Virus record (IMG/VR): IMGVR_UViG_3300027754_000249
Location: 1 to 35,282 of that record
Direction: 5' to 3' (one strand)
From: a virus
Length of the DNA stretch: 35,282 bases
The notes below the pieces were generated by a model. The model was not told where the DNA came from. It was given only the letters and a program-made list of their open reading frames with translations, and did no database searches. A program made the translations under genes and the position numbers. Shown one piece after another: positions 1 through 35,282 of the stretch; position 1 is the first letter of the stretch; every line of letters begins with the position of its first letter.

Positions 1-289
1 CAAGCTCATTAGGTGAGCTTTTGCTCTTTTCTAAACCAGATTTGATGCACTCCATCATCTTAGGAGTCTGAATAAATGCGGCACAGTTGCCACAGCGCAT
101 AGTTTTGACAACATCAGTAGGTGCGTTATACATCTTGGCTTTCTTCAGCCAAAACGCTTCATTGGGTTCAAGTGGATTTGGCGCACCATAGCCAAAATTC
201 TTGAAAGCATTGTTGCGATTCTTTAGATTAAGTTCAATATCCTGCGTAGGCAATGGACAAACTTGACCTGAAAGCAATCCGTCTTTCAC
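1..289 (-). CDS. Cys-rich phage protein, partial (C-terminus outside window)
   Basis: This is the left copy of the 136-aa Cys-rich gene found whole at 34242-34652. It starts at a GTG (287-289) that overlaps the TGA of the upstream membrane gene by 4 bases. The reading frame runs off the window edge after about 96 codons, so the C-terminal cluster (in the other copy GFCELF and RTCDAW) is missing here. The N-terminal CPLP and the RCGNCAAF pair of cysteines are present. Differences from the other copy are mostly synonymous, plus a few changes such as MKDG for MKEG, which indicates selection on the protein. Function unknown; a metal or Fe-S binding role is only an inference from the cysteine spacing. 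Confidence 0.75.
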   Translation of the reverse strand, partial: MKDGLLSGQVCPLPTQDIELNLKNRNNAFKNFGYGAPNPLEPNEAFWLKKAKMYNAPTDVVKTMRCGNCAAFIQTPKMMECIKSGLEKSKSSPNEL

Positions 290-489
290 TTCAACCACCT
301 TGATGCAAAGAAACTAACTACTCCAGATAAGGCAGATGCAATGACCATCCCCATCCAAAAACCACCTTTGCTTTGATTGGCTAACTCTAATAGTGCCTTT
401 ACATCTGTACTCAATTGAGTTACTTGACCATTTAGAGCCTCTACTTGAGCCTCTAACCTACCAAAATCTCTTGCGTCAATCTCAGACAT
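286..489 (-). CDS. Coiled-coil plus single-TM protein, XhlA/holin-like
   Basis: A 67-aa protein. Residues about 8-38 form a heptad-rich helix (RLEAQVEALNGQVTQLSTDV), followed by one membrane segment (WMGMVIASALSGVVSFFA) and a short basic tail. This layout is that of XhlA-like holin accessory proteins, known in other phages to sit in the inner membrane. The ATG at 489 is chosen because it makes an 8-base overlap (ATGTCTGA) with the upstream gene; the longer frame would lie inside that gene. The same gene recurs at 34649-34852. It lies apart from the other lysis genes, next to head genes, so a structural role cannot be excluded. Confidence 0.65.
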   Translation of the reverse strand: MSEIDARDFGRLEAQVEALNGQVTQLSTDVKALLELANQSKGGFWMGMVIASALSGVVSFFASRWLK

Positions 490-694
490 TTGCAACCTTT
501 CGGGGTCTTCCCATACGCTTGATTGTTGGAATGACAGGCGCACGAAATGCGGTATCTGTTCTAATTTCTGATTCTATGGTTACTTCTGGCTCGTCTACTC
601 TCACATACCCCTGATGACCCCTCATGGAGTCAATGTCATGTTGGTATGTAAAACTTACAGTATTACCTGTTTGAAGACAACGAAAAGTAGCCAT
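482..694 (-). CDS. Small conserved phage protein (70 aa), unknown
   Basis: A 70-aa protein beginning MATFRCLQTGNTV and ending in a basic IKRMGRPRKVANV tail. The N-terminal part resembles short phage proteins that describe a single beta-rich domain (F-x-C-L-x-S-G-N); no function is known to me. An AAGG ribosome site lies just before the ATG. The second copy at 34845-35060 is 71 aa and differs in the middle (MRGHQGYVRVDEPE against MDGHQGYELVDEEE) while both ends are kept, so the middle varies most. It is placed between a coat-related gene and the coiled-coil membrane gene, in the head-completion part of the late operon. Confidence 0.65.
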   Translation of the reverse strand: MATFRCLQTGNTVSFTYQHDIDSMRGHQGYVRVDEPEVTIESEIRTDTAFRAPVIPTIKRMGRPRKVANV

Positions 695-712
695 AAAAAC
701 CTTAAATGAGAA

Positions 713-731
713 AGGGGGGACTAACCCCCCT
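713..731. terminator. G6/C6 hairpin between late genes
   Basis: A 7-bp stem (AGGGGGG / CCCCCCT) with loop ACTAA lies between the 107-aa and 70-aa genes. The same hairpin is kept in the right-hand copy at about 35080-35096 with a changed loop. There is no clear T-run, so it may be an attenuator or mRNA-end stabiliser rather than a full terminator. Confidence 0.45.
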
Positions 732-735
732 ATCC

Positions 736-1059
736 TTACACCATGCGAGCAATAACCAATTTAACAGTAGTGGAAGCTAAATTAACAGACCCACCAGTTG
801 TATTAGTTGTTGCAATAGTCACTGTGTTTGCCGCTGAAACGTAAGCACGGCGAACTAAACCCGCCTCGTCTACACCAGCCGACATACCAATAACCATATC
901 TCCAAGGGCAACGCCAGAAATAGTCACAGTATCAGTACCAGCGGCTTGGTCTGCAACAGATGCAGAATCCAAAGTGCAAGTAACTGTCCATGTATCACTG
1001 AACAAACCCCGAAAAGAATCGTTGTCTCTGTTTAAAACAACTGCTGTTGCTGCTGCCAT
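736..1059 (-). CDS. Putative head decoration or minor capsid protein
   Basis: A 107-aa, Ala/Thr/Val-rich protein without charged clusters, predicted to be mostly beta strand (for example TDTVTISGVALGDMVIG and ANTVTIATTNTTGG). It follows the coat gene by about 60 bases, and AGGAGA precedes its ATG. Small beta-rich proteins directly after the coat gene are often decoration or head-stabilising proteins, so this role is inferred from place and composition only. A stem-loop ending in six T residues separates it from the coat gene and may lower its expression. The C-terminal part recurs at 35102-35282 nearly unchanged. No catalytic motif is visible. Confidence 0.6.
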   Translation of the reverse strand: MAAATAVVLNRDNDSFRGLFSDTWTVTCTLDSASVADQAAGTDTVTISGVALGDMVIGMSAGVDEAGLVRRAYVSAANTVTIATTNTTGGSVNLASTTVKLVIARMV

Positions 1060-1081
1060 TTTGATTTCTCCTAATTAGTTT

Positions 1082-1112
1082 AAAAAAGTCCCCCCACCAC
1101 TAGGGCAGGGGG
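1082..1112 (-). terminator. Rho-independent terminator after the coat gene
   Basis: On the minus strand a 9-bp stem (CCCCCTGCC with GGTGGGGGG, two wobble pairs, loop CTAGT) is followed by AC and six T residues. It starts just after the coat gene stop. It probably acts as a partial terminator that sets coat protein mRNA above downstream genes. Confidence 0.6.
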
Positions 1113-1122
1113 CGCAACTGCA

Positions 1123-2076
1123 TTAGGCAGGAACCAACAAAGCAAACATAGATGCAGACTTAGCCGCACCAGTGCTTGCCGCTGAACGCAGAATCTGCAC
1201 TCCATACAACGTATCCGCTGTATATAGAGTTGCAAGGTAGGGCTGTTGGTACTGAACTTGTGAGCGAATAGCCATTTGTTCAACCAAAACCAGTGAGTCC
1301 TTGTGACCCATCAAGCAAACCCGTGGATTGGTGCTACCTGAACCTGTGTCGCAATTGCTAGACACAAATACGGGGATTCCGTACAAGTTACCGATCTCAC
1401 CAGTGCGAATGGTACTGTTTGTACCACCAACAAAAGCTTGTTCAGTGTAACGAGCCAAACCCATCAATGTATTGCGGCTTGAAGGAGGAATCAAGAAGAA
1501 ACGCTGATCCATTGGGGTATCAGTGTCATCAAGACGCTGAATGGTGCGGCGAATAGCGGCATCGGTCAATGCTGACTCATTGTTGTTTGCGGCAACATAA
1601 GCAGTAGTACCATCACCACCAATAAACGCACCAGTTGCGTATGCATTAGTACCAGCACCGCCATTGGTAGAACGACCCAACTGAACCAAGTCAGTATCAA
1701 CCTGTTTAGCCAAAGCGTAACCAGCGTCAGAAGTGTAGAAGTTACGCAAGCTGTTCAAGGCTTGGGCTTCGACAATATCTTCGATCAAACGTGAGTATTC
1801 GTAATGCTTATTGATAGAAACTTGAACTTCAGACTCTGTAGCGGCAATCAAGGTGACTGCTGTTTCAGCGGCTTTAGCAGAAGCAGAACCACGGGTAGGT
1901 GCGGGAATGTGAATTACATCACCCTTCTTGCCCTTAAAGTTCATCTTCATAATTAAGTTCGCAAGAACCAAGTTTTTCTTGTAGGCGGCTACAATTTCAT
2001 CACTCCAAATTTCAGGGATGAAATTAGCCGCTGTGGTTACTGTAACTGAGTTACTAGGGGAAAATGAGGTTGCCAT
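1123..2076 (-). CDS. Major capsid protein
   Basis: A 317-aa protein directly downstream of a scaffold gene, the usual order for podoviruses. The N-terminus (NFIPEIWSDEIVAAYKKNLV) and the stretch KGKKGDVIHIPAPTRGSA are typical of HK97-fold coat proteins of the P22/N4-like phage coat families: an N-arm, then an E-loop region. Residues about 105-125 (YEYSRLIEDIVEAQAL) fit the long spine helix region. GGAGA stands before the ATG. It would form the icosahedral shell. Identification rests on family-style sequence and on the neighbours (scaffold upstream, decoration-like gene downstream). No signs of truncation. Confidence 0.88.
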   Translation of the reverse strand: MATSFSPSNSVTVTTAANFIPEIWSDEIVAAYKKNLVLANLIMKMNFKGKKGDVIHIPAPTRGSASAKAAETAVTLIAATESEVQVSINKHYEYSRLIEDIVEAQALNSLRNFYTSDAGYALAKQVDTDLVQLGRSTNGGAGTNAYATGAFIGGDGTTAYVAANNNESALTDAAIRRTIQRLDDTDTPMDQRFFLIPPSSRNTLMGLARYTEQAFVGGTNSTIRTGEIGNLYGIPVFVSSNCDTGSGSTNPRVCLMGHKDSLVLVEQMAIRSQVQYQQPYLATLYTADTLYGVQILRSAASTGAAKSASMFALLVPA

Positions 2077-2105
2077 TTTGAATCTCCAAAAAACGATAAG
2101 TTAAA

Positions 2106-2861
2106 TTATTTGACCCTGCCGTCTTGATAAGCCTGCATGATTTCTCCGCTTAACGCTTCATAACGATCTGGGTCAGTCATTTTCAGCCGAATTAGATCAG
2201 CCCTTCTGTAGACCCTCTTTCCAGACTCCCCACTTCCACCTACATCTACACTTGCCGCCTTAAGGTTTGACTTGCGCTGAGTTTCCCCTGCATCTGAAGT
2301 CTGTTTAGCCTTAATTCCTCGCAACTGCTTATAGGTACTCAGCAATTCATTTGCACTGTCGTAATCAAACTCACCATCAGCTTTTGCGTACAAACCAATG
2401 CGAATAGGTGAAGATTTCACCCAATTCACAAAGTCTGTATCTTGAGCAATCTGACCGAAATCAGGATGCTCTGCCGCCAGCTTTTGTTGAATCTGCATCT
2501 TTTTGAAATCTTGACCCGCTTGGCGAGCCGCAAGTACATCAGGATGGTTATCAACTGTTCTACGAACTGCCTCTTGTGGATTCTCAAAAAAATCTACTTC
2601 TGGCTCTTTTTCAATAGGTTGTTGCTTAGAGGAGAGGTTTTGCTTAATGAGTTCGTCTGCCAGCTTCCGCACTTCCCCAACTTCCTGCGCTTGCTTTCCA
2701 ATTAACTTCTCAGCTTCTTGGTGCATTTTGACCACTTCTTCCAAAGATTTCTGCCTGTATTTCTCAGGCATCTCGGACAAGGGTGCTACTTCAGGTAGTT
2801 GCTTCTTTTGCTCAACTGCGTCTAACTCACTTAGCGTCTCATCATCATTGTCAATCAACAT
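2106..2861 (-). CDS. Capsid scaffold protein
   Basis: A 251-aa, highly charged, helical protein immediately upstream of the coat gene. The segment PEKYRQKSLEEVVKMHQEAE followed by KLIGKQAQEVGEVRKLADEL is characteristic of scaffold proteins of T7-like and related aquatic podoviruses; it forms a coiled coil at about residues 30-75. The C-terminal 35 residues are basic (KRVYRRADLIRLK), as expected for the coat-binding end. Scaffolds assemble inside the procapsid and leave before packaging. Nothing suggests an in-frame protease, so the scaffold is likely released intact. Confidence 0.85.
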   Translation of the reverse strand: MLIDNDDETLSELDAVEQKKQLPEVAPLSEMPEKYRQKSLEEVVKMHQEAEKLIGKQAQEVGEVRKLADELIKQNLSSKQQPIEKEPEVDFFENPQEAVRRTVDNHPDVLAARQAGQDFKKMQIQQKLAAEHPDFGQIAQDTDFVNWVKSSPIRIGLYAKADGEFDYDSANELLSTYKQLRGIKAKQTSDAGETQRKSNLKAASVDVGGSGESGKRVYRRADLIRLKMTDPDRYEALSGEIMQAYQDGRVK

Positions 2862-2910
2862 ATTTCTTCCTTTTCCTGCCGTTCATCGGTTCTAGGACAT
2901 TCAACTCGGC

Positions 2911-3144
2911 TTACGCTTGTGAGTTGTGCTTTTGCTCCCACTTTAGTTGATCTAGGTGTTTTTTCTCGAACTTCCCATGCTCTGACGGGAAAGAACCAGA
3001 CCACCCTTCTAACTTGAAGTTAGGAGCAGACAAAGTGCGGTTGGCTGTTTCTCCGCACTCACACTTAAAACCTGTTGTCTCATAATCAACAAGTCTTTCG
3101 GTTTTATGCCCGTTTGCACAGGCAAAATCAAACATTCTTTTCAT
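2911..3144 (-). CDS. Small zinc-ribbon protein
   Basis: A 77-aa protein with the N-terminal pattern FDFACANGHKTERLV followed by GFKCECGETANRTL. One cysteine and a histidine, then a C-x-C pair, give an FmdB-like zinc ribbon. The C-terminus is polar and charged. The first ATG (3144) is preferred because GAGGAA lies 6-7 bases upstream. It overlaps the end of the preceding gene by 17 bases. Such zinc-ribbon proteins are common in phage head regions. The role is unknown; a metal-binding structural or regulatory role is inferred. Confidence 0.65.
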   Translation of the reverse strand: MKRMFDFACANGHKTERLVDYETTGFKCECGETANRTLSAPNFKLEGWSGSFPSEHGKFEKKHLDQLKWEQKHNSQA

Positions 3145-3367
3145 TCAATTCCTCATACGCTCTTTCGCTGACCTCTTTCAAGGTTTTCAGCCAAGTCAAG
3201 ATGGAAAGTTCACCTTTTTTGAACATCAAGGTCTTTTCATCAGGAATAACGCTCAGATTATTCAGCGACTCTATCATATTGTCAATATCTATAGTTAAAT
3301 CTTTCCAACCTTCCATGCCCATCATTTCAAAGCGGGATTCGTAATACTTTTGTAGTTCTGGGGTCAT
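3128..3367 (-). CDS. Small acidic-helical protein (79 aa), unknown
   Basis: Starts at MTPELQKYYESRFEMMG. This ATG overlaps the stop of the upstream 56-aa gene as ATGA, so the internal start is preferred over the longer frame. The protein is mainly helical with no membrane part. The proline-poor N-terminal sequence is reminiscent of small phage proteins that lie beside fibre chaperones. Its stop lies inside the start region of the zinc-ribbon gene, so the two are probably translationally coupled. Function unknown. Confidence 0.6.
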   Translation of the reverse strand: MTPELQKYYESRFEMMGMEGWKDLTIDIDNMIESLNNLSVIPDEKTLMFKKGELSILTWLKTLKEVSERAYEELNEKNV

Positions 3368-3534
3368 GCTAATTGCTCCTCTGTAGGTCGTGCAAGCGTT
3401 GGATGTTCCCACTTGGATATGTAATCACCTTTGCCATTGCTGTCGTTTTGTAATTTGATAGTTCCATCAAATCCAAAATCTGCATTTGTTAGTTGTGGGT
3501 AAATTGCTTTAATTTTGTCGTATAAATTCATCAT
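3364..3534 (-). CDS. Fibre-chaperone-like small protein (56 aa)
   Basis: A 56-aa frame starting MMNLYDKIKAIYPQLT and ending KWEHPTLARPTEEQLA. A lysine-tryptophan stretch followed by P-T-x-E-Q-L near the C-terminus is the usual ending of small tail-fibre assembly proteins that act on the fibre encoded just upstream. The start overlaps the stop of the C1q-like fibre gene and the stop overlaps the next ATG as ATGA, which supports a real gene. The chaperone role is inferred from pattern and position. Confidence 0.7.
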   Translation of the reverse strand: MMNLYDKIKAIYPQLTNADFGFDGTIKLQNDSNGKGDYISKWEHPTLARPTEEQLA

Positions 3535-4055
3535 GCCCCCCTTACCATAGCGCCATTAAAATATGTCGTGGTTGAAGCCGCTTGGGTTGTTCTTGTACTA
3601 CCAAAATTTTGAAATGCATAAATTTCAACATAATCAGTTGATCCATTCATAGAAACAATTGATGTAACTATAAAAATTGGGTCTCCCGTATTTGGCTGTA
3701 TTACAAGGTTACCAAGTTTATATGCAGAACCATTTTTATATAAAGTAATATATAAAGTGTTTCCAGAAGCAACACTTTGAATACGAACTGCGGCATTGAT
3801 TTGGTAGTATCCAGCCACAGTAGGAGTAAACCTACTAGACGCAAAATTACTGTTGGTGTCAAATTCTTCAGTATCAAATAGGACTTTTGTATCTGCGTTG
3901 TTTGTTAAAGTTGTTGCTGTGCCAGCATAAGCGCTAAAAGCAGGGCCAGTACCAGCCACGCCTGCGGCTAAATCAGGCTGTGTGATGATTGCATCAGGCA
4001 AACCACCAGCACTAATACCAGTAATTGTTCCTGTGCCGTTAATCGTTATGGTCAT
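3531..4055 (-). CDS. C1q/TNF-like fibre tip protein
   Basis: A 174-aa protein with a short N-terminal segment (MTITINGTGTITGISAGGLP) and then a C1q-like jelly-roll from about residue 37: FSAYAGTATTL, the YYQINAAVRIQS region after FTPTVAGYY, and a final YFNGAMV strand. C1q-like domains form trimers and occur as receptor-binding heads of phage fibres. It follows a 56-aa chaperone-like gene by an ATGA overlap and is followed by another chaperone-like gene. The N-terminal segment resembles the starts of the two larger fibre genes upstream (M-T/S-x-x-I-S/N-G), which may be a shared docking tag. Confidence 0.75.
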   Translation of the reverse strand: MTITINGTGTITGISAGGLPDAIITQPDLAAGVAGTGPAFSAYAGTATTLTNNADTKVLFDTEEFDTNSNFASSRFTPTVAGYYQINAAVRIQSVASGNTLYITLYKNGSAYKLGNLVIQPNTGDPIFIVTSIVSMNGSTDYVEIYAFQNFGSTRTTQAASTTTYFNGAMVRGA

Positions 4056-4222
4056 TGTGTTTCCTCTGCGGGAAGTGGCGTGTTACCCTCTGCAAGCCAA
4101 TCTAAATATTCTTGGTAATCAATACTAGTTGGTTCAAAGGGAATACAAGCGCCATCTGCTATGCGAATGATTGCTCTATCATTAATTTTGTCACCAAACA
4201 TTACTTGTTTATATTGTGTCAT
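4052..4222 (-). CDS. Fibre-chaperone-like small protein (56 aa)
   Basis: A 56-aa frame starting MTQYKQVMFGDKINDRAIIR. Its second half, with the pattern IPFEPTSIDYQEYLDWLAEG and then NTPLPAE, is a very common C-terminal signature of small phage proteins encoded next to tail fibres. The start lies directly against the stop of the 334-aa fibre gene, and the stop forms an ATGA overlap with the C1q-like gene. A role as fibre assembly chaperone or fibre-tip subunit is inferred. This and the gene at 3364-3534 each follow a fibre gene. Confidence 0.72.
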   Translation of the reverse strand: MTQYKQVMFGDKINDRAIIRIADGACIPFEPTSIDYQEYLDWLAEGNTPLPAEETQ

Positions 4223-5227
4223 TTACAACTCCGCAGAAAAACCAATAAAAGTTAATGTGGAACTATTGCTTATTAATGACTGAGAATATCCAACAGTTGA
4301 AGTTGCTGTATTCCCAGTGTAAAGCAAAATATCATTGAAAGAGCCAGTTTGTCCAACTGTGTAACCAGTTAAACTGGTAATTGTTATGGCAGAATTGCGT
4401 AAATTAAATTGAGATGCAGGACTACTTGTCATAACTGCCGCAGAACGCATTGTCACAGGAAATCTAACAATCCCTTCAAATTGGGTAGTAGCATACATAT
4501 ATCCTTGAAAAAAGAATCCTGTTGTGGCATTGGTTGTTATTTGCCAGTAGTATCTTTGTGCCAAAGCCAACTCAGTCCCATAAGATCTGTAATCAAAGCT
4601 AGTAGCTATTGCAGATTTTTCTAACTGCACATTACCAATAACCCAAGTGCCTGAAGTTTGTGCGCCAACAGTAAAGACAACCTCAATGCCTGTTGTAGCG
4701 GCGGCGGGGATACTGATTTGGGCGCTGTAGTTTGTCAGTGTTGATGTAACAGTAAATGTGCCTGTTGAAATCTGTGTGCGTGTAGGACTTGCCAATGTGC
4801 CAAACGTGTCAGCAGTGGTTGCATAGTATGCAGTCCATGTAACTGTGGTCAGCAAGCTGTTTGAGATGTTGACAGACAGTGTGGCGGTAGAGCCAGCCAT
4901 GTCATAGCTGTTAAGTTGCTCTATACGCTGACCAATACCTACAGCAGTAACAGATGCCGCACCAGTAATTTGTAGATTGTTCTTGGTTGCGCCTGAACCA
5001 GCCACCTGTGCCGCAGTGACGTTTGCGCCAGTACAGTACACATAGAAGCGATCAACAGTTGAATAACCAGCCGCAATCGTTGAACCCGCAGTAATGGTTG
5101 CAGATGTTGCTCTTTGTGCAATTTGCATCTGACCATTAATGATGCGATTCTTAAAGCCAAAAGAAGATGCAGAATCAAACTGCCCTGCAAGGGTGATGCC
5201 TGTTGTTCCTGAGATTGCTAGTGTCAT
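4223..5227 (-). CDS. Tail fibre / receptor-binding protein
   Basis: A 334-aa protein. After a short tag (MTLAISGTTGITLAG) comes GFKNRIINGQMQIAQR and STVDRFYVY, a signature of many phage fibre proteins with a carbohydrate-binding-like beta-sandwich. The middle has QLEKSAIATSFDYRSYGTEL, and the rest is a Thr/Ser-rich beta domain. It probably binds the host surface. It lies 3 bases from the next upstream fibre gene and adjoins a chaperone-like gene. No enzyme motif is visible. Confidence 0.75.
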   Translation of the reverse strand: MTLAISGTTGITLAGQFDSASSFGFKNRIINGQMQIAQRATSATITAGSTIAAGYSTVDRFYVYCTGANVTAAQVAGSGATKNNLQITGAASVTAVGIGQRIEQLNSYDMAGSTATLSVNISNSLLTTVTWTAYYATTADTFGTLASPTRTQISTGTFTVTSTLTNYSAQISIPAAATTGIEVVFTVGAQTSGTWVIGNVQLEKSAIATSFDYRSYGTELALAQRYYWQITTNATTGFFFQGYMYATTQFEGIVRFPVTMRSAAVMTSSPASQFNLRNSAITITSLTGYTVGQTGSFNDILLYTGNTATSTVGYSQSLISNSSTLTFIGFSAEL

Positions 5228-5230
5228 GGT

Positions 5231-5842
5231 TTACTCATAAAGAATGTTGATTGAACCAGCGTCAAAGGTGTCAGTGCCGTTGACAGTGGTTATACGCACT
5301 CGATCAAGAACGCCACCAAGAGCAAGAGACCCAGTTGTTAGGAAAATGCTTGCCGCATCTGACCTACCAACGCTTCCAGAGCAAACCCAAGTGTTTCCTG
5401 TTTGTAAAGTTAAAACAATACTTCCTTGAACAAGCATAGTTGCCGCCCAATTACTTGTATTTACTCCAATACCAAACCCCGAAGTAAAAAGAACAGAAAC
5501 AACTGAAGCACTAGCAATAATACTATTAGAACCTAAATATCCAGAAGTTGTAACACTACCAGAACCTATTTGTATTTGTGGTGGACTTGTTCCACTAGTG
5601 GAAACTCCATTAAACATAACAGTAATACGCTTAACCCACGTTGGCAAACTTGTAAAATCAATACTTGTGCCAGATGTAGATGCCACAGAAGTACCTGAAA
5701 CAATATTTGAATTGACCCCGTTAACTGTAAAAGTTCCTGTCCCATCTGGCAATGTTAGCGTTCTATTGCTGTTTGTATTAGGTGCGGCAATGGTTAGCGT
5801 TCCTGTCCCGCTTGCATTACCTGATATGGCTACTTGTGACAT
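5231..5842 (-). CDS. Tail fibre-like virion protein
   Basis: A 203-aa Ser/Thr/Gly-rich protein. The N-terminus (MSQVAISGNASGTGTLTIAA) followed by NRTLTLPDGTGTF is a common opening of short phage fibre proteins (ISGD...G-T-x-T-L-x-x-P). The rest alternates beta strands and polar turns and ends AGSINILYE. It lies between the collagen-like fibre and the 334-aa fibre, in a run of genes of similar composition. A receptor-binding or fibre-tip role is inferred. It has no visible catalytic residues and no membrane segment. Confidence 0.68.
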   Translation of the reverse strand: MSQVAISGNASGTGTLTIAAPNTNSNRTLTLPDGTGTFTVNGVNSNIVSGTSVASTSGTSIDFTSLPTWVKRITVMFNGVSTSGTSPPQIQIGSGSVTTSGYLGSNSIIASASVVSVLFTSGFGIGVNTSNWAATMLVQGSIVLTLQTGNTWVCSGSVGRSDAASIFLTTGSLALGGVLDRVRITTVNGTDTFDAGSINILYE

Positions 5843-5851
5843 TTCTTATCC

Positions 5852-7630
5852 TTAAACAACAGTCCAAACAGAACCAGTTGCAATCGTAACAGTTACACCA
5901 GTTGCAACAGATACAGTTCCTGCACTCATACCATTGTTACCACTCGCAATAGTGTAGTCAGTAGAAACAGTCTGTGAGTTAACAACAATGCCATTGGATG
6001 CCACAAGAACAGTTGATTGCAACTCGCCAGTGCTAGGTTTATAAAGCAACTTAGCATTGCCAGTATAAATGGTAGTTGGTACGCCTGATGTTGCATTTGC
6101 AAACAGTGGATAAAGATTGGTTGATGTGCTTGTATCGTTACTGATACTTGCACCCGCTGTTCCACTAGAAGCCGCAGTAATCAAACCTTTTGCATTGACT
6201 GTGATATTTGCCGCTGTGAACGAACCAACATTACTATTGACTGTTGCCAATGTGCCAGCCGCAGTTACATTTGCAGAACCATCAAAACTAGGACTTATAT
6301 AAGCCAAGTCTCCTGTAATTGCAATAGTTCTTCCTGTTGTCAGTGTTGCGGCACTACCAGTAGTATTCTGATTCAATGTAGGAATGTCAGCGGAAACAAC
6401 TGCCCTAAATGTTGGCACTCCAGCACTACCATTAGGTGCGGCTAAAACAAAGTTTGCAGTCTTAGAAGCATAAGGATTCTGAGTGTCGCCATAACTTGCC
6501 GCCAATGAAATAGCAGGAGTAGCACCACCGCTAGACGCAACTGGTGAAGTTCCTGTTACAGAGGTAACTGGTGCAGTTCCATTAGATACAGCAGTAACTA
6601 AACCTTTGCCATTTACTGTAAGACTTGCATTTGTAAATGAACCCACATTTGTGTTCACAGTTGCAAGTGTTGAAGCATTACCAACAGAGGTGACATCACC
6701 TGTTAAGTTAGCATTAGTAGTGACGTTGGAAGCAGTGAAATTTGTAGCTGTTCCTGTGATATTTGTTCCTACTAATGCTGAAGGTGTCCCCAAGGCAGGA
6801 GTAGTCAAAGTAGGGCTAATTGATAAAACAGCATTACCAGTGCCTGTACTTGTGGTAACTCCAGTACCACCATTAACAACAGGTAATGCCGTACCTGACA
6901 ATCCTATTGCCAATGTGCCAGAAGTTGTAATTGGAGAACCAGTTACAGACAAGAATGCAGGGACTGTAGCCGCCACACTTGTGACTGTTCCAGAACCGCC
7001 TGATACAGTAACTGTTACATCATCTCCTGATGTTGTTGCCGTAATACCTGTACCAACAAAATTTAAACTCTTTACACCACTTGTAAGCGTTGTTCCTTCT
7101 TCCTTTACAGCAATAGCCGCATTGGTAGACATGGTACTAATAACTTTGATCTTTTCAGCAACGTCAGCAGATACAACCTCACCAACATTTATCTCTCGAC
7201 CATCAGACAAAGAAATTATTAAAGAACCATCAAAGTCAATGTTTGCGTTGACTACTGATATGCCATCAACTCCATCAACCCCGTCACGACCAGCTTGACC
7301 ATCAACACCTCTTTCGCCCTTTAGACCATCTTTACCTGACTTACCATCCTTACCATCACGCCCATCCTTACCATTAGAGCCATCTCTACCATCTTTGATA
7401 GACAAGACTCGTTTTTCAATGGAATTCCCAACTGACTCAAATCTGGTTGTAATGTCAGACTCAATCTTCTTGAGTGCTTGGACAACAAGATCAACATTCT
7501 CACCAATCTTGCGTTTTTGCACTTCTTTGGCTTGAGCAACAGACTCACGAACAGAATCCAAAACAGCCATCTGCTGCTCAGGAGTCATATTTTTGAGAAT
7601 TAACTCTTTGGCTAGGTTTTCTACATCCAT
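5852..7630 (-). CDS. Large tail fibre with collagen-like segment
   Basis: A 592-aa protein. Residues 1-75 are helical and charged and may attach to the tail. Residues 81-123 are collagen-like Gly-X-Y triplets rich in Lys and Asp (for example GKDGRDGKDGKSGKDG). A beta-rich Thr/Ser domain follows. Two copies of a ~31-residue unit with the core LATVN-T/S-NVGSFT occur at about 322-352 and 461-491. Collagen triplets in phage fibres form trimeric rods. It starts directly after the portal stop (1-base overlap TAATG), so it is co-translated with the portal gene. It is the longest fibre and probably the stalk of the receptor-binding complex. Confidence 0.8.
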   Translation of the reverse strand: MDVENLAKELILKNMTPEQQMAVLDSVRESVAQAKEVQKRKIGENVDLVVQALKKIESDITTRFESVGNSIEKRVLSIKDGRDGSNGKDGRDGKDGKSGKDGLKGERGVDGQAGRDGVDGVDGISVVNANIDFDGSLIISLSDGREINVGEVVSADVAEKIKVISTMSTNAAIAVKEEGTTLTSGVKSLNFVGTGITATTSGDDVTVTVSGGSGTVTSVAATVPAFLSVTGSPITTSGTLAIGLSGTALPVVNGGTGVTTSTGTGNAVLSISPTLTTPALGTPSALVGTNITGTATNFTASNVTTNANLTGDVTSVGNASTLATVNTNVGSFTNASLTVNGKGLVTAVSNGTAPVTSVTGTSPVASSGGATPAISLAASYGDTQNPYASKTANFVLAAPNGSAGVPTFRAVVSADIPTLNQNTTGSAATLTTGRTIAITGDLAYISPSFDGSANVTAAGTLATVNSNVGSFTAANITVNAKGLITAASSGTAGASISNDTSTSTNLYPLFANATSGVPTTIYTGNAKLLYKPSTGELQSTVLVASNGIVVNSQTVSTDYTIASGNNGMSAGTVSVATGVTVTIATGSVWTVV

Positions 7631-9705
7631 TATTCAGTACCAGTTTGAGCAGAACTTAACTGTTTGGTGAGTTGATTCAAGAAATCTTCTTCCATGCCTG
7701 AAATCTTGTTGTTCTTCTCAGCCATCTGTAATTCAACAATTTTAGATTTGTTTTTGATGTCAGCTTCCTTCAACATCAACTCAGCAATCCTAACTCTCTT
7801 GTCAAATTCCCTAGAGGCTTGGTCATCTTGATTAGGAAGGTTTTTTGTCATTGCCGCCATGTTCTTAGTCTGCACTTCTTGTGGCATTAACTGAGCCTCA
7901 ACAGACAATTTCGTAGCTTCAGCACGATTTTGCTCTGCTTGGGTAGTCTGAACAGCAATCTGAGCCTGTGCCGCCTGAATAGCCAACTGCTGTTGCATCT
8001 GTTGCATCTGCTGTTGTTCAGGATTTGGTTGCATCATCTCATCCAACTTGGCAATCAACTCCATTCTGTTAGACAGACTGCTGTTTCCTATGATGCCTTT
8101 AAGCAAAATAGGCAAAACAGGGGTGTTTGCACCCAAAGTCTGTAACAAACCAATGAATTGTTGCTGCTCATACTCTCTAGCAATGATGCCTAGCGTTGCT
8201 GTAGGTATGAAATTCATGTCCACAGAGGGATAACGCTCTGGGTCAAACTGCATGAACCTGAAAGCCGCCTTTTTGATGAATGGAACAAGGAAATCTTCTT
8301 GAAAATTCACCAAAGTACGCTTGTATTTCTTGATGATAGAGGCAACAGCCATCGACATACCACCACCATCACGGCTAGATTGGGAAACCATGCCGTTAGA
8401 GTCCAGCGTACCAGTAGCCTGAAGCAACATACGCTCAAAGTCTTTGGCAGTTGCTAGGTTATTGGGGTCATTCTGACCAAACTTGAATGGGTAAATAATC
8501 TCGCTTGGGTTGCCATTTGTAAGAATAGCCTTACCAGCCTTGACTTCAAACTTCATACCACGGGGTAAACGTGTGGCATCCATAGCAACCATAGGGGCAG
8601 TGGTCAAAGCGAGTGAATCCAAGTGAGCCCTAGTCTGAGCATCAATAGCTTTCTGCATATTGAAGGCTTTTTCCACTGTACCTCGCCCCAACAGGCGGTT
8701 TGGAACTGTATCGTCTTGGTAGGACAATACAGGTCTGTCTTTCATCATGTAAGGGTTTTCTTCAGCCTTGAGCAACATACCATCATTGGCAATCACAACA
8801 ATGGCTTCAACCATATCGGCATAGTCTTCTGCTGCTGAATTCTCAGGAAACAATTCAACAATGTCTTTGTTTTCTTTGAGGTTGTTGAGGTATTCACGGG
8901 GAACTAACCCGTAGTACGTCAACAACAGTACCTTTTCATCTTGGTACTGGCTAACCTCTTGCGTAGGCTCTAGATCAGTATCTTCATAGGTGGGCGTGAT
9001 GTCTACCTTTCGGTAAATGCCTTTTTCGATTCCCTCTACAATCTTGTGGATTGAGACGTATTTCTCAATAGCCACGCCCATGCAGTCATCAATAGATGTT
9101 CCATTAGGGTCAAACAAGAAGTTCTTGGGATTGATTGGCATGATCTTTACAGATATGCGCTCACGCTCCATCACGCCAATAGCCGCCTGACCCTGCTGAT
9201 TAGGGATAGCTTGAGTCGATGGGATGTACTCTTTTTCAGTCTTGACAATGATCTCACCAATGCCTGTGCCATAGATTTCAGCCATCAATTCGATCTGGTC
9301 GATAGATTTTCTGATTTTGTCTTTCTTGAAGTCTTCCATCAGTTGAGCCTTAATTAACTCAACATCTATAGGATTTCCACCTATATCTTGGATATTGTCT
9401 TCAATGTCAAAGAAGTCGCCTTGCCCAAAGATAGCTTCCATGATCTCAGCATGGCGAGTCTCTACGGCTTGTTGGGTAGCAGGGGTAACGATACGGCTAC
9501 GCTCAGACTCACGGGTCTTATCTTCAGAAGCCCATTGACCACGGAATATGCGTTCATACTCTAAATAATCAGGCAAGAAATTTGTATCTCGCCAATCTCT
9601 CCACTTGTCGCAGTGGCTAGTAATGAAATCGGTCAAATCTTTATCAGCCTCAGTAGGCTCATAAAACTCGTTTTGTTCTAGCTTGACTTGTTTGTCTGTT
9701 GCCAT
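7630..9705 (-). CDS. Portal protein
   Basis: A 691-aa protein of the size and style of P22-type podovirus portals. The N-terminus contains WRDTNFLPDYLEYERIFRGQ and SERSRIVTPATQQAVETRHA, which are typical of this family. The middle has a DDTVPNRLLGRGTVEKAFNM segment, the portal stem/crown region. The C-terminal ~120 residues are Gln/Ala-rich and helical (QQQMQQMQQQ), as in long portal barrels. It forms the dodecameric DNA channel at one vertex and binds the terminase. It is two genes downstream of TerL. AAGG stands 7 bases before the ATG. No truncation seen. Confidence 0.88.
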   Translation of the reverse strand: MATDKQVKLEQNEFYEPTEADKDLTDFITSHCDKWRDWRDTNFLPDYLEYERIFRGQWASEDKTRESERSRIVTPATQQAVETRHAEIMEAIFGQGDFFDIEDNIQDIGGNPIDVELIKAQLMEDFKKDKIRKSIDQIELMAEIYGTGIGEIIVKTEKEYIPSTQAIPNQQGQAAIGVMERERISVKIMPINPKNFLFDPNGTSIDDCMGVAIEKYVSIHKIVEGIEKGIYRKVDITPTYEDTDLEPTQEVSQYQDEKVLLLTYYGLVPREYLNNLKENKDIVELFPENSAAEDYADMVEAIVVIANDGMLLKAEENPYMMKDRPVLSYQDDTVPNRLLGRGTVEKAFNMQKAIDAQTRAHLDSLALTTAPMVAMDATRLPRGMKFEVKAGKAILTNGNPSEIIYPFKFGQNDPNNLATAKDFERMLLQATGTLDSNGMVSQSSRDGGGMSMAVASIIKKYKRTLVNFQEDFLVPFIKKAAFRFMQFDPERYPSVDMNFIPTATLGIIAREYEQQQFIGLLQTLGANTPVLPILLKGIIGNSSLSNRMELIAKLDEMMQPNPEQQQMQQMQQQLAIQAAQAQIAVQTTQAEQNRAEATKLSVEAQLMPQEVQTKNMAAMTKNLPNQDDQASREFDKRVRIAELMLKEADIKNKSKIVELQMAEKNNKISGMEEDFLNQLTKQLSSAQTGTE

Positions 9706-9709
9706 AGTG

Positions 9710-10168
9710 TTACCTTATTGATGAACCGATTGTATTTCCAAAGGGGTCAGAGTATGTGGGTGATGCTTGAGGAACTGGCATCTGCAAGTCTTGAGGTGTT
9801 GCAAATGGGCTAAGACCTTGCTGAATACGACCCAAAGCAAATTGTTGTGCCTTTTGATAAATCTCAGGTGTTGGTTGTCCACCCATACGCAACAATTCAA
9901 TCTCTTGGGCTGACAATGTTGGGACAATCAAAGGATGCTGGATTGTTTGCCCATTCATCTCAAAGGATGATGACAACTCTGTCATCGGCATCCCTTCTGA
10001 TGTTGGAATAACTCCCATGTAACCACGACCTTTAACTTGAGGCAAGTCAGTTACAGATTCAGAATATCGCAAGCCAAATGGTGCAAGTGGGTTTGATTCT
10101 GACGAGCCAAGGAAGTCAGGAAACAATCCCTTAACTATTCCTTGACCTGAATTACCCATTGTTGCCAT
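9710..10168 (-). CDS. Virion-associated protein between TerL and portal, unknown
   Basis: A 152-aa protein starting MATMGNSGQGIVKGLFPDFL. It has a recurrent phage pattern, QTIQHPLIVPTLSAQEIELL, and a Pro/Gln-rich C-terminus. Similar short genes with an HPLIVPTL motif occur near portal and internal virion genes in aquatic phages, but I know no function. The ATG directly precedes the TerL stop with no spacer, so it is translationally coupled to TerL. A link to portal or tail-adaptor assembly is inferred from position only. Confidence 0.6.
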   Translation of the reverse strand: MATMGNSGQGIVKGLFPDFLGSSESNPLAPFGLRYSESVTDLPQVKGRGYMGVIPTSEGMPMTELSSSFEMNGQTIQHPLIVPTLSAQEIELLRMGGQPTPEIYQKAQQFALGRIQQGLSPFATPQDLQMPVPQASPTYSDPFGNTIGSSIR

Positions 10169-11428
10169 TTATATCCCCGAAATAATATCTAGCGGTTGCC
10201 ACTCATCTTCTTGGTCATCTTGGAAGTATGAGGTAACAGCCAGTTGGTCAATGTAGGAAAGAGCATCAGGCAAGTCATCGTGAACACCTTGGGCTGGAAA
10301 CATCAAAAGTTGATCTTTGAATTCATCCCAATCTTCCTCAGAGTTCAGCACAATACGCCCATGCTCAAACCTTCCTTGGAGACTCCAGATAATTCTGTCA
10401 GTCTTTTTCCTGTTGCCATGCGTTAAGTCAACTATGTGGGAATATACATTATTTTTCCTCATTAGGTCACTCAAATAAGGCAAAACAGCGTTTTTTAACG
10501 CTCCCCTCTCAATTCCAACACTCAAAGGGCGGTATTCCCGCATCTTCAGCAGAATCGTAGCTGCAGTCTCCCGAATGTCCCAACGCCCATAAGCAATCTC
10601 TTTCACAAACCATTTGCCCTCGTCAGTTACCTTGACTACAGCAATGGCAGTCTGGTCAAGACGCTTCTTCGAGTTAGCCGCCTGTCTAGCTACTTCCTCA
10701 AATCCAGCCAAGTCAACAGCTACAAAGTAAGAGCCATATTCAGGTTCTACCCCGTACTTAATCCACTCCTCCTTGAATACATCAGAGCCAGCATTTGAAA
10801 AAGATGCCATATACTCTTGCTTGAAGGCGAATGAACTTAGGGTCTTCTTCGCACTCTCGATCTCGCTAGGGTCTATTAATGGGTTATCTTGAGTAGTAAA
10901 GTGCCAAGACTTCCAATCAGGGTCACTACCCTCTTGACCTAAGTTGTACAAATCAAAGAACCAATTCCTACCCTTGGGTGTTCCGATAAACATGGCCTTA
11001 CCCTTCTTGTCGGATAGAGATGCCCTAATTACCTGTTCCCAAGTCTCAGGTTTAATGTCAGCTACCTCATCCAAGACTGCGTAAGTTAAAGACACTCCTC
11101 GCAAAGTGTCGGGTCTGTCTGAACCCCTCACATATATCTTTGCGCCGTTAATCAAGGTAACTTCCATGTTGTTCACATGGCTGCTTTGGATAATCTCCCG
11201 ACCAACATCAAGCAGTACATCCCACACAATCTGTCTAGCCTGTCCCTGAGTCGGGGCGACATAAAGCACCGCACTACCAGCAGGGCAACTCAACCCCTCT
11301 ATTAAGAGAGTAGTAACCGCAAGCCTCGACTTACCGCACCGCCGACCAGCCACGACAACCTTGAACCTAGTCTTGTCGGCGTAGACCTCCTGCTGCCAAG
11401 GCAGTAGCGCAAAGTTCAGATCAGCCAT
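10169..11428 (-). CDS. terL: Terminase large subunit
   Basis: A 419-aa packaging ATPase-nuclease. Walker A is VVVAGRRCGKS (residues 24-34), Walker B YAVLDE (116-121), and a coupling motif IGTPKGR lies at about 148-154. The RNase-H-like nuclease domain has AVDLAG with D239, SVGIERG with E307, and HDDLPDALSY with D384/D385/D388. All catalytic acids are present. The protein cuts concatemers and drives DNA into the procapsid through the portal. It overlaps TerS by 8 bases. Length is normal for the Terminase_6-like group. Confidence 0.93.
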   Translation of the reverse strand: MADLNFALLPWQQEVYADKTRFKVVVAGRRCGKSRLAVTTLLIEGLSCPAGSAVLYVAPTQGQARQIVWDVLLDVGREIIQSSHVNNMEVTLINGAKIYVRGSDRPDTLRGVSLTYAVLDEVADIKPETWEQVIRASLSDKKGKAMFIGTPKGRNWFFDLYNLGQEGSDPDWKSWHFTTQDNPLIDPSEIESAKKTLSSFAFKQEYMASFSNAGSDVFKEEWIKYGVEPEYGSYFVAVDLAGFEEVARQAANSKKRLDQTAIAVVKVTDEGKWFVKEIAYGRWDIRETAATILLKMREYRPLSVGIERGALKNAVLPYLSDLMRKNNVYSHIVDLTHGNRKKTDRIIWSLQGRFEHGRIVLNSEEDWDEFKDQLLMFPAQGVHDDLPDALSYIDQLAVTSYFQDDQEDEWQPLDIISGI

Positions 11429-11852
11429 CTTTAGCCTCTATGTCTTCTATGTCTTTGGGTTCTTCAGCGTCAATTGTCGTTGTGGCTACTGTTGGAGCAC
11501 CTATGCCAGTGATATTAATGTGGATTGCACTCCTCTGGCTCTTATCCTTCTCAAACATAGAGACAGGCAGTGTGCGGTCTACACACATCTTGATAGCTGC
11601 CATCTGTGCGGGGTGGTTGTCATTCAACGCTATGCTAATCATCTTCTCGACAACATCCTTACCACTCGACCTAATAAGCATATCCTTCAGGTCTTTGATT
11701 CTTTGGTTGTCAGTCTTGGGTAGCGCAAGATCAGGATTCCTTGCGTACTCCTGTATCTGACGCTTTAAGCCAAATACACCCTTGGGTCTGCCAGCCTTCT
11801 TCTTCTCTGGCTGCACCTCGTCTTGGATGTTGTTCATCTGTTCTATCTTCAC
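11421..11852 (-). CDS. terS: Terminase small subunit
   Basis: A 143-aa protein immediately upstream of TerL. It has a basic N-terminal arm with KKKAGRPKG, an AT-hook-like DNA-binding motif, a helical core (DLKDMLIRSSGKDVVEKMIS), and an acidic C-terminus (EEPKDIEDIEAKDG) that would contact TerL. The GTG at 11852 has AAGGA 5 bases upstream and is preferred over the ATG at 11837. The assignment is by position, size and composition rather than by a strong motif. It should recognise the packaging site, which may lie in the adjoining gene-free region. Confidence 0.75.
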   Translation of the reverse strand: MKIEQMNNIQDEVQPEKKKAGRPKGVFGLKRQIQEYARNPDLALPKTDNQRIKDLKDMLIRSSGKDVVEKMISIALNDNHPAQMAAIKMCVDRTLPVSMFEKDKSQRSAIHINITGIGAPTVATTTIDAEEPKDIEDIEAKDG

Positions 11853-11887
11853 GATTGTCCTTGTCTTTGTGGGCGTGATAGGTGGGG

Positions 11888-11896
11888 ACTATAGCA
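11888..11896 (-). promoter_or_regulatory. Extended -10 promoter candidate for the late operon
   Basis: On the minus strand TGCTATAGT matches an extended -10 element (TGn-TATAnT form). No good -35 box is visible at 17 bases. A transcript from here would have a ~28-base leader before the TerS GTG. It would start the long leftward late operon. Confidence 0.35.
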
Positions 11897-12040
11897 AATT
11901 GGGAGTTGATAATCTTCTTTTTTTCGTAGCGGGGAGTGGGGGACTGGCTTTTTTCCAATTTCGCTTTTTCAGAGGGGCGGATGCTCCCATAACTTTGACG
12001 GGCGGCGACCACCCCCTCCCCCCCATCGAAAAATCTCCGA

Positions 12041-12263
12041 GTTATCCACAGGCAGCTGTGGATTCTGTGGATAACTTCTGTAAGTTGTTGATTTCATTGG
12101 ACTTTTGCAGATGCTTACAGATCGCTTACAAAATCGGTTTTATACAACATCCATTATGTTAACTTTAAATATCTGAAAGTAGTACACGCATATGCAAACT
12201 GTGACAGGAAATGAAACCAGATTGGCAAATTGTGGATAACTTGCCCTCCGATCTGTGGATAAC
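12041..12263. other. Probable replication origin with four DnaA boxes
   Basis: Four exact 10-mers GTTATCCACA or its complement TGTGGATAAC occur at 12041-12050 (direct) and 12066-12075, 12231-12240 and 12254-12263 (inverse). The 9-mer TTATCCACA is the consensus high-affinity DnaA box. The first two form an inverted repeat with a 15-base spacer. Near matches TGTGGATTC (12057) and TGTAAATAA (12264) lie alongside, and AT-rich DNA (12130-12175) separates the pairs. The cluster lies between the primase region and the terminase genes. It could recruit host DnaA; sequestering DnaA is the alternative. Confidence 0.75.
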
Positions 12264-12484
12264 CTGTAAATAACTTGGCATTCCGCATTCTGAAAAGGAT
12301 TTTTGGGCGGTGGAGAAGTGTGAAAGAGGCGGTGGGTGCTTTATCGGGGGACTGTCATCGCAATGCGGTTTGGATTACATTGTAAATAGGATAGATTCGC
12401 ATTCAATAATTAGTTACCAAAGCCACGCTAAAGATCGTCATGGCAATACCGCTAGGAAGCATTAAAACAAGGTTTATAGCCGTT

Positions 12485-12691
12485 TTATTGGCTATCCTTA
12501 TCTACCCCTAAGAAATCCCTAAGATCGGCTTTAGGGCGATATCCTAGTTCCCACAAGATTGCGTAGCAATCCAAGACATTCTTAAACCCATTGCTGATGT
12601 TTCCCTTGCCAGCACAAAGCAGGATTGTCCTATCGGCATCAGTCAACTTGCGCCTGAACTGGACTGTGGTTGTAGTCGGTGGTCTAGCCAC
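12485..12691 (-). CDS. Ribbon-helix-helix-like small protein
   Basis: A 68-aa protein. The N-terminal strand TTTVQFRRKLTDADRTIL followed by GKGNISNGFKNVLDCY matches the layout of ribbon-helix-helix DNA binders (basic strand, helix, G-N-I-S turn, helix). The C-terminus (RPKADLRDFLGV) is short and polar. It is the last gene of the leftward replication operon and ends at the edge of the origin region. It overlaps the upstream gene by 8 bases. It could control plasmid-like copy number or late transcription, which is inference from fold and position. Confidence 0.6.
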   Translation of the reverse strand: MARPPTTTTVQFRRKLTDADRTILLCAGKGNISNGFKNVLDCYAILWELGYRPKADLRDFLGVDKDSQ

Positions 12692-13340
12692 GATTCAAAG
12701 GCTTGTACTTGGGTTCATAAGGCTCACCAGAGAAGATCGCATCTAGATCGTCTTCCATGTCATCAAACCCTGAACCTTTACCAAAGCCTTCCTTGGGTGT
12801 GAACTTGGTAATCCTCGCAGTTGGCACAAGTGCCTTCATCTTGATGATCTCCTGCACTTCAGGCTCTTGTAGGAAAACCTCAATCTCCTCAAGAGTCCAG
12901 ATGTTGCCGTTGTTTATGTCTTTGCGGTGGGTCTGAAGTTCAACCGCATCAGCTTCAGTCCTGACCACTACCATCGGTACACCTCGGACTGACTTCCATT
13001 CAAGGAACTGGATTGCTGGATTAGGCTCAATCTCATTTTCTTCAGCCCACTTCTCCAGAGCATCGAAACCCTTGCACATTCCATTAACTGCTTTATGCAG
13101 CCTATCAATGTCACCCAAGTCCACGGCATCCCAAACTCTACCCATCTGCACCCAAAACTTAGCCCTAAACTCAATGTCAACTAAAGTAATCAATCTGTCA
13201 ACTCCCCATTTCTCGTAGTGCTGACCCTTTTTACGCTCAAGTTCAACCAGCACAGCGTTAGATTGAATCTCCCACTGAGTCGCCTGACGTTTCGGTACTT
13301 GAACATCTGGAACATCTTTTCTTGACCTTGATCTAACCAT
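12684..13340 (-). CDS. Unknown protein between primase and origin (218 aa)
   Basis: I do not recognise this family. It has a basic N-terminus (MVRSRSRKDVPDVQVPKR), a helical centre with aromatic residues (FWVQMGRVWDAVDLGDIDRL), and an acidic tail containing DDMEDDLDAIFSGEP. The ATG at 13340 is preferred over 13346, since AAGGAG is 8 bases from the former and only 2 from the latter. A basic head with an acidic tail suits a nucleic-acid or replisome partner. It lies directly between the primase-helicase and the DnaA-box origin, so a replication accessory role is plausible but unproven. Confidence 0.65.
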   Translation of the reverse strand: MVRSRSRKDVPDVQVPKRQATQWEIQSNAVLVELERKKGQHYEKWGVDRLITLVDIEFRAKFWVQMGRVWDAVDLGDIDRLHKAVNGMCKGFDALEKWAEENEIEPNPAIQFLEWKSVRGVPMVVVRTEADAVELQTHRKDINNGNIWTLEEIEVFLQEPEVQEIIKMKALVPTARITKFTPKEGFGKGSGFDDMEDDLDAIFSGEPYEPKYKPLNRG

Positions 13341-13500
13341 TTTCATAACTCCTTAAAAAAACGACAAAGGGACAAAGAGACAGGGGACAAACCTCTTGTA
13401 CATAGACAAGAGGTGGTTTGTCCCCATTTACTCGGAAAGACATTTGGGACATTTGTCCCCATTTGTCTCGTTTGTCACTGGATGAACATACAGCACTCAT
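13333..13500 (-). CDS. Doubtful small ORF across a repeat-rich hairpin (55 aa)
   Basis: A 55-aa frame MSAVCSSSDKRDKWGQMSQM... with an ATGA overlap on the primase stop and an 8-base overlap (ATGGTTAG) with the next gene, exactly the junction styles used elsewhere in this genome. However, most of it is the translation of repeated GGGACAAA units and a 17-bp inverted repeat, and the sequence is of low complexity (CPLSLCPF). It may be an RNA or DNA element that happens to stay open. No function can be given. Confidence 0.35.
   Translation of the reverse strand: MSAVCSSSDKRDKWGQMSQMSFRVNGDKPPLVYVQEVCPLSLCPFVVFLRSYENG
13383..13425. repeat. Large inverted repeat built on GGGGACAAA
   Basis: GGGGACAAACCTCTTGT (13383-13399) pairs with ACAAGAGG-TGG-TTTGTCCCC (13406-13425) around a 6-base loop: 17 pairs with one 3-base bulge. 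Further GGGACAAA or TTTGTCCC units flank it (near 13370 and 13448-13462). It lies between the primase stop and the next gene and could be a processing site, attenuator or protein-binding array. Confidence 0.75.
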
Positions 13501-15512
13501 ATCTCCGAGGTAGGTTTCAACCACACCCAATTAGACCCAATTACAACCTTATTCACGGCTACAAGTCTCTCCCTTGCCCGTGTCCAAGCCTTCTTAAAAG
13601 CTGCCCGATCATCCTCATTGCAGCCCTTCATAGACCAAAATTCATCCTTCCAATCATCCAAACTCACGCCAAACCTACTAGTACCATCTACTACACGATA
13701 TGAGCCTTTAGCCTTAATCGCTTTGTACAGAGAATCCAACTCAATCTTCTGATTTCCACCGCTTCCTGAGTTGTTTTTAGTCCCTTTTGGCTTGCTGTTA
13801 GCGATCTCTTGATTAGGTCTAACTGCCAAACTGGTGATGGTTTCAAACCCCAAGGCTGACTCACCGACCTCAACACTCACCACTTCGATGCCTACCGCTA
13901 TGGAGTCAGCGCCATCTTTCTGCTTGGTGACTGTCAGGATTGCGTTACCCACAACTGACGGGTCTGCTGAGTTGATGACTGAATCCTGCCTTTGTATCTC
14001 AAGTTCAGTGTCTACAGCACCTAACAGGCTGGAGTGTCCTCGTAGACCTTTCGTAATGTCCTTACCTGAGTGGTGAATCAGGAGCATGGCGCATAGGTAG
14101 ATTGCTTGTATCTTGCCAGCTTGGGTGATGAAACCACCCATATCTTCTGATGAGTTCTCGTTGAAGCCGCCACCTGACATACGCATCAAGGTATCCAAGA
14201 TGATGAGTTCAAGGGGTTCATCTATTTGGGCTATGAGTTCGTTGATGGCTGCAACCAGTGCATCAAAGTCTTCTTGGCTTGATCTGATGTTGATTTGCGC
14301 CCTGATTACATAGAGATTTGCGCCATCTGGTGAGTTATTCTGTATCTTGCAAGCCTTCACCCTAGCGCCCATACCGCCGTGTCCCTCACCAGCTATGTAT
14401 AGGACTGCGCCTTTCTTGGGTACTCTGTAACCCATCCATTCCCTGCCTGTTGCTACTGCTTCTGCAATATCTAGCGCAATGAACGACTTGAATGATGCTG
14501 GTGGTGCGTACAGTGCTACGAATGCTCTCTTTGGGATGATGGATTCAATGAGCCACTCAACTGGTTCATCCTTAATGCTGTCCCAAGACTCGACAAGAAA
14601 TCTAAACTTTGAGGCTTCTTCTTCTTGCGGAGTCTCAGGACTCTCCAACAATCTTTGCGGAGTGTGAACCTCGGCTATGGACTCCACAACAGGACAGGCT
14701 TTCGCTATTTGCGCCAGCAAGGTTCTGCTGCCATCGTATCTATTGACCCACTCGTAAGCGTCTTCTTTGGGATTACTTAGGTTCAAGTCCAAGACCCTAA
14801 CGCTCTTGGCTGTGGGTATTAGTGCCTCAACGACCTTCTGTGCATATTGCCAACCAGAAATGTCGTTATCTGGCACTACAACGACATTTGCATCCGCAAA
14901 GTATTGATTTAACTCAGGATTCCAGTTTCCTGCGCCAGCATGACTTGTCGTAGCCACAACGCCCAAGCTGCCCAAGGCATCTGCCGCCTTCTCACCCTCG
15001 GTTATGTACACAACCCTACCAGCGGCTGTTGCCTGTTGCAGATCGGGCAACTTGTAAGGGACTATCCTGCAATCTCCTAACTTCCCTACTCTTGTGCCAT
15101 CAGGCATGACTCTAAGGGTCTTATATGTCTTGCCTTTGGAGTCAAAGGTCTTGAATCTTTGCTTGATGAATAGGCTGATGCCATCTTCATCGGTGTAATG
15201 CCATTCATGCTCTAGCACTGGCGTAGAGATTAGAGGGATTGGTTTCATTGGTTTGATACTGTCAAGGTAGTCAGGTCTGTCTGGTAAAGCAGGGAGAAGT
15301 CCCATGTCCTTGATGGTAGAGAAGACAGTGTGCTGGTCACAGCCGCCATGACACTTGAACAGGAAGTTGCCATCATCTGACATAGTTATAGACAGGCTTG
15401 GATGCTTGTCGCCGTTGCCTTGCCCATGACTAGGTACGGGGCATGATGCTAGGTAACCATTGCCTACCTTCTTTGCGTTACCCAAACTGGACGCTATTTC
15501 TTGTGCTGACAT
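13497..15512 (-). CDS. Primase-helicase (zinc finger, Toprim, RecA-like ATPase)
   Basis: A 671-aa fusion. Residues about 24-58 hold a CHC2-like zinc finger (CPVPSH, then KCHGGC). Residues 167-217 form a Toprim fold with VVYITEGEKAADAL (E172) and VVVPDND (D215-D217). Residues 330-540 are a RepA/AAA_25-type RecA ATPase with a Walker A variant APPASFKS (336-343) and Walker B LELIILDTL (D440); LIHHSGKD is a likely sensor motif. The C-terminus is a helical DNA-binding-like region. It makes primers and unwinds DNA at the fork. No phage DNA polymerase gene is nearby, so host polymerase III is presumably recruited. It follows a terminator 22 bases upstream. Confidence 0.88.
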   Translation of the reverse strand: MSAQEIASSLGNAKKVGNGYLASCPVPSHGQGNGDKHPSLSITMSDDGNFLFKCHGGCDQHTVFSTIKDMGLLPALPDRPDYLDSIKPMKPIPLISTPVLEHEWHYTDEDGISLFIKQRFKTFDSKGKTYKTLRVMPDGTRVGKLGDCRIVPYKLPDLQQATAAGRVVYITEGEKAADALGSLGVVATTSHAGAGNWNPELNQYFADANVVVVPDNDISGWQYAQKVVEALIPTAKSVRVLDLNLSNPKEDAYEWVNRYDGSRTLLAQIAKACPVVESIAEVHTPQRLLESPETPQEEEASKFRFLVESWDSIKDEPVEWLIESIIPKRAFVALYAPPASFKSFIALDIAEAVATGREWMGYRVPKKGAVLYIAGEGHGGMGARVKACKIQNNSPDGANLYVIRAQINIRSSQEDFDALVAAINELIAQIDEPLELIILDTLMRMSGGGFNENSSEDMGGFITQAGKIQAIYLCAMLLIHHSGKDITKGLRGHSSLLGAVDTELEIQRQDSVINSADPSVVGNAILTVTKQKDGADSIAVGIEVVSVEVGESALGFETITSLAVRPNQEIANSKPKGTKNNSGSGGNQKIELDSLYKAIKAKGSYRVVDGTSRFGVSLDDWKDEFWSMKGCNEDDRAAFKKAWTRARERLVAVNKVVIGSNWVWLKPTSEI

Positions 15513-15534
15513 TAGGTATCTTTATTAAAGGGAC

Positions 15535-15566
15535 AAAAAAACCAGAGTCTCCCCCGAAACTCTGGT
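15535..15566 (-). terminator. Rho-independent terminator between SSB-like and primase genes
   Basis: On the minus strand an 8-bp perfect stem ACCAGAGT/ACTCTGGT with a 10-base G-rich loop is followed directly by six to seven T residues. It ends the early part of the leftward operon and would lower primase expression relative to SSB and nuclease, or need antitermination. Confidence 0.75.
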
Positions 15567-15584
15567 GCTGTTGAGTGTTAAGGG

Positions 15585-16184
15585 TTAGCTAAACATCTCG
15601 TCATCATCCATTGCTGGTGCTGGCTTTGAGGGTGCTGGTTTGCTAGGTGCGGGTTTAGCAATGGGTGCTGGAACTTGAGTTGTAGGAAGTACAACAAATT
15701 CCGCTGCACCTTCTTGCATCGCCGCTGGTCTAGCTACCCAACCTGTGACATTGAACTCAGGTACACGAGTGCTTCCCTTGCCTACCTTTTCGGGTCGTGA
15801 GCCTGTATATTCAACCACGGGCAACTTCCCCAAATTAGCGCCAGCTTGCGCTTGCACTTGCTTCCACAGACCTTCCAAGCCCATGTTTGCCCCTGCGCCA
15901 TTGGCACTGAACTCTGCGATACCCATAGTCTTGTTGTAGAAAGTAGCCTTAAATCCCCGCTTATGTTCGGGTGATGGTTGCGCTGATTTACGACCAAGAG
16001 ACTCATCAGGTTGGAATTCAAAGATGCCAGTTGCAATGAGCATCCATCCAGTTTGCAAGTTCTCGTGATCGAATACAAATTTCTCTAATACAAATTCACC
16101 ATCTTGGTTCGACCAAGCGTTAGCTTGTGGCGAGAATCTGATGTAGTTGCCAGAGCCGCCAGAGTTTGAGAGGTTTAAGTTCAT
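15585..16184 (-). CDS. Single-stranded DNA-binding-like protein
   Basis: A 199-aa protein. The N-terminal ~150 residues look beta-rich with aromatic residues (GNYIRFSPQANAWSNQDGEF, ATGIFEFQPDE), as in OB-fold ssDNA binders. Then comes a Pro/Ala/Lys linker with the repeat APSKPAPSKPAP. The last residues, MDDDEMFS, are an acidic tip with a terminal aromatic, the feature by which SSB and gp2.5 proteins contact partners. It lies between the nuclease and the primase. The SSB role is inferred from the architecture. A strong terminator follows the gene. Confidence 0.7.
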   Translation of the reverse strand: MNLNLSNSGGSGNYIRFSPQANAWSNQDGEFVLEKFVFDHENLQTGWMLIATGIFEFQPDESLGRKSAQPSPEHKRGFKATFYNKTMGIAEFSANGAGANMGLEGLWKQVQAQAGANLGKLPVVEYTGSRPEKVGKGSTRVPEFNVTGWVARPAAMQEGAAEFVVLPTTQVPAPIAKPAPSKPAPSKPAPAMDDDEMFS

Positions 16185-16254
16185 TTAAAGTTTCCTGTTT
16201 AAAGTTTAATGAAAAGTGGCTTGTGCCACAGGGTTGGGGGATTCGGGGTAGTGA

Positions 16255-17343
16255 TTATTGTGTTAAACCTTTATCTCGTGCAAGCGTTAATCCGCTAGAT
16301 ATGCGGGAAGTTAACGCTTCGAGATTAGGCTTTTGGTCTTTTGTTAGCAGTTTCTCTGCCGCTGCAGGAGTGATGAGTTCGGTCTTCGTTACTTGATCTT
16401 CATCAAGTCCCAAGGCTAAGAGTCCTTTCTTAGCGGCAGATTCATCAGTCCACGACCTCAACGCTCTCTTAGGCTGCAGTTGCCAACCATCAATGACAGA
16501 GCCTGACTCCATGCGTTTGAGGGCATGATCTCGTACCGCCTTGATGTAGCCCTCAACCATGTCAAACTTAGTCAGCAAGACGCTGATTTGACTTTCTGTG
16601 AGCATCTCTACAGGGGGTGCAGTTGCAACTATCTCTGCAATGTTTGCTTGTGCAGGGCAGATAGTTCTAGCGTTGCAGTATTGGCAAGCAGAGTCAGAGG
16701 GTACGGGTTGAAACAATGGGTTCAGTGCATTCTCAATAGCAGGGATGAGAACATAGTGTTCCCAATCAACCAACTCCTGAGTTGTCATTGAGTGCTTGCG
16801 AGTCTCACCATGATGGGGTTGGATAATCCACAACTCGACAGTATCAATGTATTTGTAGAGTTGTTCAGCTTCAAGAGCAGCTAATCCGTATAGACGCAAC
16901 TGGTCATTGTCAGCGTCTACATAACCCCTTCCAGTTTTAAGGTCTGCAATGATAAGTTTGCGTTTCTCTTTGCTGATGCCGATTACGTCTGTAGTGCCGC
17001 CCACCTTAACCTTGTTAGAGTCTTGGTAAGGCAAGAACTTTTCGACAGTTACTGAGCCTTCTCCAAGTTCATCCTCAATAGCCCAGATAGCTTTTAAATG
17101 CTCAAGAGCAAACTCACAGTTTTCCTCAGTCATGGTGATACCTTCCACGACTGTACCGATTGACTTCATCGGGTCTGAATCCAACTGAAAGCAAGTCTCC
17201 GCCAAGGCATGAATGGCAGTCCCGATCTTTGCCGCCTCGCCGCCTTCCACATAGGGCATCTGTGCTGAGAGTCTGGCAGAGGCGGGACAGGCAATCCATC
17301 GGGATGCCGCTGATGCTCTAAGGCTTAGTTGTTTTGTTGCCAT
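16255..17343 (-). CDS. Cas4/AddB-like PD-(D/E)XK nuclease (DUF2800 type)
   Basis: A 362-aa exonuclease-like protein. Motifs are GTAIHALAET (H45), GTTDVIG (D119), IIADLKTGRG (D134, K136) and QLRLYGLAAL (Q148), a complete PD-(D/E)XK nuclease set. C20 in the N-terminus and C220, C223, C229 (SACQYCNARTICPAQ) fit the split four-cysteine [4Fe-4S] staple of AddB and Cas4. It would resect DNA ends for recombination-dependent replication. It lies between the RuvC-like and SSB-like genes. The start overlaps the upstream 77-aa gene by 19 bases. Confidence 0.83.
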   Translation of the reverse strand: MATKQLSLRASAASRWIACPASARLSAQMPYVEGGEAAKIGTAIHALAETCFQLDSDPMKSIGTVVEGITMTEENCEFALEHLKAIWAIEDELGEGSVTVEKFLPYQDSNKVKVGGTTDVIGISKEKRKLIIADLKTGRGYVDADNDQLRLYGLAALEAEQLYKYIDTVELWIIQPHHGETRKHSMTTQELVDWEHYVLIPAIENALNPLFQPVPSDSACQYCNARTICPAQANIAEIVATAPPVEMLTESQISVLLTKFDMVEGYIKAVRDHALKRMESGSVIDGWQLQPKRALRSWTDESAAKKGLLALGLDEDQVTKTELITPAAAEKLLTKDQKPNLEALTSRISSGLTLARDKGLTQ

Positions 17344-17558
17344 GATGCTCTTTCAATGTGATGGTTTTCAATGAGTAGTTGGTATGCGAGTTGGCGTATC
17401 TCATTTGAGACTGCATGACCTAAGTCTTCAGGGTCTAACAGACGCTTGATGAAGACTACAGTCTGTTGGTTTTGCCTACGCTCTTGGTCAAGCTGTGAGC
17501 CTAGCCAAACGATATGTTCACGGAATATATCAACCTCTGATCTAGATTTCTTATCCAT
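17325..17558 (-). CDS. Small helical protein (77 aa), unknown
   Basis: A 77-aa, charged and helical protein, starting MDKKSRSEVDIFREHIVWLG, with a possible coiled coil (QLDQERRQNQQTVVFIKRLL) and no cysteines. It overlaps the RuvC-like gene by 8 bases and the nuclease gene by 19 bases, so the three are tightly coupled. I do not recognise the family. A role as a recombination partner is inferred from its place only. Confidence 0.6.
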   Translation of the reverse strand: MDKKSRSEVDIFREHIVWLGSQLDQERRQNQQTVVFIKRLLDPEDLGHAVSNEIRQLAYQLLIENHHIERASWQQNN

Positions 17559-18042
17559 GCCTCAACCCCCAACAAGCAATGAGTGCTGCATCAGCACGAC
17601 CATCATCTTTCTTACGCTTGAAGTAGTCCACGTTATAGGGGAACAACTCCATAGCCCTTGCTCTTGCGCCATCCTTACCACCTGTAACACCCATAGCTTT
17701 CTGCCAAATTTGTGGGAGAACAAGGGTAGTCTTGATTGATCTTGCGGCAATAACACCCTCAATCGCACCAAGGCTGCGCCCGAACGAAAAAACGCTTGTC
17801 ACCCCCTGACCACTTCTAGCAAAAACACGCTCTATGAACGCTTCTTCTGGCTGGAAATCATTGAGGATGGCGATAAGTTCGGGAATGCTAATCTGTCTCT
17901 TGGCTGCGCCATTGCGATTCAAAGTGACTGTAGGCATATCAAAAATACCTGTCAAAGTCTCGCCTCTCATCATTGCAATTGCGCCATTTAAGCCCACATC
18001 AATGCCAATGATGCGTTTGGGGGTGAAGAATTGAGTAATCAT
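17551..18042 (-). CDS. RuvC-like Holliday junction resolvase
   Basis: A 163-aa RNase-H-fold nuclease. IIGIDVGLNGAIA (D15) is the first strand motif, EEAFIERV (E71) the second, and KKDDGRADAALIACWGLRH carries the last acids (D147, D151). This D-E-D-D set is the RuvC catalytic centre. It would resolve branched replication or packaging intermediates before terminase action. It overlaps the regulator gene by ATGA, so both are read from the same leftward promoter. Length is normal for RuvC. Confidence 0.87.
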   Translation of the reverse strand: MITQFFTPKRIIGIDVGLNGAIAMMRGETLTGIFDMPTVTLNRNGAAKRQISIPELIAILNDFQPEEAFIERVFARSGQGVTSVFSFGRSLGAIEGVIAARSIKTTLVLPQIWQKAMGVTGGKDGARARAMELFPYNVDYFKRKKDDGRADAALIACWGLRHG

Positions 18043-18266
18043 TTTGTACCTCTGTTTAAGGCTGTAAGACGCTGCTGAATTAGGGAATCTACCGATTCTT
18101 CTAGCCGTTGTATTGAAGTCACCAATGGTATGGTTCTACCAGTGGCATAACGGCTAACTTGTGAGGGATCAAAGCCAGCATGACGGGCAACATCGGTGAT
18201 GGTGTAGCCAGCTTTCTCAGCCTTTTCCCTAATGTTTTCAATGGTTTGCATAGTTGGAGTGTTCAT
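18039..18266 (-). CDS. HTH regulator, Cro/CI-like
   Basis: A 75-aa protein with an HTH_3/Cro-like helix-turn-helix: TITDVARHAGFDPSQVSRYA (residues 22-41), and little else after a short helix. It is the first gene of the leftward replication operon. The ATG at 18266 lies only a few bases from the predicted start of its promoter (-10 at 18275-18280), and no ribosome site is visible, so the mRNA may be leaderless, as for lambda cI from PRM. A TTG at 18272 or the ATG at 18251 are other possible starts. Its target is probably the TTGATTA...TCAA operators in the adjoining spacer. Confidence 0.75.
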   Translation of the reverse strand: MNTPTMQTIENIREKAEKAGYTITDVARHAGFDPSQVSRYATGRTIPLVTSIQRLEESVDSLIQQRLTALNRGTK

Positions 18267-18274
18267 AGCCAAGG

Positions 18275-18304
18275 ATTCTAGGGAACATTGGATTGATTAG
18301 TCAA
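18275..18304 (-). promoter_or_regulatory. Leftward promoter with operator for regulator and replication genes
   Basis: On the minus strand: -35 TTGACT (18304-18299), an 18-base spacer and -10 TAGAAT (18280-18275). The -35 lies inside the palindrome TTGATTAGTCAA (18293-18304), a likely operator. It would drive the HTH, RuvC, nuclease and SSB genes. Confidence 0.65.
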
Positions 18305-18357
18305 GTCCTATCTGATTAAATACCCTAGTGGAGTGTGTGGGATTGAATAGGTGGGGG

Positions 18358-18385
18358 TTGATTACTTAGTCAACGAGCGTATGAT
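18358..18385 (+). promoter_or_regulatory. Rightward promoter with operator for the small-gene operon
   Basis: -35 TTGATT (18358-18363), a 16-base spacer and -10 TATGAT (18380-18385). The -35 box is the left half of the palindrome TTGATTACTTAGTCAA (18358-18373), which shares both half sites with the operator at the leftward promoter but has a longer centre. The likely start is near 18392, about 28 bases before the first gene. Confidence 0.65.
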
Positions 18386-18419
18386 TGGCAACTGTCAGCA
18401 ACCAAACAGGAGATTCAAA

Positions 18420-19049
18420 ATGGCTAACAACTTCTCACCAGTTATCGAAAACCCAGTGGCATATCACAATGCCGTTAAAAGCTACATCATTGCTAACGCT
18501 CAGAAAACTTGGCGCACCAAGACTGATCGTGCTGGCGAAATTGAAAGTGCTTTGACCGCTGGCATCATACATAACAGTCATGGTAGCTTTATGGGCTATG
18601 AAGATAGCTTTATTGGCTCTATGGCTAACTCTTTTTATACATGGGGCAAACTCAGCGAAAAGCAGTGCGCCGCTATCCTTAAAGGCATTGATGCTAAGGC
18701 TGCTCGTAAAGCTGAGTGGGCTGACAAAGAAGCTGCCTTGAATGCCTCACGCACCCACTTAGGTGAAGTTGGTGCTAAGTTGACCCTGACCCTCACCATT
18801 GGTCATATCGTTGTTTTAGATGGTGCGTATGGCACTAGCTACATCTACATCATGGAAGATGCCGACAAAAATGTTGTCATTTATAAAGGTAACTCTGATG
18901 CTGTTGCTTGGACTCCAGAGGGTACTGTGCGTAGCAAAGGCGATACCCTCACCATCACCGCCACTGTTAAAGATCATGGTGTTCGCAATGGAGTCAAGCA
19001 GACTGTCATCCAACGCCCCAAAGCTGTTAAACAGTTAGTAGCCGCCTAA
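18420..19049 (+). CDS. Conserved early phage protein (209 aa), unknown
   Basis: Starts MANNFSPVIENPVAYHNAVK at the ATG with AGGAGA upstream; the longer frame from 18351 would begin inside the promoter and is rejected. The C-terminal half has TLTLTIGHIVVLDGAYGTSY, DADKNVVIYKG, GDTLTITATVKDHG and KQTVIQRPK. This set recurs in many phage and plasmid proteins, often with a similar helical N-terminus (GKLSEKQCAAILKGI). I know no proven function. It is the first and longest gene of the rightward operon, so it is likely abundant early after infection. Confidence 0.7.
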   Translation: MANNFSPVIENPVAYHNAVKSYIIANAQKTWRTKTDRAGEIESALTAGIIHNSHGSFMGYEDSFIGSMANSFYTWGKLSEKQCAAILKGIDAKAARKAEWADKEAALNASRTHLGEVGAKLTLTLTIGHIVVLDGAYGTSYIYIMEDADKNVVIYKGNSDAVAWTPEGTVRSKGDTLTITATVKDHGVRNGVKQTVIQRPKAVKQLVAA

Positions 19050-19101
19050 TCAACCCAACGGGGCGCAAGCCCCATCTTTCAACCTTAAAGGAAAATTGAA
19101 A

Positions 19102-19338
19102 ATGGATACTCAAGAAATTACTGCAGTTTATGACCTTGCCGACAAGTCTGAATTGGTTATTAAAAACTTAAAAGAAATTCTATTCTCTGCCAAAGAGATG
19201 GACATTCCACTTTCCAAAGACGCTGAAGACTTGTATATGCGCTTGCGTGTTGTGTTGGGTGCTGTTAGCGATTACGCCAACGGACTTGACCTCGAATATG
19301 ACGAGGTATACCACCCCTACGGCGACCCCCAAGAATAA
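19102..19338 (+). CDS. Small acidic-helical protein (78 aa), unknown
   Basis: A 78-aa protein starting MDTQEITAVYDLADKSELVI. The ATG is preferred over a TTG at 19096 because AAAGGA is better spaced from it. It is helical, with the motif KEMDIPLSKDAEDLYMRLR in the middle and an acidic tail (LEYDEVYHPYGDPQE). It contains no cysteine or membrane segment. It lies 52 bases after the 209-aa gene and 19 bases before the next. Function unknown. Confidence 0.6.
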   Translation: MDTQEITAVYDLADKSELVIKNLKEILFSAKEMDIPLSKDAEDLYMRLRVVLGAVSDYANGLDLEYDEVYHPYGDPQE

Positions 19339-19357
19339 CGATTTAAGGAGCAACCCC

Positions 19358-19513
19358 ATGAACAAATACTTTACAAGCAAAGAATTTCGTGCTGGCTTTG
19401 ATGCAGCAGCATTCTGTGAGTCTTGCGAGAAATTTAAATCCAGAGATTGGATTGAGGGCTGGAATCATTACCAAGACAAAATGACTGCAAGCGAAACAGC
19501 TTGCTGGTTTTAA
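19358..19513 (+). CDS. Very small protein (51 aa), unknown
   Basis: A 51-aa frame (MNKYFTSKEFRAGFDAAAFC, then ESCEKFKSRDWIEGWNHY). TAAGGAG stands 7 bases before the ATG, which is the strongest ribosome site in this region. The two cysteines C20 and C23 form a C-x2-C pair, but no second pair is present. The GFDAAAF...W..GWNHY pattern is a short sequence often found in small phage proteins. Function unknown. Confidence 0.62.
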   Translation: MNKYFTSKEFRAGFDAAAFCESCEKFKSRDWIEGWNHYQDKMTASETACWF

Positions 19514-19522
19514 GGAGACAAC

Positions 19523-19609
19523 ATGAAAGAAACAATCCTCGACATTCTTACCGCCATCGCTATCGGCATTGGCTTTGCAGTCCTATTGGCAGCATGGTGG
19601 TCAGCATGA
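19523..19609 (+). CDS. Tiny single-TM peptide (28 aa)
   Basis: A 28-aa frame MKETILDILTAIAIGIGFAV... ending LLAAWWSA. AAGGAG precedes the ATG and the TGA overlaps the next ATG as ATGA, so it is well placed to be translated. It is almost entirely one membrane helix. Such peptides in early phage operons can be inner-membrane toxins or exclusion factors, but nothing here proves that. Confidence 0.55.
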   Translation: MKETILDILTAIAIGIGFAVLLAAWWSA

Positions 19610-19812
19610 ACAACATACCAGCATTTCCAACAAACCAATATGCCAATGGAATAAGCCCATCAGGGTTTGATACAGGCATGACCTTGCGAGACTATTTTGC
19701 GGCAAAGGCTATGCAAGGGATGATGGTTGATGTTTACGCACCCAACTTTGATTACATCGCAAATACCGCCTATGAAATGGCAGACGCAATGATGAAAGCG
19801 AGGAAAGCATGA
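19606..19812 (+). CDS. Conserved small phage protein with MTLRDYFAAKAMQ motif
   Basis: A 68-aa protein from the ATG at 19606 (ATGA overlap with the 28-aa gene). The core GMTLRDYFAAKAMQGMM and the later YEMADAMMKARK are widespread in small phage proteins of early operons and in prophages; no function is established to my knowledge. The N-terminus is Asn/Pro-rich and probably disordered. It overlaps the following gene as ATGA. Confidence 0.68.
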   Translation: MNNIPAFPTNQYANGISPSGFDTGMTLRDYFAAKAMQGMMVDVYAPNFDYIANTAYEMADAMMKARKA

Positions 19813-20060
19813 CCGACCTTCAAGACTTCTGCCAAGAGCATCGGTCAATGGAAGACCTTGTAGAGGCTGGCTACAAGCCTACAAACGTCTACAACGCTGT
19901 TAAGCGTAAGGAGTTGACCAATACCAAGGCTACAGACGATTGGGGGCGCAAGCTGCATGGCAAGGGTCTGTTCCTGTCCACAGTCACCACTGCACCAATC
20001 AACTTCACCGCCTTGCAGTCAGCATGGCATACCCCACAACCCCAAGGAGAAACAATATGA
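19809..20060 (+). CDS. Small HTH-like protein (83 aa), unknown
   Basis: An 83-aa protein. The N-terminal half (SMEDLVEAGYKPTNVYNAVK) is consistent with a small helix-turn-helix, where the YKPTNVYNAVKRKEL stretch would be the recognition part. The second half (DDWGRKLHGKGLFLSTVTT) looks like a winged extension. Both ends overlap neighbours by ATGA. It may bind DNA, inferred from sequence style only. Confidence 0.5.
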   Translation: MTDLQDFCQEHRSMEDLVEAGYKPTNVYNAVKRKELTNTKATDDWGRKLHGKGLFLSTVTTAPINFTALQSAWHTPQPQGETI

Positions 20061-20323
20061 GCATGGAGAAAGAAGTCACCGAACTGGTGAACCGCATTGC
20101 ACAATCAAAGAACTTTGCTGGCATCTTTATGACCCGCAAGGAAATTACCGAACTAATGACCAAGGTTGCCAATGATGCAGTAGTTATCGGCTGGAGTCAT
20201 GCCGAGAGCATGACCAGAAAGCATATGGAGAAGAAACTTGACTTGATGGAGCAGGAAATGACCATCATCAAGGAGCAGATGAAGTCCCTTGAACTCGACT
20301 TGCTGGCGGCTGCAAGCAAATGA
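20057..20323 (+). CDS. Coiled-coil small protein (88 aa), unknown
   Basis: An 88-aa protein. Residues 1-50 are helical with FAGIFMTRKEITELMTKVAN, and residues 55-88 are a strong heptad coiled coil (KHMEKKLDLMEQEMTIIKEQ). AAGGAG precedes the ATG. The ends overlap neighbours as ATGA. It probably forms dimers or oligomers. No family is recognised. Confidence 0.58.
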   Translation: MSMEKEVTELVNRIAQSKNFAGIFMTRKEITELMTKVANDAVVIGWSHAESMTRKHMEKKLDLMEQEMTIIKEQMKSLELDLLAAASK

Positions 20324-20643
20324 ATACCCTCATCAAGTTTGTCATTGCTGCTGCTTGTGCCTTGGCTCTGATGTACTTTGATTCTCTAGACAACAAACCA
20401 AAGGAGAAGACTAATGTTAGAAACAATAGTGTGGGTTCTAGTGATGGGAACTACAGGGTTCGCATTGGGAATTTGCGTCTGCATCGGGTTTGTTTTGTAC
20501 CTATTAAACAAGGAGCAAGACGAGTAGTGAAGTGTCCAGTTTGCGAGTGGACTAGAACACCTGACAACCGCTATATGTGCAAGAAGATTGAAAGAATCAT
20601 TCTTGCGACTCAAATCAAGAAAAGGGTAAAACATGACAGATGA
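20320..20643 (+). CDS. Membrane-anchored small protein with C-terminal zinc-ribbon-like end (107 aa)
   Basis: The frame starts MNTLIKFVIAAACALALMYF, a membrane segment, and continues through a basic region to VVKCPVCEWTRTPDNRYMCK. A second, out-of-frame reading (20414-20527) is a better-looking membrane peptide, and a GTG at 20527 in this same frame would give a separate 38-aa C-terminal protein. So this may be one 107-aa gene, or a short membrane gene and a downstream zinc-ribbon gene that have lost the stop between them. Confidence in the single long gene is low. Confidence 0.45.
   Translation: MNTLIKFVIAAACALALMYFDSLDNKPKEKTNVRNNSVGSSDGNYRVRIGNLRLHRVCFVPIKQGARRVVKCPVCEWTRTPDNRYMCKKIERIILATQIKKRVKHDR
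20414..20527 (+). CDS. Tiny TM peptide (37 aa) nested out of frame
   Basis: A 37-aa frame MLETIVWVLVMGTTGFALGI... ending YLLNKEQDE. It lies inside the 107-aa frame in another phase. AAAGGAGA precedes the ATG at good distance, and the product is a clean single membrane helix with a charged tail. The TAG shares a base with a GTG at 20527 that opens the zinc-ribbon-like 38-aa frame. Together these suggest the real order is TM peptide then zinc-ribbon protein. Confidence 0.55.
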   Translation: MLETIVWVLVMGTTGFALGICVCIGFVLYLLNKEQDE

Positions 20644-20854
20644 AGATGAGGCATTCAACGAGATTGAGAAGCAGAGTATGTGGCGCAAACGTGCCATATC
20701 AAAAGAAAAGACAGAGCTGGGTAGAGCCATCACGTTGCGCCTCACCCAATCAGAGTACGCTGAGTATGTAAGGCTTGGCGGTGTGAAGTGGATGCGGATG
20801 TTCCTGCGGCTGAGTTCAGGAATGCAAAAGGAGATTAAGGAAATGAAGAAATGA
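20633..20854 (+). CDS. RHH-like small protein (73 aa)
   Basis: A 73-aa protein. After an acidic and basic start comes GRAITLRLTQSEYAEYVRLG then GVKWMRMFLRLS, a strand-helix-helix layout of the ribbon-helix-helix or phage antitermination-like class. AAAGGG stands before the ATG. It overlaps the next gene by ATGA. It would be a second small DNA-binding candidate beside the regulator at 18039, and could act on late expression. Role inferred. Confidence 0.55.
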   Translation: MTDEDEAFNEIEKQSMWRKRAISKEKTELGRAITLRLTQSEYAEYVRLGGVKWMRMFLRLSSGMQKEIKEMKK

Positions 20855-21069
20855 CACAAGATGAAATCATTGAGATGGCTACACAAGTCTCAGAAAGAAA
20901 TTATGGTCGAATCATATTTTTTGAATTTGAGGTTGAAGAACTTGAAGCCTTTGCCAAACTGGTAGCTGCCAAAGCCTTGTCAGAACAAGAACGCAACTTC
21001 TGCTCAAGATGCGGCAAACGCACAAAAGACTTTACCAATATTCACACTTGCACACCCCCACAGGATTAA
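20851..21069 (+). CDS. Small protein with C-terminal zinc finger (72 aa)
   Basis: A 72-aa protein. The N-terminal part (QVSERNYGRIIFFEFEVEEL) continues into EAFAKLVAAKALSEQ, an often-seen phage early-protein pattern. The C-terminal NFCSRCGKRTKDFTNIHTCT carries C-x2-C and H-x-C, consistent with a zinc finger. It may bind nucleic acid or protein. The ATG overlaps the upstream stop as ATGA. Confidence 0.62.
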   Translation: MTQDEIIEMATQVSERNYGRIIFFEFEVEELEAFAKLVAAKALSEQERNFCSRCGKRTKDFTNIHTCTPPQD

Positions 21070-21072
21070 CAC

Positions 21073-21252
21073 ATGAACAAACCTAAGACTGTATTTGATT
21101 GGAAAGATGGTACTCCAAGCATCTGGACAAGAGACAAGGAGATGCGCCAGATAGCACAGGGTAGGGCATGGGGTCAGGCTGCACAAGCTAAAATGTGCTT
21201 GCATGACAAGCAGCAAGTCAATGTTTACTCAAAGGCTAAACCGAGTAAATGA
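21073..21252 (+). CDS. Small basic protein (59 aa), unknown
   Basis: A 59-aa frame starting MNKPKTVFDWKDGTPSIWTR, shorter than most in this operon. It is rich in Lys, Arg and Gln with a central RQIAQGRAWGQAAQAKMC segment. AGGA precedes the ATG and the TGA overlaps the next ATG as ATGA. No family is recognised. The basic character would suit nucleic-acid binding. Confidence 0.55.
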   Translation: MNKPKTVFDWKDGTPSIWTRDKEMRQIAQGRAWGQAAQAKMCLHDKQQVNVYSKAKPSK

Positions 21253-21452
21253 TTCGTAAGATAAGAACCTTCTACGGCAAACAGAATGGTCAGCATGGGA
21301 ACAAGGTAACCACTGTAGATCACGGCGTAGCATGGTTATGTGAGAAGTGCGGTGAGGTGATCTTGTACGAACACCTCACCCCTAAACACTTCTGTAGGCA
21401 ACTAATTAAGCCTGTAATCCTTGGAGATACTGGGTCTTCCCTGCCACCTTAA
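21249..21452 (+). CDS. Zinc-ribbon-like small protein (67 aa)
   Basis: A 67-aa protein, last of the rightward operon. VAWLCEKCGEVILYEHLTPK followed by HFCRQ gives a C-x2-C and H-x2-C-like zinc knuckle. The C-terminus overlaps the end of the convergent endolysin gene by about 47 bases, so part of its mRNA is antisense to endolysin. No terminator is visible after it. Confidence 0.6.
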   Translation: MIRKIRTFYGKQNGQHGNKVTTVDHGVAWLCEKCGEVILYEHLTPKHFCRQLIKPVILGDTGSSLPP

Positions 21453-21876
21453 CAGCAGTCAATTCCTGCTTCTTGAGGTTATTAGGGTCATACGACACAT
21501 GAACCCAACCAGAGTCGGGTATACCCTGTGTGTAGAATTCCAAGATTAATTGTGTATAGTCCAAATTGTCCATAATCCATTGGGCGAGATCAGCATTGGC
21601 AATGCCAGCAATCTCAATGTCAGCTGCCATGCCCTTGCAATGGTCTGAGGTCTTAGACCCTCCTACTGCTGGACTTGAATTTAACTCAGGACTACGATAA
21701 CCTGAGTTGACAGTCACAGACTTACCAAAATGCTCACGCACAGGCTGAAGCACTTTGTCACACAAAGTCTTGAGATTGTCAATGGTTTCCTCATCAGGTG
21801 TATTGTCGATACCAAGACGGGTAGCCGTGTCAGATTTCGTTAATTCTTTCAAAGAAAAATTAGCGGATAAGTTCAT
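21406..21876 (-). CDS. Endolysin, M15 peptidase
   Basis: A 156-aa zinc peptidase of the M15 (VanY / L-Ala-D-Glu) type. SGYRSPELN lies at 58-66, SDHCKGMAADIE at 78-89 with H79 and D86 as zinc ligands, and WVHVSY at 124-129 with H126. It lacks a signal peptide or a membrane segment, so it needs a holin to reach the wall. The holin and spanins lie upstream in the same leftward region. It is the last gene of the late operon. A promoter candidate lies upstream at 21943-21971. Confidence 0.9.
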   Translation of the reverse strand: MNLSANFSLKELTKSDTATRLGIDNTPDEETIDNLKTLCDKVLQPVREHFGKSVTVNSGYRSPELNSSPAVGGSKTSDHCKGMAADIEIAGIANADLAQWIMDNLDYTQLILEFYTQGIPDSGWVHVSYDPNNLKKQELTAVKVAGKTQYLQGLQA

Positions 21877-21942
21877 TTCTTTAACCTTTCGTAGTAGAAA
21901 ATGGATGATTATTGCTGGTAGTTGTCACAAATTAGAGATAGG

Positions 21943-21971
21943 ATTTTACTTGGCAATCGTGCCACAACCAA
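21943..21971 (-). promoter_or_regulatory. Promoter candidate for endolysin
   Basis: On the minus strand -35 TTGGTT (21971-21966), a 17-base spacer and -10 TAAAAT (21948-21943), giving a ~60-base leader. The match is moderate. If real, endolysin has its own transcript in addition to late read-through. Confidence 0.35.
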
Positions 21972-21981
21972 GGGGAACATC

Positions 21982-22281
21982 ATGTTTAAGATTGAGATTG
22001 ACATTGCTGAGTGGGATTTTGGTACAGAGACAGTGACTATTGAAACAACTGATTTCGAGAAGATTGCAATCATTCAAGAATTCATCGAATTTCAGCAGTT
22101 GCATGGTTGGGCTGTTGACTATGACGTTACCGATGAGTACGAATACAACCAAAGCGATGAAGAAGTCAGCGAAGACGAAGTTGACGAAGACGAAACCTAT
22201 GAAGACGAAGAATCCGAAGAATACGAAATCGGAGAGATCGTAGAAGACGAAGACGGAGTAACTTGGGTTCGTGTGTCATAA
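21982..22281 (+). CDS. Very acidic small protein (99 aa), possible DNA mimic
   Basis: An N-terminal domain of about 45 residues (MFKIEIDIAEWDFGTETVTI) is followed by a tail in which about 27 of 47 residues are Asp or Glu (SDEEVSEDEVDEDETYEDEE). The tail DNA is a run of GAAGACGAA-like units, and the frame runs with AAGGGG before the ATG. It is the only plus-strand gene between lysis genes and has its own terminator. Such acidic proteins can mimic DNA (for example Ocr) or bind basic partners. The mimic role is inference. Confidence 0.68.
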   Translation: MFKIEIDIAEWDFGTETVTIETTDFEKIAIIQEFIEFQQLHGWAVDYDVTDEYEYNQSDEEVSEDEVDEDETYEDEESEEYEIGEIVEDEDGVTWVRVS

Positions 22282-22304
22282 TTCAGGTGCAGTTGTTACC
22301 TTCA

Positions 22305-22331
22305 GGGGGGTCTTAGGACTCCCCTTTTTTT
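22305..22331 (+). terminator. Rho-independent terminator after the acidic gene
   Basis: An 8-bp stem GGGGGGTC/GACTCCCC with loop TTAG and one wobble pair, followed by seven T residues. It closes the plus-strand acidic gene and meets the stop of the minus-strand 70-aa gene at 22330. Confidence 0.8.
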
Positions 22332-22542
22332 ATTCAATATCGTGATCTGCCTCGATATCTCTAGCTAACTGTCGCCAATCAAGACTACGTCTATACAATG
22401 TATATATACGCTCCTCAGTTAAGGGTTCAGATCGGCGGCTTAACCTGTCATTTGCTTGCGCTAAAGCAAGTTGCGTTTCATGCAGAATGTTATGCAGTTC
22501 TTTGATTTCTGATCTTAGATAAGCTACAAGGTCATACGTCAT
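22330..22542 (-). CDS. Small helical protein (70 aa), unknown
   Basis: A 70-aa protein from ATG MTYDLVAYLRSEIKELHNIL, with a coiled-coil stretch (HETQLALAQANDRLSRRSEP) and the ending PLTEERIYTLYRRSLDWRQLA. The ATG is preferred over an upstream TTG; it overlaps the phosphoesterase by 11 bases. The PLTEE-I-x-x-L-Y pattern is common in small late phage proteins. Function unknown. Confidence 0.58.
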   Translation of the reverse strand: MTYDLVAYLRSEIKELHNILHETQLALAQANDRLSRRSEPLTEERIYTLYRRSLDWRQLARDIEADHDIE

Positions 22543-23491
22543 ATACCTTACCCCTAAACTCAATTTGACCTTCAGCGTACTTCATCACTAATTCAGGGAA
22601 AAGCAATCTTCCATTATGGAATGTGAGTACGGCAAAGCCACTGCGCCAGTTAGTTGGAGATAGTTCTAAGTAGTTCTCAAACTGTATCCCATCTGTATCC
22701 GCTAAAGTCCCTGTATCTACACCATAACGAGTGTAAGGTCTATAGTCATTGAAAGGGGTGACTTTAAGGCTATGTAGATGCCCTGTAACCATCGTAACGC
22801 CAGAGTTAACAGTGTTATTGTGCGTAGCGTGTACACCGCCTTTCCAGCGGTGTTTTATGACTACATCATCAGTTGCCCAACAAGCCCAACAAGGATGCCA
22901 TGCAGGGAAATGGTCTTTGAGTGAAAACCCCTTAACGTGTTCATATTGAGGTGCATTGGAAGCTAGGCGGTTTTCAAACCTAGCATCATGGTTGCCAAGT
23001 GTCCATATCAGGTTTACATTGTGTCTTGCTTTCTTGGCGGCTTCCTCTATCTCGCCCATTGCCAACTCACAGGCTTTTAATTCTTCTACAACTGTTGGTA
23101 CGCTATCCCACCCAATCCTAGGATACAAACTAATACTACTTCCATCGAATATATCTCCGTTAGCAATCACAGCCTTGGGCTGAAACTCTTTAATTGCCCA
23201 AAGAAGACCCTTATAAGCAGTAGTATGAATGCTTGGATGAAAATGAGCATCACTAAATACCAGAATGACACCATTTTCAATCCCCAACATTTTCTTTGCT
23301 GGATTTTCTTTAATACTTGGCTGCGTATTATTTTTGGATTTCAGTTGCGTACCATACCTAGCTTCTATGTTGTTTTTGCGCCTGATAATATTACGCAAAT
23401 CCATACCAACAGCTTTTGCCAATGCACTAGCAGATTCATGCGTCTTCCAAAGTTCAATAAACTCTTGATCGCTGTAAACAGTTTTACCCAT
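22532..23491 (-). CDS. Metallophosphoesterase with N-terminal HTH-like region
   Basis: A 319-aa protein. Residues 1-45 (SALAKAVGMDLRNIIRRKNN) look like a short helix-turn-helix. Residues 75-240 carry the calcineurin-like metal motifs: DAHFH (81-85), GDIFDG (112-117), GNHD (166-169), H221 or H224, and GHLH (237-240). All metal ligands are present, so an active phosphoesterase is expected. It may act on nucleic acids or nucleotides. It sits between spanin and endolysin genes, in the late operon. Confidence 0.85.
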   Translation of the reverse strand: MGKTVYSDQEFIELWKTHESASALAKAVGMDLRNIIRRKNNIEARYGTQLKSKNNTQPSIKENPAKKMLGIENGVILVFSDAHFHPSIHTTAYKGLLWAIKEFQPKAVIANGDIFDGSSISLYPRIGWDSVPTVVEELKACELAMGEIEEAAKKARHNVNLIWTLGNHDARFENRLASNAPQYEHVKGFSLKDHFPAWHPCWACWATDDVVIKHRWKGGVHATHNNTVNSGVTMVTGHLHSLKVTPFNDYRPYTRYGVDTGTLADTDGIQFENYLELSPTNWRSGFAVLTFHNGRLLFPELVMKYAEGQIEFRGKVYDV

Positions 23492-23548
23492 GACAACTCC
23501 AGTGAAGTTGCCCTAAAGTAAACTAAATCAATGACAACAATGTGAATC

Positions 23549-24037
23549 TTAACGTGATTTATTCAAAGTTTGATAAACAGTGTTGTAAGCATCAATACAA
23601 GCATTCAGTTGTCTGATGGCTTTGTCTCCATCGTCTGTGATGGCGATAAGATTTTTAGCAGTCTCTCGGTCAAGTTCGGCTGTTGCTTGAACGCTATCTC
23701 TGGGGGTAGCGGGGGCATCTGGGGCGGTGTGTACGGGGCAGACGGGGGCTTGGACAGGAATCCGCAACTTGAGAGTACCAGCACTAATAGCGGCATCACG
23801 CTTTGCAATCTGAATCTTTGCATTGTTTTCTACCTTCAATAATTGTGTTGTTTGAGTGTTAACAGCCTTTACAAGGGCTTGTTCTTTCGCCCTAGCATCA
23901 GCATTCAAAGAAGTTATTTCAGCCTGTTGACGAGCATTCTCATCCTCGCCACCCTTGTAATAACCGCTACCAAAAGCGCCTAAAACAGTCATTAGGATGC
24001 CTAGAAGCACCCAAGGATTAAAGAGGCTTAACATCAT
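23549..24037 (-). CDS. Inner-membrane spanin (Rz-like)
   Basis: A 162-aa protein with an N-terminal membrane segment (PWVLLGILMTVLGAFGSG) and a long charged coiled coil (residues about 30-95). A Pro-rich linker (PVQAPVCPVHTAPDAPATPR) precedes the C-terminal helix. This is the i-spanin plan of lambda Rz. A lipoprotein frame (Rz1-like) is nested inside it. It follows the holin-like gene and overlaps it by 20 bases. It joins inner and outer membranes in the last lysis step. Confidence 0.85.
   Translation of the reverse strand: MMLSLFNPWVLLGILMTVLGAFGSGYYKGGEDENARQQAEITSLNADARAKEQALVKAVNTQTTQLLKVENNAKIQIAKRDAAISAGTLKLRIPVQAPVCPVHTAPDAPATPRDSVQATAELDRETAKNLIAITDDGDKAIRQLNACIDAYNTVYQTLNKSR
23605..23823 (-). 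CDS. Nested outer-membrane spanin lipoprotein (Rz1-like)
   Basis: A 72-aa frame in another phase inside the Rz gene. It begins MQRFRLQSVMPLLVLVLSSC: basic n-region, hydrophobic core, and lipobox LSSC with the lipid cysteine C20. A proline-rich stretch (KPPSAPYTPPQMPPLPPE) follows. This is exactly the Rz1 plan, complete with the nested arrangement known from lambda. The start could also be the ATG at residue 10. It would be the o-spanin partner. Confidence 0.85.
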   Translation of the reverse strand: MQRFRLQSVMPLLVLVLSSCGFLSKPPSAPYTPPQMPPLPPEIAFKQQPNLTERLLKILSPSQTMETKPSDN

Positions 24038-24287
24038 CTACTTTCATCATGGCATCAGTCTTATCCTTACTGGACTTGCTTGACCCATAGAAGAACGAAA
24101 TAATGGTAGCTACTGCTGTACCCAACAGAAACCCAAGAATGATGTTGGCAAAGTCCCTACCGCCTTCAGGCAACAAGATAAAGGTTACGCAAAAAAAGTA
24201 CAGAACTGACGTTGCCGCCCAAAACCACGCATAGTAGTAAATGAAGTGTTTGACTGTCGTGTCATTTGGGTCTATCGGTGCTTGCAT
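24018..24287 (-). CDS. Putative holin (two TM segments)
   Basis: An 89-aa protein from ATG MQAPIDPNDTTVKHFIYYYA. TM1 is about residues 17-39 (YYAWFWAATSVLYFFCVTF) and TM2 about 47-67 (NIILGFLLGTAVATIISF), ending in a charged tail (KSSKDKTDAMMKVDD). AAGGA lies 8 bases before this ATG, so it is preferred to the longer frame. Two TM segments, a charged tail and placement next to the spanin gene fit a class II holin. Confidence 0.72.
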   Translation of the reverse strand: MQAPIDPNDTTVKHFIYYYAWFWAATSVLYFFCVTFILLPEGGRDFANIILGFLLGTAVATIISFFYGSSKSSKDKTDAMMKVDDVKPL

Positions 24288-24480
24288 CTCGGTTTTCCTT
24301 TTCAACTTGTTTAATCAGTCTTTGCACTTTTTCTTGCTGTTGTTTGGCTTCATGCTTGGCTTGAAGTACATCCATGTACAACATACCCAAAACAGGCAAC
24401 AGCAATATGACAAGTACACAAGCGGCAATCCATCCCACTACGCTCTCCCAATCTTGCTTATTAGACCTATTAGCATCCAT
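24262..24480 (-). CDS. Single-TM coiled-coil protein (72 aa, start uncertain)
   Basis: From MDANRSNKQDWESVVGWIAA, one membrane segment (AACVLVILLLPVLGMLYMDV) and then a coiled coil (KQQQEKVQRLIKQVEKEN). A 99-aa start at 24561 is also open but would overlap the upstream gene by 124 bases. Neither start has a strong ribosome site. It lies between the internal membrane protein and the holin-like gene. Lysis control or virion membrane role is possible. Confidence 0.55.
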   Translation of the reverse strand: MDANRSNKQDWESVVGWIAACVLVILLLPVLGMLYMDVLQAKHEAKQQQEKVQRLIKQVEKENRDASTDRPK

Positions 24481-25127
24481 AGATACAGGAGGAATAGGAA
24501 AGCTATCAAGAGGTATGCTTGTTTTTCTGCTAGAAGACGCTCCCTTTCCTTTCGTAGCCATGATTCTGCATCTCTTTTCTTTCTCGCCTTCTCTTGCTCT
24601 GCCGCAATAATGTCTCTCATGCTGAACACTTCACTATACAAAGCACCCATCTCAGGGGGTGACTTATAGACCATGCACTCTCTGATCTGAACTACCAACC
24701 TCTCCATCTCTTGCTGTGCCAAAACCCTGTTTAGGGCTTCTTCCATCAAGTTCACGTCATCAGAGAAAACAACAGTCCTAGCCTTCTCCTCTGATTCCCT
24801 GATATGCGCTTCTAACTGTTCCTGTAACTTGAAAAACTCACTCAGGTTCTTAACGATGTCAGCTTTGACTTGAGTTTCTTCAACAGCAACGTAGTCAGAC
24901 TTTTTAGACCTTGCCAAAGGTTGAGAAGCATTACTTGTAGGCGCAGAATTAAAAAAGTTGCGTAAGAAACCAAATATTCCTTTGACTTCCTTGCCAATGG
25001 CAACAACTTCATCAGCAGTACGCTTAATAGAGACAAACTGCTCTTTAGCTTGCTTGTAAAGATCACAGCCAGCTTGGATGTTTTTGACCAAGCCAGCCGC
25101 AAGAAGACAAATAGAGATTGGGTCAAT
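24438..25127 (-). CDS. Internal virion or membrane protein, probable ATT start (229 aa)
   Basis: The N-terminus read from an ATT codon (25127) is DPISICLLAAGLVKNIQAGC, continuing LYKQAKEQFVS. A perfect AGGAG lies 6 bases before this ATT, and an in-frame TAG lies 3 codons further up, so no ATG, GTG or TTG start exists with a ribosome site. The next candidate, TTG at 25091, has none. The middle is a charged helical region and the end (YLLIAFLFLLYLWMLIGLI) is one TM segment. It follows the ejection genes, so it may be a small ejection or membrane-inserted protein. Confidence 0.68.
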   Translation of the reverse strand: MDPISICLLAAGLVKNIQAGCDLYKQAKEQFVSIKRTADEVVAIGKEVKGIFGFLRNFFNSAPTSNASQPLARSKKSDYVAVEETQVKADIVKNLSEFFKLQEQLEAHIRESEEKARTVVFSDDVNLMEEALNRVLAQQEMERLVVQIRECMVYKSPPEMGALYSEVFSMRDIIAAEQEKARKKRDAESWLRKERERLLAEKQAYLLIAFLFLLYLWMLIGLISKIGRA

Positions 25128-25136
25128 TTCAGTCTC

Positions 25137-27080
25137 CTATTGGGTTAAGAAGTTCTGCAACCCTGTTGTTGCTGGAGCAGTCAACAATCCACTAGATGTT
25201 CTAGTAACACGATTACCAATAGTCTGTAATCTTTGCTGAAGTATTGCCATACCGCTTTCATCACGCAAAGCCCGTGATACTAAAGCAGGGTCTTCAGATA
25301 CCAAAACTCTAGCCACTTGTTGCTTTTGTTCTGGACTTAAATTAGGTGCATTCTTTTGTACGATCTTTGAAACCACTCGCATAGTGGTGAAAGCATCTCC
25401 AGAAAATACTGATGCCACTTCTTGAGGTGAAATATTCATCCCAATATTCTTAGACTCAAGCATTGTTTCAGCGGTTGGAGAACCGCCCAAAACCTTACCC
25501 GCTGCCTTTTGAGATTGCGATGCAACCCTTGCCAATTTCAAAATGTCATCAACCTTGTCTTGAGGATAAATAATCCTAAGAATCTGACCCTCTTTAGCTT
25601 CAGCACTTTCCAAGTTAGCCATCATGGATGTTTTACCACCCATACTCATCTTGTTGCGTAACTGAGCCATTATTCCAGCACGATAGGCTGAAACAGCTTC
25701 AGGGTTCTTAGAAACTAGTTCCTCAAACTCAACTTGCACTTGATCTGGACTCTTAGCAAATGCTTTTTTACCAGCATCAAATGAACTTGTAGTTAACTTA
25801 TCGCTTGCGGCTTGTGCCCTTGCCTCACCTACCGCTGGTGCAGACTTATTAATCAGACCTCTTAATGTTTCTTCATAAGGCTGAAGTTCTTTTGCAATAT
25901 CACCTTCACCACTGGTATATTTTTTGTTTATATCAGCTTTAAGACCACGTCTAGCAATCTCCATGTCTCTGATGGTTGGCGGTCTAATGAATGTAACTTC
26001 ACCAGATGCATCCATTGTGAAGAATGGCTTTGTCTTTAACTGTGCTTGAGATAATTTAGCTATCAATTCATAAGAAGTAGGGGAGCGTTGCATTGCATCT
26101 GTTAAAGCGTTTAACATCTCCTCAGTGATAACACCACCTTCCTCATATGCTTTTGTATATAACGCATTCCTAGCTTTTGTTCTTTGTACTTCAGACTCAG
26201 AAAAACTCTTTATAACATTAGGTTGATTGCCCGCATTTAACTCTTTTGATATTTTTTCAACTGTCTTATTGCGTAAAGCTGCTGGTCTATTTGTCAAAGC
26301 ATCTCTAATAGTCCGAGAAGCATCACCACCACCTGAAGCATAGGCTCTAACAATCCCCAAGATGTTGGGGTTTTCAGCCATGATCTCACCGCTTGCGATT
26401 TTTGAAACAATTTCATCTGGCTCAAGTCCAGTTTGCTGTTGAATGCGCTGTACTTCAGTCTCAACAATCTTTGCACCCCGACCACCTATTGTCCTACGGG
26501 TAAAATCAATCATTGGGTCAAGAATAGTGTTCCCTACAGCTTTCATACCAAGATAGGTTGCTGGTGCTACTGCTGCCCCTGTAGCAGCCCCAAGACTTCC
26601 ACCAACTATGCGGCTATAGGCATCACCTTCAGCACCACCAGCACCCGTTAAAGCACCTTGTACAGTACCGACACCAGCAACCCTAGCTAATGCTGGAAAT
26701 AGTGATTGAGTTGTTGCAGAAGTGCTACCACCTCCAGTAAGGTAGGACATAGCTACAGATATAGGAATTGATGCGCCAGCCTCAATAAGACCAGACTCAA
26801 CTGGTCTAGATTTCTCATAATCCTTTAACTTGCCTCTAATGTCTTTAAGTGCTGCATCATAGTTTTCACCACTTAAAGAACGCAAATATGCTTCTGCCTC
26901 ATCAGCAAACTTGAATGTTGTACCTTGCAAGGCACTGCGTAGCATTTGTCTGTCAGGTTCTTGTTGCTGACCCATGACAGTAGGAGAGAACTGATTTGCA
27001 GTGCTTTCAAAATTGTCAATATCTGCATCTGTGTAACCAGCAGCTTTTGCTTTTTCACGATCTATTTTGATACCAGCCAT
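25137..27080 (-). CDS. Large ejection / internal virion protein (647 aa)
   Basis: A 647-aa protein. Residues about 100-185 are Gly/Ala-rich and hydrophobic (for example SGLIEAGASIPISVAMSYLT, GAATGAAVAPATYLG), a typical membrane-inserting region of phage DNA-transfer proteins. The rest is helical with long amphipathic stretches, ending RTSSGLLTAPATTGLQNFLT. It is one of three consecutive large genes with no catalytic motif. In P22-like phages this position holds proteins such as gp16 that enter the host envelope. Confidence 0.72.
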   Translation of the reverse strand: MAGIKIDREKAKAAGYTDADIDNFESTANQFSPTVMGQQQEPDRQMLRSALQGTTFKFADEAEAYLRSLSGENYDAALKDIRGKLKDYEKSRPVESGLIEAGASIPISVAMSYLTGGGSTSATTQSLFPALARVAGVGTVQGALTGAGGAEGDAYSRIVGGSLGAATGAAVAPATYLGMKAVGNTILDPMIDFTRRTIGGRGAKIVETEVQRIQQQTGLEPDEIVSKIASGEIMAENPNILGIVRAYASGGGDASRTIRDALTNRPAALRNKTVEKISKELNAGNQPNVIKSFSESEVQRTKARNALYTKAYEEGGVITEEMLNALTDAMQRSPTSYELIAKLSQAQLKTKPFFTMDASGEVTFIRPPTIRDMEIARRGLKADINKKYTSGEGDIAKELQPYEETLRGLINKSAPAVGEARAQAASDKLTTSSFDAGKKAFAKSPDQVQVEFEELVSKNPEAVSAYRAGIMAQLRNKMSMGGKTSMMANLESAEAKEGQILRIIYPQDKVDDILKLARVASQSQKAAGKVLGGSPTAETMLESKNIGMNISPQEVASVFSGDAFTTMRVVSKIVQKNAPNLSPEQKQQVARVLVSEDPALVSRALRDESGMAILQQRLQTIGNRVTRTSSGLLTAPATTGLQNFLTQ

Positions 27081-27082
27081 GA

Positions 27083-28519
27083 TTACCTCTTTCCACCAGT
27101 TAAGTTTTGAGGATTAGTGTTCGGTGTTTGCATTATGAAATTTTCCATTGGTGGTTTTATCAAACCTTGATATGGATTCAAAATATCGTCTTCAGCACCA
27201 CCCAATGTTTTATTTTTATTCACATATTGCTTACGATAAACATTAAGTTGGCTTTCTCTATTTTTCACAATTTCATTTGCTATCTTTTCTAAATCTTTAC
27301 GTTGTTGTGGAGTAAAACTACCACCCTCCAATACACCTTGGACTAGCAACTTAAATTTACTTGGGATACTTGGGTTTCCAGTGATTGATTTTTTATCTCC
27401 CTCTTGAACAGCACCAGATGGGTCATACATCTTTGCAATGTTGTACAAGAGTGCTCCATCAGCAGTTGGGTTTCCAGCATTAGCCATTACAACTGCTGAT
27501 TGAACAGCTTTAAATCTGTTGGCAACTTCAACATCTCCACCCTTGTTTAAGAAGCCTTCCCATTTATTCATTACATCAAGACTTGCTTTTGCAGTAGCAG
27601 TTGGGTCACTTAAATTAACTGACATTTTTGGCACGTTAGCCGCTGCTTTTTCGTCAACTTTCTTGTTTACTTGTGTACGTTCTTGTGGAGTTAACTTGCT
27701 AAATGGCTTGTTAAATAATTCTGACGCATAGCGTTCTGCATCAGTTCCATATGAGGGAGTCTTAGGCTCTAACCTACCCAAAGATTCATCAAGTTTGTTG
27801 ACAAATTTGTCTGTTTGTTCTTCGTTGTAAACGCCATTGCTATAACTTGTAGCAAATTGCTTTGCACTATTTTTAATCCAATCTGGCGCATTAGGGTCAT
27901 CAAGGAAGCGTTGAAACGGATTAACTTCAACAGCACCACCAGCACCAATCTTACGTAAAGCAGGAATAACATTAGCTTGCTCAGTAATTAACGCACGACC
28001 TTGAGGGAATGAAAGCAATTGAGCCTTGACTTGTTCATTGATAGTGCCATCAGGGTTCTTGAGTTGACTAAACAAATCATTTGCCATGTTGGTAAGACCT
28101 TGAGCCTGCATACCTAAACCACGTTGAGTTAAGTAATCAGTCAATTTATAACCCTGCAACTGCTGCTCTTGAGCCTGTTGCTTTGCCTTCATCATCTCAT
28201 TGCGTAAAAGGTAAGCAGTTTGTGGGTCATTACCACGCAAAGATGCCTCAATAGCTGGAGCATAGGAATCAGGATTAGTTGGGTCAATCATCCCAAGGAT
28301 TTGCTGACGCTGAGAGATCAGCTTCAACTGTGGGTCTTCACCACCCAAAGCGCCACCAATAGCACCACCTAACTTTTGACCAGCAAGAAAAGTCCCATAG
28401 TTGGCACGAGCCATGGGGTCAAGATTTGCATACTGAATAGCTTGAGCCTGTTGTGCTTGCTGTTGAGCAAGTTGGTACTGTTCAGGAGTGGTAAATAAAC
28501 CGAGAATTTCTGATGCCAT
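27083..28519 (-). CDS. Ejection-type virion protein (478 aa)
   Basis: A 478-aa, Gln/Ala-rich, helical protein. It starts MASEILGLFTTPEQYQLAQQ with QQAQQAQAIQYANLDP; then GGAIGGALGGEDPQL is a short Gly-rich hydrophobic stretch. The C-terminal half is helical and charged (LTPQERTQVNKKVDEKAAAN), with LEKIANEIVKNRESQLN near the end. The order and style (after the 361-aa gene, before the 647-aa gene) suggest a P22 gp20-like ejection protein. It is inferred, not recognised by a strong motif. TAAGGA precedes the ATG. Confidence 0.66.
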   Translation of the reverse strand: MASEILGLFTTPEQYQLAQQQAQQAQAIQYANLDPMARANYGTFLAGQKLGGAIGGALGGEDPQLKLISQRQQILGMIDPTNPDSYAPAIEASLRGNDPQTAYLLRNEMMKAKQQAQEQQLQGYKLTDYLTQRGLGMQAQGLTNMANDLFSQLKNPDGTINEQVKAQLLSFPQGRALITEQANVIPALRKIGAGGAVEVNPFQRFLDDPNAPDWIKNSAKQFATSYSNGVYNEEQTDKFVNKLDESLGRLEPKTPSYGTDAERYASELFNKPFSKLTPQERTQVNKKVDEKAAANVPKMSVNLSDPTATAKASLDVMNKWEGFLNKGGDVEVANRFKAVQSAVVMANAGNPTADGALLYNIAKMYDPSGAVQEGDKKSITGNPSIPSKFKLLVQGVLEGGSFTPQQRKDLEKIANEIVKNRESQLNVYRKQYVNKNKTLGGAEDDILNPYQGLIKPPMENFIMQTPNTNPQNLTGGKR

Positions 28520-28551
28520 GATTATTCCTTAGTGAAACAAAGCGTATATCA

Positions 28552-29637
28552 TTATGGATAAAACTTAATCCCAGACATATTTGTTTGTGGTTCAGCCCCG
28601 CCACCCCAACTTGCGGCTAATTGGTCATTTTGATATGGAGTCATATATGAACTTCCTGTATATCCAGTTTGAGTTTGACCACCGCCAAACAAGTTCTCAA
28701 AGCCAGTTTGCAGTCTTGGACTATTAGCTAATCCAGCATACAAACCAGCGGTAGGACTGTATCCAGCACCAGCTTGTTGCGTTCTAGCGGAATAAATACC
28801 ACCTTGCAACAATGACTGACCAACATTAGCACCAGCAGTAGCCGCACGACCGCCTAACTGTGCGCCAATATCCAAAGGCTGTTGTCCAAGTGACTCAATA
28901 GTCTGACCAGCACCCAAATAAGCACTGAATGGACTCAATGCACCAACCTGACCAGCTTGATACTGACCCAACATATTAGCGCCTGTGCCAAACAGTCCAG
29001 CACCAAACGCAACATTCTGTTGACCAGCTTGCTGTGCTTGTGTTGCCAACTGAGCATCTTGTTGAGCCATAGCGTTGTAGTAGGCTTCCATCTCAGGAGT
29101 AGTAGCACCTAATCCAGCCGCACCACTAGGGCGCATACCTGTAGCGCCTACAGATAATCCACCACGACCTTGTTGGAACAACTGATTCTGCAACTGAGCC
29201 ATCTGACGCTCACGGCTAGGTGCAAGCAAATCCTGTTGTTTAGCCATGTATTGAGCCGCAACCTGTTCAGGACTCTGTGCAAGATACTGTTGACCTAAAC
29301 CAAACAACCCTGTAGCCGCAGTTTGCAAAGGAGCATACTGTTGTCCAGCCTGTTCTGCTTGAGTTAAAGCGCCACCAGTTAGACCCATCAAACGATCTTG
29401 ATATGCTTTTAATTCAGGACTGAGGTTATAACCAGCGCTTGACAAATAACCACTAGGGTCAAACTGAAAGTTTGATGAACCATAACGAGTAGTAATTCCA
29501 ACAGGGCGAAACTTAGCCGCTTCAGCCGCTTGTCGAGCCGCATCACGTTGAGCCGCCGCAGAAGTATTAGCCGCACTTCTAGTAGCATCAGCTTGTTCAC
29601 TAGCACCTAAAAAATTAAATACTGCACTAATAGGCAT
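28552..29637 (-). CDS. DNA-transfer-like ejection protein (361 aa)
   Basis: A 361-aa, Ala/Gln/Gly-rich protein. The N-terminus (MPISAVFNFLGASEQADATR) is followed by an AANTSAAAQRDAARQAAEAA helix. There are many GQQ/AGQ stretches (AEQAGQQYAPLQ, ATQAQQAGQQNVAFG). Low-complexity Gln/Gly/Ala is usual for proteins stored in the capsid and ejected with DNA. No membrane segment is clear. AAAGGGG precedes the ATG. Confidence 0.68.
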   Translation of the reverse strand: MPISAVFNFLGASEQADATRSAANTSAAAQRDAARQAAEAAKFRPVGITTRYGSSNFQFDPSGYLSSAGYNLSPELKAYQDRLMGLTGGALTQAEQAGQQYAPLQTAATGLFGLGQQYLAQSPEQVAAQYMAKQQDLLAPSRERQMAQLQNQLFQQGRGGLSVGATGMRPSGAAGLGATTPEMEAYYNAMAQQDAQLATQAQQAGQQNVAFGAGLFGTGANMLGQYQAGQVGALSPFSAYLGAGQTIESLGQQPLDIGAQLGGRAATAGANVGQSLLQGGIYSARTQQAGAGYSPTAGLYAGLANSPRLQTGFENLFGGGQTQTGYTGSSYMTPYQNDQLAASWGGGAEPQTNMSGIKFYP

Positions 29638-29638
29638 A

Positions 29639-29935
29639 TCAATCCCCTTTAATCAAAATATCATCCACTTTAGACGGGTCTTTCTCATCTGTGGCATGAA
29701 TGCAAAACCAAACACAATCCGTAATGGCTTTTACACCATGAGTTACACCAGCCTCAATCTCAATGCAAGCTGGTGCAGAAACAATATCAATCTCAGTACC
29801 ACGCAATACAGCAACCTTGCCATGAGCCAAAATAGACAAATGACTGTAGTTATGGGTGTGTTTCAAGATGGCAGTACCAGCAGGAAACCTAGCTTCCTTG
29901 GCATACAGTCCATCAGAAAAGTGGTGTGTAATCAT
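29639..29935 (-). CDS. Cupin-domain protein
   Basis: A 98-aa protein from the ATG at 29935 (ATGA overlap with the collar-like gene). LKHTHNYSHLSILAHGKVAV with H26, H28 and H32, GVTHG with H66, and FCIHA with H80 give a cupin barrel with metal-binding histidines. The fold is that of small phage-borne cupins. Function unknown; candidates are sugar or metal binding on the virion, or a virion-assembly role. It lies between tail-collar and ejection genes. Confidence 0.75.
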   Translation of the reverse strand: MITHHFSDGLYAKEARFPAGTAILKHTHNYSHLSILAHGKVAVLRGTEIDIVSAPACIEIEAGVTHGVKAITDCVWFCIHATDEKDPSKVDDILIKGD

Positions 29936-30624
29936 GCTGTTCGCTTCCACATATAGACAGTAATGTATGGCTGATAGTTGGCATCAGTTCCTGAAGAACC
30001 AGCAGATGCGTTAGTAGTTGCAACTGTAATTCCAGTTGTTTTTGTATCTGAATTATTGGCGGCTGAAGCGCTACCAACGCTTTGCCCGCCAGTTAAACTA
30101 CCCGATCCCACAACGCTTGTAGTAGTAGAGTGAAAGTGACCTGAATCTGAAACAGTAGATGTTGCCGTATGAGTGTGGGTAACCACAATTGCATTAGCAC
30201 TACCACCAGTTTCTTCAGCAGTGTCAAACAGTGCATTGCCAGAGTTAAAACCAACCATTACACGTCCAGCGGAAAATGCAGTCCATGTACCAAAACCTAA
30301 CAATGTCGCAGGATTAGTGCTAACACTTGAATTTGTGTAAATTGTTCCAACAGGGTATAAAAGCTGAAGTGCGGCTTGTACAAAAGCAGTTGTTGATAGC
30401 TTTGTACTTGAATCACCATAAGTTTGAGTTACACCAGTTGTTCCAGTTGGCAGGCTAGGAGTGCCAGTAAATGTTGGGCTTGCAAGATCAGCTTTAGTGG
30501 CGATGGCAGTGGCAATGTTATTGAACTCAGTGTCAATCTCAGTGCCTTTAACAATCTTTAAGGCATTACCAGAAGATAAAGCATCTTTGGTTGCAAAGTT
30601 CGTTGATTTTGTGTAGTCTGACAT
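29932..30624 (-). CDS. Collar-like fibre protein with His-rich metal-binding region (230 aa)
   Basis: The N-terminus (MSDYTKSTNFATKDALSSGN) with KIVKGTEIDTEFNNIATAIA is a common phage fibre opening. From about residue 90, LYPVGTIYTNSSVSTNPATL, GTWTAFSAGRVMVGF and THTHTATSTVSDSGHFHSTT form a T4 gp12/short-fibre-like collar domain; the His pairs resemble the metal-binding region. The C-terminal YQPYITVYMWKRTA is the usual ending. It is the terminal receptor-binding or collar fibre at the tail. Confidence 0.82.
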   Translation of the reverse strand: MSDYTKSTNFATKDALSSGNALKIVKGTEIDTEFNNIATAIATKADLASPTFTGTPSLPTGTTGVTQTYGDSSTKLSTTAFVQAALQLLYPVGTIYTNSSVSTNPATLLGFGTWTAFSAGRVMVGFNSGNALFDTAEETGGSANAIVVTHTHTATSTVSDSGHFHSTTTSVVGSGSLTGGQSVGSASAANNSDTKTTGITVATTNASAGSSGTDANYQPYITVYMWKRTA

Positions 30625-30634
30625 AGTTACTCCT

Positions 30635-32194
30635 TTAACTTACTTTGCCATTTTTGGCTTGAATTTCAATCTTTTGAATAGATAAAGCAGACCCATTTAT
30701 ATCTGTTTCATATCCTGTTTGAACAACCTTGCCACTTCCTGATGCAGAAACAGACAAGGTTTGTAATGCAACACCATCAGAGTATTGTGCAACTACAGTG
30801 GCATTAGCGCCATACTCAGCAATCCCATAATATGACTCGCCTTGAGTTGGAATCAAATCATCAGCAGACAAGTAATTTGTCTTAAAGTCAAATCCCCACT
30901 TAAAGGTAACAGTCTGGTTTGTACCGCCAATAACCACAATAGACAATTTCTTCAAAATAGAAGTTTGGTTCTGATTGCCAAGGTCAGCATGATTCGTGTA
31001 GTACAACATACGATATGAAGATTGGTAGTCTTGATAAGTACCATACAAACCAATATAGCCATTCTTGCCAATATACAAACTTCCATCACGCCTAGATAAA
31101 AATGCTGTTGGTGTTATTGAGTCCCAAGTTGTTGCTCTTGCCGCACCATCAGGTAAATAAGCCTTAGTATCAAAGCAATACACATTAGATATAGATGGCG
31201 TACTCAATAAATAGAACGCTTCACGCTCAGAATAAACAGACTTAATGTTTGCTAATGTCTCGCCAGCAATTACAGTCGTTAAATCATTACGAATGTTCTT
31301 AGACAAGTCTCTCTCAGGTGAAGACTTCTCTTGAATTGTTCTCATCAAGGAACGAACACCAGAGTTAGACAAGAAAAGCACATCAGTGCTAGTAGTTTGA
31401 ATGCTATCCCTTGCAATGCAACCAATACCCTCAACAGTGTCATTCAATGACATAGATGCTGGTGTAGTAGCATTTTGATAGATAAGAATTTGACGCTTAC
31501 CAAAGATAAACAGAAAACCATTGTGTGCGGCAAGACCTGTTATCTGGTCAGAGCCATTTGCCCATACACGATCTACATTCAAAGAACCTGATGTTCCTGT
31601 TGACCAAACATGACCAGCAATCAGGTCAGAAAAGTATACTGTTGCGTTATTGGTTGTAGTATTTGCCACCCACAATCTACCAAAAGCAGAGATTGCAATG
31701 TTGGCATCAGGTACAGTAGCTACATAACCCGTCTTCTCGCTAACTCTACGATATGTTGTAGTGCTAACAGCAGGGTCATAGATTATAGGATTATGACCAG
31801 ATTGAAAGAAATAAGTGATGTTATTTAATGATGCACATTGCCAGTTGCTATCAGTAATGGTTGGAGCAGTACCGCCACCACCATAGGTAAGTTCAGTCAC
31901 TGTGTTAGTTGAACTTAACTTAAATATCTTGTTATTACCAGCAAACAATACAGTCAAAGTGCCATCAGCTTGAACTAACTCATGGATAACTTTTACATCA
32001 TTAGCACCTAGATTCCCACTAGACGCATTAACCCTAGACCAACCTTTGCGTGAACCCATACGACCATATTGGTCAATGATGCAGTTTGTCGCAACCAAAG
32101 CAAATCCAGCCGCAAGATCAAGAGGAGAGTCTTGCGTATTCAACCCATAAAGTGCAGGGGCTGAGATGCTGAAAGTTTGTATTTGCTGACTCAT
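30635..32194 (-). CDS. Tail stabilisation / nozzle-like protein (519 aa)
   Basis: A 519-aa protein starting IQTFSISAPALYGLNTQDSP and GFALVATNCIIDQYGRMGSR. This opening, with the KGWSRVN turn, and repeated NWQCASLNNITYFFQSGHNP-like blades fit the packaged-DNA stabilisation proteins of P22 (gp10-like beta propeller). It would close the tail after packaging. It overlaps the adaptor gene by ATGA. Confidence 0.78.
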   Translation of the reverse strand: MSQQIQTFSISAPALYGLNTQDSPLDLAAGFALVATNCIIDQYGRMGSRKGWSRVNASSGNLGANDVKVIHELVQADGTLTVLFAGNNKIFKLSSTNTVTELTYGGGGTAPTITDSNWQCASLNNITYFFQSGHNPIIYDPAVSTTTYRRVSEKTGYVATVPDANIAISAFGRLWVANTTTNNATVYFSDLIAGHVWSTGTSGSLNVDRVWANGSDQITGLAAHNGFLFIFGKRQILIYQNATTPASMSLNDTVEGIGCIARDSIQTTSTDVLFLSNSGVRSLMRTIQEKSSPERDLSKNIRNDLTTVIAGETLANIKSVYSEREAFYLLSTPSISNVYCFDTKAYLPDGAARATTWDSITPTAFLSRRDGSLYIGKNGYIGLYGTYQDYQSSYRMLYYTNHADLGNQNQTSILKKLSIVVIGGTNQTVTFKWGFDFKTNYLSADDLIPTQGESYYGIAEYGANATVVAQYSDGVALQTLSVSASGSGKVVQTGYETDINGSALSIQKIEIQAKNGKVS

Positions 32195-32838
32195 ATTGCA
32201 ACAAACTCCTGATTCTCAGGATAGCGAGTGCCTTCTAAAGCAATGTAATCAGACAACATAGCTTTATACAACTGGTATGCCTCAGAAGAAGACAGACCCC
32301 CATCTTCACCACGCTCTACTAAGGCACGAGCATAAGCATTCTGAGCCACCAAAGTGTCAGCAACAGCCACAACAGTTGAATCTGATGCTAAGGTAGCCTG
32401 TGGCACTGTCAAGGCAAATTTGATCGTGTAAACGCCATCAGGTATTGGATAAAGATTTACTTTTGTATCGTAACTACCATTAACGCCATCAAAAGCAAAT
32501 TCTGTAGGTATTGAGTTGACAAGTGGAGTGAAATTTAATTTACGATTCATGTCCACAAAGCTGATGTTTGTAAGTCCAACATTGCTTGTGGTATTGATTA
32601 CATCCATTACTTGAAACTTCTGACCAGCACCTGTTAAAGCATAGGATGACGTAGATGATGCAGTGGTAACTGTAATGGTTTGACCCAAAATATTCCAAGC
32701 ATAAGCGTCTTCGATCTGACGTTTAGCATCATTGACAAACTTTCCAATTAAGGAAGAATAAGATGTTTCGGAAACAGTAGAAACTGCTGTCTCACGCAAC
32801 CTTACAAGTACATCATTTACAAGTTCAAGATAAGTCAT
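32191..32838 (-). CDS. Head-to-tail adaptor / tubular protein A-like (215 aa)
   Basis: A 215-aa protein. The N-terminus (MTYLELVNDVLVRLRETAVS) continues with LIGKFVNDAKRQIEDAYAWN, a strong signature of podovirus adaptor proteins (P22 gp4 / T7 gp11-like). The centre is beta-rich (NLYPIPDGVYTIKFALT), and ALVERGEDGGLSSSEAYQLY is in the C-terminal helix. It would fill the vertex between portal and nozzle. ATGA overlaps exist on both sides. Confidence 0.83.
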   Translation of the reverse strand: MTYLELVNDVLVRLRETAVSTVSETSYSSLIGKFVNDAKRQIEDAYAWNILGQTITVTTASSTSSYALTGAGQKFQVMDVINTTSNVGLTNISFVDMNRKLNFTPLVNSIPTEFAFDGVNGSYDTKVNLYPIPDGVYTIKFALTVPQATLASDSTVVAVADTLVAQNAYARALVERGEDGGLSSSEAYQLYKAMLSDYIALEGTRYPENQEFVAI

Positions 32839-33167
32839 GTTCTAGTCAATCCTTCTTCTTCAATGGTAACTACTACTGAAAATGTAGATGCCGCCTCAGA
32901 TTGTGCTTTAAGTATGTCGCCTTCTTCCATTACAAAATAGGATACGCCGCCCCAATCTTGGGTAGTTTTAGTAGTTAAAGGAGTTTCAAATACAAGAGAA
33001 TATGTGACAGACGCAGAGGTATCTGTCCAAGAAAAAGAAATATGTTTTTGCGAACCTGTATTAACTGCTCGTAGCAATACCACCCTTGCATAGTAACCAG
33101 TAGGTACTGTATAGAGGGTTGTCAGCGTGTTTGCTGTAAGATTTGCGCCAACTGATAATGCTCTCAT
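32835..33167 (-). CDS. Small beta-rich virion protein (110 aa), unknown
   Basis: A 110-aa protein with N-terminal MRALSVGANLTANTLTTLYT and YYARVVLLRAVNTGSQKHIS. It is predicted to be all-beta and has a C-terminal EEGLTRT end. This style occurs in small head-tail region proteins of aquatic podoviruses. It overlaps neighbours by ATGA on both sides. No enzyme motif. A minor virion role is inferred. Confidence 0.6.
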   Translation of the reverse strand: MRALSVGANLTANTLTTLYTVPTGYYARVVLLRAVNTGSQKHISFSWTDTSASVTYSLVFETPLTTKTTQDWGGVSYFVMEEGDILKAQSEAASTFSVVVTIEEEGLTRT

Positions 33168-33466
33168 TTAGCTTTTGCCTTATTCCTTGCGGAGATAGCT
33201 TTAGCTTTTGCCTTTGCGTCAGCCTTTGAGGTTGCACCCCATGCCTTAAGCGAAAGAAGCAGTCTTGTTGGTTCACCATCCTTGTACTCTGCACCGCTGT
33301 TACCAGCCATACGAGCCAAGAAACTTGCTCTGCGAGGGTTATCCCCCGACTTTACTGGAGGCTTTAGATTACCACCAGTTTCTGCATTATAAGATGATCT
33401 ACCCTTGGCATTCAAGCCGCCTTTTGGATTTTGACCAGCTTTTGTTTGCCAAGTGGGTGTTTTCAT
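33164..33466 (-). CDS. Basic DUF6321-like protein (100 aa)
   Basis: A 100-aa protein. MKTPTWQTKAGQNPKGGLNA and GGNLKPPVKSGDNPRRASFL then ARMAGN are the conserved core seen in DUF6321-type phage proteins. The C-terminus is a run of Ala/Lys (KADAKAKAKAISARNKAKAK). It is small and strongly basic, which would suit DNA-packing or a capsid-internal role. The ATG follows the previous small gene without gap. Confidence 0.7.
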   Translation of the reverse strand: MKTPTWQTKAGQNPKGGLNAKGRSSYNAETGGNLKPPVKSGDNPRRASFLARMAGNSGAEYKDGEPTRLLLSLKAWGATSKADAKAKAKAISARNKAKAK

Positions 33467-33625
33467 TTACTTTGCCTTTTTTGGCTTCTTTGCAGTCTTT
33501 GCCGCTTGTTTGAAGTCAGCCGCTGTTGGTGCGGCTTTAGACCCAACCTTGTTCATCTTCTCGCCAGAACCTTCGGCTATCCGTTGCTTCTTTGCGTTAA
33601 TATTGGCATAGAGTCCATGCTTCAT
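33467..33625 (-). CDS. Small lysine-rich protein (52 aa)
   Basis: A 52-aa frame MKHGLYANINAKKQRIAEGS... with a Lys/Ala tail (KQAAKTAKKPKKAK). The start overlaps the stop of the upstream DUF6496-like gene by 4 bases, as usual here. Basic composition resembles its neighbours and may mean DNA contact within the head. The pattern MKHGLYANIN-AKKQRI is common in short phage proteins. Confidence 0.62.
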   Translation of the reverse strand: MKHGLYANINAKKQRIAEGSGEKMNKVGSKAAPTAADFKQAAKTAKKPKKAK

Positions 33626-33792
33626 TTCATCTTCTTCTTAGGCTTGGACATACCAGCTTCAGATAAAGCAATGGCAACCGCCTGTTTAGGGTTCTTTACA
33701 ACCTTACCGCCCTTGCCTGAATGCAAAGTACCTTCTTTGTATTCGTGCATTACCTTGCCAACCTTCTTCTGAGCCATTGTGGGTTTTTTCAT
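33622..33792 (-). CDS. DUF6496-like small basic protein (56 aa)
   Basis: A 56-aa protein from MKKPTMAQKKVGKVMHEYKE. It contains GTLHSGKGGKVVKNPKQAVA then IALSEAGMSKPKKK, the conserved core of DUF6496 (KV-x-KVMxEFKxG ... KQAIAIALSEAG). No enzymatic role is known. The internal ATG is preferred over the longer frame from 33852, which lies in the upstream gene. The cluster of small basic genes here may be packaged with DNA. Confidence 0.74.
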   Translation of the reverse strand: MKKPTMAQKKVGKVMHEYKEGTLHSGKGGKVVKNPKQAVAIALSEAGMSKPKKKMK

Positions 33793-33803
33793 AAGGTTAC
33801 TCC

Positions 33804-34088
33804 TTAGTACATTATCTTTGCGGTAATAGTGCCTGTTACATAAACTGTGCAATTTGCTCGCAAGTACGTTGGTGCATTTTGGACAGTAACGATGCCGTTA
33901 GCAGTCAATGCAGTTCCCAAAGTTGACCAGTTTGTCCCATCAAGACTACCTTGCAATACAACAGTAGCTGATGTAATGCCAGAAACCTGTAAGAACGCTG
34001 GTTGTCCAGCGTCTACTTGAACTGCCGTTGATGCGCCAGTTGCGCCAACAGCATTAAGGACTGTGATTGGTGATGTTAAAGATGACAT
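33804..34088 (-). CDS. Small beta-rich virion protein (94 aa)
   Basis: A 94-aa protein. VLQGSLDGTNWSTLGTALTA is a common beta-sandwich motif of phage virion proteins (F/LQGSLDGTTW). The N-terminus (MSSLTSPITVLNAVGATGAS) is polar. Strand-rich throughout, ending YVTGTITAKIMY. It could be a decoration or fibre-attachment subunit. GAGG precedes the ATG. Confidence 0.6.
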   Translation of the reverse strand: MSSLTSPITVLNAVGATGASTAVQVDAGQPAFLQVSGITSATVVLQGSLDGTNWSTLGTALTANGIVTVQNAPTYLRANCTVYVTGTITAKIMY

Positions 34089-34240
34089 TATTTACCTCTT
34101 GAAGATTTCTTCATCATGTTGGTAGCAGTTCTAGCGCCCTTCATAGGCATAGGCATTTTTGGTTTGCCGATAGCTACCATGATAGATACTGGAATACCCT
34201 TTTTAGGAGCATTTGCGGGAGTTTTTGGTTTAGCTTTCAT
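34088..34240 (-). CDS. Small basic Pro/Lys/Met-rich protein (50 aa)
   Basis: A 50-aa frame MKAKPKTPANAPKKGIPVSI... KPKMPMPMKGARTATNMMKK. AAGGA precedes the ATG at 34240, and the longer frame from 34360 lies inside the upstream gene. Basic, with M/P/K repeats, probably disordered. It may be a small capsid-associated basic protein like its neighbours. Confidence 0.6.
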   Translation of the reverse strand: MKAKPKTPANAPKKGIPVSIMVAIGKPKMPMPMKGARTATNMMKKSSRGK

Positions 34241-34241
34241 A

Positions 34242-34652
34242 TCAATCCTTTTTAATTGAACCACCAGATTTCCAAGCATCACAAGTACGCAATGCCGCAC
34301 AAGTGAAATGGAATAACTCACAGAAACCAAGATCAGCGGCATCAATAAACTGCTGGTCATAGTCTATTTCATTAGGCGAACTCTTGCCTTTTTTTAAACC
34401 CGACTTGATGCATTCCATCATCTTAGGAGTCTGAATAAATGCCGCACAATTACCGCAACGCATGGTTTTAACAACATCGGTAGGTGCGTTATACATCTTG
34501 GCTTTCTTCAGCCAAAACGCTTCATTGGGTTCAAGTGGATTTGGCGCACCATACCCAAAATTCTTAAAAGCGTTATTACGATTTTTTAGATTAAGTTCAA
34601 TGTCTTGCGTAGGCAATGGACAAACTTGACCTGAAAGAAGTCCCTCTTTCAC
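34242..34652 (-). CDS. Cys-rich phage protein, possible metal or Fe-S binding (136 aa)
   Basis: A 136-aa protein with seven cysteines: C11, C66, C69, C81, C111, C118 and C124. The last six lie in TMRCGNCAAFIQTPKMMECI and LGFCELFHFTCAALRTCDAW. This spacing recurs in phage proteins of the same type and is reminiscent of high-potential iron-sulphur proteins, but identity is not proved. It starts at a GTG overlapping the upstream TGA. Placed in the head-completion part of the late operon. The partial copy at 1-289 is the same gene. Confidence 0.7.
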   Translation of the reverse strand: MKEGLLSGQVCPLPTQDIELNLKNRNNAFKNFGYGAPNPLEPNEAFWLKKAKMYNAPTDVVKTMRCGNCAAFIQTPKMMECIKSGLKKGKSSPNEIDYDQQFIDAADLGFCELFHFTCAALRTCDAWKSGGSIKKD

Positions 34653-34852
34653 TTAATCCACCTTGCGGCAAAGAAACTTAACACTCCAGATAAGGCAGAT
34701 GCAATAACCATCCCCATCCAAAATCCACCCTTGCTTTGATTGGCTAACTCTAATAGTGTCTTTACATCGGTACTCAATTGAGTTACTTGACCATTTAGAG
34801 CCTCTACTTGAGCCTCTAACCTACCAAAATCTCTTGCGTCAATTTCAGACAT
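34649..34852 (-). CDS. Coiled-coil plus single-TM protein, second copy
   Basis: A 67-aa protein equal in length to the gene at 286-489. It has the same heptad helix (RLEAQVEALNGQVTQLSTDV) and TM (WMGMVIASALSGVLSFFAAR). Only a few residues differ (KT for KA, VLSFFAARWIK for VVSFFASRWLK). The ATG at 34852 makes the same 8-base overlap with the upstream gene. XhlA-like holin accessory is the likely type, role inferred. Confidence 0.65.
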   Translation of the reverse strand: MSEIDARDFGRLEAQVEALNGQVTQLSTDVKTLLELANQSKGGFWMGMVIASALSGVLSFFAARWIK

Positions 34853-35060
34853 TTGCAACCTTTCGGGGTCTTCCCATACGCTTAATTGTTGGAATAACAG
34901 GCGCAAAAGCGGTATCTGTACGCTCAGAATCAACTGATTCTATGGTTACTTCTTCTTCGTCTACCAACTCATAACCCTGATGACCATCCATAGAGTCAAT
35001 ATCATGTTGGAGGGTAAAAGTTACTGTATTACCCGACTGTAGACAACGAAAAGTAGCCAT
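34845..35060 (-). CDS. Small conserved phage protein (71 aa), second copy
   Basis: The counterpart of the 70-aa gene at 482-694. Both share MATFRCLQ-x-GNTV and the ending IPTIKRMGRPRKVANV. The middle differs by several residues and an indel (SVDSERTDTAFAPV against SEIRTDTAFRAPV). This level of change between two copies within one window supports two strain variants rather than recent duplication. Function unknown. Confidence 0.65.
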   Translation of the reverse strand: MATFRCLQSGNTVTFTLQHDIDSMDGHQGYELVDEEEVTIESVDSERTDTAFAPVIPTIKRMGRPRKVANV

Positions 35061-35101
35061 AAAACCCTTAAATGAGAAAGGGGGGACTAGCCCCCCAATC
35101 T

Positions 35102-35282
35102 TTATACCATTCGAGCAATAACCAATTTAACAGTAGTAGAAGCTAAATTAACAGCCCCACCAGTTGTATTAGTTGTTGCAATAGTCACTGTGTTTGCCGC
35201 TGAAACGTAAGCACGGCGAACTAAACCCGCCTCGTCTACACCAGCCGACATACCAATAACCATATCTCCAAGGGCAACGCCA
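35102..35282 (-). CDS. Putative head decoration protein, partial (N-terminus outside window)
   Basis: The C-terminal 59 codons or so of the counterpart of the gene at 736-1059, ending at a TAA at 35102-35104. The window ends at the position equal to base ~916 of the left copy. The visible part is almost unchanged from the left copy. The missing part would connect to the coat gene if the ends were joined. Confidence 0.7.
   Translation of the reverse strand, partial: GVALGDMVIGMSAGVDEAGLVRRAYVSAANTVTIATTNTTGGAVNLASTTVKLVIARMV

Follow-up and report, generated by a model that had tools for sequence, protein, structure and literature searches.

The DNA analysed here is a virus record of 35,282 bases (the window) with a gene-free gap between TerS (11421–11852) on one side and a small open reading frame (ORF; 12485–12691) on the other. 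The gap holds an array of DnaA boxes around an AT-rich centre, a predicted IHF site, and a core resembling the psi and dif sites used by XerCD. An overlapping ORF (11782–12162) was judged spurious by eye. The features of the gap, with some positions in relatives counted from the start of the XerD arm, are:

12010–12026: conserved G/C run separating TerS from the array, immediately outside the latter
12042–12050, plus strand: DnaA box E (TTATCCACA), exact match; many relatives have it at about +115
12057–12065: weak DnaA box (TGTGGATTC) between boxes E and D
12066–12074, minus strand: DnaA box D, exact match; about +91 in relatives
12081–12093, minus strand: IHF consensus AATCAACAACTTA (WATCARNNNNTTR), predicted from sequence
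12109–12130, minus strand: two TGTAAGC repeats spaced by 11 bp, iteron-like or DUE-like
12125–12184: AT-rich trough (25% GC), a candidate DNA unwinding element (DUE) by composition
12137–12164, plus strand: psi/dif-like core made of GTTTTATACAA (XerC arm), CATCCA, and TTATGTTAACT (XerD arm)
12231–12239, minus strand: DnaA box C, exact match; about -75 in relatives
12254–12262, minus strand: DnaA box B, kept in every lineage at -97 to -99 or -108
12265–12273, minus strand: degenerate DnaA box A (TGTAAATAA), which many relatives have as an exact box at -109

The exact box TTATCCACA occurs four times in the window, always inside 12042–12262, against 0.25 copies expected; 100 dinucleotide shuffles yielded at most two copies and none reached four. 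One-mismatch boxes are in no excess genome-wide (13 seen, 10.9 expected), so the signal is the clustering of the exact boxes. The initial annotation, made from the letters of the DNA, had described four identical consensus boxes in a gene-free region, one pair facing each other across 15 bases and a second pair some 155–165 bases off, and the counts, the geometry, and the gap bear out this description. Boxes D and E together form a 12-bp perfect inverted repeat. The same annotation caught the boxes and overlooked the predicted IHF site, the core that resembles psi and dif, and the position of an AT-rich trough on that core. The G/C run at 12010–12026 reads GGGGGGGAGGGGG on the minus strand and is followed by a conserved block, GTGGGAGC.TCCGCCCC; together they are possibly a packaging site.

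Beyond the small ORF lie ORF220 and a module of replication genes:

12684–13346, minus strand: ORF220, conserved, between the helicase gene and the array
13497–15512, minus strand: primase-helicase with a RecA-like AAA_25 domain, matching phage primase and helicase families
15585–16184, minus strand: 199-aa protein with an acidic SSB-like tail (DDDEMFS, read from sequence) and no family match
16255–17343, minus strand: DUF2800/PD-(D/E)XK exonuclease, same module as the primase-helicase
17551–18042, minus strand: RuvC-like resolvase, same module as the primase-helicase

No polymerase, integrase, initiator, or Rep-like protein was recognised among the window proteins scanned, in agreement with the earlier claim of a phage that has a primase-helicase and lacks a recognisable polymerase and initiator. 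ORF220 was rejected as a known initiator or loader, given that nothing in Pfam, PHROGs, PDB sequences, or folds matched it. Its family has 19 invariant columns and its structure model a mean pLDDT of 81, and it could be an unrecognised initiator. Scans for RNA families and tRNAs returned none. The two ends of the record (6–916 and 34368–35282) are 90.5% identical across the 917 columns of their alignment, which may reflect terminal redundancy, overlapping ends from strain variants of a ~34.4-kb circular genome, or a duplication that has since diverged.

We searched IMG/VR proteins with TerL and the primase-helicase and retrieved 157 loci. A set of 50 loci was selected by the helicase alone, with at least 2.2 kb of downstream sequence. 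Exact boxes lie downstream of the helicase gene in all 50 of these protein-selected loci, and 46 have two or more. In 49 of the 50 a box sits 93–112 bp from a core; the exception is L152, where boxes and core (3938–4138) are inverted as one unit relative to the helicase gene. The closest relatives space their boxes by 11, 23, 165–166, and 24 bp, and some lineages retain just one or two exact boxes. The array tracks the primase-helicase gene, and it persists in lineages whose helicases are ~50% identical and in which no relative of the window TerL was detected. In four other phages, with helicases at most 34% identical, the stretches read contained no exact boxes, which indicates that the array does not generally accompany helicases of that class. 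Searches for a similar element in plasmids and sequenced phages returned short matches only. The 128-kb Streptomyces phage Forrest (L302, 1501–1543), like phage Jada, has three exact DnaA boxes whose inverted layout is nearly identical, at a place where no genes are annotated.

Immediately upstream of TerS-TerL, and on the strand that encodes them, the element is placed as it would be if the boxes regulated the promoter of the late (terminase) operon through DnaA or a protein of the same specificity. The comparative data make this highly improbable. The array is also found without a window-type TerS/TerL, its distance to TerL varies (the boxes start roughly 600 to 1450 bp away), and the joint inversion of boxes and core in L152 speaks against a simple role in a promoter. 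The gap contains 1 promoter match versus 1.7 expected, no more than shuffled sequence, and a promoter or terminator role of the element was rejected.

Relatives that lack the helicase show what takes the place of the array. Many TerL relatives (86–90% identity) have a diverged TerS and no window-type primase-helicase. Where the sequence upstream is long enough, these relatives have other replication genes, such as a YqaJ exonuclease, the annealing protein Sak, and an initiator of the O-like or primosomal type, the initiators matching the PHROGs annotations "replication initiation," "replication initiation O-like," and "primosomal protein." For example, the sister loci L036, L050, L055, and L023 have a TerL ~88% identical to that of the window and encode an initiator, with neither the window-type primase-helicase nor DnaA boxes. 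Counted by locus, with overlapping fetches of some contigs included, 159 have the helicase and the array and 15, from related phages rather than independent events, have an initiator without the array; none has an initiator together with either the array or the helicase. A further 18 helicase loci lack the array, and those checked by coordinates end before or near its expected position. In another 44 loci the helicase, the initiator, and the array are all missing, and 39 show the array alone; many of these contigs are short and may not reach the missing parts. A PAPS-reductase-like gene adjoins the initiator in L036 (4778–5626), L055 (5363–6154), and L050 (4777–5625), the label in the last two being assigned by sequence resemblance.

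We regard the tie of the array to the primase-helicase, and its absence where an initiator is encoded, as the best evidence for an origin operated by host DnaA. The boxes could instead form a sink similar to the datA decoy that titrates host DnaA and stops initiation of the host chromosome during infection, as would be expected of a small genome present in many copies, each with several boxes of high affinity. We consider such a role very unlikely, as a sink needs no fixed spacing, IHF site, AT-rich centre, or linkage to a helicase module that excludes encoded initiators.

The spacing of the element was examined in 23 clustered lineages. These were selected for a core with a near-exact box 93–112 bp upstream, which builds in the presence of a box, though not the narrow distribution of box-core distances inside that range. 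Box B is 97, 98, 99, or 108 bp from the core in these lineages, and the 88 bp in between are only ~35% identical. The IHF consensus is found at +40 to +100 in 14 of the 23 (mononucleotide shuffles: mean 0.07, maximum 1) and, in most lineages having one, at +61 or +71/72, positions about one helical turn apart. Relaxed DnaA boxes number 74 versus 0.9 by shuffling in this same set, chosen for a core and a near-exact box. Many lineages have TGTAAG at +34 and +45; others lack it. Mean GC content across the 23 reaches its minimum on the Xer-like core, and in the window only 0.2% of 60-mers are as GC-poor as the trough at 12125–12184. The core itself lies near this minimum, close to the middle of the gap between boxes C and D.

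The XerD-type arm TTATGTTAA is exact in the window and nearly invariant among the protein-selected relatives. The psi site of pSC101, as taken from its record, is GGTGCGCGCAA / GATCCA / TTATGTTAAAC. It shares with cer of ColE1 and with the phage core an 11-bp XerD arm (TTATGTTAAnn) and a XerC arm ending in CAA; the 6-bp centre of the phage core, CATCCA, resembles that of psi. The phage XerC arm is otherwise divergent, and, unlike psi and cer, the core has DnaA boxes and a predicted IHF site as its neighbours. Over the whole core the identity to psi is 19 of 28 bp, near the shuffle limit (best of 300 shuffles, 18), so the case for a Xer site rests on the XerD arm, the spacing, and the conservation. 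The 6-bp spacing between the arms is indeed conserved, and the XerC arm, divergent in the window, is dif-like in a few lineages (AGTTCGCACGA). A scan of viral contigs for the combined box and core pattern returned at least 120 stretches; in at least three of these (L211, L246, and L266) the arms are unrelated and the match looks fortuitous.

The marginal identity to psi, together with core arms that are also pseudo-palindromic, leaves some room for the core being a phage operator or part of a DUE that merely resembles a Xer site. We find this doubtful in view of an invariant block that is exactly of the XerD type and of the dif-like XerC arms, such as AGTTCGCACGA, in some lineages. Furthermore, the core has the 11-6-11 layout and the better conserved XerD arm that characterize dif sites (PMC2731167).

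A second reading takes the array to be mainly an accessory complex for XerCD, in which DnaA and IHF would bend and synapse the DNA at the psi-like core while replication starts elsewhere. ArgR/ArcA and PepA are the accessory factors at cer and psi, and DnaA would take their place. Such a complex would account for a box B that stays 97–99 bp or about one turn more (108 bp) from the core across a poorly conserved interval, and for IHF sites likewise one turn apart. DnaA is, to our knowledge, not known as a Xer accessory factor. The boxes, moreover, follow the replication genes, and several sister phages with O-like initiators keep a dif-like core without DnaA boxes, so that the array as primarily an accessory complex seems unlikely. 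In favour of the accessory reading, cer and psi use accessory sequences of ~180 bp (PMC5357621). Dif-like cores without boxes lie upstream of TerS in the sister phages L016, L020, L034, L037, L053, L058, L065, and L070. The retention of the core without boxes in some initiator-bearing sisters suggests two functions.

Xer-integrating phages such as CTXphi, VGJphi, and Jorvik also combine a dif-like site with the absence of a recognised integrase gene. The present phage differs in being tailed, in having no prophage seen, and in the centre most common among its relatives' cores, TGTCCA, which is unlike that of the host-order dif sites found. No exact match to the dif pattern was found in the metagenome-assembled genome (MAG) G001, and six relatives gave dif sites, with the centres TGTATA and TGTGTA. 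A TerL scan of genome contigs found two MAG contigs only, one of them 82% identical, and no prophage. Among 399 genomes of the order of that TerL-matching MAG, the best helicase match was 41% identical.

The boxes, IHF site, and AT-rich region match the anatomy of oriC and of plasmid origins, which argues for a DnaA-dependent origin. Several exact DnaA boxes, an AT-rich unwinding region, an IHF site, and no initiator encoded by the element itself are shared with E. coli-type oriC. The phage element differs in belonging to a tailed phage with its own primase-helicase, in having its AT-rich centre flanked by boxes on either side, and in including a Xer-like site. DnaA boxes, IHF, and a DUE are likewise the anatomy of the P1, pSC101, and RK2 origins, and that of P1 has two arrays of DnaA boxes (PMC4980987). 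These plasmid origins, which share the host DnaA boxes, IHF, and AT-rich region with the phage element, need a plasmid Rep protein that binds iterons, whereas the phage has two short TGTAAGC repeats only and no Rep-like protein was found.

We therefore regard the element at 12041–12273 as probably the replication origin of the phage, operated by host DnaA and IHF, the phage helicase, host DNA polymerase III, and XerCD resolution. From the boxes and their conserved spacing, the IHF consensus, the AT-rich trough, the psi/dif resemblance, and the mutual exclusion of array and initiator we infer how it may work. Host DnaA would bind the four or five boxes flanking the AT-rich centre, and host IHF would bend the DNA at 12081–12093. 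The AT-rich stretch would then melt, allowing the phage primase-helicase (13497–15512) to load and prime. The phage would contribute the helicase, the primase, and probably an SSB, and host polymerase III would copy the genome. XerC and XerD of the host would most likely resolve genome multimers at the psi-like site; integration of the phage at dif is a less likely role.

The initial annotation had also proposed a host-DnaA origin; its reading is partly supported, with strong comparative evidence in favour. The GC-skew switch looked for at 12.0–12.3 kb is absent, and the GC3 skew of the coding strand is similar on both sides. Such a switch is a supporting sign, rather than a strictly defining one, of phage and plasmid origins, and a weak test in a small phage. 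The fixed distance from the boxes to the Xer core, which an origin alone does not need, counts against a pure origin. We tentatively entertain, at fairly low odds, that the element is a single 230-bp switch operated by the host, in which DnaA and IHF, assembled at fixed helical positions around the psi-like core, would control XerCD recombination as well as opening the origin. The firing of the origin would then be joined to the resolution of multimers (or to integration) in a tailed phage in which neither an initiator nor an integrase is recognised.

As a rule, a tailed phage encodes its own protein for marking and opening the origin. This large group of uncultured freshwater phages, known only from metagenomes, appears to rely on host DnaA without an initiator of its own. 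DnaA-assisted origins and Xer sites are each already known. Within a narrow search of titles and the opening lines of abstracts we found neither DnaA-dependent origins of tailed phages nor a coupling of DnaA to Xer, and a tailed-phage group without a recognisable initiator that joins both in one phased element is, as far as that search extends, apparently undescribed. DnaA boxes, an IHF site, and a Xer core held in such a fixed geometry would be a new arrangement, and the sister phages that encode an initiator provide natural controls for the reliance on DnaA. If the origin reading is correct, multiplication of these phages would be tied to the initiation regulator of the host, and the regulation of DnaA would be a point of control between phage and host.
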